64,000 nt of DNA from Deltaproteobacteria bacterium (GTDB taxonomy: Bacteria; Myxococcota_A; UBA9042). Under the pieces are notes generated by a model. It made no database searches. It saw only the letters and a list, made by a program, of their open reading frames with translations, and was not told the DNA's origin. The translations under genes were made by a program, and so were the position numbers. Shown here piece by piece: positions 1-64,000 of this stretch; position 1 is the first letter of the stretch; the number at the start of each line of letters is the position of its first letter. The DNA lies in the NCBI GenBank assembly GCA_016875335.1, contig VGRO01000007.1, positions 1 to 64,000 of the forward strand, read 5' to 3'.

Positions 1-629
1 GGCGTCTGCACCTGATCGGCGAAAGCGGCCAGCACCGCAGCTTCGGCTTCGGCCTCGTCCACATCGCCGCACAGCACCACCGTGGTGTTGGGCGCGGTGT
101 AGTGCTTGCGCCAGAATGCGCGCATCCGTTCCTGGGTCATGCCGCGCACGCTGGCTTCGGTGCCCAGGACCGGCAGCGCATACGGATGGTCGCCGAACGC
201 CTGGCCGAAAAGCCGTTGCCACCCGACCTGACCCGGACTGTCGGCGGCCCGGCGGATCTCTTCGACCACCACTTCGATTTCGCGCGCCAGCTCCTCGGGG
301 TCGAAAAGCGAGTGGCACACCGCGTCGGCGAGCACGTCGAGCCCATCGCGCCAATGGTGGGCCGGCATCACGACGTGGTAGCAGGTGTGGTCGTTGCTGG
401 TCCAGGCGTTGATCTGGCCGCCGGTGCGCTCGACCGCCGCGGCGATGTCGCCCACCCCGCGGGTCGGCGTGCCCTTGAAAAGCATGTGCTCGTGCAGGTG
501 GGCGAGGCCCCGCTCGTCGGGCAGTTCGTCAAAGCCTCCCGACCCGATCCACACCTGCACGGCGACCACTGGCGCTCCGCGCACCGATTCGACGATCAAT
601 CGCTGGCCATTTGGCAGCTTCTTGTCCAC
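1..629 (-). CDS. M16 family zinc peptidase (insulinase/processing peptidase-like), N-terminal part; runs off window start
   Basis: Reverse-strand translation from GTG at 629: VDKKLPNGQRLIVESVRGAPVVAVQVWIGSGGFDELPDERGLAHLHEHMLFKGT...; HLHEH inverted zinc motif (HxxEH) and 'GRVAHxxEHMLFKGT'-type context. Confidence 0.9.
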   Translation of the reverse strand, partial: MDKKLPNGQRLIVESVRGAPVVAVQVWIGSGGFDELPDERGLAHLHEHMLFKGTPTRGVGDIAAAVERTGGQINAWTSNDHTCYHVVMPAHHWRDGLDVLADAVCHSLFDPEELAREIEVVVEEIRRAADSPGQVGWQRLFGQAFGDHPYALPVLGTEASVRGMTQERMRAFWRKHYTAPNTTVVLCGDVDEAEAEAAVLAAFADQVQT

Positions 630-633
630 GCCC

Positions 634-1713
634 CTACCCCCTGCGGTCCAGCCGCGCCCGCGCCCGATCGACCATCGCCGCGAGGTCCGCGGAGAACGGC
701 GGCCGCGCGACGCCTTCTTCGGTGATGATGCCGGCGATGAGCGCCGCCGGCGCCACGTCGAAGGCCGGGTTGAACACGGCGGTGCCGCTGGCCGCAAACC
801 GCACGCCCTGCGGGTCGGTCACCTCTTCGGCACCGCGTTCTTCGATGGGGATGTGGTCCCCATCCGGGCACTGCAGATCCACCGTCGAGGTCGGCGCAGC
901 GATGTAGAACGGGATGCCATGGTGCGCGCACAGCACCGCCACCGTGTAGGTGCCGATCTTGTTGGCGCTGTCGCCGTTGCGCGCGATGCGGTCGGCCCCC
1001 ACCACCGCGGCCTGGATGCGGCCGAGTTTGAGGGCGTGGCCGGCCATGTTGTCACACATCAGCGTGGCGGCGATACCGTCGGCTGCCATCTCGTACGCGG
1101 TCAGCCGCGCGCCTTGCAAGAGCGGCCGCGTCTCGTCGATCCACACGTGCAGTTGCTTGCCCATCGCCACCGCCGTGCGGATGACGCCGAGCGCGGTGCC
1201 GATGCCGCCCGTGGCCAGGGCGCCCGCGTTGCAATGGGTCAGCACGCCGCCGCGATCGGGCAAGAGCGGTGCGCCATGCCGGCCGATGTCCGCGCAGCAC
1301 TGCGCGTCGTCCGCGGCGATGCACTGGGCCTGCGCCTCCAGGGCTGCGAGGCGCTCGGGTCGCGGCTGCCCGGCGGTGCGCGCGCCGGCGACGCGCATCC
1401 GCTCGATGGCCCAGAAAAGGTTGACGGCCGTCGGCCGCGTCGCTGCAAACTGCGCGCACATCTGCGCGAGGTCGGCGTCGAACTGCGTCCCACTGCGCAC
1501 GCCGAGCACGATGCCATAGGCCGCCGCAATGCCGATGGCCGGCGCGCCGCGCACCGCCAGGGTGCGGATCGCCTGCATCACCGGTTCGGCGGCGGTGCAG
1601 TGCTGCCAGATGGTCTCGGCCGGCAGCGCCCGCTGGTCCAGGATGCGCAGCGCCGGTTCGGGCGCGTGCCAGTGCAAGGGCGCGAGCGCGCTCGACACGG
1701 TCGTCATCAGCAA
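634..1713 (-). CDS. mtnA: S-methyl-5-thioribose-1-phosphate isomerase
   Basis: 359 aa; IRTLAVRGAPAIGIAAAYG, LTHCNAGALATGGIGTALGVI, VVGADRIARNGDSANKIGTYTVAVL motifs of MtnA/eIF2B-like family. Confidence 0.93.
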   Translation of the reverse strand: MLMTTVSSALAPLHWHAPEPALRILDQRALPAETIWQHCTAAEPVMQAIRTLAVRGAPAIGIAAAYGIVLGVRSGTQFDADLAQMCAQFAATRPTAVNLFWAIERMRVAGARTAGQPRPERLAALEAQAQCIAADDAQCCADIGRHGAPLLPDRGGVLTHCNAGALATGGIGTALGVIRTAVAMGKQLHVWIDETRPLLQGARLTAYEMAADGIAATLMCDNMAGHALKLGRIQAAVVGADRIARNGDSANKIGTYTVAVLCAHHGIPFYIAAPTSTVDLQCPDGDHIPIEERGAEEVTDPQGVRFAASGTAVFNPAFDVAPAALIAGIITEEGVARPPFSADLAAMVDRARARLDRRG

Positions 1714-1727
1714 CTCCGCGCGGCCTT

Positions 1728-1927
1728 AGAGGGTGTATTCAAGAGAACGCCGACTGCGGCTCAGGCGTCGATGAGTTCGCAGGACTCATCGACCCCGGCA
1801 TGCTTTGTTGCTCCTTGCTCCCTGCCTGCGGCGTGCCCGAAGCACGCCTCAGTCGGTCGCCGCGCCGCGCCTCGCCTTCCGGGCGCCTCCTGACCCTGGT
1901 ATCCGGCATATTTGGAATACACCCTCT
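1728..1927. mobile_element. Candidate short non-autonomous element (MITE-like) bounded by 13-bp perfect inverted repeats
   Basis: agagggtgtattc (1728-1740) and its exact reverse complement gaatacaccctct (1915-1927); internal perfect hairpins gtcgatgagt-tcgcagg-actcatcgac and ggcgtgc-ccgaa-gcacgcc; no coding content. Confidence 0.5.
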
Positions 1928-4900
1928 CAGCGAATTTGCAGGTGGCCGATCGTCGCGCGGTTGTCGCCGTGTTTGACCACGCCAGCGCCGGTCGCGGTCA
2001 GCAGCGGCATGCGCTGGTCGTTGCTCGGGTTGTACAGGCCCAGGATGATCTCGTTGGGTCCGCTGTTGGTGCCGAGCGGCACCTCCTGCTCGAATTCGTC
2101 GGCGATGAGGTCGCCCGGCATCCAGTGGTTGGTGGCAAAGCAGCCGTTGCACGACTTGTTCTCGTCCTCGCTCGGGTCGGGCTGGGTCAGCGGCCAGCGG
2201 TCCAGGTGCAAGGGGTGCGGGTGCATGAAGATCTTCCAACTGGTCGGCGTGGGCTTGATCACCTTCCAATAGAGCGTCATCCGGTACTTCTGGGCGCGTT
2301 GCACGGCGGCGTCGGCGAGCTTGTAGCCCACCAGGTGCAGCGCATTGTCAAAGTTGACCTGGATGCGCCGCAGGCCGCGCACCTGGTTCAATTCCTCGGG
2401 CTGGATGAGCGACTTGCGCAGCCAATTCTGGTCGGGTTGGGCCGCGCGCAAGAAGTTCGCCGCCAGCACCAGCCGCGACGAACTGCTGTCCATGACCGCG
2501 ATGTGCCGGCCGCCGTGGTTCTGGCGCATGGCGTGGTTCAGTTCGCTGAATGCTTCCTTGGGCAGGACCACGAAACGCTGCACGGGCTTGGGGGCCGCGT
2601 GCCGCCAGGCGCCGTCTCCCGCGGCCTTGTCCAGCACAAGCCACGCCCGCGCCGGATCTTCGGGTTGCAGCGCCACCGCGGCCGACAGGGTCAGCGCGTC
2701 CTTGGTGTTGTCGACGACGGTCGCCGTCTGGCCGTTGGGTGCCTGGACGGCCGCGCCCTTCCACTGGCCGGGGCCGAACGCCGCGCCTTCGACCGTGACC
2801 TTGTCGCCGTCGGCCGCTGTCGCCAGCCCGAACCACCCTGCCGCGTCGCGCTCCTGATTGCCGTCCTTGTCCAGGTCGACGCCCCAGCCGGGCAGCGCCA
2901 CCAGCCGCGGGGCGTTGCCCTGCACGCCGGTCGCCAGGCGGATGGCGGTGTTCTCGTTGGCGAGCAGCGACAGCACGGCCGTCCGGTCGTCGAGCAGAGG
3001 CATCGACTGGGTGTAGAAGTTGTTGTCGCTGCCGGTGCGCGCGCCGTGGGTATAGGTGCGGGGGGCGCCGCGGTCGTCGTTGCCGGCCCCGCCTGCGTCG
3101 GCGATGCGCTGGACCAGGTGCTTTTGCGAGAAATGCACGGCCAGGTCGGGCAGCAGTCGGCCGTAGCCGATGGCGAACACCGCGCCGCCCGCAAACAGGG
3201 CCAGGGCCGCGTTGCGCGGGTGTTCGATGCGACCCAGCACACCGATGGCCCGGTGCAGCAGAACCGCCGCACTCGGGTGGCCGCCAATCCACCGATTGGC
3301 CGCAAGCGCCGCCGCCACGACCCACAGGGCCGCAGTGTCCGGGGCGAATGCCAGCACCTGGGCCACGTAGCTGTAGCCCTCTGCGGGCGTGGCGGCCTCG
3401 GCCACCCAGCGCCCGGCCAGCGGACCGAAAAGGACGAAAAGCGCGAACGCTGCGACCGCCACCGTCGGCCATGCGAGCGCTTCAGCCCGGCCTTGGGCGT
3501 GGCCGATGGCCAGCATCGCCACCCCCAGCAGCAACCCCCACACCGATATCAGGTAGACCGGGAACATCCAGGTTCCCGCGGCCTGCGAGGCGCCGATGCC
3601 CAGCCCCGCCAGCGCGGCCCAACCCAGCGTGCCGAAAAGCAGGCCGGCGTGCTGTCGCGACCCGCGCACCAGGGGAGCGAACAGCGAGTCGGCGTGCTCG
3701 GCGCGCGCGAACACCGTCCGGGCCAGCCCGGCCAACGCCGCCAGCGCCACAGGGGTCCAGAACGCCGACGAACCCAAGCCGGCGCGCACGGCTCCGGCCC
3801 AGCCGGCCTCGCCGTTCAAGTGGGTGAAAATCGACAGGCCGCTGCCGAGCGTCGCCAGCGCACACACGCCGAGCAGGCCGTGGGCGACCCAGCGCGACAG
3901 CAGCCAGCCGCCGGCGCGCCGCAGCCCGCGCAGCCACCAGCGCTGCGCCTGCGCCTGCTCGGACCACGCCGTGGCCGCCGCGCTGTGGGCCAACAACACC
4001 AAGAACGCCGTGGCTGCCGCCAGCACCTCGGGCCGGGTGTCCTGGATGACCACCCACGCGCGATCGTAGGCGTAGCCCGTTGTCTGCGCGCTGGTTTTGA
4101 GCTGCACGTCGAGCTTGGTGCCAATGGAGACCAGCACGTCGATGGCCCACAGCAGGCCCACGCCACCCAGCGCCCAGGCCGCCATCGCCCGCGATTGCAG
4201 CGCGACCACCACCGTCCGCAGGGTGCCGAACGGCCTGGCCGTGCCCACCGCAAATGCCACCACCGACAGCAGGGCGACCGCGCGCAGCGCCCGGACCATC
4301 TTGAGTTCGGCGGGCCACGCGGGGTCGCCCGTAGCGCCCGCGGCCGCAATGGGCGGATCGAAGGCGAAGAACCGCGTCACGGCGTCGGCGCCCTTGCCAA
4401 TCTCGCGGTGCAAAAGCAGCGTGGACAGCACCACGAAAAGCGCGGCCAGCCGGCCCGACACCTCGCCGCGCACGAGCGCTACCACCAACGCCGCCGCCGC
4501 CACCGCCGCAACGCCGGCCACCGGCACCACCAGGTGGTGGAACTGGCGGATCAACACGGCGACCACCGCAAACGGCACCACCAGGCCCACCAGCAGCGCC
4601 GCACCCACCGCGAAGGAGCGCCGGTCGTCGTCGCGCTCGGCGAGCAGCAATCGGCCGACTCCCAGGGCCACGGCCGCGCCCCACGGGTAGACCCCAAAGC
4701 CGGCCTGGCCGACGAACCAAGCGAAATCGCGGTGATACTGGTCCGGCCCGCTGCTGAAGGGGTTCTGGGTGAAGCGCCAGCCGCGCAAGATGTGCACCCA
4801 GTTCGGGTCGGCGTCGCCGTCGCCGAGCACACGCCACGCCGCCCAGCCCAGCAACCCCAGGGTGGCCCCAGCGACGCCCAAGATCGGCCACCGTCCGTCG

Positions 4901-6039
4901 CTGGCCGCCACGGCGTACGCCACGCACATGCCGGCCGCCATGGTCGCCCCGCCCAGACCCCGGCTGGCCAGCAACACCAGCGCACCCGCCAAGATCCAGG
5001 CGGGCCAGTCGCGCCCCGTTCGCGCTTCGTCGCGCAGCGCGCCCTGGCCGAGCCCCAGGGCCACCAGCGCCGTGCCCAACATCGGACCGGCTTCGAACGT
5101 CACCAGCCGGCCCAGGCCGATGGTCTCGGGCAGCGTCGCGAACGCGCCGAGCGCCGCCCAGCCGCCGACCGGGCCCAAAAGCCGGCGGGCCCCGAGCACC
5201 ACCACCAGGCCGGCCAGCAGCACCAGCAAAGCGCCGCCCAGCCGCGCCCCGAATTCGCTGGGGCCGAGAAGCTGCAGCGACGCCCCGGCCATCGCCGCGT
5301 CGAGCCAGGGCAGCGCCTGATTCTGGTTGTCGCGCTTGTGCACCGGCCAGCGCCAAGGCGAAGGGGTCGCGTGTTCGACCGCTTGCGCCGCGCCGGCAGC
5401 GTTGACCACCAACTCGGCGCCGGCCAGAAGCGGCCACATCGACTGCAGATCGCCGTCGGCGTCGATCCACCCGGCCGTGCTGGCGTTACGGTAGGAGGCG
5501 CCTGCGCTTCGCGCGCGGGCTTGCGCCAGTGCCTTGCGCAAGGGCTCAACGGGCCCCGATTGCACCAGCACCAGGGCCATGCCGCGGTTCTGGGCTTCGA
5601 TGGCGGCCAACTGGTTGGCCAGTTCGTCGGCGCCTCCGCCCAGTTGCTGCGCGACCGCCTGCGCGTCCACCACCAAGGTGTGAGCCACCTCGCGCGCCAG
5701 GCGCTGCTGCGCCGTCTGCAGGGCGGCAAGTGGCGAGGTGTCGGCCTTGGCGGCCGCTCGCACCAACGTCGCGCGGTCGCCCAGGTGCTTGCTCAGCGAA
5801 ACCAGGAGCTTGTCGCCCGGCCCCTCGACGACCACCACCTTGGGCGGTCCGGCCATGCGGCGGGCCACTGCGGCGCGGTCCATCTCCCACGGGTCGAGCA
5901 GGCCCGGCTGACCGAGTCCCGGCAACAGCGCCGCTGTGAGCACAAGCGCCGTGATCGCCACCTGCGCCGGGGCGCCGATGGCCGCGAGGTGCGACAACCA
6001 ACCGGCAAACTTCGAGGTTTCGGGCGTCGGGTCGAGCAT
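1927..6039 (-). CDS. Large multi-pass membrane protein, probable GT39/ArnT-like glycosyltransferase (mannosyltransferase-like)
   Basis: Very hydrophobic multi-TM ORF; N-terminal PGLGQPGLLDPWEMDRAAVARRMAG resembles first extracytoplasmic loop of GT-C enzymes; start chosen at MLDPTPETSKFAG. Confidence 0.6.
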   Translation of the reverse strand: MLDPTPETSKFAGWLSHLAAIGAPAQVAITALVLTAALLPGLGQPGLLDPWEMDRAAVARRMAGPPKVVVVEGPGDKLLVSLSKHLGDRATLVRAAAKADTSPLAALQTAQQRLAREVAHTLVVDAQAVAQQLGGGADELANQLAAIEAQNRGMALVLVQSGPVEPLRKALAQARARSAGASYRNASTAGWIDADGDLQSMWPLLAGAELVVNAAGAAQAVEHATPSPWRWPVHKRDNQNQALPWLDAAMAGASLQLLGPSEFGARLGGALLVLLAGLVVVLGARRLLGPVGGWAALGAFATLPETIGLGRLVTFEAGPMLGTALVALGLGQGALRDEARTGRDWPAWILAGALVLLASRGLGGATMAAGMCVAYAVAASDGRWPILGVAGATLGLLGWAAWRVLGDGDADPNWVHILRGWRFTQNPFSSGPDQYHRDFAWFVGQAGFGVYPWGAAVALGVGRLLLAERDDDRRSFAVGAALLVGLVVPFAVVAVLIRQFHHLVVPVAGVAAVAAAALVVALVRGEVSGRLAALFVVLSTLLLHREIGKGADAVTRFFAFDPPIAAAGATGDPAWPAELKMVRALRAVALLSVVAFAVGTARPFGTLRTVVVALQSRAMAAWALGGVGLLWAIDVLVSIGTKLDVQLKTSAQTTGYAYDRAWVVIQDTRPEVLAAATAFLVLLAHSAAATAWSEQAQAQRWWLRGLRRAGGWLLSRWVAHGLLGVCALATLGSGLSIFTHLNGEAGWAGAVRAGLGSSAFWTPVALAALAGLARTVFARAEHADSLFAPLVRGSRQHAGLLFGTLGWAALAGLGIGASQAAGTWMFPVYLISVWGLLLGVAMLAIGHAQGRAEALAWPTVAVAAFALFVLFGPLAGRWVAEAATPAEGYSYVAQVLAFAPDTAALWVVAAALAANRWIGGHPSAAVLLHRAIGVLGRIEHPRNAALALFAGGAVFAIGYGRLLPDLAVHFSQKHLVQRIADAGGAGNDDRGAPRTYTHGARTGSDNNFYTQSMPLLDDRTAVLSLLANENTAIRLATGVQGNAPRLVALPGWGVDLDKDGNQERDAAGWFGLATAADGDKVTVEGAAFGPGQWKGAAVQAPNGQTATVVDNTKDALTLSAAVALQPEDPARAWLVLDKAAGDGAWRHAAPKPVQRFVVLPKEAFSELNHAMRQNHGGRHIAVMDSSSSRLVLAANFLRAAQPDQNWLRKSLIQPEELNQVRGLRRIQVNFDNALHLVGYKLADAAVQRAQKYRMTLYWKVIKPTPTSWKIFMHPHPLHLDRWPLTQPDPSEDENKSCNGCFATNHWMPGDLIADEFEQEVPLGTNSGPNEIILGLYNPSNDQRMPLLTATGAGVVKHGDNRATIGHLQIR

Positions 6040-6205
6040 GGTCTGCGCGGGGCCGACCAGCAGCCGGCGGCAAAGGGGGCAGCAATCTAGCATGGAGCGG
6101 GGGTTGCGCCAATGGCGCCCGGCGCGCGCCGTCACCTTGACGCCTGCCTCGAAAACCTGCCTACTTGCCGCGCCCTGCGGCCCGTGCCGCGCAGGAATGA
6201 CGCCG

Positions 6206-7765
6206 ATGAGCCAGCCCGCCGCCCCAGCGACCCCCAGCACCGCCAGCAAGGAGGCCTCTGCTTTGGACGACGTGCCGCAGTTGGGGTTGTGGGCGGCGAT
6301 TGCCAGCCTGAGTTACGTGTTCTGGGTGGTCGGCGGCATGGAGATGATCGAGCGACTGGCCTACTACGGTGTCAAAGCCGTGGCGACCCTGTACGCCAAG
6401 GATCCTGTCAGCAAGGGCGGCCTGGGCGTGACCATGAGCGAGTTCGGCACGCTTTTGGCCATCTGGGCGCTGGTGCAGTCGATCGTGCCTGCATTCACGG
6501 GCGGCCTGAGCGACCGCTACGGCTACAAGCAGACCATCGCCGCCTCGACGGTCGTCAAGATCATGGGCTACCTGACCATGGCGGCGTTGACCACCTACAC
6601 CGGATTCTTCATCGGCGCGATGCTGCTGGCGACCGGCACGGCGATCTTCAAACCCGGCATCCAGGGCACGTTGGTCAAGTCCACCCGCCGTGAGAACTCG
6701 TCGATGGCCTGGGGTATCTTCTACCAGACCGTCAACATCGGCGGCTTCTTGGGGCCGCTCGTCGCCGGGTTCATGCGCAAAATGGAATGGCGCTTCGTGT
6801 TCCTGGCTTGCGCGGCCATCATTTCGCTCAACTTCCTGATGTTGCTCATCTACAAGGAGCCGGGCAAGGAGGAGCGCCTGGCCCGGGCGGCCGCGGGTGA
6901 CCACGCCAAGACCAGCCTGGCCGCCGCGTCCCTGCACGAACTGTCCAAGCCGCACGTCTGGACCTACCTGGGGGTCTTCAGCGGGTTCTGGTTCATGTTC
7001 AACAGTTTGTTTGACGTGCTTCCAGCCCACATCGAAGAGTGGGTCGATACCCGCGGCATCGTGCTCGACCTGTTCGGCGGCCAGAAAGTCGACAATCCGC
7101 TCGTACAGTTCTTTGTCGTCATGAACAAGGACGGCAGCGAAATCCTGCCCGAAGGCATGCTCAATCTGAACGCCGCGCTCATCATGATCACCTGCTTTCT
7201 GGTTGCCGGCTGGACCGGCAAACTCAAGGCCACCACGTCGATGTGGATCGGCACCTTGCTGGCCTCGCTGGCGCTGGCGCTCTCCGGGTGGTCGTCGCTC
7301 GGCTGGATCTCGATCGGTGCCATCGCCGTCTTCTCGCTCGGCGAGATGATGTCGAGCCCCAAGTTCAGCGAGTACATCGGCAACTTCGCTCCCGACGACA
7401 AGAAGGCCATGTATCTCGGGTTTTCGCAGATTCCACTCGCCATCGGCTGGTTCCTTGAAGGCAAGGTCGGGCCGATGCTCTACGACCACATGGCCAGCAA
7501 AGACCGCTTCGCGCGCGAGATGCTGACGGAAAAAGGGTGGGATGCGGCCAAAGTCGCGGCGGTCAAACAGGGCGAGGCGTTCGATACCCTGGTCAAGCAT
7601 TTGGGGCAGAACGCCCACGACGTCACCCGCGTGCTGTACGAGCGCCACGAGCTGTCGATCGGCGCCGTGTGGTACATCATGGCCGTCGTTGGCGTCATCA
7701 GCGCCTTTGGCATCTGGGTCTACGCCCAGCAGGTGCGCAAGTGGATGGCCAAGGGCCAGGTCTGA
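6206..7765 (+). CDS. POT/PTR family (MFS) peptide transporter-like protein
   Basis: MSQPAAPATPS...; GGMEMIERLAYYGVKAVATLY, GGLSDRYGYKQTI, GTAIFKPGIQGTLVK, SMAWGIFYQTVNIGGFLGPLVAG typical POT motifs. Confidence 0.85.
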   Translation: MSQPAAPATPSTASKEASALDDVPQLGLWAAIASLSYVFWVVGGMEMIERLAYYGVKAVATLYAKDPVSKGGLGVTMSEFGTLLAIWALVQSIVPAFTGGLSDRYGYKQTIAASTVVKIMGYLTMAALTTYTGFFIGAMLLATGTAIFKPGIQGTLVKSTRRENSSMAWGIFYQTVNIGGFLGPLVAGFMRKMEWRFVFLACAAIISLNFLMLLIYKEPGKEERLARAAAGDHAKTSLAAASLHELSKPHVWTYLGVFSGFWFMFNSLFDVLPAHIEEWVDTRGIVLDLFGGQKVDNPLVQFFVVMNKDGSEILPEGMLNLNAALIMITCFLVAGWTGKLKATTSMWIGTLLASLALALSGWSSLGWISIGAIAVFSLGEMMSSPKFSEYIGNFAPDDKKAMYLGFSQIPLAIGWFLEGKVGPMLYDHMASKDRFAREMLTEKGWDAAKVAAVKQGEAFDTLVKHLGQNAHDVTRVLYERHELSIGAVWYIMAVVGVISAFGIWVYAQQVRKWMAKGQV

Positions 7766-7777
7766 CGCGGGCGGACG

Positions 7778-8218
7778 CTACGGGGCCCCCACCAGCCAGT
7801 CGCTGACCAGCACCACCCGAAACGCGCGCAGGTGCACCAGCAGAATCCAGTAGTACACCAGGAACGCGGCGAAGATTCCGACCACGGCCAGCGGCTCGCG
7901 GCGCCTGCGCCACAACAGCCAACTGCCCAGCGACACCAGCAGCAGCTTGCCGCCCGCGAACGCCACCGGCCGGGTGTGGACCAACTCGGCGACCAGCGGA
8001 TTGGCCTCGACGGCCAGACCCGACTGGATCCACACCACGGTCATCACCGCGTCGATGCCGTTGAGCACCAGCACGCAGGCGACGATGCCGCGCAACCAAT
8101 GGTAGTGCTGCGGGGTCCCGACCCACGGATGGGCGTCGGTCGGCGCGTCGCGCGGGGCAGACGCCGCCGCCATGGTCGGGTCAGCCGTCGGTGTGGCGTT
8201 GTCGTCGCGGTCAGTCAA
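7778..8218 (-). CDS. Small membrane protein, DUF5658-like
   Basis: NGIDAVMTVVWIQSGLAVEANPLV motif followed by two further TM segments. Confidence 0.55.
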   Translation of the reverse strand: MTDRDDNATPTADPTMAAASAPRDAPTDAHPWVGTPQHYHWLRGIVACVLVLNGIDAVMTVVWIQSGLAVEANPLVAELVHTRPVAFAGGKLLLVSLGSWLLWRRRREPLAVVGIFAAFLVYYWILLVHLRAFRVVLVSDWLVGAP

Positions 8219-8243
8219 GGGCGTGGGCAGGTGCGCCTGGCGG

Positions 8244-8612
8244 CTACTTCATGTTGTCCGGGCCCTTGGCCTTGAGGCAGTCGCTCATGAACTTCTTGTG
8301 CGCATCGCCCTTGTTGCCGAGTTCCTTGCTCTTCTTGGCGCAAGCGCCCATCGCTTCCTTCGGCGGCAGCTCCTTTTTGCCACCGGCGGCCGGCGCGGCG
8401 GGTGCATCGGGCTTGGCGGGCGCGGGCGCAGGCGCGGCGGCGGCGCCGCCCTTGAGGCATTCGGACATGAACTTCTTGCGCTCGTCGCCCTTGAGGCCCT
8501 TTTCGGTCGCCTGCTTGTTGCAGTCTGCCATCTTGTTCTGCTGGGCGGTCTGGGCGAACGCGGGGGCGGCCAACAGCGACAGGCCGGCCAGGGCAAAAAG
8601 AATCTTCTTCAT
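8244..8612 (-). CDS. Exported PsiF-repeat protein (two repeats)
   Basis: Signal peptide MKKILFALAGLSLLAAPAFAQ; two copies of C(N/A)KxA/K...KG(D)xxKKFMSxCLK. Confidence 0.8.
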   Translation of the reverse strand: MKKILFALAGLSLLAAPAFAQTAQQNKMADCNKQATEKGLKGDERKKFMSECLKGGAAAAPAPAPAKPDAPAAPAAGGKKELPPKEAMGACAKKSKELGNKGDAHKKFMSDCLKAKGPDNMK

Positions 8613-8761
8613 GGTCAGTTCCTTGTTTGTGCGCCGCCTGTTGCGGGCACGCAAGCCCCAGGAGGCACAGTCAGGTGCGGGCAGGCGTACCGGTCCACTG
8701 CGGACCCGGTGGGCTGCAAGGCGCGGTATGGTAGCGGAAAATCGGGGGTTGGCAATGTGCC

Positions 8762-10351
8762 CTACGGCGCCCCGCCACACGGCTTGCCGCCCTCGCACGG
8801 GCTCTCCTGCACCGCCAGGTCCTCTTCCGAACTCTCGTTGGCCACGCCGTCGTACGAGTTGCCCTTGTCCTTGGCGGCGGCCGCGCCGGCCACGTTCTGC
8901 TGGCCGTACTTGCCGGTGATGACGACCCCGTACTTGCTGCCCAAAATCTGGGTGTTCTCGATCTTGAGTTCGGGCAAGCCGTTGCCGTCCACGGCCAGGT
9001 CGCGGCCGATGACGCCGGCGCGCGGGTTGCCCTTGATCACCGCGTCGCGCACCGTGCCGCGGGCCTTGCCGAATACGCCGATGCCGTCGGCGAGATCCAC
9101 CGCGGTGCCCCCGGCCGGCGGCATGTAGGCGTGCACTTTGGTGTCGCTGACCCGGGCGCCCGAGACGTCCAGCGTCGCGCCCGCGGTCACCGCAACGCCC
9201 ACCATGGTGTTCTGGGCCAGAACGGCGGTCTTGGTCAAGCGCACCTTGGCTTTTTCGCCCTGCGCCCACACGCCGCCGCGACCCGACAGCGAGACCTCGG
9301 CCGCGATCTCGACGTCGGCGCCGGTCGTCGCCAGCACGCCGGCCCGGCCGTTGCCGGTCAACACCGAAGCGGCATCGACCTTGACCACGAGCACGGGAGC
9401 CTTGTCGGCGTTGGTCTGACGCGGCGCGACGATGAGCCCGTCGGCAGCGTCGCCCAGATTGCCCTTGGTGGCGCGGATGGCGGTGCGCGAGACAGCGGCG
9501 CTGGCGCCATAGAGCGCGATGCCATACTTGCCATTGGCCGACAGGTCCGTCGCGCTCACCGTCAGGTCCGAGGCCGCCGCGTCTCCCGAGGGCGCGAAAA
9601 GCGGGTCGATGATCGCCACGCCGCCGCCCTGGTTGCCGGTGATCTGGCTTTGCGGGGTGAAAAGCGGGTCGATGATGCCGACCTTGCCGTTGCCACGCGC
9701 CGACGCGGTCGGGTCCTTGAGGAAAAGCGGGTCGATGATGCCCACCGGGCCCGAGGCCTGCACGACGAGACCGACGCCCGTGTTGCCGACCAGTTGGCAA
9801 CCCTCCAGGGTGATCTTCTTGGCGCCGTTGGCGGCGATGCCGTGGCCCTGGTGGCCGGCTGTCGCGCCAGCCTGGGTTTTCTCGACGCGCACACCGACCA
9901 GCGTGGCTTCGGCGCCCTTGCTGACGCTGATGCCAAAGCCGATGGCGTTGTAGACGCCGATGCCGGCGATGCGCGACGCGCCCGAACCTTCGATGGCCAT
10001 CGCCGGCCCGGTTCCGGGTTCGAGCCGCACCGAGGCCGCGCCCGCGCCCGCCACGTGCACGCCGGCCGGCACCGTGACGCCCTTGGTGTACGTGCCCGCT
10101 GCGACGGCGACCGTGTCGCCCGGTTTGGCCGCGGCGAGCGCGCCTTGCAGCGTGGCGTAGGGCGCGGTCGCCGATCCGTCGCCGCTGTCGGCGCCGCACT
10201 TGGCGCTGACCCGCAGCACCCGCCCGGAGGCCGACGGCCACGAGACGCCGGCACACGGTTCGTCGCTGGTGGTGCAGGCGAATGCTGTGGCCAGCGCCGC
10301 CGCCGCCGAAGCGGACAACCCGATCAAGATCTGCATTTGCTTCGCCGTCAT
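8762..10351 (-). CDS. Lipoprotein with right-handed parallel beta-helix (pectate-lyase-like) repeats
   Basis: Lipobox-like LATAFAC; YATLQGALAAAKPGDTVAVAAGTYTKGVTVPAGVHVAG, many GIxV/NxG coil repeats. Confidence 0.8.
   Translation of the reverse strand: MTAKQMQILIGLSASAAAALATAFACTTSDEPCAGVSWPSASGRVLRVSAKCGADSGDGSATAPYATLQGALAAAKPGDTVAVAAGTYTKGVTVPAGVHVAGAGAASVRLEPGTGPAMAIEGSGASRIAGIGVYNAIGFGISVSKGAEATLVGVRVEKTQAGATAGHQGHGIAANGAKKITLEGCQLVGNTGVGLVVQASGPVGIIDPLFLKDPTASARGNGKVGIIDPLFTPQSQITGNQGGGVAIIDPLFAPSGDAAASDLTVSATDLSANGKYGIALYGASAAVSRTAIRATKGNLGDAADGLIVAPRQTNADKAPVLVVKVDAASVLTGNGRAGVLATTGADVEIAAEVSLSGRGGVWAQGEKAKVRLTKTAVLAQNTMVGVAVTAGATLDVSGARVSDTKVHAYMPPAGGTAVDLADGIGVFGKARGTVRDAVIKGNPRAGVIGRDLAVDGNGLPELKIENTQILGSKYGVVITGKYGQQNVAGAAAAKDKGNSYDGVANESSEEDLAVQESPCEGGKPCGGAP
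9597..9739. repeat. 17-bp identical direct repeat at exact 63-bp period (3 copies) inside the beta-helix gene
   Basis: aaaagcgggtcgatgat at 9597-9613, 9660-9676, 9723-9739; encodes IIDPLF three times. Confidence 0.85.
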
Positions 10352-10478
10352 TGCTGCCTCGCTGTGCCCGCGCCCCAACCCAACGCCATGGGCGCGCAAG
10401 GATAAGCCACGCCCGGCGCCCGCGCAAACGACGATCGCGGGGCGGGCCCGGGCTGGGCCATCTGGCTGCGTGCGGCGG

Positions 10479-12089
10479 CTATTCCGAGATCGTGCGGTCG
10501 AGGTCGCCCAGCACTTGGTCGATGCAAGCCTTGGGCTGCAGGCCGCTCGCCGCCGCCCGCGCCTCTTGCAGCACCTGTGCGCGCGCCTTGCCCGAAACCA
10601 CGCCTTGTTCGATGGCGGTGGTGAACTCAGCGACGGCGTCGGGGGCCTGGGTGCACTTGTGGGCAATTGCGTGGCCGAGGCAACGCTGGCCGAGCGGCTG
10701 ACCGACCACGATGCGCAGCACGCCGAGGTTGGCGAGCAAATCCTTCTGCTTGTCGAGCGTGGCGCAATCCTGGCCCGGCGCGCGGGCGATTTCGCCGTTG
10801 ATCCAGCGGCCGAGGAAAAGCTCCTGGGTGGCGCGGTCGGCGAACACATAGCCGCCCGATCCTTCGCCGCGCTGGAACATTGCACTCTGGAAGGTTTTTT
10901 CGCAGACGTGGCGCTTGCGCTCGGCCGCGCCGCCGGCCACGCCAGCATCGACCGATGCGTCGCCCCACCGCGGGTCGATGGCCTTTTCGCACAAGGCGAG
11001 GTCGAAGCGCATCGCCGCCTGCCCTTGGGTGGCAATCGCCGCGCGCACCAAGCGGTCGCCCATATCCAGAGCGTCCGAGGCGGTCCAGCGCAGGTTGTCG
11101 AACTCCTTCTTGAGGCGCTGGCCGATGAGCGCCTCGTACACCGACGAGAAACTGGTCAGGACGTCGCCTTGCCGCGCCTTGCGAAAGAACTCGACCATCG
11201 TCTTGACGTCGCGGTAGGTCGACAGGTACGGCAGCACACACTGCACGCCAAAGCGGCTCTGTTCGTACAGCCCGTACTTCTTCATCACCGCCTTGATTTC
11301 CTCGCGCTCTTCCTCGTTCTTGGCCTGCTTGGCGAGGAATTCGTCGGTGACCTTGCACTCCAGCGGCGGGATCTCCAGCTTGGTGTCGGCCGCAAAGCCA
11401 TAGTCGTCGTCGAGCACCGGCGGTCGCGCGAGCAGCACAACCGTGGCGTTGGGGTAGCGCGCAGCGAACGCCTGGAGCGCCTTGCTGACCGACGGGCGCG
11501 CCACCAGATCGGTCTCCTCGATCGAGTCGGCGAAAAGCACGAACGGGCCGCTCGACAGGCTTGCCAGGAACTCGGCGTTCAGATCGCCCTCGGCGGGCAC
11601 GCCGGCTTGCTTGCCGATGAGGGCGCCGACCTCCCCCTCTCCCGCCTTGTCGCCCAACTTGGCCACGTCTTTGAGGTCCAGAAAGAACACAGGCAGGTTG
11701 CCGCACAGTTGGCCGCGCAGCGATTCGGCCAGACTGGTCTTGCCAAGGCCGCCGCGCGCGGTCACGAACACCTTCTTGAGTTCACCACCGGCCAGGGCCG
11801 CCGCCAGCCGCGATTCAGGGACGAAAAGGTCGTTGGGGGCCGTGGCTTTGGGCCAGGTGTGCACGAAAAGCCGCGCCGGTACGTAGTCGCCGTGCATCAG
11901 CGCATCCGTCTGCTTCTTGTTGGCGTCTCGACAGGCGCCGCCATAGGCGACCTTGTCGTTCTCGGTCAACAGCTTGGTCAGCGCCGACGGCCCGCCACAC
12001 GCGAGGCACGCCGCGGCAGACAGCACCCCCACCAGGCCACGGACCCCGGCGCGACTGACATTGAACCCGCTGGTGCCTGCGCCGCCCAT
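10479..12089 (-). CDS. NACHT/STAND-like P-loop NTPase with N-terminal export (lipoprotein or TM) signal
   Basis: VRGLVGVLSAAACLACGGPS hydrophobic/lipobox-like N-terminus; Walker A KVFVTARGGLGKTSLAESL, LPVFFLDLKDV, Walker B-like GPFVLFADSIEETD, sensor-like ATVVLLARPP. Confidence 0.6.
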   Translation of the reverse strand: MGGAGTSGFNVSRAGVRGLVGVLSAAACLACGGPSALTKLLTENDKVAYGGACRDANKKQTDALMHGDYVPARLFVHTWPKATAPNDLFVPESRLAAALAGGELKKVFVTARGGLGKTSLAESLRGQLCGNLPVFFLDLKDVAKLGDKAGEGEVGALIGKQAGVPAEGDLNAEFLASLSSGPFVLFADSIEETDLVARPSVSKALQAFAARYPNATVVLLARPPVLDDDYGFAADTKLEIPPLECKVTDEFLAKQAKNEEEREEIKAVMKKYGLYEQSRFGVQCVLPYLSTYRDVKTMVEFFRKARQGDVLTSFSSVYEALIGQRLKKEFDNLRWTASDALDMGDRLVRAAIATQGQAAMRFDLALCEKAIDPRWGDASVDAGVAGGAAERKRHVCEKTFQSAMFQRGEGSGGYVFADRATQELFLGRWINGEIARAPGQDCATLDKQKDLLANLGVLRIVVGQPLGQRCLGHAIAHKCTQAPDAVAEFTTAIEQGVVSGKARAQVLQEARAAASGLQPKACIDQVLGDLDRTISE

Positions 12090-12226
12090 CGTGTACTCCG
12101 TGCCGAACGCGTGCCTGCGTCGGCCAAAACGGCCGGCGTTGTACCCCACCTGCCCCGGCGGATCAATTGACGGCGAGCGCGCCTCGGGCGCATCCTTGGC
12201 GACCGCGCGGGCCGCGACCCGCCCCG

Positions 12227-12673
12227 GTGCCCGTGGTGGCTGCGACTGACCGCTCCCGGTTTTTCCGTTCCCTGACCCTTTGGTGGGCCGTCGGCGCGGT
12301 GTTCGTCGGCTGCGCCGATGGCGTGGTGCCCGATCAACCGGCCAGCTTCGTCTGCAAGTGCCCGGCAGGCAAGCCCTGCCCAACCGACGTGTGCGACGTG
12401 CAGATCGAGATTTCGACCACGACCTGCGCCGGCAAGGTCGGCAAGGTTGAGGTGCTGCTCGGCGACCAGCTCGACCCCGAGCCGGTCACCTACGGCACCC
12501 CGCGCCGCACCTGCGCCACCATCGGTCGCGGTCAGGTCCTCAAGCTGCACGTCCGCAGCGACACCACCTGGCAGTGGATCGAGGATCTGGCGTGTCCGCC
12601 GGCCGGCCCCTCCGACACGCAAGGCGTGACCGTGGTGCGCGTGCTCAACTGCCAGACCGCGGCCAATCCGTAG
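12227..12673 (+). CDS. Cys-rich putative lipoprotein
   Basis: RFFRSLTLWWAVGAVFVGCADG lipobox; FVCKCPAGKPCPTDVCDV; exact start uncertain (ORF opens at 12167). Confidence 0.6.
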   Translation: MPVVAATDRSRFFRSLTLWWAVGAVFVGCADGVVPDQPASFVCKCPAGKPCPTDVCDVQIEISTTTCAGKVGKVEVLLGDQLDPEPVTYGTPRRTCATIGRGQVLKLHVRSDTTWQWIEDLACPPAGPSDTQGVTVVRVLNCQTAANP

Positions 12674-12685
12674 CCCGTCGATCGC

Positions 12686-15355
12686 ATGCAGAGCGCCGGC
12701 AGCGGCCCGAACTGGCTGACAACCCAGGGCCTGGACCCCGCGACCTTGTCACCGGTGATGCGCCAGGTGCTCGACGCCAAGCGGGCGCATCCTGACGCGC
12801 TGGTGCTCTTTCGCCTGGGCGACTTCTACGAGCTCTTTTTCGAAGACGCGCTCGACGCCAGCAAGCTGCTCGACCTGACGCTGACGTCGCGCAACAAGAA
12901 CGATCCGCGCCCCATCCCCATGTGCGGCTTTCCGTGGCACGCCGCGGCCGGGCATGTGCAGCGCGCCCTTGAGGCCGGCCGGCGCTGCGCCGTGGTCGAG
13001 CAACTGCAAGACGCCGCGTCGGCCAAGGGCATGATCCAGCGCGGAGTCACCCACGTGATTACGCCGGGCGTGGTGCTGGAGAGCGAGGCCCTGGACGTCC
13101 GGCGCGCCCACCACTTGGTCGCCCTGGTGGCGGCACCCAAAGGCGCGCTCGGCCTGGCGGCGGCCGACGCCTCGACCGGATGGTGCGGCGTGGCCTTGGT
13201 ATCCGTGCCGGCCGCGCTCGCGGTCCTGCTGGTGCGGCTGGACCCGCGCGAGTTGGTGGTCACGCCAGCGGCGCGCGCATGGATCGACGGGCTGGCTGCG
13301 GCACGCGGCGTGGCGCAAACCGACCGGCCTGGCCCCAGTGTTCGGCAAGGAGGCGAAGTCGACGCCGCGCTCACCCTCTTGCGCGACTACCTCGGCGAGG
13401 TGCGGCCCAACAGCCCCTCGTGGCTGGAAGCGCCCGTGCGCCTGGACGCCGTCGCACACCTGCAGTTGCCGCACCAGACGGTCCAGCACCTCGAACTGTT
13501 GGCGACAAGCCGATCGGGCAAGCGCGAAGGGTCACTGCTCCATGCCATCGACCACACGCTCACGGCCGGCGGCGCGCGGCTGCTGCGCAACCTCGTGCTG
13601 GCGCCGCTGGCGGACCGCCGCGCCATCGAAGGGCGACTGGGGGCCGTGACCAGCCTGCACGCCGATCGACCGGGGCGCGACGAGATTCGCTTCTGCCTCA
13701 AGCATTTGTGCGACGTCGCCCGCGTGACCGCCCGCTGCGCTGCCGGTCTGGCCCAGCCGCGCGAACTGGCGGCTTTGCGCGACACGTTGGCGGCAATCCC
13801 GCAGGTGCGGGCATCGGTGGCGGCGTTGGCCGAGTCGTCGTTGGCGCTTGCGGGCGTGGCGGCCGACCTGGGCGACACCGAGGCGCTGGCGGCGCACCTC
13901 CAAGCGGCCTTGTGTGACAACCCGCGGGCGCAGGTGGCCGACGGCGGCGTCATCCGGCCGGGCTTCGATCGGCAACTCGATGAATTGATGGAGCTGTGCG
14001 ACAACAGCCAGGCGTGGATGGCCCGCTACGAGGCGCAAGAGCGCCAGGCCTCGGGATTGCACAACGCGCGCGTGGCGTACAACAGCATCTCGGGCTATGG
14101 CATCGAAGTCAGCCGGTCCAAAGCCGACGTGGTGCCCGCCCACTGGCGGCGCAAGCAGACACTGAAGAACGTCGAGCGCTACACCACGCCGGAACTGCTG
14201 GAATTCGAACGCAAGATGTTGTCCGCGGAGACCGAGCGCCAGGCGCGCGAATCGGCGATCTTGCGGCAATTGCTGGACCACGTGGCTGTGGCGGGACCGC
14301 TGCTGCGCCGCATCGGCCGCGCCCTCGACGACCTCGACGTGTTTGCCGGTCTTGCGCACCTGGGCGCCAGTCAGGGTTGGACGCGCCCGGTGCTGCACGA
14401 TCAACCGCTGGTGTGGCTGGGCGGCTGCCGGCACCCGGTGTTGGAGATCCTCTTGCCACAAGGGCAGTTCGTCGCCAACGACGTGGCGCTCGCCCATCCC
14501 GGCGCGCAACTCGCCGGCTTGCCGCAATTGGAACTCGAGCCCGCGCAGTTGCTGCTGGTCACCGGCCCCAACATGGCCGGCAAATCGACGCTGATGCGCC
14601 AGGTGGCGCTGTGCGCGATCTTGGCCCAGGTCGGCAGTTTCGTGCCGGCCGAGGCGGCCCACCTGGGCGTATGCGATGCCGTGCTGACCCGCATCGGCGC
14701 TGGCGACGACATCGCCGAAGGAGCCTCGACCTTCCTGGTCGAGATGCGCGAGACCGCCGAGATCTTGCGGCGGGCGACCCCGCGCACCCTGGTGGTGCTC
14801 GATGAGATCGGCCGCGGCACCTCGACCTGGGATGGCCTCGCCATCGCTTGGGGCGTGGTCGAACACCTGCACGACCACGGCCGGCCACTGTGCCTGTGCG
14901 CGACGCACTACCACGAACTCACCCACCTGGCCCACCGGCTGGGCGGGCTGCGCAACGTGCACGTGGCGGTGCGCGAGGTGGGTCACGACGTGGTGTTCCT
15001 GCACCGGCTGCGCGCCGGCCCGACGTCGCGTTCGCATGGTGTCAGCGTTGCGCGGCTGGCGGGCCTGCCGGCTGCAGTGGTCGATCGCGCGCGCAAGCTG
15101 CTCGACCAGTTTGAACGCGCAGGCCGCCGTACCCCGAACGAGGTGCTTCAGGCCCTGGCGACCCGGCAGTTGGACCTTTTCGACGATGCGCCCTCGGCGC
15201 CGCCCGACCCGCCGCCGGCTGCTTCGTTGGACCCTGAACTGCTGGCTCTGGCAGGGGATCTGGCGAAGGTGGACCTGGATGCCCTCAGCCCGCGCGCGGC
15301 GCACGCGCTGGTCGAGGCCCTGGCCCAGCGCGCCCGCGCTTTGCGCCATCGATAG
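12686..15355 (+). CDS. mutS: DNA mismatch repair protein MutS
   Basis: FRLGDFYELFFEDA mismatch-recognition motif; TGPNMAGKSTLMRQVAL Walker A; VLDEIGRGTSTWDGLAIAWG. Confidence 0.97.
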   Translation: MQSAGSGPNWLTTQGLDPATLSPVMRQVLDAKRAHPDALVLFRLGDFYELFFEDALDASKLLDLTLTSRNKNDPRPIPMCGFPWHAAAGHVQRALEAGRRCAVVEQLQDAASAKGMIQRGVTHVITPGVVLESEALDVRRAHHLVALVAAPKGALGLAAADASTGWCGVALVSVPAALAVLLVRLDPRELVVTPAARAWIDGLAAARGVAQTDRPGPSVRQGGEVDAALTLLRDYLGEVRPNSPSWLEAPVRLDAVAHLQLPHQTVQHLELLATSRSGKREGSLLHAIDHTLTAGGARLLRNLVLAPLADRRAIEGRLGAVTSLHADRPGRDEIRFCLKHLCDVARVTARCAAGLAQPRELAALRDTLAAIPQVRASVAALAESSLALAGVAADLGDTEALAAHLQAALCDNPRAQVADGGVIRPGFDRQLDELMELCDNSQAWMARYEAQERQASGLHNARVAYNSISGYGIEVSRSKADVVPAHWRRKQTLKNVERYTTPELLEFERKMLSAETERQARESAILRQLLDHVAVAGPLLRRIGRALDDLDVFAGLAHLGASQGWTRPVLHDQPLVWLGGCRHPVLEILLPQGQFVANDVALAHPGAQLAGLPQLELEPAQLLLVTGPNMAGKSTLMRQVALCAILAQVGSFVPAEAAHLGVCDAVLTRIGAGDDIAEGASTFLVEMRETAEILRRATPRTLVVLDEIGRGTSTWDGLAIAWGVVEHLHDHGRPLCLCATHYHELTHLAHRLGGLRNVHVAVREVGHDVVFLHRLRAGPTSRSHGVSVARLAGLPAAVVDRARKLLDQFERAGRRTPNEVLQALATRQLDLFDDAPSAPPDPPPAASLDPELLALAGDLAKVDLDALSPRAAHALVEALAQRARALRHR

Positions 15356-15450
15356 GCGCCTGCCCGCTGTGGAAAGCGATCTGTAACCGACGATCGCGCC
15401 ATGGGATTGCCAGAATTTGACGGTCCACCCAACTGCGGCACGATCGCCGC

Positions 15451-16482
15451 ATGATGCGACACCCCGCCGAACCACGATCCCAAACCCCGGCCGCCAAAGG
15501 GCAAACGCCAACTGGCCGGCCGCCGCTGCAATTGGTGGCCGCGCCGCAGCCCGCGCCGAGTCCGGGCGCGCTGCAGCCGGCGGTCGAGCGCTACCTGCGG
15601 CACCTCAAGCTCGAGCGCAACATGGCGGGCAACACGCTCACCGCCTACGGCCGTGATCTCAAGCGCTTCGTCGGGTACCTCGACGAGCAGCACGGCGTGG
15701 ACGACGTCGCCGATGTGGACCGCGACCTGTTGCACGAATACCTGGCGGATTTGCACGCGGACGGACTGCAACCGCGCAGCATCGTTCGGCACCTGTCGAC
15801 ACTGCGCAATTTCTGCGCGTGGCTGCTCGACCGCGGCCTGGTGCGCGACAACCCGGCCGCGCTGCTGAACACGCCCAAGTGGAACCCCGGCCTGCCAGAG
15901 GTCTTGAGCCGCGACGAGATCGAGCGCCTGCTTGCAGTCCCTGGGGCCGGCAATGAGCGGGCCCTGCGCGACACCGCGATGCTGCAGACCCTGTACGCTA
16001 CCGGCCTGCGGGTCAGCGAACTGGTCCACCTGACGCTGCACGACCTCGACCTCGAGCGCGGCCTGCTGCGCTGCGTGGGCAAGGGACGCAAAGAGCGCCT
16101 GGTGCCGATCGGCGAAGTCGCCCGCGCCGGTCTCTTGACCTACTTGGAGTTCGCCCGACCGCTGCTTTTGCGGATCGGTCTGCGCGGCAAGCGCGGCCCA
16201 CAGCCGCAGGCGCTTTTCATCACCAGCCAATGCAAGGCTATGACGCGACAGGGGTTCTGGAAGCTGGTCAAGCGCTATGCCAGCGAGGCAGGCATCGACA
16301 AGCCGATTTCGCCGCACAAGCTGCGCCACAGCTTCGCCACGCACCTCTTGGCCGGCGGCGCCGACCTGCGGGCGGTCCAGGCGCTGTTGGGGCACGCGGA
16401 CATCGGAACCACCCAGATCTACACCCACGTGCAGCGGGATCGGCTGCGCGAGGTGTACGACCGGTTCCATCCGCGGGCGTAG
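15451..16482 (+). CDS. xerD: Tyrosine recombinase XerC/XerD-type
   Basis: ATGLRVSELVHL, GKGRKERLVPI, HKLRHSFATHLLAGGADLRAVQALLGHADIGTTQIYTHV (R-H-R-H-Y catalytic set). Confidence 0.88.
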   Translation: MMRHPAEPRSQTPAAKGQTPTGRPPLQLVAAPQPAPSPGALQPAVERYLRHLKLERNMAGNTLTAYGRDLKRFVGYLDEQHGVDDVADVDRDLLHEYLADLHADGLQPRSIVRHLSTLRNFCAWLLDRGLVRDNPAALLNTPKWNPGLPEVLSRDEIERLLAVPGAGNERALRDTAMLQTLYATGLRVSELVHLTLHDLDLERGLLRCVGKGRKERLVPIGEVARAGLLTYLEFARPLLLRIGLRGKRGPQPQALFITSQCKAMTRQGFWKLVKRYASEAGIDKPISPHKLRHSFATHLLAGGADLRAVQALLGHADIGTTQIYTHVQRDRLREVYDRFHPRA

Positions 16483-16493
16483 CGGCCAGCGCC

Positions 16494-17861
16494 TCAGCCG
16501 CCCACGAAAAATACCCCCATCACCCGCACCATCGCCTCCAAATCCTTGGCGCCACACGTCTCCGCCGCCGAGTGCATCGCCCACATCGGGCAGCCTACGT
16601 CCACCACCTTCGCGGCCAGATGCGCAGCGGCAATCGGACCGATGGTGGTTCCGCAGGTCAAATCTTGTTTGATCACGAAGTCTTGGACGTGAACGCCCGC
16701 GGCCTCGCACAGGCCCACGAACGCCGCGCCGGTTTCGCCCGTGGTCGCGTAGCGGTCGCTGGCGTTGGCCTTGATGACCGGGCCTTGGTTGATGCGCGGA
16801 GCGTGCTTTTTGTCGTGCAGATCCTGGAAGTTCGGGTGCCAGGCGTGCGCCATGTCGGCGCTGATGCAAAACGTGTGCGCAAAGGCCTGCTCGGGGTCGG
16901 CGCTGGCCGGCGTGGCCGGATGCCGGCGCGCCACCCGCACCAGCACATCGCGAAGGAACGACGACGCCGCGCCCGAAGACGTCAACGACCCCGTCTCTTC
17001 GGCGTCGAAAAAGGCCGCGACCCGGGTGCGCACCGGGTTCGGGTCGCGATCCACCGACTCGCACAGCGCCTGCAAGGCGCACCACACCATGGCCAGATCG
17101 TCATGCCGCGCCCCGGTGACCAGTGACCGATCCAGTCCCACGCGCTGCGGGGCGACCGCAGGCACCAGGTGCAGGTCGAACCCGTCGAGTTCCGCGAAAT
17201 CGACGCCGGCCCGCGCTGCCAGCATCGCCAGCGCCTCGTCGATGCTGCCGTCGCCGGTGGCCAGCACGGCGTTGAGCATCGTTTGCGGGTTGACGGCGCC
17301 CTTGTCGTTCTTGTCGCGGTCCAGGTGGATCGCCACGTCGGGGATGACGGCGATTGGCGCGTCCACGTGCACCAGCGAGCGCGTCACCAAGGGCAGACCG
17401 GTCAGTTCGTGGAACCGCGGCCGGCCGTCCTTGCCGCGCACCACGTGGTAGGCCGCGCCCGCCAGCGCCAGGGGCCGGTCGAGCCAACTCCTGCGGATCA
17501 GCCCACCGTGGAACTGGGTGTGCAACTGCACCGTGCCCGCCGCCTCGCCCAGCGGATTGAGGCGCAGGCGCAGGTCCGGGCTGTCGGTGTGCGCGCCGAC
17601 CAGGGCATAGCCGGTGTCGCAGGGCGATCGGCTGCCGAGGACCAGCGCAATCAGCGATTTTCCGTCTGGATGGGCGACGTAGATGCGCTCGCCCGGCTCG
17701 GCGGCGAGGCTGCCGCCGTAGGCGCGCTCCGCGAACCCAGCCGCGCGCAACTGTTGCACGCAGGTCGCCACGGCCTGAAAGGGCGTCGGCGACCGCGCCA
17801 GCCAAGCCGCGTAGTCGTCGGCAGGTTCGCGAGGTTGATTCAGATTGTCGAGGGGTTGCAC
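16494..17861 (-). CDS. M18 family aminopeptidase (aspartyl aminopeptidase-like)
   Basis: VGAHTDSPDLRLRLNP, FFDAEETGSLTSSGAAS, ISADMAHAWHPNF, CGTTIGPIAAAHL, DVGCPMWAMHSAAETCGAKD; GTG start. Confidence 0.92.
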   Translation of the reverse strand: MQPLDNLNQPREPADDYAAWLARSPTPFQAVATCVQQLRAAGFAERAYGGSLAAEPGERIYVAHPDGKSLIALVLGSRSPCDTGYALVGAHTDSPDLRLRLNPLGEAAGTVQLHTQFHGGLIRRSWLDRPLALAGAAYHVVRGKDGRPRFHELTGLPLVTRSLVHVDAPIAVIPDVAIHLDRDKNDKGAVNPQTMLNAVLATGDGSIDEALAMLAARAGVDFAELDGFDLHLVPAVAPQRVGLDRSLVTGARHDDLAMVWCALQALCESVDRDPNPVRTRVAAFFDAEETGSLTSSGAASSFLRDVLVRVARRHPATPASADPEQAFAHTFCISADMAHAWHPNFQDLHDKKHAPRINQGPVIKANASDRYATTGETGAAFVGLCEAAGVHVQDFVIKQDLTCGTTIGPIAAAHLAAKVVDVGCPMWAMHSAAETCGAKDLEAMVRVMGVFFVGG

Positions 17862-17986
17862 GACCAGCCTGCCACTGCGCGAGCCTGACCCCGCGCGCTG
17901 CGATGGGCGAGGGGGACCCGGACCGTCAGGGGCCGGTGTGGTCCAAGCGCGTGTGCGGCCAGACCCGCGGCGCTCAAGGCCAAGGG

Positions 17987-18241
17987 CTAATCGTGGACGT
18001 GGTCGTGCATGTGCCGCACGAGGATGCCGTTCTGCTCGCAGTACTGGACAAAGCCCAGCTTGGCGATCGAGCGCAGCGCGCGCGTCGACAGACGAATGCG
18101 CACGACGGTGTCCATCTCTGGCACGTAGATGCGCTTGAGCTGCAGGTTGGGCAACTGGCGCATCTTGGTCTTGATGTTCGAGTGGCTGACGCGGTGGCCC
18201 ACCAGCGGGCGCTTTCCAGTGATCGAGCAGGTGCGGGACAT
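17987..18241 (-). CDS. rpmB: 50S ribosomal protein L28
   Basis: MSRTCSITGKRPLVGHRVSHSNIKTKMRQLPNLQLKRIYVPE. Confidence 0.95.
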   Translation of the reverse strand: MSRTCSITGKRPLVGHRVSHSNIKTKMRQLPNLQLKRIYVPEMDTVVRIRLSTRALRSIAKLGFVQYCEQNGILVRHMHDHVHD

Positions 18242-18367
18242 GGCGGAGCCTGGGGCGCACGGGGCGCGGTCGCGATGCGACAAAACAAGGGCGGCGCCGC
18301 AGCTGCTGCCCAAGAAGACTCAAGATTTCGCGACTTTGGCCAACAAGGCCATCGCCGCGGGGGCGAG

Positions 18368-18397
18368 AATCTAGCCCAATCGCACCCCTGCTGTCAA
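18368..18397 (-). promoter_or_regulatory. Sigma-70 type promoter for rpmB
   Basis: Reverse strand TTGACA (18397-18392), 18-bp spacer, TAGATT (18373-18368). Confidence 0.6.
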
Positions 18398-18437
18398 CCC
18401 GTAGCGCGTTTGGCCCGGCCCGGCGATACTGCGCCCC

Positions 18438-19163
18438 ATGCGCCTCGACCGCTACGTCAGCCAGGCCACCGGCACCCCGCGCACGCAAACCACGCGCTGG
18501 ATCCGCGGTGGGCTGGTGCAGGTGGGCAGCGTGGTGGTCAAGGACGCAAGCGCCCAGGTCGCGATCGGCCGCGATCGCGTGCGGTTGCGCGGCGCGGAAC
18601 TGGACCCGCCCGGCCACTTGGTGCTGATGCTCCACAAGCCGGCCGGCGTGGTGACCTCGACCGACACCTCCATCGGTCCCACCGTGATGGACTGCATCCC
18701 CGCCGACCTGCGCCGCCGCGACCTCGCGCCCATCGGTCGGCTGGACAAGGACACCACGGGGCTGCTGCTGCTCACAACCGATGGCGGGCTGAACCACGCG
18801 CTCACCCATCCGCGCCGCCACGTCGAAAAGGCCTACGTGGCCGTGTTGGACGGCGCGTTGTGCGCCGACGCCGAAGCCCGGTTCGCCACCGGCCTCGCGC
18901 TCGGCGACGGCACCCTCTGCCAGCCGGCGACCTTGCAACGGCTGGCGGCCGACCAGGTGCGGATCGTCCTGCGCGAAGGCAAGTTCCACCAGGTCAAGCG
19001 CATGGTGGCGGCGTGCGGCGCGGCCGTGGTGGCGCTGCACCGCGAGCGCATCGGCGACCTGTGGCTCGACCCGACGCTCCTGCCCGGCCGGGCGCGCCGG
19101 ATCGACGGCGACGAACTCGCGGCGCTCGGCGTGGGCCGGCCCCTGGAAGAAGAGGCCGCGTGA
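18438..19163 (+). CDS. rsuA: 16S rRNA pseudouridine synthase, RsuA-type
   Basis: HKPAGVVTSTDTSIGPTVMDC, PIGRLDKDTTGLLLLTTDGGLNHALTHPRRHVEKAYVA, EGKFHQVKRMVAACG. Confidence 0.9.
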   Translation: MRLDRYVSQATGTPRTQTTRWIRGGLVQVGSVVVKDASAQVAIGRDRVRLRGAELDPPGHLVLMLHKPAGVVTSTDTSIGPTVMDCIPADLRRRDLAPIGRLDKDTTGLLLLTTDGGLNHALTHPRRHVEKAYVAVLDGALCADAEARFATGLALGDGTLCQPATLQRLAADQVRIVLREGKFHQVKRMVAACGAAVVALHRERIGDLWLDPTLLPGRARRIDGDELAALGVGRPLEEEAA

Positions 19164-20764
19164 ACCCCTTGCGCACGGAACCGCAAAGCCCGCTGGTGGT
19201 GCCGCCGCGCGTGCAGTTGCTCGCCGCGTTCGAACGGCCCTACGAGCAGGCCGTGGCCGCCGCGCGCACCTGCTATTCCGGCGCGGGCGTGCTCACGGTC
19301 GATCAGGTGTCGGGCGTGGGGCTGCCGGCCGACAAGCAGCAAGCCCGCATCGAGCTGCGCGATCGCATCGCTGCCTCGACCTTCAAGGCCGGCCACCACA
19401 CCACGTTGCAGCACGGCTACTTGTCGTTTGCGCTCGACGGCGTGTCGCGGCAGTTGGTGTGGAGCACACTGCACGCCCACCCGTTCTACAACAGCGAGCA
19501 GGTGAGCCAGCGCTATGTCGAGGTCAAGGCCGAGCGCGCTGCGATTCCGGTGCTGCCGCCTGCGGCCGACGCGGTGTACCGGGCGTGCATCGACCGCCAA
19601 CTTGCGCAGTACAAGCACCTCATCGGCTTGCTGGAGCCGCACGCCGAGGCCCGTTATTTCGACGTCTTTCGGGCCCGCGCCAAGAAGCCCGAAAAATGGA
19701 TGTCCGCCATCCACAAGCGCGCTCAAGAGGTGGCGCGCTACGTCTTGCCCGTCGCCACCCACACCTGGATGGTGCACACGATTTCGCTGGTGACGCTTCT
19801 GCGCTATTGGCGGCTGTGCGAGGAGCCCGACACCCCGGCCGAAACGCGCTACGTGGTGGGCGAGATGGTGCGCCAGGTCCTGCAATTGGACCCCCTGCTG
19901 GGCCGGTTGGAGGTCGAACCGCTGCCGCACGACCTGTTGCCGGCGGCGCTGCGCATCGGCAAAGGCCTTGACCTCGACCGCCAGCGGCGCATGGCCGCGC
20001 AGTTCGACGAAGAACTCGACGGCCGCACCTCGCGCCTCGTCGACCGGTTCGCCGACAACCCGCGGCGGGTGGCCGACGCCGTCCGTTTGGTGCTTGGCCT
20101 GCCGCGCGACGCCCTGGACGACGACGCCGCGGTGGCGCTGGCCGTGGATCCCGCGCAAAATCCTTTGTGGGGAGAGAGCTTGCAGACCGGCGTCCACCAG
20201 AAGATTGGCCGGGCGCTGCACGCCGCGCACTACCTTTTCCACAAGAAACTGTCCCATGCCGCCGACAGCCAGGACCAACGCCACCGCATGGCCCCGGCGG
20301 CGCGGCCGATGGTGCTCGGCTACTTGGGCGCCGACCCCGACTACGTGGTGCCACAACTGGTCGCCGAGGCCGGCGGCGCCGTCGAGGCGGCCTATCGCGC
20401 GTCGATGGAGCAGACCTGGTCGGCCATCGGCCAGTTGCGCGCGCTCGGCGTCGACCCGCAGTGGCAGGCGTACCTCTTGCCCAACGCCGTGTGCATCCGT
20501 TTTTCGGAATCCGCGGACCTACAGGCCTTGCGCCACAAGCACGCCATGCGCCTGTGCTACAACGCCCAGGAAGAAATCTGGCGGGCCAGCCTGGACGAAG
20601 CAGAGCAGATCCGCGCGCACGAACCCGCCATCGGCCGCCACCTGTTGCCGCCGTGCAGTGTCCGCTTCGCCGCGGGCGTGCGGCCCATCTGCCCCGAAGG
20701 TGAGCGCTATTGCGGCACGCCGGTGTGGTTGTTGGCGGCCGACCAATGGCGCCGCACTTTGTAG
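19160..20764 (+). CDS. ThyX-like (FAD-dependent thymidylate synthase) protein with two tandem ThyX-like modules
   Basis: Module 1: AARTCYSGAG...GHHTTLQHGYLSFALDGVSRQLVW...YNSEQVSQRYVEV...ARYVLPVATHTWMVHTISLVTLLRYWRL; module 2: LFHKKLSHAADSQDQRHRMAPAARPMV...LRHKHAMRLCYNAQEEIW; GTG start overlapping rsuA stop. Confidence 0.75.
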   Translation: MNPLRTEPQSPLVVPPRVQLLAAFERPYEQAVAAARTCYSGAGVLTVDQVSGVGLPADKQQARIELRDRIAASTFKAGHHTTLQHGYLSFALDGVSRQLVWSTLHAHPFYNSEQVSQRYVEVKAERAAIPVLPPAADAVYRACIDRQLAQYKHLIGLLEPHAEARYFDVFRARAKKPEKWMSAIHKRAQEVARYVLPVATHTWMVHTISLVTLLRYWRLCEEPDTPAETRYVVGEMVRQVLQLDPLLGRLEVEPLPHDLLPAALRIGKGLDLDRQRRMAAQFDEELDGRTSRLVDRFADNPRRVADAVRLVLGLPRDALDDDAAVALAVDPAQNPLWGESLQTGVHQKIGRALHAAHYLFHKKLSHAADSQDQRHRMAPAARPMVLGYLGADPDYVVPQLVAEAGGAVEAAYRASMEQTWSAIGQLRALGVDPQWQAYLLPNAVCIRFSESADLQALRHKHAMRLCYNAQEEIWRASLDEAEQIRAHEPAIGRHLLPPCSVRFAAGVRPICPEGERYCGTPVWLLAADQWRRTL

Positions 20765-20773
20765 GAGCACGCG

Positions 20774-21091
20774 ATGCTGTCCGTCATCTTGACCAGTTGT
20801 CCGCCGGCCGCCGCCCAGGGCATCAGCGACGCCCTGATCCACAGCCGCACGGCCGCGTGCGTGTCGGCGATCCCGGGCGTGCTCAGCACCTACCGCTGGC
20901 AGGGCCAGATCCAGCGCGACCCCGAGACGTTGCTGGTCATCAAGACCACCCGCGACCAGGTCGAGGCGTGCATGGCGGCGCTGCGCGAAGTGCACCCCTA
21001 CACCGTGCCCGAGATGGTCGAACTGCCGGCCGATCGCGTGTGGGAGGCCTACTTGGACTGGGCGACCGCGGAGACGCGGCTGCCGAACTGA
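20774..21091 (+). CDS. cutA: Divalent-cation tolerance protein CutA
   Basis: AACVSAIPGVLSTYRWQGQIQRDPETLLVIKTT...VREVHPYTVPEMVELP-type pattern. Confidence 0.92.
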   Translation: MLSVILTSCPPAAAQGISDALIHSRTAACVSAIPGVLSTYRWQGQIQRDPETLLVIKTTRDQVEACMAALREVHPYTVPEMVELPADRVWEAYLDWATAETRLPN

Positions 21092-21142
21092 CGCGCCTGG
21101 ATCGCACGGCGCAGTCGCTGGGCGCAGTGGCGCGGCGGATCG

Positions 21143-22774
21143 TCAGCCGCGGATGTTGCGCACCCGATAGGGCCGGACCGGGTCGGCCATGCCCTTGAGG
21201 CGAATCTCGTCCAGCTCGTCGGCCTCCAGCACGTCAGCCAGGGCCTGGAACGTCGCGGGCGAGATCATCACCTCGCCGGCCTTGGCCTGGCTGCACAGCC
21301 GCGAGGCCAAGTTGACGCCGCGACCGAACACCGTGTAGCTCATGGTCTGCGACGACCCCACGTAGCCGGCGATGACGGTGGCCGTGGCGATGCCGATGCC
21401 GACGCCGACGGTTTCCTTGCCCTCGGCCTGCAATTCCTTGTTGAACTCGGCCACGGCGGCCTGCATCTCGACGCCCGCGCGCACCGCCAGGATCTCGTCG
21501 TTGTCGGTGCCGAGCGGCGCGCCCCATAGCGCCATCACCGCATCGCCGATGTACTTGTCCAGCGTGCCGTCGTGGGCAAAGATGATGTTGCTCACCCGCT
21601 CGAAGTACTCGTTCATCAAGTTGACCATCTCGACCGGGGCCAACCGCTCGGTCAAGCTGGTGAAACCGCGGATGTCGGCGAACATCACCGTCACGCGCTT
21701 CTGGGCGCCGCCCTTTTCGATGGCGAGGTCGCCCGCAACGATGCGGTCGACCAGGTTCGGGCTCAACATGCGCGACAGCGACGAGCGCAGGGCGGCCTCT
21801 TCGAGCACCCGCCGCTGCAACAGCACGTTGTCGATCGAAATCGATGCCTGTTTGGACACCGATGCCAGCACCGACAGGTCCTTTTCGGCGAAAAGGCCCG
21901 AACTGATGAGCGAATCGACGTGCAGCACGCCGAGCAGCCGATCGGTGGTCAGCAAGGGCACGGTCATCGACGAGCGGATGCCCTGCAGCACCACTGAAGC
22001 CGCGTTGCCAAAGCGGGCGTCGAGCCGGGCATCGGTGGACAGCACCGCCTCGCGTTTGGCGATCACGTGGCGCAGGATCGAGCGCGGGACCTTGATCTCT
22101 TTGTCTTCCGCCGTGAGCCCGGCGCCCGGCCGCAACTGGATCGCCGCCTGAACCAGGTGGTCGGCCGGATCGCCGCCGGCCTTGTGATCGACGAAAAGCA
22201 CGATGCCGCGGTCGATCGCCAGCCACTCGAACACCCGCTTGAGCAAGCGCTCAAGGACCGTGTCGATGTCTGGCGCGGAGTTCAGGTCCTGGCTCAGCAC
22301 GTACGCCAGGCGCAGTTTCTCGTAGTCGGCCCGCAGCATGCGGTCGTCGAGGATGAAATCCACGCGCTGGAAATCGCTCGCCAGGTCGATTTGCATCGTG
22401 GCATGGATGCTCGCCGAGGCCGGTTCTTCCGGCGGCGGCTCGGGGTCCGCCTGGGCGGTGCGCACCGTGTCGAGGTCTTCCTGCACGAAGCGCCAGTTGG
22501 TGCTGCCGATGCGCACCTCGTCGTTGTGGCGCAACGCGATGCTCGATTCGACCATGCGATCGTTGCAGAAAGTGCCGTTGCGCGATTCGAGGTCGGTCAA
22601 CAAGAAAATCGTGGTGCCCGCGCGTCGGCTGATGACCGCGTGCTCCTTGGACACCAGGCGGTCGACGATCTGCAACGTATTGGTGGGCTGGCGGCCGATG
22701 GTGGTGATGTCACTCAGGATGATTTCCTGCTGACCCGCCCCGCTGCTGATGCGCACCAGCTTGCACGTGCTCAT
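21143..22774 (-). CDS. FHA-GAF-class III nucleotidyl cyclase
   Basis: FHA TTIGRQPTNTLQIVDRLVSKEHAVI..SRNGTFCND; GAF region; cyclase VTVMFADIRGFTSLTERL, LDKYIGDAVMALWGAP, YTVFGRGVNLASRLC. Confidence 0.92.
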   Translation of the reverse strand: MSTCKLVRISSGAGQQEIILSDITTIGRQPTNTLQIVDRLVSKEHAVISRRAGTTIFLLTDLESRNGTFCNDRMVESSIALRHNDEVRIGSTNWRFVQEDLDTVRTAQADPEPPPEEPASASIHATMQIDLASDFQRVDFILDDRMLRADYEKLRLAYVLSQDLNSAPDIDTVLERLLKRVFEWLAIDRGIVLFVDHKAGGDPADHLVQAAIQLRPGAGLTAEDKEIKVPRSILRHVIAKREAVLSTDARLDARFGNAASVVLQGIRSSMTVPLLTTDRLLGVLHVDSLISSGLFAEKDLSVLASVSKQASISIDNVLLQRRVLEEAALRSSLSRMLSPNLVDRIVAGDLAIEKGGAQKRVTVMFADIRGFTSLTERLAPVEMVNLMNEYFERVSNIIFAHDGTLDKYIGDAVMALWGAPLGTDNDEILAVRAGVEMQAAVAEFNKELQAEGKETVGVGIGIATATVIAGYVGSSQTMSYTVFGRGVNLASRLCSQAKAGEVMISPATFQALADVLEADELDEIRLKGMADPVRPYRVRNIRG

Positions 22775-22974
22775 GCCGAAACCGCGCTCCAAGAGGACAC
22801 CACCCGGCCAGTTGCCGAGCGAAGCGACGACGCAATGGCTCCACGCCCGACCTTGCGCCTCTGCGAACGACGGCCACCGGGCCGCAACCGAACGAAAGGC
22901 AAGGGCGGGTGCGCCGCCCGACACCCCAACCGGTCCGGGACGGCACCGCAGATGGTAGCACCGGCAGCGATGGG

Positions 22975-24207
22975 CTACCAGTGCCGCGCCGCCGCTGCCT
23001 GGCGCAACCGCCCCACCACCTGCGCCGTCAGAGCGATCGCGCGATCGACGTCGCGATCCTCGTGGTGCGGCCCGACCGAGAAACGTACCGCGCCGCGCGC
23101 CAGCGCCCGACCGGCTTCGCCGTCGCCGAACATCGCCCGGGTCACGTGCGAGGGCTCGACCGTTCCCGATGCGCACGCCGATCCGGCCGACACCGCCAGA
23201 CCCGCCAAGTCCAGCGCCATGACCAACCGCGGCGCATCGAGGCCGACAAACGACACATGGGCGATGTGGCCGCTGTCTTGGTCCGGCGCCGCAACCGCGT
23301 TGCGTTGGCCGCCCAGTTCGGCGAGGCCTGTGGCGAGGCGGTCGCGCAAGCGGCGAACCCGCGGCGCCTCGACCAGGCGGGCCGCGAGCGTGGTCGCCGC
23401 AGCGCCCAGGCCGACGATACCGAGCACGTTCTCGGTGCCGCCGCGCATGCCAAGCTCCTGGTGGCCGGGCTGCACGGCCTGCAGCGAGGTGCCAGGGCGC
23501 AGCCACAGGGCACCGGTCCCCGGCGGTCCCCCGAACTTATGCCCCGAGAGCGTGATGGCATCGACCCCCAGCATCGACGGATCGATCGCCTGTCGACCCA
23601 TTGCCTGGGTGCCGTCGGTGTGCACCAGCGCCCCGCGCGACCGCGCCGCATGGGCCACTCGGGCGACCGGGTGCACGACGCCCGTCTCGTTGTGGACCCA
23701 AATCAGGCTCACAAACGCCAGATCGGCGCTGGCGACCAAGGTGTCGAGGGTCTCTTCGCGCCACTGGCCCTGGTCGTCGACCGGCAGTTCGACCACCCGC
23801 ACTCCGCGTTGGCGATAGTCGGCGGCCAGCGCGCGCACCGATGCGTGTTCGACGGCGCTCGTCAGGACCGTTGGCGTCCGACCGGCGGCGAGCAGCGGGT
23901 CGAGCACGCCGCGCCAGGCGAGCGCATTGGCCTCGGTGGCCCCACTGGTCAGCACCAGTTCGCGCGGCGCGACGCCCAAGGCCTCGGCCAACTGCCCGCG
24001 CCCCCACTCGACCAGCGCCCGGCCGGCCTGGCCCTTGCCGTGGGTCGAACTCGGGTTGCCCAGGTCGAGCGTCAGCGCCTCGGCCATCGCCTGTCGGGCG
24101 GCGGGGTCGATCGGCATGGAGGCAGCGCAGTCGAAATCCAGCGCGATGTCCGCCAGTTGCCTCGCGCTGTGCAGGGCTCGGGGCCAGTGGGTTGGGCGTA
24201 CGGCCAT
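22975..24207 (-). CDS. Cysteine desulfurase (NifS/IscS family)
   Basis: DFDCAASMPIDPAARQAM, NPSSTHGKGQAGR, TSGATEANALAWRG, SGHKFGGPPGTGALW, SAGSACASGTVEPSHVT. Confidence 0.92.
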   Translation of the reverse strand: MAVRPTHWPRALHSARQLADIALDFDCAASMPIDPAARQAMAEALTLDLGNPSSTHGKGQAGRALVEWGRGQLAEALGVAPRELVLTSGATEANALAWRGVLDPLLAAGRTPTVLTSAVEHASVRALAADYRQRGVRVVELPVDDQGQWREETLDTLVASADLAFVSLIWVHNETGVVHPVARVAHAARSRGALVHTDGTQAMGRQAIDPSMLGVDAITLSGHKFGGPPGTGALWLRPGTSLQAVQPGHQELGMRGGTENVLGIVGLGAAATTLAARLVEAPRVRRLRDRLATGLAELGGQRNAVAAPDQDSGHIAHVSFVGLDAPRLVMALDLAGLAVSAGSACASGTVEPSHVTRAMFGDGEAGRALARGAVRFSVGPHHEDRDVDRAIALTAQVVGRLRQAAAARHW

Positions 24208-24300
24208 GGCGGTTCGGCGCGATGCGGGGCGGGCAACGGTTGACGATAGGCGCCCGTGCGGGTCAAATGTCGCCCTTGCCCACGCGGCGGCGGAGCGATC

Positions 24301-26274
24301 ATGGACCACCGGGAGCATTCAGTCGAGCGGGCGCCGCCATTGCGGTCGGCCGTGGTCGCGATCGCCGTCGTCGGCCTCGCCTTGACCCACGTCGCGCCGG
24401 CCTCCGCGCAGGAACCGCCGGCCACCGCCGAGGGCGCCAAACCCGAGGGCGAGGCCAAGGACGCCAGCAAGCCCGCAGAACCGCCAAGGGCCGATCCCAG
24501 CCCTCCCGCAGGGCCGTCGCTGCTCGATCAGTTGGACGACGGCACCTTGCCGCCGGTGCCGCCGCCGCAGGCGACCCCGAGCCCGTTCCAGATGGAGTGG
24601 CACGGCTACTTTCGCTTTCGGCCCGACCTGTTGAGCAACGGCCACCTGGGCATGGCGGTGACCGACAAGGCCTTGGGCAACAAGGTCATCACCACCAGCT
24701 CTGTGGCGCCGCCGCTGTCGCTGTGGCCGCAGAACAACAACGACGCCGTCAACGGGCAGTCGGACAAGGTCGGCAAGAAGAACGGCGAGACGGCCCTGTC
24801 CGGCGCCTCGATGCGTCTGCGCCTGCAACCGACCATCAGCGTCGAGCAGAACATCCGCATCGCCATGACCCTCGACATCCTGGACAACTACGTGCTCGGC
24901 GGCAGCCCCGACTACGCTGGGGCGCTCGCCCGGCCCGATGTGCCGCTGTCGGGGTTCACCATGAGCACGCTGCCCGGCGCCATCGCCGTCAAGGAGGCCT
25001 ACGGCGAGTGGAAGACCTTGCTTGGGGTCCTGCGGGTCGGCAGGCAATCGTCGCACTGGGGCCTGGGGATGCTGGCCCACGGCGGTGGTGGCGACGGCTG
25101 GGACCTCGGCCGGCCGACCATCTGGTACGGCGCGCCGCGGCGGTCGTGGGAGGGCCGCGGCTACGCGGTGGACGGCGGCAACTTCAACGACCGCGCCGCC
25201 TTCATCACCAAGATCCCCAAGATCGGTCTGTATCTCAGCGTGTTTTACGACTTCCTGGCCAACGGCATCAGCGACTACGACCCGGCGCGCTTCGACGTCC
25301 AGGCCCGCGACATGACGGCGCTGGACGATGTCCGGCAGATCGGCTTGGTGCTGATGAAGCGCCCGCTGTCCGACGACGACGCGGCGGCTCGCCAACGCGA
25401 ACTCGAAGACGATCGCAGGGGCGTGTTCGACTGGGGCGTCTATTCCGTGTACCGCACCCAACAAAGCGACATCAGCGAAGAGAAAAAGGGCGCCGACGGC
25501 AAGAAGAAGCCGAGCAGCATCTACAACCTGACCGACGCTGGCGACGCCAAGCTGATGGTCCGCGACGCCAAGGCCTTCATCGGCGACGTGTGGGCGCGCT
25601 ACGAAAAACGCCTGTCGCCTTTGCGCCGCACCGTCATCGAGGCCGAGTTCGCGACCATCCAAGGATCGCTCGCCGACACCAACGGCATCATCGGTTCGCA
25701 AGCCAAGAACTTGGACATCAATATGTTCGGTGCCACCGCCAAGGCCGCGCTGCAAGACGAGGGCATGGGCTATTTCGTGGACATGGGCTATGCGAGCGGC
25801 AACAAGACCGGATGCTGGGGCACCTTTGGCAAGGGCGACTGCCTGCTCAGCGACGTCAAAGGCAACCCCGTCGGCGAGGTCACCGGCTTTCGCTTCAACC
25901 GCAACTACCAGGTCGACAGCCTCCTTTTCCGCGAGCTGGTGGGCACGGTCACCAACGCCATGTACCTGCGGCCCACGGTCAGCATCAATGCCTACCCGTG
26001 GTACGGCAGTGACCTGCTGGGTCTGGACCTGAGCGTGCTGCAGGCCATCGCGGTCGAGCAAGACGGCGTGCCTGGCAACACCCGCAACATCGGCACCGAA
26101 CTGTCGGCGCGCGGCCTCATCGGCCGCCGTGGCCAGGCGCTGCTCGATCTGACCTTCGCCTACGCGATCACCGGTGGGGCCTTCGACCTCAAGGCAGGCT
26201 GGTACGATGCCGCAGAATCCAAGCAGCCCGAAAACGCATGGCGGCTGATGTCGCACCTCGCGCTGATGTTCTGA
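24301..26274 (+). CDS. Exported outer-membrane-associated protein, TIGR04551-like
   Basis: Signal peptide ...VGLALTHVAPASAQ; MEWHGYFRFRPDLLSNG..., VGRQSSHWGLGMLAHGGGGDGWDLGRP. Confidence 0.65.
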   Translation: MDHREHSVERAPPLRSAVVAIAVVGLALTHVAPASAQEPPATAEGAKPEGEAKDASKPAEPPRADPSPPAGPSLLDQLDDGTLPPVPPPQATPSPFQMEWHGYFRFRPDLLSNGHLGMAVTDKALGNKVITTSSVAPPLSLWPQNNNDAVNGQSDKVGKKNGETALSGASMRLRLQPTISVEQNIRIAMTLDILDNYVLGGSPDYAGALARPDVPLSGFTMSTLPGAIAVKEAYGEWKTLLGVLRVGRQSSHWGLGMLAHGGGGDGWDLGRPTIWYGAPRRSWEGRGYAVDGGNFNDRAAFITKIPKIGLYLSVFYDFLANGISDYDPARFDVQARDMTALDDVRQIGLVLMKRPLSDDDAAARQRELEDDRRGVFDWGVYSVYRTQQSDISEEKKGADGKKKPSSIYNLTDAGDAKLMVRDAKAFIGDVWARYEKRLSPLRRTVIEAEFATIQGSLADTNGIIGSQAKNLDINMFGATAKAALQDEGMGYFVDMGYASGNKTGCWGTFGKGDCLLSDVKGNPVGEVTGFRFNRNYQVDSLLFRELVGTVTNAMYLRPTVSINAYPWYGSDLLGLDLSVLQAIAVEQDGVPGNTRNIGTELSARGLIGRRGQALLDLTFAYAITGGAFDLKAGWYDAAESKQPENAWRLMSHLALMF

Positions 26275-26286
26275 CCGCCGGCCGCG

Positions 26287-27549
26287 ATGCACCATTTTTC
26301 ACGATTGGACGCCGACCCGCTGCGCCCGCTGTGCGCCGAGGGCGTTCAACTGTCCGACATCGCTGCGGAAGTCGGGACCCCCTGCTACGTCTATTCGCGC
26401 GCGACGCTTGAGCGCCACTACCGGGTGCTGGACGAATCGCTGCAGGGCGTCGCCCACATGGTGTGCTACGCCGTCAAGGCGTGCAGCAATATCGCGATCT
26501 TGCAGCTCCTGGCGCGGTTGGGCAGCGGCTTCGACATCGTCTCGGGTGGCGAGTTGCAGCGCGTGCTGCGGGCCGGCGGCGATCCGCGCAAGGTGGTGTA
26601 CAGCGGCGTCGGCAAGCAAGCCGACGAGATTGCGCAAGCCCTGCGGGTGCGCATCCACTGCTTGAACGTCGAGTCCGAAGGCGAACTGCACACCATCGAG
26701 CAGGTGGCCGCCGGTTTGGGCGTGCGCGCCCCCGTCAGCATCCGCGTCAACCCCGAGGTGGATCCCAAGACCCACAAGTACGTCGCCACCGGCCTCAAGT
26801 CGAGCAAGTTCGGCGTGACCCCCGAAGTCGCGGAGCGCCTGTACCACGCCGCGGACCGCAGTCCACACCTGCGCGTCGTCGGCATCGACTGCCACATCGG
26901 CAGCCAGATCCTCGAGTTGGACCCGTTTGCCGAGGCGGTGGGCCGCGTCATCGAACTGGCCGAGCGGCTGCGCGGTCAGGGCATCGCCATCGAGCACCTG
27001 GACGTGGGCGGCGGCCTCGGCATCGTGTACCAAGACGAAGAACCCGCGCTGCCCCACGAGCTGGGCGCCGCCGTGGTCGCCATTGCGCGCCGCCACCAGT
27101 TCAAGGTCATCATCGAACCGGGCCGCGTCCTGGTCGGCAACGCGGGCCTGTTGCTGACGCGCGTCGTCGGCACCAAGACCCAGGGCAACAAGCAGTTCGT
27201 CATCGTCGACGCGGCGATGAACGATCTGATCCGCCCGTCGCTCTACGGCGCCTGGCACCGCATCGAACCCGTTCACCTGCACGCCGGCCGGCCGCTCCAG
27301 CACGTCGACGTCGTCGGCCCCGTGTGCGAGAGCGGCGATTTCCTGGCGCAGGATCGCGCCTTGCCGGCCATGCAACCCGGCGACCTCGTGGCGGTGTTCG
27401 GCGCAGGCGCATACGGCTTCTCGATGGCGTCGAACTACAACAGCCGGCCGCGTGCCGCCGAGGTGTTGGCCGACGGCGAGGTCTACACGTTGATCCGCGC
27501 CCGCGAGACGGTCCAGGACCTCTGGCGCGGCGAACTGCTGCTGGGCTGA
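26287..27549 (+). CDS. lysA: Diaminopimelate decarboxylase
   Basis: [80 protein letters not shown]. Confidence 0.96.
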
Positions 27550-27708
27550 CCGGCGCGGTCCCTCGCCCGCCGCGATCGGAGGTGGCGGCCGGCGAACCGC
27601 GCACTCCGTTGCGGATCGCGCCTGCCAAACTGCGCAAACGTTGCATGTGGCAGCGACCGCGCGTGCGCAAAACGGCCACTGCGCCTCAAGATGCGGCCAG
27701 CGCCCAGC

Positions 27709-27724
27709 CGGCACAAAGCTTGCA
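27709..27724 (+). promoter_or_regulatory. Sigma-54 (RpoN) -24/-12 promoter upstream of pilin operon
   Basis: cGGCACaaagcTTGCa matches TGGCAC-N5-TTGCW with one mismatch and exact GG-N10-GC spacing. Confidence 0.7.
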
Positions 27725-27921
27725 GGGCAAACAGGCGGGCTACGCCGCCCCCCAGACGGCCGCGCCCCCAAACCAGCGAGGACCACGCCACCCGGCAACG
27801 GCGACACGACCCCATGCAGGCCCGCGATCCCCACAACCTGCACAGCGCGCGACCCCAACCGCCCGTCCCGTCCTGCGCGTCGGCGGGCCGTGTGCTCGTG
27901 TCCGACCATCCGGCGGCTGCG

Positions 27922-28563
27922 ATGCGGCGCCCGCTGCGTGGCAGGCAGCCGGGCACGACGCTGACCGAGCTGATGATCGGCTTGGTCATCTTGATGATCC
28001 TTGGCGCCGCCACGGTGCCCGGGGGTAGCGCGCTGTGGCAGGCGTACCACGTGCGCAGTGCCGCGGATGAGCTGGTCTATGCGGTGGATTTCGCGCGCGG
28101 CCAGGCGATGGCCAATCGCCGCGCGTATGGCATCCAATTTACCGATCCCAAGGCGGGCGGGCGCTACGTGTTCAGCGTCGTGCAAGGCACGGGTGCCGCC
28201 TGCGCGAGCCTGTCCGGCGGCGTGGTCGTGCGCGACGTCGACATGGGACCGAACAACCTGACCAACAGCCCCGCCATCCTGATCACCAGGATCGCGCCGA
28301 GCGACGTGACCAATGCCGCGGCGTTTCCGTGCTTCAAGCCCGATGGCCGCGTGATCCGCGCCGACAACGGCCGGCCGTTCTCTGCGCCGACCGGCAGCGT
28401 GCTCGGCAATGGCGACATTGTAGTCGAGCTGCAGCGCATCGACGGCACCAGCCTGATGGGCACGCCCCTGCAGGTGCAGATCGGCTACAACGGGTCCGCG
28501 CGCGTGGTGTACGGCCGGCCGACGGCCCTGCTGCAAGGCAGCGGCAAAGGCGGTGGACCATGA
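27922..28563 (+). CDS. Type IV pilus minor pilin / GspH-FimT-like pseudopilin
   Basis: Prepilin leader RGRQPG|TTLTELMIGLVILMILGAATVP. Confidence 0.82.
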   Translation: MRRPLRGRQPGTTLTELMIGLVILMILGAATVPGGSALWQAYHVRSAADELVYAVDFARGQAMANRRAYGIQFTDPKAGGRYVFSVVQGTGAACASLSGGVVVRDVDMGPNNLTNSPAILITRIAPSDVTNAAAFPCFKPDGRVIRADNGRPFSAPTGSVLGNGDIVVELQRIDGTSLMGTPLQVQIGYNGSARVVYGRPTALLQGSGKGGGP

Positions 28564-29168
28564 ATCCAGCCGCCATGGGACGCTGCGCCGCGCGCGGGTT
28601 CACCCTGGTCGAGGTGCTTGTCGGCGGTGCGGTGGCCATGATCGGGCTTTACGCCACGCTCAACCTCGCCGTTGAGGCCGCCCGCGGCAACACCGAGCGC
28701 CGCGACGCGCAGATCGCCGGGCAACTCGCCGAGCACGTGCTCGCCACCATGCAGGCCGAAGCGGTGATGTGGAAGGACGACGCTCCGGCGCCGATCTCTC
28801 GCTACCTCAACAAGATCAGCACGCCCGCCACCGTCGGCGCCGGCACGCCGTGGCTCAATGGGCCGGGCGCGCCGTTGGCCAACGACCGCCGCGTCGGACA
28901 GTTGGGCGCCGACCAGACCTACGACCAGGGCGCCCTGCAGGAGGTGCCCAACGACCGCGGGCAACGGTTCTGCGTGCACTATCGGCTGACCTGGGTGTCG
29001 TCCGACGTCATGCGCGCTGAAGTCCGCGTCAGTTGGGCGCGGGCCAACGCGCCGGTCGACGCTTACAAGCAGTGTCCCGTCTCGATGATCACCAACCCCG
29101 GCGATATCGGCTACGTCGGGTCCGTCACGCTTCCCGCCTTGGTGATGCGCAATGTGTACGCGCAATAG
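28560..29168 (+). CDS. Type IV pilus minor pilin (PilV-like)
   Basis: CAARG|FTLVEVLVGGAVAMIGLYATLNLA; ATGA overlap with upstream gene. Confidence 0.82.
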   Translation: MNPAAMGRCAARGFTLVEVLVGGAVAMIGLYATLNLAVEAARGNTERRDAQIAGQLAEHVLATMQAEAVMWKDDAPAPISRYLNKISTPATVGAGTPWLNGPGAPLANDRRVGQLGADQTYDQGALQEVPNDRGQRFCVHYRLTWVSSDVMRAEVRVSWARANAPVDAYKQCPVSMITNPGDIGYVGSVTLPALVMRNVYAQ

Positions 29169-30312
29169 GCGATGCGCAGCCCCGCGGGCCAGTCGGCCGG
29201 GTTTCAACCTGGTCGAACTGCTGATGTCGATGGCGTTGGCGACGATCATCTTTATGGCCATCACCACGCTTTTCGTGCGCCAAAGCGAGCTGATGCAGGA
29301 ACAGAACGAGCTCATCGTGCTCAACCGCGAGGCGCGCTTTGGCCTGGACCACCTGCGCACCGACCTGACTTCGCTCGGCTCGAACACCACGCCCAACAGC
29401 ACGGCGGACCCGACTGTGTGCGTCAAGCCGACCGCGCAGCTTCGCGCCCTGACGGTCGACACCACCAACGGCCATGTCGCGGCCGACGGCCTCAATCCGA
29501 ACGTGGTGCCCACCTCGCTCACGCTTTTTGGCAGCCTGGACATCAAGGCCCGCTACCGCACCGCTGCCATCGAAGGGTCGGTGGTCACGCTGTACGACGA
29601 CGGCAACCTGCCCGGGACCCAGGCGGCGTGGGACGAGGTCTTCACCACCGACCGCTTCGTGCGCATCAGCGGGGCCGATGGCCAACAGATGTTCTTCCCG
29701 ATCGCGTCCGGCAACCAGGGTTCGCGGTCCATCACCGTGTTGGGCACGATTCCGCGGGTCTCGACCGGCAACAATTGCGGCTACACCGGCCTGGGCATCA
29801 ACTACAACGTCGACGTGCAGAACTTCGTGCGCTACCGCGTCATCGGCGACCTGCGCCCTGGCGCGCCCACCGACGTCGGCGGCAAGCCGCTGCAGAGCCT
29901 GCTGGTCCGCGAGCGGATGCAGACCGACGGCACGACCCTGCGCAACCAACTTGTGCTTGTCGAAAACGCCGTGGATTTGCAGATCTACGACATCGGCTTC
30001 GACGCCGATCGCACCCAGGACAAGGTCAAGATCGACGTCAAGCGTCTGGCCGACGAGGTGTTCCTGCCCGGTGGCGGCGGCGCGCTCGGCAACCAGGCGG
30101 CGTCTGCGATGCCCGAGGCCCTGCGTTTCCTGACCGTCAAGCTGAGCGTGCGCACCACCTGGCCGCGCAAACAATTGGTCCACCGGCCGCGCGAGGTCGC
30201 CTGGCAGCCGCTGCAGACGTGGTTGCTGCCCAACGAAAACGACGGCAGCCACCCGGTCATTTCGGTCGCGTCGCGGGTGGCGTTTCCGACCCTGGTTTCG
30301 CGCAACCTCTAG
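29152..30312 (+). CDS. Type IV pilus minor pilin (PilW-like)
   Basis: SRPG|FNLVELLMSMALATIIFMAITTLFVRQ; overlaps upstream pilin. Confidence 0.8.
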   Translation: MCTRNRRCAAPRASRPGFNLVELLMSMALATIIFMAITTLFVRQSELMQEQNELIVLNREARFGLDHLRTDLTSLGSNTTPNSTADPTVCVKPTAQLRALTVDTTNGHVAADGLNPNVVPTSLTLFGSLDIKARYRTAAIEGSVVTLYDDGNLPGTQAAWDEVFTTDRFVRISGADGQQMFFPIASGNQGSRSITVLGTIPRVSTGNNCGYTGLGINYNVDVQNFVRYRVIGDLRPGAPTDVGGKPLQSLLVRERMQTDGTTLRNQLVLVENAVDLQIYDIGFDADRTQDKVKIDVKRLADEVFLPGGGGALGNQAASAMPEALRFLTVKLSVRTTWPRKQLVHRPREVAWQPLQTWLLPNENDGSHPVISVASRVAFPTLVSRNL

Positions 30313-30324
30313 GAGCAGACCGCC

Positions 30325-30894
30325 TTGATACCTGAGCCCACCAACGACCGCGCACGTGCTCCAGCCGCCAAGTCCGGCATGGTGCTCATCATGGCGTTGT
30401 TGATGATCGGCATGCTCGCCATGTTCGGCAGCGCCGCCGCCCTGCGCACCGCCATGGATCTGCGCGAAGGCGGGGCCGAGCGTGTCGCGCGGGCCTCGTA
30501 CCGGGTCAGCGAAGCCGGCACCATCAGCGTGCTGTCGCTGGCGACCCAGATGCAGGCCGGTTTTGGCGACTACGTCAACGCCAAGACCAACAAGACCCTG
30601 ACGCTGACCGACGTTGGCGACACCGTGCTCAACCTTGCCGCCAAAGACGGGTCGTTTGGCGCCGAACTCGCGGCGGTCGGCAACGTGACGTTCGACACCG
30701 CCGTGCAGGGCAGCGACGCGGCGGCCGCAGTGCCGGGCTACGACGCCGGGCGGTACTGCTTTCGGACCTATCAGATGGTGACGACCGCCAAGCTCGGCGC
30801 GGCGTCGCCCAAGAACCTGCAGGAGTCGCTGGCCGCCGGCCAGAGCCAGTTGCAGTCGTCGATGACCGTGGGACCGGTGCCATGCGCGCACTGA
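30325..30894 (+). CDS. Type IV pilus assembly PilX-like protein
   Basis: AKSGMVLIMALLMIGMLAMFGSAAALRTAMDLREGG N-terminus typical for PilX; TTG start. Confidence 0.7.
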   Translation: MIPEPTNDRARAPAAKSGMVLIMALLMIGMLAMFGSAAALRTAMDLREGGAERVARASYRVSEAGTISVLSLATQMQAGFGDYVNAKTNKTLTLTDVGDTVLNLAAKDGSFGAELAAVGNVTFDTAVQGSDAAAAVPGYDAGRYCFRTYQMVTTAKLGAASPKNLQESLAAGQSQLQSSMTVGPVPCAH

Positions 30895-30919
30895 AACCCC
30901 GCTTGCCAGGAGGACCGCG

Positions 30920-33900
30920 ATGACCCCCGCGCGATCCGCTCGTCCGATGGCCCCGCCCGGGTGGGCGCGGTCGGTCGTGGTCTGCGTCGCTGCGGCGTCG
31001 TGCGCATTGAGCGCGGTGTGCGCCCACGCCGCCAACGTCGCCCTGCCCGAAGTGCTGCTGGTGGTCGACGGGTCGGCGTCGATGCAGCACCGCCTGTACG
31101 ACAACTCGCCGGCCACCTGCGGCACGGCTGCCGACCAACGGTCGCGCTGGATCGCGGCGCGCGAGGTCATCAGCGGCACGTTCCTGAACTACAAGTGCGC
31201 GCACAGCAACCTGCCCAAGACCAGCGAGGAGTTGGTGCCGCCGGTGCCGCCGGTGGGCGCTCAGAAGTGCATCACCGGCCTGCCCATGATCGTCGGCAGC
31301 AACTTCACGGCGCCGGCCTTCAACACAACCACGGCATTCACGGTGACCAGTGCGACCAAGATCACCACCTTGACCTATGCCGAGGGCTCCAACGGCGCCG
31401 CGTTCCAGTTTCCGACACTGCAGTTGACCTTCAGCCAGTTGCCCGCACCGAATCCGGACTGGCCGGCGATGACCGTGGCCATGCAGGTACGACAGGTGGT
31501 CGTCAATCCAGCCAAGGCCCCGACGGTTGTGCTGACGCTGGTGGACCAGAACCCGGTGTCGAGCATCAGCAATTATCGATGTCTCGCGGCCGGTCCATCC
31601 CGCATGGTGGTCAGCGACCCGGTGACGATTTCGCCATTGGCAGCCAACGCCAAACTCACCTTCGGCCTGAACGCGGCCGGCCTTTCCGCACTGGTGGCGC
31701 GCAAGAAGGCCGGGCAGGTCAATGCGTGGTTGTCGGTGGTGCCGGCCGCCGCCACCTATCCGACCAGTTGCAATGCCGCCAGTGCGTCGTCGAACCCCAA
31801 CACCGGCAACTTCAACTTCTTCGGTTCGGCCTTTGCGCCGCAGCCGACCCTGGTGCTGACCAATGGCAGCAAATGCCCGTCCGAGGGGCCGGCTACGCAC
31901 GCCACCGCCAGCGGCATCAACGACCTCGGCGTTTTCGTCAACACGCCCTTTGGCCGCGACGGCCTGATCGACGTGTTCGGCCCGTCGGCCAAGTTTGCGC
32001 TCTTGCTCAGCGACACCGTGCTGAACCAAGGCACCACCGCGGCGGCCGGCTTTTCGTTCGGCGCCAGCATGACCTCGTACTGGGGCACCATCAACCACGG
32101 CATGATGGATCCGTTTGCGGCCAGCACCTACAGTGTGCCCATCACCCGGCCAGAGACCCTGGCGGCGCGGACCTCGACCTACAACGCCATCAACACCGCG
32201 CTGCAGAACTACGTGCCCAACGGGCCCTCGACGCTCGGCGCCCAGCTCGAGGACGTCTTTCAGTACGTCGGTCCCGGCACCTACATGGACCCGCACTTCA
32301 AGACGCTGACCCAGGACCCGCTCAACGGCGACCCGTACGCGGCCTGCCGGACCAAGATTGTCGTGGTCTTGAGCGACGGCGGCGCCAACTTTCACGACGG
32401 CACCGGCACCGGTCGCGAACTGGCGGTGAGCATCGCGGCCAAGCTTTTCTCGGCCAAGGTCAAGGTGTTCGTGGTCGCGGTCGGCCACCCGGCGGCCGGT
32501 GCCAATGGGCCCGCGGCTGCGGACCTGCAGTTCTTGAACGACCTCGCCGCGGCGGGCGGCACGGGCAAGGCGATCGTGCAGTCGACGCCGGGCGAGGTGG
32601 TCAAGGCGCTGGCCGGCGCCATCGGCTCGGTCAACGTCGACATCCAGGCCAACACCTATCCGCTGTCCACGCTGTCGACCGGCGCCATCGGCGACGTCCA
32701 GCACACCTTTCAGGGGTTGTCGGCCTTCAACATCAGCCAGCCCTTGCGCAGCGGCGGCACGCTGGAGCAGCGGATCTTCTCCTGCGATTCGACCTGCAAG
32801 AACCCTGCCGACCCCACCCGCGGCCAGGTGTGCAACGTGGTCGATTTCGGCGGCCGCCTGCTCAGCCGCGGCCCGGCGCGGCGGCTGTACACCCACAAGG
32901 CCGGCGGCCGACTGGACATCAACAGCAGCAACGTCCTGCCGGCAGACCTGGGCATTGGCACCGTCGGCGCTCAGCCCAAGCTGGTGTTGAGTGCCATCGG
33001 CGATTGCGTCACCTCGGGGTCATACGACATGGCGGTCCCACTGCAGCGCAATGCCTACCGCGACGACGTGCTCAACCTGCTCAAGGGTGCCAAAGGCACG
33101 TGCCGCGAGACCGTGCCGCTCGGCGCGCCCAGCAAATCGCAGCCTGCCGTGCTCGAACCCGCCGAGCGCATGGGCGTCCGCGAGCCCAGCTTTCAGTCCT
33201 ACGCCAAGGCGACCGTACCGAGCAATGGCAACCTGAGCCTGCTCAACCCGCCGGGGTCAGCGGGCCGGCCGACGATGCTTTTCGCTGCCACCCACGACGG
33301 GCTGCTGCACGCCTTCCGCACCGATCGCAACAGCAAGATCACCACCAAGGACACGCTGAGCAACGGCGATGAGTTGTGGGCGTGGTTGCCGCGCTTCACC
33401 CTGTCGCGGCTGGCCTCGCTCAAGCTCGTCAGCACTGCCGAGGCCTCGTACCTGGGCGGTTCGGTGACGACCGGCCACGTGCAGTTGCATCGCTTCAGCA
33501 CCGACAGCGACGCGCAGGCGGCCCAGCGCTGGCGGGCCGTGGTGGTGGTGGGCGCCGGCGAGGCGGGATCGGGCTATTTCGCGCTCGACGTCACCAGCCC
33601 CGAAGATCCACGGCTGTTGTGGGAGTTGTCGCCCGACCGCCACTGCTGGGGGCCCGCGATCACCGTTGCGGGGGTGCCGGGGCCGGTGTGCACGCCGCCG
33701 GTCGCCAACACCGTGCAGGATCTCGGCAGGTCGGTGGCAAAGCCGACGTTCGCCACGCTTTTCTACAAGCGGCCAAGCGAGGTCGCAGCCCAGCACGCCG
33801 TGGTCATCCTGCCGCTCGGCATGCCGCCGGCGATGGCCAGCGTCGCCAACCAGGGGGTTGAGGGGGCCGGGGCGCGCGGCGTGCTGGTGGTCGAACTGGA

Positions 33901-34927
33901 GACCGGCACCGTGGTCCGCAAGTTCTTGACCGCCGACCTGGACCTTTTCAACCTGCCGGTGACCGTGACCGCGCCTGCGACGGACCTCGGCTACTTCTTC
34001 GTCGACCCCGCCTGCCACAACAACGCCGCAGGGCAGATTTCGACCCGGTGTTTCCTTGGCGATTCCAAGGGGATGCTGTGGCGGCTGGACCTCTCGGACA
34101 GCGACCCCCTCAAGTGGAAGCTCAGCTTCTTCCACGACGCCTACGGTGGCCCCGATGTACCGGTCGCGCTGGTCAAGTCCATCACCAGGGCCGATCGCGT
34201 GCCCATCTTGAGCCCACCGAGCCTCGCCTCGAGCGTGCCCAACGCCAAGTCTGCGGTGCGCAGTGACCTGGTCGTGGTGTATGGCACGGGGTCGAGCGGC
34301 ACGGCGTCGACCTCCACCCGGCTGCAACTGGTGTATTCGCTCAACGAGACCTTCCAAGTCCAGGGCGGCGGGCCCAAGGCCATCGCCACACGCAACTGGC
34401 TCAAGCGCCTCAGTCCGCTCGAACGCTTCGTCGGTCCGCCGTTGGTCTTTGCGCTCAACGCCTATTGGGCGTCGTTCCAGATCACGGCGGCCGGTTCGTG
34501 CGAGGTCGGCGTCGCGCGCTTGTGGGGTGCCCGGTTCGACCGGCCGCAGTTTCCGAGCGACCCGGAGGACCTGCAGGGCGTCTTCGAGAATCCGATCAAC
34601 AAGGCGCCGTCGGCCAACCTGGACTACGTGGAGGTCGGCACCGACAAGCCGAGCCCGGTCGACGTGCAGGCGGTGCCGGCGTGCCGCGGCAATTGCAACC
34701 CGACCGACTTCAGTTGCGTGTCCAAGCTCAACAACGCCACCAACCCGGCCATCGGCGGCAGCAAGCCGCGCTACGAAGTGTCGATCGCCTCGGGCAACGC
34801 CACCAAACAGAGCGCCAACCAGACGCCGCTCGCCGGCACCAAACCCGCGGTCGGCACGGTGTCGCAGGAACTGCCGTCACCGCGCACCGCCGCCGTTGTG
34901 ACCGGATGGGACCTGCTGGTCGACTGA
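30920..34927 (+). CDS. pilY1: PilY1/PilC-type pilus tip adhesin with VWA domain
   Basis: VLLVVDGSASMQHRLYDN MIDAS; IVVVLSDGGANFHDG; C-terminal PilY1 beta-propeller style FAATHDGLLHAF..DELWAWLPRF, VVVGAGEAGSGYFALDVTSPEDPRLLWEL. Confidence 0.88.
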   Translation: MTPARSARPMAPPGWARSVVVCVAAASCALSAVCAHAANVALPEVLLVVDGSASMQHRLYDNSPATCGTAADQRSRWIAAREVISGTFLNYKCAHSNLPKTSEELVPPVPPVGAQKCITGLPMIVGSNFTAPAFNTTTAFTVTSATKITTLTYAEGSNGAAFQFPTLQLTFSQLPAPNPDWPAMTVAMQVRQVVVNPAKAPTVVLTLVDQNPVSSISNYRCLAAGPSRMVVSDPVTISPLAANAKLTFGLNAAGLSALVARKKAGQVNAWLSVVPAAATYPTSCNAASASSNPNTGNFNFFGSAFAPQPTLVLTNGSKCPSEGPATHATASGINDLGVFVNTPFGRDGLIDVFGPSAKFALLLSDTVLNQGTTAAAGFSFGASMTSYWGTINHGMMDPFAASTYSVPITRPETLAARTSTYNAINTALQNYVPNGPSTLGAQLEDVFQYVGPGTYMDPHFKTLTQDPLNGDPYAACRTKIVVVLSDGGANFHDGTGTGRELAVSIAAKLFSAKVKVFVVAVGHPAAGANGPAAADLQFLNDLAAAGGTGKAIVQSTPGEVVKALAGAIGSVNVDIQANTYPLSTLSTGAIGDVQHTFQGLSAFNISQPLRSGGTLEQRIFSCDSTCKNPADPTRGQVCNVVDFGGRLLSRGPARRLYTHKAGGRLDINSSNVLPADLGIGTVGAQPKLVLSAIGDCVTSGSYDMAVPLQRNAYRDDVLNLLKGAKGTCRETVPLGAPSKSQPAVLEPAERMGVREPSFQSYAKATVPSNGNLSLLNPPGSAGRPTMLFAATHDGLLHAFRTDRNSKITTKDTLSNGDELWAWLPRFTLSRLASLKLVSTAEASYLGGSVTTGHVQLHRFSTDSDAQAAQRWRAVVVVGAGEAGSGYFALDVTSPEDPRLLWELSPDRHCWGPAITVAGVPGPVCTPPVANTVQDLGRSVAKPTFATLFYKRPSEVAAQHAVVILPLGMPPAMASVANQGVEGAGARGVLVVELETGTVVRKFLTADLDLFNLPVTVTAPATDLGYFFVDPACHNNAAGQISTRCFLGDSKGMLWRLDLSDSDPLKWKLSFFHDAYGGPDVPVALVKSITRADRVPILSPPSLASSVPNAKSAVRSDLVVVYGTGSSGTASTSTRLQLVYSLNETFQVQGGGPKAIATRNWLKRLSPLERFVGPPLVFALNAYWASFQITAAGSCEVGVARLWGARFDRPQFPSDPEDLQGVFENPINKAPSANLDYVEVGTDKPSPVDVQAVPACRGNCNPTDFSCVSKLNNATNPAIGGSKPRYEVSIASGNATKQSANQTPLAGTKPAVGTVSQELPSPRTAAVVTGWDLLVD

Positions 34928-35352
34928 CGATCCTGGTCTGGGTGGCGGGCGCCGCATGTGCGGATCCGCCGCCGCGGCTCGTCGCTCCCCCGCCTGCCGT
35001 TCTTGCTCCGCCGTCGCCGCTGGTCGGTGAGGCCGAGGACTGTCACGGCGGCCTGCTGTGCGAGGATCCCGGTCTGCTCGGAGGCTTCCGGGTGCCGCGC
35101 GGATGCGTGCGGATCTACCAGGGCGGCTTGGTCGCGCAGTGTACCCTCGATCACCTGGCTCCGGGTGGTCTGGTGGTGCGCGAGTTCTTGACGAGCCGCT
35201 ACGACCGGGTCCACGCCGAGGGCGCCGCCCTGCGCGTGGATTCGCATGCTGCTGGCACGCTGTACGTGGTCCTCGACGGCAACAGCGCGATGTTCACGGC
35301 GATCGGCCGCGAGGTCCCGCTGGCCGTGGACACGTCGCCGCCGCAGGGCTAG
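34906..35352 (+). CDS. Small Cys-containing putative lipoprotein terminating the pilus operon
   Basis: GRLTILVWVAGAACADPPP lipobox; overlaps pilY1 3' end by 22 bp, same strand. Confidence 0.6.
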   Translation: MGPAGRLTILVWVAGAACADPPPRLVAPPPAVLAPPSPLVGEAEDCHGGLLCEDPGLLGGFRVPRGCVRIYQGGLVAQCTLDHLAPGGLVVREFLTSRYDRVHAEGAALRVDSHAAGTLYVVLDGNSAMFTAIGREVPLAVDTSPPQG

Positions 35353-35361
35353 CATCGCAGC

Positions 35362-35739
35362 ATGGCCACCTACACCGCGCACCAGTACTACACCGCCCAC
35401 ACCGAGGACCTGCCGTGGCAATGCGCGCCTACGCCGGGCATCTCGTTCAAGAGCCTGCGCTTCGACCCCGACACGGGCCAGGGCGCCGTGCTCATCCACA
35501 TGACGCCGAACTCGGTCTATCCGCGGCACATCGCCCACGGCGGTTTGGATGTGCTGGTCGTCGACGGCGAGGTGGTGTGGGACGGTCAGACCGTCGCGCG
35601 CGGCGGGTTCATCCATCTGCCGCCCGGCACGCACAGCGAACCGCGGACCGTCGGCGGCTGCGTGCTCTATGCCACCTTCAGCGGCAAGGTAGAGAACTTG
35701 CACCAGGGCTGGAACCCGCGGGCGCCCGCGGCGCAGTGA
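35362..35739 (+). CDS. Cupin-domain protein (ChrR-like)
   Basis: SVYPRHIAHGGLDVLVVDGEVVWDGQTVARGGFIHLPPGTHSEP cupin motifs. Confidence 0.8.
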   Translation: MATYTAHQYYTAHTEDLPWQCAPTPGISFKSLRFDPDTGQGAVLIHMTPNSVYPRHIAHGGLDVLVVDGEVVWDGQTVARGGFIHLPPGTHSEPRTVGGCVLYATFSGKVENLHQGWNPRAPAAQ

Positions 35740-35752
35740 CCCTTCCGCGTGC

Positions 35753-35800
35753 TGGCCCGGCGGCGTTCTGGCCCGGCGGCGTTCTGATCCGGCAGCATTG
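35753..35800. repeat. 16-bp tandem repeat x3 (two identical, one degenerate) between convergent genes
   Basis: tggcccggcggcgttc / tggcccggcggcgttc / tgatccggcagcattg. Confidence 0.9.
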
Positions 35801-35865
35801 GGGTTCGGCCGGCGCGCGCTATGCCCGCACTTGCGTCGCCACCGGCCCTGCGGGGCCAGGTCTGT

Positions 35866-36834
35866 TCAGCCGCGGTAGCTGTCGGCGATGCGATCGATCT
35901 CGGCCCACGGCAGATCGTCGCGGTCGCACAGCGCCATCGCCTGGGCGTTGCAGGCCACCTGATCGCGCGACTTGGCTCCCGCGATCGCCGCGGTGATGCC
36001 CGGCCGCCGCGCCGTCCACGCGATGGCGAGCGCCGCGACCGGCACCCCCAACCGCCTGGCCACCAACTGCAATCGGCTGGTCACCGTCAGGGCGCGCAGG
36101 AACCGCGGCCCGGCGAAACGGTCGTCGCGCGCCCGCAAGTCGTCGTCGCCAAAGCGCGCGGTGGCGTTGAACTTTCCCGTCAGCAACCCCCGGCACAAGG
36201 GCTCGTACACGACCACGCCCAGCGGGTCGGAGCGCCCCGGCAACGCGCGGGTGCTCGCCAGCAGTGCGCCCTCGAACTCCCGCCGCAGCAGCGAGTACGG
36301 TGTTTGCAGCACGGCCACCGGCCCGGCCGCGGCCACATCGCACAGGCCGGGCGCATCGTAGTTGCACACGCCGAAATGGCGGACCTTGCCCGCCGCCTGC
36401 ATTTGCACCAGCGCGGCCACCGTGTCGGCGATCGGCGTGCCCGACTCGCAGGGCCAATGCACTTGCAGCAGGTCGATGCGATCCAGGTTCAGGCGGCGCA
36501 AACTCGCCTCGACGTCGGCCACCACGTAGGCAGGACGCAGGTCGCTGCGGGCATGGGCGCCGGAACCGTCCCAACGCACGCCGACCTTGGTCGCCACCAC
36601 GATGTCGCGCAAACGCCGACCCAGCGCTCGCACCAGCAATTCGTCGGCCCGGCCATGGCCATAGAGCGGAGCCGTGTCCACCCAGTTGATGCCACAGTCG
36701 ATCGCCGCGCACACCGTGTCGATCGCGGTGGCCTCGTCGACCGGCTTGCCCCACCAAAGGCCCCCGAGCGCCCAGCACCCCAGGCCGACCGGCGTCAGCG
36801 CAAGGTCAGTTCCTGGAAGCGGGCGCGCGGTCAT
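35866..36834 (-). CDS. Aldo/keto reductase
   Basis: GLGCWALGGLWWG, INWVDTAPLYGHGRADELLVRALG, DLLQVHWP, GVVVYEPLCRGLLTGKF. Confidence 0.93.
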   Translation of the reverse strand: MTARPLPGTDLALTPVGLGCWALGGLWWGKPVDEATAIDTVCAAIDCGINWVDTAPLYGHGRADELLVRALGRRLRDIVVATKVGVRWDGSGAHARSDLRPAYVVADVEASLRRLNLDRIDLLQVHWPCESGTPIADTVAALVQMQAAGKVRHFGVCNYDAPGLCDVAAAGPVAVLQTPYSLLRREFEGALLASTRALPGRSDPLGVVVYEPLCRGLLTGKFNATARFGDDDLRARDDRFAGPRFLRALTVTSRLQLVARRLGVPVAALAIAWTARRPGITAAIAGAKSRDQVACNAQAMALCDRDDLPWAEIDRIADSYRG

Positions 36835-37014
36835 GGCACGCCTCCCGCGCACGGCATCGACGCTGCCGAACCCCAGGGCGGGGTGCTGCGGTGGCCGTGA
36901 TCGTCGCCGATTTTCAGGGGGCGGTCCTGGCGGGGTCTGTCACGAACTGCGCGACCCGCCGATGGTTTCTTGGACGACCGTGGGCGGGGGGCGGCGCGAG
37001 AGATCACGAGCCGG

Positions 37015-37476
37015 CTACTTCTTCTTGCCGGCCGGCTTGTCGTCGATGTCGGCGACCGACAGCGAGAACTTCTTGCGCAACTCGTCCGGCACCGGCGGAA
37101 GGTTCTCGAACTTGTCGCCGGCTTCCATCGGCGCGAGTTCGCTCGGCGTCAGGCCACCCTCTTCATAGGTCACCGCCGACATGAACCAAGAGGTCTCGCT
37201 GAACTTCTTGGAGCGCTTCTTGTCGGTGCCGCCGACCGGGGCCATCGCCGGAGTCGCGGCAGGCGTGGCGGCACCTTTGGCCGAACCGCCGCCGCCCGAC
37301 TTGGCCGCTTGCCACGCATCGGAGAGTTCCGCCACCTGCGTGGCGCCGACCCACTTCTGCATGCGGCCGTCGAAGACGAATTCGTCGGAGCGCAGGCTGC
37401 CGTTCTTGACCATGTCGACGAGCGCCTCGATGGAGAATTCCTTGGGCTGGCCGTCGCGCTGAATGTAAAAGCTCAT
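37015..37476 (-). CDS. GYF_2 (DUF4339)-like domain protein
   Basis: MSFYIQRDGQPKEFSIEALVDMVKNGSLRSDEFVFDGRMQKWVGATQVAEL. Confidence 0.6.
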   Translation of the reverse strand: MSFYIQRDGQPKEFSIEALVDMVKNGSLRSDEFVFDGRMQKWVGATQVAELSDAWQAAKSGGGGSAKGAATPAATPAMAPVGGTDKKRSKKFSETSWFMSAVTYEEGGLTPSELAPMEAGDKFENLPPVPDELRKKFSLSVADIDDKPAGKKK

Positions 37477-37756
37477 GAAAACGCTCCACGAAAGACGAGG
37501 GACGAACGCGGGGACTGGATTTCGGCACCCACCGCGGGTGCGCGCGGACCTCTCCAACCGGGCGCTGGACGCGGCGCGGTCGGGCAGCAGCGTCACGGGC
37601 AGCGAGGCGGTCGCCCAAGTCGGACCAAGGGCGCCGCTGCCAGCGCCCTGACCGACCCGGCTGGCGCCACGCACGTTGGCGTGCCGCGAACCGGCGGCTG
37701 CGCGGATGGGGTGCCGCCGCGGCGTGTGCTTGCCCCAGCGGAATCCGCGGCGCCCG

Positions 37757-37785
37757 ATACTAGCGCACGTTCCCGGGGCTTGCAA
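37757..37785 (-). promoter_or_regulatory. Sigma-70 type promoter for the GYF-domain gene
   Basis: Reverse strand TTGCAA, 17-bp spacer, TAGTAT. Confidence 0.4.
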
Positions 37786-37914
37786 CGGGCAAAACGCGCG
37801 TCGGCTGCGCCCGCCGTCGCCCCCCAAAAACGCCAACGGCGGCCACCGGACGCTGGTCCGATAGCCGCCGCGGCGGCAACCCTGCAGCCGGTCAGAGGCC
37901 GGCCGCCCGGGGCA

Positions 37915-39066
37915 CTACTTCTTGGGCGGGGTCAGCCCGGTGACCTGGCCCTTGACCGACTCCCACTGGATGGCGACCGAGGCCGATTCCTTGAAGCCAT
38001 CGCCGTCGGCGTCGATGTCCGTCTTGAGCATGGAGCCGATCATGCCCTTGATGACCCCCTTGCCTCCGAGCGATGCGAACTGCTCGTCGGGCACGGCGTC
38101 GATGGCTTCCTCGATGTCCTTCTTGGCCAGGGCGCCGCAAATCAGCCCCTTCTTGGTGTTGTCCCAGGTGGCGGTGCCAGCCACCTCGCCCTGCAACTGC
38201 GCCTGGGTGATCTTGAGCGTCAGCGCGAAGGTGGTGATGGGCAGCGTGAACTGGAAGATTTGCTTGGGTCCGCCGCCCGACAGTTGGCCGTCCTTGTTCT
38301 TCATGTTCGGGAACGAGATGACGGGCGGGCATGCCGGAGTGGTGGCCTTGGGGTCGTAGCTATCGGGCTTGACGGTGTACTTGCAGTTGGCGGTCGCGCT
38401 GACCAGGTCGCAGGTCTTGTTCGACTCCTCGACGTCGCCGATGAGCATGTTCAGGCCGAATTCCGTGCCGTCATTCTTGTAGTTGCTGGACTCCATGGCG
38501 ATGACGATGGTGCCGTCCTTGACGCTCTTTTCCAGCGGTCCGTTGGCTTGGGTGAGGAACGCGGCCAGTGCCGCCGACAGCGCGTTGTTGGGCTTGCCGT
38601 CGCCGTCGAGGTCACAGCCGACCGAACCGGCCGGCAACTTGAGCATCGACACCTTCTGCACGGTCGGGCCCCACTTCTCGGGGAACTTGCAGGTCTGGGT
38701 CTTGCACTTCTTCTCGGCCAGATCGCAGTACTCACCGGCCTTGCACGCCGGGTCGCAGCCGACCTTGGGCTTGGCCACGCATTTGTCGGTGGCGGTGTCG
38801 CAGGTCTCGTCGGCCTTGCAGGGGCCGCCGCACGGGGTCTTGGCGTCGGTGGTAGCTGTGGCGTCGCCGGCCACGGCATCAACCTTGCCGCCTCCCGCTC
38901 CGTCCGTGGCGGCTCCGTCTTTGGTGGCTCCGGCCGAAGCAGAGTCGCTGCTCGCGTCCGCAGCGCCGCCGCCGCCGCCGCTCGAACCAGAGTCGGTGCC
39001 GCAGCCCGCGGCGATCAGTGCGGTCGCGACCGCAGATGCGAAGGTAAGGGAAAGAACACGCTTCAT
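37915..39066 (-). CDS. Cys-rich lipoprotein with low-complexity linker
   Basis: ALIAAGCGTDSGSSGGGGG lipobox and linker; CGGPCKADETCDTATDKCVAKPKVGCDPACKAGEYCDLAEKKC. Confidence 0.7.
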   Translation of the reverse strand: MKRVLSLTFASAVATALIAAGCGTDSGSSGGGGGAADASSDSASAGATKDGAATDGAGGGKVDAVAGDATATTDAKTPCGGPCKADETCDTATDKCVAKPKVGCDPACKAGEYCDLAEKKCKTQTCKFPEKWGPTVQKVSMLKLPAGSVGCDLDGDGKPNNALSAALAAFLTQANGPLEKSVKDGTIVIAMESSNYKNDGTEFGLNMLIGDVEESNKTCDLVSATANCKYTVKPDSYDPKATTPACPPVISFPNMKNKDGQLSGGGPKQIFQFTLPITTFALTLKITQAQLQGEVAGTATWDNTKKGLICGALAKKDIEEAIDAVPDEQFASLGGKGVIKGMIGSMLKTDIDADGDGFKESASVAIQWESVKGQVTGLTPPKK

Positions 39067-39402
39067 CTTGGATTCGCTCCTGGTCCAGCGGCCTGGCACG
39101 TTTGGGGAAGATCCGGCACCTAGCCAGCCGCGCGACGCCCATGCGGGGCGATGATTCGTGCGGCGGGTCACAACGCAGGCCACGATTGCAGGGGACCGGC
39201 TCGCCACAGCGGCGGACGGTCGGGCCGGGCATGCAGCCCGGCGAGGGCCGAGTAGGGTAGCCAATGCTGGCCTTGCGTGTCAATGCGCGGGTTTGCGCAA
39301 GATCCGGTGCCACCTCGACCGCCGTGGCGCCGCTTTCGCTTGACCGTTCCGGGGGCCCATCCCTACACTGCCGCGCCCCGCGCCCTGGGGTTGCAGGCCA
39401 AC

Positions 39403-40128
39403 ATGGCGAAGAGACGATGGATTCTTTCGGTGGCCCTGCTGCTCGCCGCAGCCGTCCCAGCGCACGCGGCGGATCGGAGCAATCGATCTTTCGACCGGGC
39501 GCGCGGCGCGGCGGAGCGGGCACTGGCCGAACTGCGGCGGCAGAACCCAGATGCGCAAGCCGTGTGGCAGCCGACCCTTCCGGGGCCGGCCCTGGTGCTC
39601 GGCCTGCGCGTTGCGGCGCCTGGATCGGATCCCACGGCGGCGGCCGTGCAGTTCGCCCGCGACCACGCGGCCCTGTGGGGCGTGCCCGCTCGGCACCTGC
39701 ACGCCATCGACAGCCAGCCGAGTCGGGACCGCCACACCGTGCACGTGGGCCTCGCGGCGCTGGTCGGCGGGCGCGCGGTGCCGGTGGTCGATCGCCGCCT
39801 CACCGTGACCCTGGATCGCGGCGCGCGGCTGGTGGTGTCGGTGGCCTCGGACCTGTTGCCCGTCGCCGACCTGCACGCCGCGCAGGTCAGCGATCAGGCA
39901 GCGGCCGCCCGCGCCCTGCAAGCCGTGGGGATGTGTGAAGGCGCGGTGTCCTGCGCCGCGCTCGCCCGCGCTACGCCGGCCCGCCTGGCGGTCCTTGCCG
40001 ACCTGGCCGGCGCCACGGCGGTGTGGGTGGTCGACGTCCGCGTTCGCGGGCCACTGCAGCGCACGGCAGTCCTGGTCGATGCCTGGAGCGGCGCAGCGCT
40101 GCGCTCGTCGCCCGTGGCGATCGACTGA
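39403..40128 (+). CDS. Exported stand-alone FTP (fungalysin/thermolysin propeptide)/PepSY-like protein
   Basis: Signal peptide WILSVALLLAAAVPAHAA; AVQFARDHAALWGV..LHAID..DRHTVHVGLAALVGGRAVPVVDRRLTVTLDRGARLVVSVASDLLP. Confidence 0.65.
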   Translation: MAKRRWILSVALLLAAAVPAHAADRSNRSFDRARGAAERALAELRRQNPDAQAVWQPTLPGPALVLGLRVAAPGSDPTAAAVQFARDHAALWGVPARHLHAIDSQPSRDRHTVHVGLAALVGGRAVPVVDRRLTVTLDRGARLVVSVASDLLPVADLHAAQVSDQAAAARALQAVGMCEGAVSCAALARATPARLAVLADLAGATAVWVVDVRVRGPLQRTAVLVDAWSGAALRSSPVAID

Positions 40129-40169
40129 TCCTGGCGGCGGCCGACTCGCACGCACCTTCTTGAGGCCCC

Positions 40170-41858
40170 ATGGACCGATCGATCGCCCGACACGCCGCCC
40201 AAATGGCGATGGTGTCTACCCTTTTCGCCTGTGGCGCTGAACCGGCCAAAGCACCGGCAGCCGGCGCTGCCGATGCGGCGGCCGATGGCGTCGTGCCGTT
40301 GGACGGTGCTGTCCGCGCGGCCGACGCGCAAGCCGATGTTGCCGGCCCCGACGTGTTCAACCATGCCAAGGTCTATGTCGCCGACCCGCTGACTGACCAG
40401 AAGACGACGAGCCTGGTCACGCTCGCGACGCCCACCGACCCCAGCGGCAAGCTGACTGGCGCCTTTGTCGAGGTGCGCAACTGCCTGCCCGAACCGGGCG
40501 GCGAGGCGATCAAGCGCGGTGGCTTCCAGATCGGCAGCTTGTGCAAGGAGGTTCAGACCGTGCAGCCCGGCGCCGACGGCAGCTATCTGCACGTGGTGCC
40601 GCCCGCGCTCGACAAGGACAACAGCGACGCCTTCGCCGAAGTGATGATGTATCACCACGTCAACGTGATGCATGCGTACTTCAAGGACAAGTTTGGTCTG
40701 GACGCGCTGGACTTCCCGCTGTATGCGCTCGTCAACGTCAACATCCACGTGCCGATGCTCGGCGGCTGGCAGGGCTTTCCCAACGCCGCGTTCATGCCCA
40801 AGGAGGCCTTTGCCCAGTTCAACCTGCCACCGCGCGACAAGGGCGCCATCGTGTTCGGCCAGTACCAGGACACCGATTTTTCCTACGACGCCTCGGTCAT
40901 CTATCACGAGTACACCCACGCCATGATCGGCACCACCCGGCTGCTGGGCGTGCTCGTGGACCCCTACGGCCTCGACAACCTGCCGGGGGCGATGAACGAG
41001 GGCTTCGCCGACTATTTTTCGGCCAGCTTGCGCAACTCGCCGATCATCGGCCCCTACGCCCTCGGGTTTGCCGGCGAGCACCTCAAGCGCGACCTGTCGT
41101 TGCCGCGCAAATGCCCCGACGACCTGTACACGGAGATCCACGCCGACGGCAAGATCATTGGCAGCGCGATGTGGACCCTGCGCAACCAGTTGGGCGCCGA
41201 CGTGGCCGACGGCATCATCCTCAAGGCGCTGCAACAGTTCTCGATGCAGACCAACATGGAGGCCGCGGCCAAACTCATCGTCGCCGAGGCCAAGAAGGCC
41301 AGCGAGGACGCCGGCGCCAAGACCAAGGAGGCCCTGACCGACCACGGTATGCTCGGCTGCGTGCGCGCCAAGAAACTGGTCGATTTCGAGGTGTCCAAAA
41401 GCGCCGACAAGGTGCCCTACGCCATCGAGAGCAAGGACCAGACCGGCCCCAACCTCAAGCTGCCCGACGGCGTGCCCGGCTACGTGCAGTTCTTCGTCGA
41501 CGTGCCCGCAGGAGCAAAGGTCCTGCAGATTCGTTGGAAAGCGGAATCGGCCGGGGGCGGCTTCGGCGGATTCGGCGGCGGCGCGGCGCCCGACGTCGGG
41601 TTGGGGCTGAACAAGGGCAAACCCGCCCAGATCAACCTTTTCGACGGCGGATCGGCGATCGTGACGGCCAAAGTCGCCGGGGCCAATGGCGGCGGCGGCG
41701 CGCAGGTCGCCACCCTCACCGGCAACTGCCTCAACCCGGGCGGCAAGCTCTACGTGATGCTGCTCAACAAGGGCGGCAAGGCTTCGGTGACCGAGATTTC
41801 GGCCAAGGTGTTGAACGACGCGGCCGGCCAGGTCGGCGTCACCGACTGCACCAAATAG
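40170..41858 (+). CDS. Lipoprotein gluzincin metallopeptidase, fungalysin (M36)/M4-like
   Basis: STLFACGAEP lipobox; ASVIYHEYTHAMIG (HExxH) followed by GAMNEGFADYFSAS (third Zn ligand Glu). Confidence 0.8.
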   Translation: MDRSIARHAAQMAMVSTLFACGAEPAKAPAAGAADAAADGVVPLDGAVRAADAQADVAGPDVFNHAKVYVADPLTDQKTTSLVTLATPTDPSGKLTGAFVEVRNCLPEPGGEAIKRGGFQIGSLCKEVQTVQPGADGSYLHVVPPALDKDNSDAFAEVMMYHHVNVMHAYFKDKFGLDALDFPLYALVNVNIHVPMLGGWQGFPNAAFMPKEAFAQFNLPPRDKGAIVFGQYQDTDFSYDASVIYHEYTHAMIGTTRLLGVLVDPYGLDNLPGAMNEGFADYFSASLRNSPIIGPYALGFAGEHLKRDLSLPRKCPDDLYTEIHADGKIIGSAMWTLRNQLGADVADGIILKALQQFSMQTNMEAAAKLIVAEAKKASEDAGAKTKEALTDHGMLGCVRAKKLVDFEVSKSADKVPYAIESKDQTGPNLKLPDGVPGYVQFFVDVPAGAKVLQIRWKAESAGGGFGGFGGGAAPDVGLGLNKGKPAQINLFDGGSAIVTAKVAGANGGGGAQVATLTGNCLNPGGKLYVMLLNKGGKASVTEISAKVLNDAAGQVGVTDCTK

Positions 41859-41864
41859 CACTCC

Positions 41865-44576
41865 TCAGCTTGCCGCGGATTCTTCGGCTGCCGGTGTGAT
41901 CGCGACCTCGACACCGGTGTCCCCGGCCGAGACCGCCGCGGCGTCGGATGGCAACGCGCGATCGAACCCGGAGGCGCGCGACGCTGCGAGCAGGTCGTCC
42001 AGCACGCTTTGCACCCGTGCCCACGTCCGTTCGTCGGCCGCCAGATGCAGGGTCGACAGCGGCCGACCGCCACCGATCTTGAGTTGGGTCCGGCAACTGC
42101 GCACCCCAGCGATGAGCGCCACCAGCAAGGCGCCCGCGTCCAAGTCGTCCTGCGCGGCCTCACCCCCAAAGACGGTGACGCGGCAAGCGGTCTCGTCGTG
42201 CGGCCAAGGCGCGACGTGGACCGACACGGGCGCGTCCGCGCCCAGCAAGGGCCTGCACGCCAACTGGTACAGTTCTTCGGTCACGAACGGCACGATCGGC
42301 GCAAAAAGCCGCAGCAGCGCGTAGGTGCCGTGCAGCAGCGTCTGCCGCGCGGCCTCCACCTGACCCGGTGAGAATTGCGTGCCGGGCCGGAAGCGGTCCT
42401 TGATGATCTCCAGGTAGTTGTCGCACCAGTCGGCCCAGAAGAACGCCTCGGCCGCCCGGACCGCGCGGTTGTACTCGCACGCCTCGAAGGCCGCCGTGGC
42501 CTCGCCGACCGTCGCGACGGCCCGGGCGCGAATCCAGCGGTCGGCGGCGGTCGGAGCCTCCGCTACCTGGCCCGGCGCCCAGGCATCAAGGTACAAGAGC
42601 GCAAAGCGCGTCGAGTTCCACAGCTTGGTCAGCAGGCGCTTGCCGCCTTTGACGTCGTCTTCAAGGTAGCGCAGGTCGTTGCCGAGCGTGGCGCCAGCCG
42701 CCCAGTAGCGCAGGCTGTCGGCGCCGTACTTCGCCACCACTTCGGCCGGGTCCACGAAGTTGCCGGCGCGCTTGCTCATCTTCTTGCCGTGGCGGTCCAG
42801 GCCCCAGCCGGAGATCATCACCGCGTTCCACGGCAGGCTGTGGGTGTGCAGGTGCGCCTTGGCCACGGTGTAGAAAAGCCAGGTGCGGATGATTTCGTGG
42901 GCCTGCACCCGCAGGCCGGCGGGGTACAGTGACGGTCGCGCGCGGTCGGCCACTGGCGTGGCGTCGGATTGCTGGTCGCCCCACATCGCCCAGTTGGCGT
43001 TGATCATCGGCGTCAGGCTCGACGTCATCCAGGTGTCCATCACGTCGGGTTCGGCGTGCAGCGAGGCACCGCCGCACGACCCACACGGCCGCGGGCAGGG
43101 GGTCATCAGCGGGTCCACCGGCAGTTCGTCGGTGGTCGCGTAGTTGGGCGCCTGGCAATCGCTGCAGAACCACACCGGAAAGGGCACGCCGTAGAAGCGC
43201 TGGCGCGAGATGTTCCAGTCCCAGCGCAGGTTCTGCACCCACTGATCGTAGCGCTCGCGCATGAACTCCGGGTGCCAGGTCAGTTGCCGGCCGCGCTCCA
43301 AAAGCGCGTCCTTGAGGTCGAGCAACCGGATGAACCACTGCGGCGCCACCTGGATTTCGACCGGCGTGCCGCAGCGCTCGTGCAGGCTGGCCCGCGATGT
43401 GTTGTCGCGCACGCCCAGCAGGTGCCCGTGGGCGCGCAGCAGCTCCACCGCCGCCGCTCGCGCTTCGCTGTACACCGCCGAACCCTTGGCCGCGACGTGG
43501 ACGCGCTTGCCCTCCAGGTCGGGCAGGTCGGGCGTGACCATGCGCCCTGCCGGGTCGAGGATCATCACCGTGTCCAAGCCGTGCTTTCGCCACTTGGCGA
43601 TGTCCTCGGGGTCGCCGAACGTGCAGACCATCATCAGGCCCGTGCCGAACGCCGGGTCCACGCTGTCGTCAAAGACCAATGGAATCGTGCGGAAAGGCCC
43701 ACCCGAGACCTCGCCCGTGCGCGCACTCTGGCCCTGCGCATCAGGTGCATCGGTCGCCCGGAACCGCAGATTCGTCAGCGGCACAGCAAAGCGCAGACCG
43801 CGCAGCGCGGCGAACCTTTGGTCTTCGGGATGGCACGCCAGGGCCACGCATGCCGGCACCAGCTCCGGCCGCGTGGTCTCGATGACGCCGTGGGCGGGCG
43901 AGTCTGGTGGGGCGGTCGGCGCGTCCACGTCGAACCGCACCGCATGCATGGGCCGATTCTGCTCGTCGCCGGCTTCGACGTCGGCCTGGGCCAGCGCCGT
44001 GCTGCACGCCGGACACCACAGGATCGGGTCGGCGCGGCGCTCCAACCGGCCCTGGCGCACCAGATCCAGGAAACTTGCCTGGGCGTGGCGCACGGCGCGC
44101 GGCTGGATGGTCGAGTAGGTCATGCGCCAGTCGATCGACAAACCGAGCGCCCGCCACAACGTCTCGTAGACCTCGGCGCCTGACCGGGTCTCCTTGAGGC
44201 ACAGTTCGACGAATTCCTGCCGCGTGATCTTGCCCTTTTGGATCTTGTACTTCTGCTCGACGTAGCGCTCGGTGGGCAGGCCGTTGTCGTCAAAGCCCAT
44301 GGGGTAGAAGATCTCGTAGCCGCGCATGCGCTTGAAACGCACCACGAACTCGGCCTGCGAGTAGCTCATCGCGTGGCCGGTGTGCAGGTGCGCGGCGCTG
44401 ACGTAGGGCGGCGGCGTATCGATGGCAAAGGTGCGCCCCGCGCGGGCGGCCGGACTGTGCGGGTCGTGGTCGTACAGGCGCCACGCCTCCCACTGCGCCA
44501 CCCACCGCGGTTCGGTCTGCAGGTGGTCGTAGTTCTTGGGCAGGCGGTCTTGCAGGGCGGTCGGGGGCTGGGACAT
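41865..44576 (-). CDS. valS: Valyl-tRNA synthetase (archaeal/rickettsial-like subtype)
   Basis: PPPYVSAAHLHTGHAMSYSQ (HIGH-type), PMGFDDNGLPTERYVE, KKMSKRAGNFVDPAEVVAKYGADSLRYWAA. Confidence 0.85.
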   Translation of the reverse strand: MSQPPTALQDRLPKNYDHLQTEPRWVAQWEAWRLYDHDPHSPAARAGRTFAIDTPPPYVSAAHLHTGHAMSYSQAEFVVRFKRMRGYEIFYPMGFDDNGLPTERYVEQKYKIQKGKITRQEFVELCLKETRSGAEVYETLWRALGLSIDWRMTYSTIQPRAVRHAQASFLDLVRQGRLERRADPILWCPACSTALAQADVEAGDEQNRPMHAVRFDVDAPTAPPDSPAHGVIETTRPELVPACVALACHPEDQRFAALRGLRFAVPLTNLRFRATDAPDAQGQSARTGEVSGGPFRTIPLVFDDSVDPAFGTGLMMVCTFGDPEDIAKWRKHGLDTVMILDPAGRMVTPDLPDLEGKRVHVAAKGSAVYSEARAAAVELLRAHGHLLGVRDNTSRASLHERCGTPVEIQVAPQWFIRLLDLKDALLERGRQLTWHPEFMRERYDQWVQNLRWDWNISRQRFYGVPFPVWFCSDCQAPNYATTDELPVDPLMTPCPRPCGSCGGASLHAEPDVMDTWMTSSLTPMINANWAMWGDQQSDATPVADRARPSLYPAGLRVQAHEIIRTWLFYTVAKAHLHTHSLPWNAVMISGWGLDRHGKKMSKRAGNFVDPAEVVAKYGADSLRYWAAGATLGNDLRYLEDDVKGGKRLLTKLWNSTRFALLYLDAWAPGQVAEAPTAADRWIRARAVATVGEATAAFEACEYNRAVRAAEAFFWADWCDNYLEIIKDRFRPGTQFSPGQVEAARQTLLHGTYALLRLFAPIVPFVTEELYQLACRPLLGADAPVSVHVAPWPHDETACRVTVFGGEAAQDDLDAGALLVALIAGVRSCRTQLKIGGGRPLSTLHLAADERTWARVQSVLDDLLAASRASGFDRALPSDAAAVSAGDTGVEVAITPAAEESAAS

Positions 44577-44699
44577 GGGCGTCGCTGTCGGCGGCCAGGG
44601 CGGCCGCGGGGGCGCGGACGTTAGCATGGCGAACCGGCCGTGGTCACCCTTGCGCCCGGACCGGCACAGGGCCGGCCATCTGAGGAATTTGTCGTGTGA

Positions 44700-45359
44700 T
44701 TACAGCTTTGTGCGCGCCGGGAGCGCCGCGGGCGTCCGCGTCGGCGAGGCGGGCAGGGCGTCCAGGTGGCTGGTGTCGTTCAGTTGCAGCAATCGGAATC
44801 CGCCCTTGGCCATGTCCACGGTCGACAGGCTGCAGACGTCGATGGCAAACGTGCGAAACAGGTGCGGCTTGAGCTGAAAAATCCGCGCCAGCATCGCCTG
44901 GATCGCGAACATGTGGCACACCACCACGGCGTGGCCCTGCGGGTGGCGGTCGTACAGTTCTTCCAGCACCTTCCACCCGCGAGCGCCGCACTCGGCAATG
45001 GTCTCGCCCTGCGGAAACCGCGTCGTGCCCGGGCGCCTGCCCCAGCGCTCGCGAAAAGACCTTTGGCCCTCTGGCAATTCGCCAAAGCTCTTGCCTTCGA
45101 GCGCGCCGAGGTCGACTTCGAGCAGCCGGGCGTCGAAAAGCGGCTGCAGCGCCGTTCGGGCTGCGATGGCCCGCGCCGTGTCCGCGCAGCGCTGCAGCGG
45201 GCTCGACCACAGCGCGTCGAAGGGGCGGTCGGCCAACCGCTCGGACACCGCCTCGGCCTGGCGCCGGCCCAGTTCAGACAGGGGCACGTCGGTGCGGCCG
45301 ACCAGCCGCGGCGTGCCGGTGAACTGGTTGGCGCCGTGGCGGACGAACGTGACCTTCAA
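44700..45359 (-). CDS. Histidine phosphatase superfamily (phosphoglycerate mutase-like)
   Basis: KVTFVRHGANQ (RHG), SSPLQRCADTARAI, HAVVVCHMFAIQAML; TTG start. Confidence 0.88.
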   Translation of the reverse strand: MKVTFVRHGANQFTGTPRLVGRTDVPLSELGRRQAEAVSERLADRPFDALWSSPLQRCADTARAIAARTALQPLFDARLLEVDLGALEGKSFGELPEGQRSFRERWGRRPGTTRFPQGETIAECGARGWKVLEELYDRHPQGHAVVVCHMFAIQAMLARIFQLKPHLFRTFAIDVCSLSTVDMAKGGFRLLQLNDTSHLDALPASPTRTPAALPARTKL

Positions 45360-45525
45360 GGCGGAACCTGCGGTGGCGCGGAGCGCGCGGCCGGCGCAGC
45401 GTAGCACCGGTAGCCGTACCGGCCAGTTTTGCGTTCGCCGTGGGCCGATTCTTGGCACGCCCGATGGCCTGCCGTAGCATCGCCACAAGGCGGCGTCTGC
45501 CCGCCCGGCCCCGACGACCCCGCGG

Positions 45526-46332
45526 ATGACGCAACACGCGCAAAATCCCGTGCTTGTGTGGACCGTCGCGATCACCGTCGCATGCGCGGCGGCGCTGCCC
45601 GGGCCCGCGCGCGGTGCGCCGCCCGGGCCGACGATGCCGCCCTCTCCGAGCCCGGCCGAGGTGGACAAGGTGGCCTCAGCGGACGACGACCTCGCAGCGC
45701 AGTGGGAGACGGCGGTCAACTACTTCAAGTACCACGAATTCGACAAGGCCATCGAGCGCCTGTCGGGTCTGCTGTACCCGACCACCCGCCTCGATGCGCG
45801 CCGCGAACTCAGGGCCCGCGAATACCTGGGCGCGGCCTACTGGTGGCAGGGCAAGCGCGAGGCGGCGGCCGACGAGTTCACGGCCCTGCTGGTGCGCGCA
45901 CCGGGATCGCGGCTCGAACCGGCGCAGTACCCTCCCAAGATGATCGAGGAGTTCGAGGCCCGCAAAAAGCGGCTGGTCGACACCGGCGTCATCAAGGGCC
46001 AGGCGCCTCCCCCTGACCTCGACGGCCCGGATGCGCGCAGGGCAGTTGCGCCGCCGTTCTACATGAGCCTGTTTCCGTTCGGCGTCGGGCAGTTCTCGAA
46101 CCGCCAGCCGGTCAAGGGCTGGATCCTGTTGGGCAGCGAGGCGCTGCTCGGAGGCCTGTCTGCGGCGCTGTACCTGCGCAACCGCGATGCGGGCCGCGTC
46201 GGCGATCGGCCGTGGAAGGACGACGCCTGGCAGATTTCCGCCGGGGCCGCTTTCTGGTTGCTCGCGGGCTACGGCGTGTGGGACGCGTGGACGACCCATC
46301 GCGCCACCTGGCCGCCCCCTCCCGCCGACTGA
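45526..46332 (+). CDS. Exported TPR-containing membrane protein
   Basis: Signal peptide; WETAVNYFKYHEFDKAIERLSGLLYP..AREYLGAAYWWQGKREAAADEF; C-terminal FPFGVGQFSNRQPVKGWILLGSEALLGGLSAALYL. Confidence 0.65.
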   Translation: MTQHAQNPVLVWTVAITVACAAALPGPARGAPPGPTMPPSPSPAEVDKVASADDDLAAQWETAVNYFKYHEFDKAIERLSGLLYPTTRLDARRELRAREYLGAAYWWQGKREAAADEFTALLVRAPGSRLEPAQYPPKMIEEFEARKKRLVDTGVIKGQAPPPDLDGPDARRAVAPPFYMSLFPFGVGQFSNRQPVKGWILLGSEALLGGLSAALYLRNRDAGRVGDRPWKDDAWQISAGAAFWLLAGYGVWDAWTTHRATWPPPPAD

Positions 46333-46426
46333 CGGAACGCGCGACCAGCGCCCGTCACCGAGCGTTGCGCTTTGGCTGCGCTCGGGCGATGCTCCGCCCT
46401 GGCCCGCGAGGCGCTGCAGGCAACCC

Positions 46427-48217
46427 ATGGTGTTCTTCGAACTCGGCCCCGGCGACACCATCAAGGCGACGCACCCTGTCGACAAGGGCGTGTTCTCGAT
46501 CGGTACCGACGCCAATTGCGACGTGCGCCTGCGCGGCCGCGGCATCATGGACGTCCACGCCCACGTCCAGGTCCAAGGCCGGGTGGTGGTCATCGAGTCC
46601 GTGGGCGACAAGTTCGTGGTCAACGGCCGGCGCACCGACCGCCACCAGTTGCAGCAGGGCGACATCTTGGACTTCGGCACGGTCCGCTTGCGCTTCCATG
46701 CCGGTCCGCGCACCCGCGACTCGGGCGTGCGGTCGGGCGTCGGCGGCGGTGCAGGGCTGCTGAGCAGCCTGGCGCGCTTTTCCGAAGCGCTGGCGGAGAC
46801 CTACGAGATCGACCGGCTGCTCGAAACCATGCTCGACACCATCATCGACGTCACCCAGGCGGCGCGCGGCGCGGTGCTGCTGCTCAAGGACGGCAAGATC
46901 CAGCCCACGGCGGCGCGCACGGCAGGGGGCAAGACGGCGCCGTTGGCAGGGCTGGCCATCTCGGATTCGATCGTCGACCGGGTGTTGCAGTCCAGGCACT
47001 CGATCGTCGTCTCCGATGCCCTCAGCGACCGCGAATTCAAGGCCGCGCAGTCGGTGCTGGATTTTCACATCTGCTCGGTGCTGTGTACGCCACTACAGAC
47101 CAAGGGCGAGCTGCTCGGCGTCATCTACCTCGGCAACGACAACGTGGTGAACCTTTTCACCGAAGAGTCGCGCGAAGTCGCCACCGTGTTCGCGGCGCAG
47201 GCGGCGATGGCCGTCAAGAGCGCCATTGTGGTCCAGGATCTTCAGTTGACCAACCAGAGTCTGACCGCGCAGATCGAGCGCATGAATTTCGGGTCGCTCA
47301 TCGGCGCGTCCGATTCGATGAAGGAGCTTTTCAAACGCGTCGACAAGGTGGCGGCGACCGACATCAACGTGCTGATTACCGGCGAGACCGGTACCGGCAA
47401 GGAATTGGTGGCCAACGAGTTGCACCGCCGATCGCCGCGGGCGCGCGGGCCGTTCGTCGCCCTGAACTGCGGCGCCATCCCTGAGAACTTGCTGGAGTCC
47501 GAGCTTTTCGGGCATGTGCGCGGCGCCTTCACCGGGGCTGTCGCCACGCGCGAGGGCAAGTTTGCGGCGGCCGACGGCGGCACGTTGTTTCTGGACGAAG
47601 TGGGCGAGATGCCGGTGGCGCTGCAGGTCAAGCTGCTGCGGGTGCTCGAAGACCGCCGGGTGACCCGCGTCGGCGAGCACGCGCCGCGCGACATCGACAT
47701 CCGCGTCGTCGCCGCCACCAACCGCAACCTCAGCCAGGAGGTCAAGGCCGGCAAGTTCCGCGAAGACCTGTACTACCGGCTCAACGTCGTGCGCCTCGAA
47801 CTGCCCGCCCTGCGCGACCGAGGCGAAGACGTCGTGCTGCTCGCCCGCTACTTCTTGCGGCGCTACAGCGAGGAAATGAACGTGCGCGCGCGCGGGTTTG
47901 CCGACGACGCCGTGCGGGCGATGCAACTGCACCAGTGGCCGGGCAACATCCGCGAGTTGGAGAATCGCATCAAGAAGGCCCTGGTCTTTTGCGACGGCGG
48001 GGTGATTTCGGCCGAGGACCTCGAACTCGGGGCGCTGCAGACCGGCAAGATCGAACCGCTGGTCGAGGCCAAGGAGACGTTCGCCGCAAGCTACGTCCGC
48101 AAGATCCTGGCCATCAACGGCGACAACCGCGCGCAGACCGCCAAAGACCTGGGGGTGGATGTGCGCACCATCTATCGGTATTTGCAGCGCGAGCGCGAAG
48201 AGGACGACGCCGACTGA
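46427..48217 (+). CDS. FHA-GAF-AAA+ sigma-54-dependent transcriptional activator (Fis-type HTH)
   Basis: [34 protein letters not shown] (GAFTGA), [22 protein letters not shown]-terminal [24 protein letters not shown]. Confidence 0.95.
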
Positions 48218-48241
48218 ACGGCCGTTGCCTGGCACCGCACA

Positions 48242-48292
48242 GTGCCTGGACCTGCCGCGTGCCTGGACCTGCCGCGTGCCTGAACTTGCCGC
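48242..48292. repeat. 17-bp tandem repeat x3
   Basis: gtgcctggacctgccgc (48242-48258, 48259-48275), gtgcctgaacttgccgc (48276-48292). Confidence 0.92.
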
Positions 48293-48324
48293 GCTCGCGC
48301 CCCTGCCGGCGCCACTGGAAGACG

Positions 48325-49233
<909 letters not shown>

Positions 49234-49249
49234 CCACTTGGCCGCAAGA

Positions 49250-49279
49250 TTGACAGCCCGCGAGGCCAGCGCCTAAATT
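49250..49279 (+). promoter_or_regulatory. Sigma-70 type promoter of tRNA-Gly
   Basis: TTGACA (49250-49255), 18-bp spacer, TAAATT (49274-49279). Confidence 0.65.
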
Positions 49280-49316
49280 GCGCCCCGCGCGCCGCCTGGG
49301 TCACCGGCCGGCTGTC

Positions 49317-49388
49317 GCGGGCGTAGCTCAATGGTAGAGCGTCAGCTTCCCAAGCTGGATGTTGCGGGTTCGAGTCCCGTTGCCCGCT
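49317..49388 (+). tRNA. tRNA-Gly (CCC anticodon), no encoded CCA
   Basis: gcgggcgtagctcaatggtagagcgtcagcttcccaagctggatgttgcgggttcgagtcccgttgcccgct; complete cloverleaf, anticodon loop TTCCCAA. Confidence 0.93.
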
Positions 49389-49564
49389 CTAAAAAGAACT
49401 TACATTCAAAAGGTTGAGTGCCGTACGGACAAAGCCGCAACGGGACTCGAACACGGGACGAAACTGGTTCGAGTCCCGTTGCCCGCTCTAAAAAGAACTT
49501 ACATTCAAAAGGTTGAGTGTCGTACGGACAAAGCCGCAACGGGACTCGAACACCGGACGAAACT
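49367..49564. repeat. 99-bp tandem duplication (2 units) starting in tRNA-Gly T-arm, each unit with internal 15-bp inverted repeat
   Basis: Units 49367-49465 and 49466-49564 differ at two positions by eye; ttcgagtcccgttgc / gcaacgggactcgaa arms. Confidence 0.93.
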
Positions 49565-49657
49565 GGTGTGAGGCCCCCTGCCCGCGGCCTTGCACGCCCT
49601 CCGCTTTTCCCCGATCCTACCGCGCCCACGGCGCCCCCTTTGGCGCCCGAGAACCAC

Positions 49658-51028
49658 ATGCGCGGCATCTACACCAACATCTTGCATGCCATCGGCGACA
49701 CGCCGCTCGTCCAACTCAACAAGGTGGTCGGCCGCCACGACGCCCGCGTGCTCGCCAAGTTGGAGTACATGAACCCGGGCGCGTCGGTCAAAGACCGCAT
49801 GGCCCTGCACATCATCGAAGAGGCCGAGCGCCAGGGGGTGCTCAAGCCCGGCGGCGTCATCGTCGAGAACACCAGCGGCAACACCGGCGTGGGCGTGGCG
49901 ATGGCGGCGGCGGTCAAGGGCTACCGCTGCATCTTCACCATGCCCGACAAGATGAGCCAAGAGAAGGTCAATCGCCTCAAGGCCTTTGGGGCCGAGGTGG
50001 TGGTGACTCCGACGGCGGTCCCCGCCGACAGCCCCGACAGCTACTACGAGACGGCCAAGCGCATCCACCGCGAGACGCCGGGATCGTTCATGCTCAACCA
50101 GTACCACAACAAGCTCAACATCGAAGCGCACTACCGATCGACTGGGCCTGAAATCTGGGAGCAGACCGCCGGCAACTTCAGCTACCTGGTCGGCGGCATC
50201 GGCACCGGCGGCACCATGAGCGGCACCTCCAAATACATCAAAGAGAAGAACCCGCGCATCCGCACCGTCGGCGTCGACCCCGAGGGGTCCATCTACTACG
50301 ACATGTTCCACACCCAGGCGCACGGCGAGCCGCACACCTACAAGGTCGAGGGCATTGGCGAGGACATGGTGTGCGGCGCGCTGGAATTCCAGTGGCTCGA
50401 CGACGTGATGCAGGTCAGCGACCGCGAGTGCTTCCAGATGGCGCGGCGGCTGACCCGCGAAGAGGGGATCTTTGCCGGCGGATCGTCGGGCGGCGCGGTC
50501 CACGCCGCGGCGGCGCTGGCGCGCGAACTCGGTCGCCACCACACCATCGTCGTCATCCTGCCCGACTCGGGCGCGATCTACTTGTCCAAGTTCTTCAATG
50601 ACGCCTGGATGCGCGACAACGGCTTTTTCGACGAAGAGCACCGCCAGGCCAGCGTGCGCGATCTCTTGCGCGGCAAGAGCCACATCTTGCACACCGCCGT
50701 CGTCGGCGAATCGGTCAAGGAGGCGATCGCCCGTCTCAAGCGCGAGGGCATCAGCCAGATGCCGGTGGTGACCGAAGCGGGCGAACCGGTGGGCATGGTC
50801 CACGAGATCGACTTGCTCAACGCGATCGTTGAAGGCACCCACAGCCGGACCGACACCATCGCCGAGTTGGTCAAGCCGCTGCAGGGCGTCATCGATCCCG
50901 ACGGCAGCATCGACCAACTGCGCGCGATCCTGAGCGCCGACAACGTCGCCGTGGTCGTCACCGGCGGAAAATGCGTCGGCATCATCACCAAGATCGATCT
51001 CATCGACTACCTGGCGCGTCGCGGCTGA
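49658..51028 (+). CDS. cbs: Cystathionine beta-synthase / PLP-dependent cysteine synthase with C-terminal CBS pair
   Basis: MNPGASVKDRMA, VENTSGNTGVG, VGGIGTGGTMSGTSKYIKEKNP, FAGGSSGGAV; CBS repeats GISQMPVVTEAGEPVGMV...VGIITKIDLIDYL. Confidence 0.92.
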   Translation: MRGIYTNILHAIGDTPLVQLNKVVGRHDARVLAKLEYMNPGASVKDRMALHIIEEAERQGVLKPGGVIVENTSGNTGVGVAMAAAVKGYRCIFTMPDKMSQEKVNRLKAFGAEVVVTPTAVPADSPDSYYETAKRIHRETPGSFMLNQYHNKLNIEAHYRSTGPEIWEQTAGNFSYLVGGIGTGGTMSGTSKYIKEKNPRIRTVGVDPEGSIYYDMFHTQAHGEPHTYKVEGIGEDMVCGALEFQWLDDVMQVSDRECFQMARRLTREEGIFAGGSSGGAVHAAAALARELGRHHTIVVILPDSGAIYLSKFFNDAWMRDNGFFDEEHRQASVRDLLRGKSHILHTAVVGESVKEAIARLKREGISQMPVVTEAGEPVGMVHEIDLLNAIVEGTHSRTDTIAELVKPLQGVIDPDGSIDQLRAILSADNVAVVVTGGKCVGIITKIDLIDYLARRG

Positions 51029-51055
51029 TCGACTGGACTCACCGCACGTCCCGAA

Positions 51056-53956
<2,901 letters not shown>

Positions 53957-54248
53957 GGGCGGGGCGTGCGCAGGCCAACGCTGGCCGGGCGCGCAAAGTA
54001 GTCGGCGCCCGACGGGGTGTAAAGCACGCTCGAATGGCTCGCGGCGACGGCACCCGGCTTTCGCGCGTCGCCCGAACCGCTCCTTCCCAGCAGCCCGGTC
54101 GAGCCCCGGTCACCAGACCCCAATGGCCTACCGAACCGGCTTGACTTGCGTGCTGCGCCCGGGGAACATCATCCGCCCCGTTTTTGCATCCCGGCCAGGG
54201 GTGCAGCGCGCGCGGGGCGCGACCGGCGCTGCCGGAGGCAGGTGCAAG

Positions 54249-56243
54249 ATGGCGAAAACGCAAGACAAGATCGCTCCCGCTGCGGACCGTCCGGAGCGCG
54301 CCAGGTTCGCGGCTCCAGTGGGGCTCTTGAGCGGCGCTGGTGCGCTGGTGTGGCTGTCGGTCGCGGGCGCCTTCTCCGGCGGCCTGCAATCGTGCGACTA
54401 CTCGGCGCGCTTTGCCCTGGATGACCTGAAATTTCAGACGGTGCAGGTGGTGTCGGCCTTCCCGGCTTTCATCGATCCCAACACCAACGCGATCACGCGC
54501 GTGTGCGGTGTGCCGCTGCGCGACGACAACGGCGATCTGCTGCCCGGCGAGACCGACAAGGAGCCCAACGGCGTCGAGTTGACCGTCAACCTGGTGTCGA
54601 CCGATCCCAACGCGCGCGTGGTCAAGCCCAAGTGCGTCGGCGAGAAGGACTACAGCGTCAAGGAAGGCGACCGCATCGAGTCGCAGCCGCTGTCCACCAG
54701 CAAGGACCTGCAGACCGTCAAGCCCGGCCAATTCAAGATGACGCTGTCGTGCTACGAACCGCACGCGACGACCAGCGCCAAGAACGACTGCGCGGGAGGC
54801 GGCGAGAACGCGACGCTTTTCGCCAAGGCCGCCTACTACCGCCGCGAGGCGTTCGGCTGCGACGCCTTCAAGCCCGATACCGCGCAGAACGTCGCCCTGG
54901 TGGTGGACCACTCGGGGTCGGTCAGCGGCTTCGTCTCCATGGACCAGAAAAAGGTCGCCGACTCGAGCAAGTTTGCGGAGGACCTGCCGGGCACGGTCGT
55001 CAACACCGCCTTCAAGGACGCGGCCTCCGACCCCTTCTTTGTGCTGGAAGAGGGCGCCAAGCTGCTCATCGAGCAGTTGAACACCCACGATCGCGTCGTG
55101 TCGCTGGGCTTTGACGAAACCAATCAGGTCTACGCGGCGTGCGCAACAAACCTCGTCTGCCAGCAGGACGACGGCAACGCGGTGGAGAACTCGACGTGCC
55201 TGCTCGACACTGACTGTGCCAAGAAACACGGCCCCGGCCTGAAGTGCGCGGCGCACCCGTCGCTCGAAAAGGACCCAATCCTCCCATTGCCGCTGACCGA
55301 CGGCTTGAAGTACTGTTACGGATCTGCACAAAAGACCAAGCTCTACAACAAGTACGGCCTCGATCTCAAGGCCAAGTACAGCGCCAACGGCAGGGCGCCC
55401 GTGTACGAATCCCTGGTCAGTGCCTACGACTTTCTGCGCACGGCCGGCCCCGGCGCGCCCGACCCGATTCGCGGCGGCAACGCCAAGCACATGGTCCTGC
55501 TGACGGACGGGCCGGACACCTGCACGGCCAACGACAACTTCCTCTACACGACGTTTGACCAGTTCAGCGGCAACGTGACCAAGGCCGGCGGTCAGTGCCG
55601 CCAGCCGTGCAAGTTCTCCACGGTCAACTACAAGGAACTGCTCAAGAAAATGGCGCAGGATCGCTTCCCCATCCACATCCACGTCATCCAGATCCAGTCG
55701 CTGGGCAAGCTGGCCCCTGACCCGACGCTGCAAGAGCTGGCGTGCCGGTCGCAGGGCACCTACCAGTTCCTGAACACTGCGGATTTCAACCGCAGCGACG
55801 CGTCGACGTGGCAAGAGACCATGACCCGCGCGATCCTCAAGGTCCGTTACGCGCTCGCCGGCCAGTGGCGCGCAGGTTTCCAGGACAACGGCTTCAAAGA
55901 CGGCGGCGCGGTCAAACGCGGTCTGATGTGGGCGGCGCGCGGACGGCTGACCATCAACAACGCGCTGTTCGCCTCGCTCGGTCAGGTGTTCGAGTCCGGC
56001 TTTGAAAAGGAATGGCGGTTCGAGCTGCTCGACGGCGGCCGCGATGCGCGCCTGACGTTCCGGTTGGCGTGCCAGAGCGACGCCGACTGCGGCGGTGGCA
56101 AAGAGTGCGCCACGAGCTCCTGCGGACCGGACGGGTTGTGCCGCACGGCCAACGCCCCCGATCTGTCGCCGTGCGGTGAGGCCGGCAAGAGCAAGTGCTG
56201 CAAAGGCGCCTGCGATGCCAAGTGCGACGGCGTGTGCAAGTAG
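54249..56243 (+). CDS. VWA-domain Cys-rich lipoprotein, CglB-like
   Basis: Lipobox-like GGLQSCDYS; MIDAS VALVVDHSGSVSG; KHMVLLTDGPDTC; Cys-rich C-terminus CQSDADCGGGKECATSSCGPDGLC. Confidence 0.7.
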   Translation: MAKTQDKIAPAADRPERARFAAPVGLLSGAGALVWLSVAGAFSGGLQSCDYSARFALDDLKFQTVQVVSAFPAFIDPNTNAITRVCGVPLRDDNGDLLPGETDKEPNGVELTVNLVSTDPNARVVKPKCVGEKDYSVKEGDRIESQPLSTSKDLQTVKPGQFKMTLSCYEPHATTSAKNDCAGGGENATLFAKAAYYRREAFGCDAFKPDTAQNVALVVDHSGSVSGFVSMDQKKVADSSKFAEDLPGTVVNTAFKDAASDPFFVLEEGAKLLIEQLNTHDRVVSLGFDETNQVYAACATNLVCQQDDGNAVENSTCLLDTDCAKKHGPGLKCAAHPSLEKDPILPLPLTDGLKYCYGSAQKTKLYNKYGLDLKAKYSANGRAPVYESLVSAYDFLRTAGPGAPDPIRGGNAKHMVLLTDGPDTCTANDNFLYTTFDQFSGNVTKAGGQCRQPCKFSTVNYKELLKKMAQDRFPIHIHVIQIQSLGKLAPDPTLQELACRSQGTYQFLNTADFNRSDASTWQETMTRAILKVRYALAGQWRAGFQDNGFKDGGAVKRGLMWAARGRLTINNALFASLGQVFESGFEKEWRFELLDGGRDARLTFRLACQSDADCGGGKECATSSCGPDGLCRTANAPDLSPCGEAGKSKCCKGACDAKCDGVCK

Positions 56244-56314
56244 GTTCGTTTCTTGTTCGCGGTGGCACGGTCAATCGGCCACATGTCCCACAGGCCCAAG
56301 GGGGGCCCAACCTG

Positions 56315-57052
56315 ATGCGCAACTCCACCCACCGGCTGTCCCGCCGCCTCGCCCTGGCCCTGGGCTCCCTTGCGCTGGCGCTGTCCGCGTTGCCTGTCGC
56401 TCACGCCGAAGAGGCCGTGGATCGCGAACTCGCCAAGTATTGGGACGCTGAAATCGCCGTGCCGTCGCTCAGCAACCCGCTGTACGAGCGGCGTCATGGC
56501 GTCGAGGGCGAGGTGCACTACGGCATCGTACCCAACGACAACTTCTATCTTTTCCAAAGCGTGGGCGGTCGCGTCGACTTCTACCTGACCGACACCGTCG
56601 CCCTGGACGCCGACTTCTCGTACATGATGGCCAAGGAGTCGAAAATCCTGGACTTCCTCAAGCACGTCGACACCAGCGGCGGCAAGCAGACCAACCTGAC
56701 CATCGGGTCCCAGCAACCGCCACGGCTCAACTGGATGAGTTCGGTCGGCGTCGCTTTCAGCCCATTTCACGGCAAGTTCGGAATTTTCGACAAGAAGCTC
56801 AGCAGCTTCGACGTCAACTTCCACCTGGGCTTGGGCATCCTGAGCGCCGAAGTCGACGAATCGCAGGGCAACAAGCCCCCGGCCTCGGCGATCAAGGTCG
56901 GCGGCGCCTGGGGCATCGGCTTCCGATTCTTCCTGACACGGTTCCTCAACATCCGGGTGGACTACAAGCAGACCATCTACCATCCGCAAGAGAGCATCGC
57001 GTTTCTGGCGCCCGTCGAGTTCTCGGCCGGCATCGGTTTCCTGAGCAAGTAG
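56315..57052 (+). CDS. Outer-membrane beta-barrel protein (OMP_myx_plus/GltA-GltB-like)
   Basis: Signal peptide ...LSALPVAHAEE; YGIVPNDNFYLFQSVGGRVDFYLTDTVALDADFSY alternating barrel strands. Confidence 0.65.
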   Translation: MRNSTHRLSRRLALALGSLALALSALPVAHAEEAVDRELAKYWDAEIAVPSLSNPLYERRHGVEGEVHYGIVPNDNFYLFQSVGGRVDFYLTDTVALDADFSYMMAKESKILDFLKHVDTSGGKQTNLTIGSQQPPRLNWMSSVGVAFSPFHGKFGIFDKKLSSFDVNFHLGLGILSAEVDESQGNKPPASAIKVGGAWGIGFRFFLTRFLNIRVDYKQTIYHPQESIAFLAPVEFSAGIGFLSK

Positions 57053-57126
57053 CGGCGAACGGCGCTTCGCACGCGACACGGCGCCTTGGGCGCAGGCTGC
57101 CGGTTGGTCCGGCACGCAAGGTGGAC

Positions 57127-58071
57127 ATGCACAACACGACGATCTCCCGCGGACGCCTATGCGGTCTGGTCTTGGCCTTGGCTTCGTTGCCGGCGGCAGC
57201 CTGGGCCGACGACCCCCCTGCCGATGCACCCAAAGCCGATCCGGCCCCCGCTTCCCCCGCCACCGAACCGGCGCCCGAACCCGTGGCCGACCCGAAGCCT
57301 GACCCGGCGCCCGCCGAGCCCAAGGTCGACCCGGTCAAGCCCGAAACCAAAGGCAAGTCCGCGACGATGCCCGATCTTGGCGGCAGCGCGGCCGACCAGG
57401 ACATCTACGGCATCAGCGATGATCTGGTGCCGCCTGGTTCGCGCTTGGACTGGGCCAAGAAGCGCGACATCAAGGTCGTGCAGAAGCGCGCCGTGGTCAA
57501 AGACGGCCGCCACGGCATGTCGCTGCTCATCGGCGCCGTGCCCAACGACGATTTCTGGACCTACATCTCGGCGGGCCTCGGCTACAACTACTATTTTTCC
57601 GAGGACCTGGCGCTCAACGTCCACGGCATCTATACCTACAACCAGGCCACCTCGTTGCGGACCAAACTCGAAGGCCAGCGGCCCGAGGGCTTCGAACTGA
57701 CCGTGCGTTTGCCGCAGACCCTGACCGCCTACGCATCCGCCGGCGTGGACTGGAACCTGCTGCACGGCAAGATCGGTTTTTTTGGCACGATGCTCGGCGA
57801 GTTCGACGTCGCGCTGTGCTTTGGCGTCGGCGCGGTGATGAGCAAGGTCACCACCCAGGAGCAGCCCCAGGGCGCCCAGCGCATCGACGCCGCGGGCAAC
57901 GCCGGGGCTTCCGCGCAGTTCTACCTGTCCGAGCACTTTGCCCTGCGCGCCGACTACCACCAGCTTTTCTACCCCAAATTCAACGATCGGACCAAAGTGG
58001 CCGACGCCGGCCTGGCCCATCCGCTGTCGGTCGTCATCGGCCTGACCTACTTCACCAGCCCGCCGCTCTAG
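57127..58071 (+). CDS. Outer-membrane beta-barrel protein paralogous to the preceding one, with Pro/Ala-rich N-terminal linker
   Basis: Signal peptide GLVLALASLPAAAWA; linker DPPADAPKADPAPASPATEP; IGAVPNDDFWTYISAGLGYNYYFSEDLALNVHGIY matches the 56315 product pattern. Confidence 0.65.
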   Translation: MHNTTISRGRLCGLVLALASLPAAAWADDPPADAPKADPAPASPATEPAPEPVADPKPDPAPAEPKVDPVKPETKGKSATMPDLGGSAADQDIYGISDDLVPPGSRLDWAKKRDIKVVQKRAVVKDGRHGMSLLIGAVPNDDFWTYISAGLGYNYYFSEDLALNVHGIYTYNQATSLRTKLEGQRPEGFELTVRLPQTLTAYASAGVDWNLLHGKIGFFGTMLGEFDVALCFGVGAVMSKVTTQEQPQGAQRIDAAGNAGASAQFYLSEHFALRADYHQLFYPKFNDRTKVADAGLAHPLSVVIGLTYFTSPPL

Positions 58072-58149
58072 CCCTGTCGCCCTCGCCGGCAGACCGCGCA
58101 CGCAAACCGCGCGTCTGCCGCCCTTGGTCCCGCGCCTTCCGGAGGCCCC

Positions 58150-60111
58150 ATGATCGTGACCCCGACCGCCCTGCGCCGCCTCGCTTCGGCTGCCCTCGCC
58201 ACCGTGGTGTTCGCCACCGCGGCGCCCTGTTGGGCCATCACGCTCGATCAGGTGTTCGTGCTGCTCGAATCCGAAGTGCCCGACGACACGATCATCAAGA
58301 AGATCCAGAAGGACGCCAGCAAGTTCAACCTCGGCCCCAAGGAGATCATGGAGCTCAAGCGCCGCGGCGCGTCGGCAAAGCTCATCCAATTCATCATCTC
58401 GACTGCGTCGGCGTCCGCGGCCAAGCCCACCGACGGCGCCGCCAAGCCGCCGGAGAAGAAGCCGGAGCGCGAACTGAGCGAAGCGGAAAAGGCCGCCGAA
58501 GAAGCGCGCCTCAAAGAGGAATCGCTGCGCATCCTCGAAGAGCAGAAGAAGCGCGAAGAGGCGGGCCGCCGCATGTTCGCAGGCAAGGTCCTGGCCGCCG
58601 GGCAGAACTACGCCAACAACGGTGAATTCGTCAAAGCCATCCAAACCTTCACCAAGTTCGTCGAAGAAGGTGTCGACGGCGTGGCGTTCGCGCCCGACTC
58701 GGCGGAGGCGTACAGCGCCAAGTACGGCATCGCCAATGCCCTGGCCCGCGCAGGCCTCATCCAATCGGCCGCCGACACCTTGCTCGACGTGGTGCGCGCC
58801 GGCAGCGACAAGCTGTTCTTCACGCAAGCCTTCATGCAGTTGCGTGACCTTCGCAAGCTCATCATCTACCGGCCGCCCGAGTTGGAAGAGCTGACCAAAC
58901 TGACCGTCACGGCGTTCGACCAGGCCTTCCAGGACAGCTACTACTACCTGGTCGGCGAGGCGCTCAACGACTTCGGCGTCAAGGATCAATCGCGGCCCTA
59001 CCTGGAAAAAGTGACCGGCAAGTCCAAGGAGTACCCGCGTGCACAGTACCTGATCGGCCTGATGTCGATTCCCGACAACCCCGAGGAGAAGCTGGGCGGC
59101 GCCCAGGTCAAGGAGGCGTCCGAGGCGTTTCAGAAGGCCGTGCTCGCCGCCGAAGTGCAGACCGAGGGCCGACCGGTCGTCGATCTCGCCTACCTCGCCT
59201 TGGCGCGATTGGCCTACGACATCCAACAGTTCGACGCGGCCATCTACTACTACAAGAAGATCAGCAAAAGTTCGCCCAAGCTCGCGACCGCCTTCTACGA
59301 ATCGGGCTGGACCTACTTCCTCAAGGGCGACGTTTCGCGGGCGCTCGGCACGTTCCACGCCCTGCACAGTCCCTATTTCGCACACCAGTTCTATCCGGAA
59401 TTGTGGGTGCTCGAGGCCACGGCGTACGTCAACCTCTGCCACGCCGACAAGGCCGAGGCGGCGATGAAGATGTTTGAGGAGAAGGTGTTCGTCCTCGGGC
59501 CGCCGCTGCGCGACTTCCTCAAGCGATCGCGCAAGCCTGAGGAGTTCTACAACAACTTCCTGGCCGCGGTGAGCAACCCCAAGGGCGGCGCTGGCCTGCC
59601 GCGCGCCCTGCAGTCGCCGGTGCTGAGCAACGTCGAATTCTACAACTTGCACCAGACCGTCAGGCAGATCGACAAGGAAGAGAAGGTGTTGCGCGAAAAC
59701 CTCGCAGCGCTCGGTCCGGTCGGCCAGGAGTTGCTGCAAAAGCTCGGCCAGCGCCGCACCGAACGGGTATCCGAAGCCGGCGTGGTCATCCAGCAGACAC
59801 TGCGCCAGACCCAGAAGGAGCTCGACCTGTACTTCGACAAGCTGCAGCAGCTGCGCCTGGACCTCGACGAGATCCGCACCCAGGAAATCGAGGACGAGCA
59901 AGCCGGCCGCGCCAAGGAGCTCGCCGATTCCGTCCAGAAGGAGGGCGCCATCGCCATTGCAGGTTCCGACTCGATGTCGTGGCCGTTCGAGGGCGAATTC
60001 TGGAAGGACGAGATCGGCGCCTACCGGTCGTTCCTGCGCACCAAGTGCAAGCAGGAGAACAAATTGGGGCAGTATCGCCCGAAGTTTTTGCAATTGGCAG
60101 GCGCGCGCTAG
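58150..60111 (+). CDS. Exported TPR protein (GltE/AglT-like)
   Basis: Signal peptide; LDQVFVLLESEVPDDTIIKKIQKDASKFNLGPKEIMELKRRGASAKLIQFI; TPR array; C-terminal SMSWPFEGEFWKDEIGAYRSFLRTKC. Confidence 0.6.
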   Translation: MIVTPTALRRLASAALATVVFATAAPCWAITLDQVFVLLESEVPDDTIIKKIQKDASKFNLGPKEIMELKRRGASAKLIQFIISTASASAAKPTDGAAKPPEKKPERELSEAEKAAEEARLKEESLRILEEQKKREEAGRRMFAGKVLAAGQNYANNGEFVKAIQTFTKFVEEGVDGVAFAPDSAEAYSAKYGIANALARAGLIQSAADTLLDVVRAGSDKLFFTQAFMQLRDLRKLIIYRPPELEELTKLTVTAFDQAFQDSYYYLVGEALNDFGVKDQSRPYLEKVTGKSKEYPRAQYLIGLMSIPDNPEEKLGGAQVKEASEAFQKAVLAAEVQTEGRPVVDLAYLALARLAYDIQQFDAAIYYYKKISKSSPKLATAFYESGWTYFLKGDVSRALGTFHALHSPYFAHQFYPELWVLEATAYVNLCHADKAEAAMKMFEEKVFVLGPPLRDFLKRSRKPEEFYNNFLAAVSNPKGGAGLPRALQSPVLSNVEFYNLHQTVRQIDKEEKVLRENLAALGPVGQELLQKLGQRRTERVSEAGVVIQQTLRQTQKELDLYFDKLQQLRLDLDEIRTQEIEDEQAGRAKELADSVQKEGAIAIAGSDSMSWPFEGEFWKDEIGAYRSFLRTKCKQENKLGQYRPKFLQLAGAR

Positions 60112-60159
60112 CCGCCAGCGCCGCCAGACAGGAACCCAGCGCCGTCAGGCAGGACCACC

Positions 60160-63100
60160 ATGATGCATTGCAAGCAACTGCTGCGCCTCGGCGCCGCGAC
60201 GATCGTCACGCTGTCGGCGACGTATGCGCACGCCCAGGCCGACGAGGACATCGAGGCCGGCTCGGCCACCAAGAAGGTGGACAAGAAAGAGTCGCTGGTC
60301 GAGGAAGAAAAGAAGAAAGCCGCGCCCAAGCCCAAGCGCGACGAAGACAAGTTGCAGACCGGTGGCTTTGAGGTCGAGAAATTCGACCAGTTGGGCTTCA
60401 GCGACAAGGTCCGCGCCCAGGAGATGGAAAAATCCAAGATCCGCCAGCGCACCATCAAGACCATCGAGTCGCTGCTCGAGCGCGCCGCGCCCGGCGACCC
60501 CAACCGCCCCGAGTACTACTTCCGCCTCGCCGAAGCGTGGTGGGAAGAGACGCGCTTTGAGTACTTGGTCGAGATGGCCAAGCACAACAAGGACCTGGAG
60601 CAGTTCGAAAAAGGCATCCTGAAGGAAAAGCCGGTGCAGCCGGTCGAGAACTACGCCAAAGCCATCGGCTTTTACGAGAAGATCCTGCAGCAGCACCCGA
60701 CCTACGGCCGCATGGCCGAGGTGCTGTACCGGCTCGGCAAGGCGGCGATGCAGCAGGGCAAGGCGCTCGGCGACAAGGTGTTGAGCCAAAAAGGCGTGCA
60801 GTACCTCAACAGGCTCATCCAGAACCACCAGACCAGCCCGCTCATCCCCAAGGCGCACCTGGCCCTGGCCGAGTATTTCTTCGAGGCCAACAACCTGACC
60901 CTGGCCAAGATGAACTACGAGAAAATCACCCAGAACTACAAGAAGAGCGAGCTGTTCAACTACGCCCTCTACAAGCTCGGCTGGGTGTACTACAACCTGC
61001 GCGAGTTCCAGCGCACCATCGAGACCTTCCAGCAAGTGGTCAAAGAGATTGGCGCGAGCGCGGGCGCCAAGGAGCGTGGCAGCATCGAGTTCCGCGACCA
61101 GGCGCTCAAGGATCTGGTGCAGGCCTATGCGGAACTGGACGGCGCGTGGCCCAAGGCCGAGGCCTACTTCACCGAGGTCGAAGGCGAAGCCAAGATGTGG
61201 GAACGGCTTTTCAAGCTGGCCGAGATCTACATCTCGATCGACAAGGACAAGGACGCCACCGACCTGCTGACCCACTTCATCGAGAAGCGCCCGACCGACC
61301 CCCGCTGCGTCGACTGGCACGAATCGATCGTCGACGTTTACAAGAAGCTTGGCGCCTTCCCCGACATCGAAGCAGCGATGCGCAAATTCCTGGCCTTCAG
61401 CGACGCGCGCACCTCGCCGTGGGTCGCCGCGCTCAAGGGCAAGAAGGACGGCAAGTCCAGCGAGGCATTGGACAAGGCCGACAAGATGGGCGAGACCTAC
61501 CTCTTGTTCATCTCGAACTACTACCACCAGTTGGCGCAAAAGACCGAGGAAGAGACCAAGGACGCCGAAAAGGCGCGCGGTTTCTACGCCAAGGCCGTCG
61601 CCGACTACGAAGAATTCATGCGCCGCTGGCCCAACGCCAAGAAGACCTACGTCGTCAGCTTCTACGCCGCGGAAATCTACTACGACTTCCTCAAGGATTT
61701 CGACAAGGCGCGCAAATCCTACGAGCGCACGATCCGACTGGACCCCGAGGGTGAATTCCTCGAAGACGCAGCGCTCGGCGTCATCTACTCCACCGAGGAG
61801 TTGATGCGCAACAAGCGCGCCTGCTGGCTCGACAAGGACCAGAAGTGGGTCGAGCGCCCCGACTGTCCGCCGTTGGTGGCGTCGGTGGCGGGCGACGGCG
61901 TCAAGGTCACCAAGTTCAAGACGGCCAAGAAAGAGGAGTTGACCGAAGAGCAGATCAAGGGCGCCAACCTGCCCAAGGCGCGCCAGGAACTGCACGAACT
62001 CGAAAAGAGCTACGTGGCCGCCGCCGACAAGTACGTCGAGTTGATGGAGCGGTCCAAGGCCGATTGCGCCGCGGGCAAGAAGAAGATGTGCGGCAAGGGC
62101 AAGAAGGTGCCAGAGATCATGTACCTGGCCGCATCGGCCTACTACGACCGTGGCCAGTACAAAGAGGCGATCAGCGGCTACGAGCGGGTGTACAAATACC
62201 AGGAAGACAACAAGGTCGCCGAGATCGCCGTCAAGACCCTCATCGACATCTACGCGCGCCTCAAGGAGTGGCCCAAGATCGAGGAGTGGGCTGAACTGAT
62301 GCTCAAGCGCAAGAACCGCTTGATCCTCGACCCCAAGGATCTCAAGAAATACGTGGCGGTGGCAGTGGCCGAACAGGCGCGCGAGCTGGCCGACAAGAAG
62401 GACTACGACGGCGCCCACGCCAAGTACGACAAGATCCTGGCGCGTTTCAAGAGCGAGGAGCCGGAGCTGGCGGCGGTGGCCCTGTACAACAAGGCGCTCA
62501 TCTACGAGCTGCAGCAGCAGGACAAGACGGCCATCGAAACCTACGAGCGCGTGGTCAAGGAGTTCCCCAAGGCCAAGGTGGCGCCCGAGGCCAAGTTCAA
62601 CGTGGGCTTGCTCTACGAGGCGATGACCAACTTCCGCGAAGCCGCCGACGCGTTCCTGGACATGGCCAAGTTCCGCGACAACGCCGATGCCGCCCAGGCG
62701 CTCATCAATGCCGGCACCATCCTTGTCGCTCTCAACCAGTACAAAGACGCCGCGGCGGCCTACGACAAGTTCATCGGCGTCGCCAACAACCTCAAGGGCG
62801 ACGACGAAAAGACCAAACGCCTCAAAGGCCTGGTCGCAGACGCCGAGATGGAGAAGGGGCACGTGTTCGACCGGATGGGCACCGAGGGCGCCAAGCAGGC
62901 CGCCGCAGCGTATGCCGCGGTGGTGACCAAGTATCCTGCCCGCCCCGACCTGCACGTCGAAGCCCTGTCGCGCAAGGTCGAGACCCTGCGGCTGGCGGAC
63001 GCTGGCAAGAACCGCAAGGACGTCGTGCGCGCAGCCGACGACGCCAGCAAGGCCTACGACAACGCCCGCAGCAAGGACAACGACAAGCCCGACGTCCGCA

Positions 63101-63750
63101 AGGGCAACGCTGGCGTATGGGCGGCCCAGGCGATGTTCTACAAGTCCGAGTACCTGTTCGACGATTTCGACGTGCTGACGCTCAAGACCGTCAAGAACAT
63201 GAAGGGCCTCATCCCTACGCTGCAAAAGAAGGCCGAAGCGCTCAAGAAGGCCGAGGCCGAATACTTCAGGGTGTTCGACCAAGCTGCGGCCGGCGGCGGT
63301 CGCGGCTGGGCGGCGGCGGCCATGTTCCGCGTGGGCTTGCTGTACTACAACTTCAAGGAAGACCTGTTCAAGGCGCCGGTGCCGCCGGAGGTCGAACGCT
63401 TCCCCGACCTGGCCGATCAGTACAAGCTGGCCATCGAACAGAAAGCGGTGCCCATCGAAGAGCAGTCGCTTGCCGCCTTGGGCAATGCCATCAAGATCGC
63501 CCACAACCTGGGCGTCTACAACAAGTGGAGCAAGCTCGCTGGCGACTACGCGGCCAAGGTCAGCCCCGACGCCTATCCGACCGTCGAGAAGGACCCCAAC
63601 CTGCCCAAGGCCGCCGAGACCGTGTCCGCCAACGAATCGACCGACCCCGCGACGTCGGCAGCGTTCGTGACCACCGTGCGCCGCGGCAAATTCACCGTGT
63701 CGTACAAGCCCAAGGCCGCGGCACCCGCCGACGCCAAGGCCGGCAAGTAG
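60160..63750 (+). CDS. Large exported TPR protein (GltD/AgmU-like)
   Basis: 1196 aa; signal peptide LLRLGAATIVTLSATYAHAQA; extended TPR array (e.g. YYRLAEAWWEETRFEY, AKFNVGLLYEAMTNFREAADAFLDMAKF). Confidence 0.6.
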   Translation: MMHCKQLLRLGAATIVTLSATYAHAQADEDIEAGSATKKVDKKESLVEEEKKKAAPKPKRDEDKLQTGGFEVEKFDQLGFSDKVRAQEMEKSKIRQRTIKTIESLLERAAPGDPNRPEYYFRLAEAWWEETRFEYLVEMAKHNKDLEQFEKGILKEKPVQPVENYAKAIGFYEKILQQHPTYGRMAEVLYRLGKAAMQQGKALGDKVLSQKGVQYLNRLIQNHQTSPLIPKAHLALAEYFFEANNLTLAKMNYEKITQNYKKSELFNYALYKLGWVYYNLREFQRTIETFQQVVKEIGASAGAKERGSIEFRDQALKDLVQAYAELDGAWPKAEAYFTEVEGEAKMWERLFKLAEIYISIDKDKDATDLLTHFIEKRPTDPRCVDWHESIVDVYKKLGAFPDIEAAMRKFLAFSDARTSPWVAALKGKKDGKSSEALDKADKMGETYLLFISNYYHQLAQKTEEETKDAEKARGFYAKAVADYEEFMRRWPNAKKTYVVSFYAAEIYYDFLKDFDKARKSYERTIRLDPEGEFLEDAALGVIYSTEELMRNKRACWLDKDQKWVERPDCPPLVASVAGDGVKVTKFKTAKKEELTEEQIKGANLPKARQELHELEKSYVAAADKYVELMERSKADCAAGKKKMCGKGKKVPEIMYLAASAYYDRGQYKEAISGYERVYKYQEDNKVAEIAVKTLIDIYARLKEWPKIEEWAELMLKRKNRLILDPKDLKKYVAVAVAEQARELADKKDYDGAHAKYDKILARFKSEEPELAAVALYNKALIYELQQQDKTAIETYERVVKEFPKAKVAPEAKFNVGLLYEAMTNFREAADAFLDMAKFRDNADAAQALINAGTILVALNQYKDAAAAYDKFIGVANNLKGDDEKTKRLKGLVADAEMEKGHVFDRMGTEGAKQAAAAYAAVVTKYPARPDLHVEALSRKVETLRLADAGKNRKDVVRAADDASKAYDNARSKDNDKPDVRKGNAGVWAAQAMFYKSEYLFDDFDVLTLKTVKNMKGLIPTLQKKAEALKKAEAEYFRVFDQAAAGGGRGWAAAAMFRVGLLYYNFKEDLFKAPVPPEVERFPDLADQYKLAIEQKAVPIEEQSLAALGNAIKIAHNLGVYNKWSKLAGDYAAKVSPDAYPTVEKDPNLPKAAETVSANESTDPATSAAFVTTVRRGKFTVSYKPKAAAPADAKAGK

Positions 63751-63768
63751 GACAGGGAGGCCACGACC

Positions 63769-64000
63769 ATGAAAACCCGTTTGCTCGTTGCGGTCGCCGC
63801 CGCCAGCCTCAGTGCCGCGTTGCCGGTCTGCCCCGTCGTTGCCCAGGAGTACCTCGGAGGCATCGACAACAAGGCGCAGGACGCCATGCGGGCCGGCCTG
63901 TCGCACGCCCTGCGCGCCGTGCCCAAGTGCAGCCCCTACCGCATCCTCGACAATGGGGGCTGCTGTCCCAGTGGCTTCGTGTCCATCGGCGCCTCGTGCG
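63769..64000 (+). CDS. Exported Cys-containing protein, 5' part; runs off window end
   Basis: MKTRLLVAVAAASLSAALPVCPVVAQEYLGGIDNKAQDAMRAGLSHALRAVPKCSPYRILDNGGCCPSGFVSIGASC. Confidence 0.65.
   Translation, partial: MKTRLLVAVAAASLSAALPVCPVVAQEYLGGIDNKAQDAMRAGLSHALRAVPKCSPYRILDNGGCCPSGFVSIGASC

Follow-up and report, generated by a model that had tools for sequence, protein, structure and literature searches.

In Myxococcus xanthus, the Agl-Glt gliding machinery is encoded by several clusters: G1 carries gltD-J, G2 carries gltK, B, A and C, M1 carries aglRQS, and CglB serves as the adhesin. GltA, GltB and GltC bind one another directly (PMC4488436). CglB, which becomes unmasked at sites of adhesion, co-purifies with five gliding components of the outer membrane; the effectors of MglA include GltJ and AglR (PMC12288465). 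The genes nfsA-H form a single locus that is homologous to gltA-H, and the Agl motor can drive Nfs in place of Glt (PMC3858216). Extra glt-like clusters, namely G3 (which is nfs), G4 and G5, were reported in 2011 together with a second motor, M2; the function of G4, G5 and M2 in M. xanthus was unknown as of that report (PMC3169522).

A Glt-like cluster at the end of a contig

The window, that is, the whole stretch of DNA analysed here, comprises the first 64,000 bases of contig C7 from a metagenome-assembled genome (MAG) of 6.66 Mb that is 92% complete. Among its relatives in the family are MAGs from lakes and groundwater (Baikal, Erken, Umea and others), and MAGs of this family carry the labels Myxococcales, Deltaproteobacteria or Proteobacteria. 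The genes described in the original prediction are all present, co-directional and separated by gaps of only 18–78 bp, and uvrA lies upstream of them in divergent orientation. The cluster runs beyond the window up to the end of the contig at position 67119. When the contig was followed past 64000, the GltE-like gene was completed, and a GltF/CglF-like gene and a choice-of-anchor lipoprotein gene were found after it. The order on the + strand is as follows:

54249..56243 (+): VWA-domain putative outer-membrane lipoprotein (CglB-like), 664 aa; first gene of the cluster
56315..57052 (+): barrel 1 (GltA/GltB/NfsA/NfsB family), 245 aa; TIGR04565, 72 bits
57121..58071 (+): barrel 2 (GltA/GltB/NfsA/NfsB family), 316 aa; TIGR04565, 74.6 bits
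58150..60111 (+): GltC-like periplasmic TPR protein, 653 aa; assigned by NF033756 and the GltC tree
60160..63750 (+): GltD/AgmU-like periplasmic TPR protein, 1196 aa; assigned by TPR families and homology to System I GltD (see below)
63769..65838 (+; L009:13770-15839): GltE-like exported TPR protein, 689 aa; assigned by NF033758; the window holds 63769..64000
about 65926-66186 (+): GltF/CglF-like protein, 86 aa; assigned by the CglF model
66391-67119 (+; L009:16392-17120): choice-of-anchor lipoprotein, truncated where the contig ends

The proposal that these parts belong to the Glt/Nfs families was borne out by the GltC, OMP_myx_plus, GltE and CglF models, although every score against a Glt model lies below the NCBI equivalog cut-off. 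The 653-aa protein matches NF033756 (gliding_GltC) over nearly its full length (E 7.6e-52), with 177 bits against a cut-off of 450. The complete 689-aa protein matches NF033758 (gliding_GltE) with an E-value of 4.2e-21 (75 bits, cut-off 225), and the 86-aa protein matches the CglF/GltF model with an E-value of 8.3e-9 (35 bits, cut-off 90). These three proteins are thus homologous to their Myxococcus namesakes, yet fall short of equivalence. Two assignments had to be corrected: the TPR protein of about 650 aa, taken earlier for GltE/AglT, is GltC-like, and the gene cut by the window's edge, left unnamed as "Cys-containing", is GltE-like. The 1196-aa protein is recognized by models as a TPR protein only; its homologue in GltG-bearing clusters is GltD, and a PDB sequence search with it gave no match. 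In the window's family, the N-terminal part of GltE includes about 200 additional, Cys-rich residues, and no lipobox like that of other families is evident. Some genomes of this family have a second, degenerate GltF-like gene after GltF (L071:16638-16943, L072:1215-1520, L075:11576-11920).

The two barrels are related, as had been noted, with 30% identity, and both exceed the cut-off of TIGR04565 (OMP_myx_plus), so that the pair of GltA/GltB-type outer-membrane barrels characteristic of Glt is present. Barrel 2 has a Pro/Ala-rich stretch at its N-terminus. Its AlphaFold model contains eight strands, most of them with a pLDDT of about 90, and the best PDB match of the model is OmpA (E 3e-6).

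CglB is a surface lipoprotein with a MIDAS-bearing VWA domain, and the first gene here encodes a candidate of this kind. It has a lipobox-like ...GLQSC motif and 27 Cys, and its MIDAS consists of D220-x-S222-x-S224 (DHSGS) and D420 (TDG), residues that are invariant among six orthologues of the family. Its own Pfam match is weak, its fold model is poor (pLDDT 48, without a PDB match), and a PDB sequence search with it found nothing. Homologues at the same position in family f30, some of which measure 418-446 aa, score above the Pfam VWA cut-offs; in the large family f19, the MIDAS motif was not found in the protein at this position. The designation CglB-like rests on the predicted VWA domain, the gene position and the putative lipoprotein nature.

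Two types of cluster and their descent

This gene order was found again 18 times in the window's class and 23 times in other classes, which answers the proposed comparison of synteny across related genomes. Using HMMs derived from these loci, the clusters were split into two types. System II, to which the window belongs, has the order VWA-barrel(s)-GltC-D-E-F(-J). System I has the order (barrels)-GltC-D-E-F-GltG and no VWA gene (e.g., L062, L065 and L067). Both have homologous GltC, D, E and F; System I differs in having GltG (of the FHA type where checked) and in lacking GltJ and the VWA gene. Most sampled genomes with the window-type cluster also have a second GltC locus, and the two systems mostly coexist. 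In the window's genome System I is split, with GltC1-GltD1 on contig C2 and GltF-GltG on contig C88. The GltC-GltD pair on C2 (L061:6017-14644) adjoins two genes that, judged by eye, resemble M16-type peptidases, and no GltE is present there.

In the window's class, the VWA gene comes first in all 18 loci (some of them HMM seeds). In other classes, 13 of the 21 testable loci have a VWA homologue immediately before the barrels, and three more give weak matches. Over about 60 loci, the VWA HMM matched only the ORF directly 5' of the barrels in System II and gave no matches in System I loci. Because the gene order recurs and the VWA matches are restricted to this one position, the arrangement of the cluster is more than chance.

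System I scores higher against the Myxococcus models, with up to 482 bits for GltC, 403 for GltG and 89.5 for CglF. A GltC tree and a GltD tree each separate System II, as one clade with a support of 100, from the GltG-bearing clusters of System I, and the inner order of System II is much alike in the two. Both are quick trees, and some of their branches are long. The shared clade and the similar inner order point to an old, joint and mostly vertical descent of System II. The families are those named in the original prediction; however, the separate paralogous clade and the scores below the equivalog cut-offs mean that the cluster is assigned neither to Glt nor to Nfs proper.

System II loci have large lipoproteins as neighbours, on both sides in several families; these contain choice-of-anchor D / HYDIN-VesB Ig-like and PKD domains (the flanks of L071, L073, L075, L076 and L064, and the lipoprotein at 66391-67119 of contig C7). 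They are possible surface partners of the machine.

Nfs provides the closest comparison in layout. Like the window's cluster, it occupies one locus and has the A-B-C-D-E-F order with the same families. The parts do lie together here, as the original prediction stressed, but the arrangement is not new given that nfsA-H is already a single locus (PMC3858216). One alternative is an Nfs-like machine for surface polymers, by which a capsule or sheath polymer would be wound or transported, with the VWA protein binding the polymer or a partner. Nfs itself lacks GltI, GltJ and GltK and, together with the Agl motor, acts on the polymer of the spore coat (PMC3858216), and the Ig-like and choice-of-anchor lipoproteins on the flanks would suit such a role. 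However, no System II locus contains a GltG/NfsG-type gene, the VWA gene stands first in the window's cluster, and outside the window's class GltF is followed by GltJ rather than GltG; neither a VWA gene nor GltJ is found among nfsA-H. We consider this alternative doubtful.

Another possibility is that the cluster is an orthologue of M. xanthus G4 or G5, the clusters with the gltD homologues MXAN_1922 and MXAN_1327. Genomes with Systems I and II resemble M. xanthus in carrying extra glt-like paralogous clusters within one genome, and the extra clusters of M. xanthus are dispensable for motility (PMC3169522). System II may be the family of G4 or G5; we put orthology with one of them at only slightly less than an even chance. 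It is compatible with the explanation preferred below and, if true, would reduce the novelty of the cluster.

Motor, inner-membrane partners and MglA

The search for a motor elsewhere in the genome was successful. At C12:538-3072, a MotA/ExbB gene precedes two ExbD genes, which is the pattern of AglRQS (PF01618, 89.8 bits; PF02472, 40 and 48 bits). The search for Glt-type inner-membrane proteins gave two further candidates. A GltG-like protein on C88 (141 bits, far below the equivalog cut-off) is encoded next to the System I GltF, and no FHA domain was found in it. A GltJ-like protein on C114, likewise far below the equivalog cut-off and unlinked to the cluster, has the domains ZnR, GYF and SS_tail. 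The original prediction was to fall if the proteins belonged to unrelated families and the genome held no motor or Glt-type inner-membrane genes; instead, the motor trio, the GltG-like and the GltJ-like protein are all present.

GltJ directly follows GltF in 19 of 19 testable System II loci outside the window's class, and comparison with the AgmX structures 7zok and 7z3c confirmed the ZnR and GYF domains of this linked GltJ. Within the window's class, GltJ follows GltF in none of the 12 System II loci with enough downstream sequence, and in the window's family it is unlinked to the System II cluster. A loss of GltJ from this family was considered and rejected, as a profile of its N-terminal domains found the unlinked orthologue on C114. 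Since this protein groups with the linked GltJ, apart from other unlinked paralogues, GltJ is relocated rather than lost.

A GltG-type SS_tail protein in which a multi-TM N-terminus replaces FHA was seen in the related genome G001 (C203:7608-9401) and in the window's genome (G000:C160:6001-7794). In G001 and G009, an SS_tail protein is about 30–40 kb away from the System II cluster. A multi-TM SS_tail protein at this distance in related genomes was considered as a local transducer and set aside, as conserved linkage was not shown.

MglA was searched for with the M. xanthus sequence as the query; matches of 80-84% identity in several lineages suggest that the query letters are right. Every one of the 24 System II genomes from other classes has MglA (61-84% identity). 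At an identity of at least 60%, no match was present in the 29 genomes of the window's class, including the 13 of the window's family; distant Ras-like matches (28-39% identity) occur in two genomes of the class. The absence may represent a single event at the base of the class, and the comparison then counts as one contrast rather than 53 independent ones. Since the effectors of MglA in M. xanthus include GltJ and AglR and MglA is missing from the class, the window's machine must, by analogy, be controlled by something other than MglA or not be switched.

These results also bear on the alternative that the cluster is the ordinary gliding machinery of its lineage, in which focal adhesions would be loaded with the VWA protein and another polarity system would stand in for MglA. 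Several parts that a glider would use are there (the VWA adhesin, the barrels, GltC-D-E-F, the GltJ-like protein and the AglRQS-like trio), and the GltJ-like protein retains ZnR and GYF. However, MglA is needed for gliding in M. xanthus and is missing in 13 of 13 family genomes. We hold ordinary gliding to be rather unlikely.

A putative force-transmitting complex

The best explanation, which we hold to be fairly probable as a whole, is that the cluster encodes one half, in the outer membrane and periplasm, of a motor-coupled complex of the Glt/Nfs type, that this complex presents a VWA adhesin and is not controlled by MglA, and that System II is an ancient paralogue of both the Glt gliding and the Nfs spore-coat complexes of M. 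xanthus. The window shares with Agl-Glt the barrel pair, the GltC/D/E/F homologues and a predicted VWA lipoprotein, and its genome adds the GltJ-like (ZnR and GYF) protein and the AglRQS-like trio. In contrast to Agl-Glt, its proteins form a separate paralogous clade below the equivalog cut-offs, the VWA gene lies inside the cluster and, in the window's family, GltG and GltJ are unlinked and MglA is missing.

In this complex, a proton motor of the inner membrane would act through a GltJ/GltG-type transducer on GltD, GltE, GltC and the small GltF. We infer that the motor in question is the trio on C12. The periplasmic TPR proteins and GltF would engage both outer-membrane barrels, which in turn may hold the VWA lipoprotein and present it at the surface. 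The force of the motor could thereby reach a metal-dependent adhesin bound to a surface, a polymer or a partner cell. By analogy with M. xanthus, the parts and the gene order observed here should amount to an outer-membrane barrel/TPR unit that would display the VWA adhesin and take up force from the motor in the inner membrane. Since MglA is missing from the lineage, reversing gliding under the control of MglA is probably not what the machine does; it would be either a simpler glider or a conveyor of an adhesin or polymer.

A bolder and rather improbable proposal is that a class of mostly uncultured Myxococcota uses an MglA-independent, motor-driven conveyor that moves or tensions VWA adhesins, that the adhesin and GltJ belonged to the System II locus in the ancestor of the phylum, and that the M. 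xanthus glider later mixed parts of Systems I and II. No description of a VWA gene in such a cluster, or of a class that keeps the system without MglA, was found in the literature consulted, the scope of which did not include the main CglB and GltJ papers.

The cluster addresses two open questions, the origin of myxobacterial gliding and the role of the extra Glt-like clusters. A VWA adhesin gene here shares one locus with the genes of the barrel/TPR complex, which connects the two directly; in M. xanthus, this connection comes from biochemistry and genetics. Furthermore, natural genomes that keep the complex without MglA separate force transmission from polarity control.
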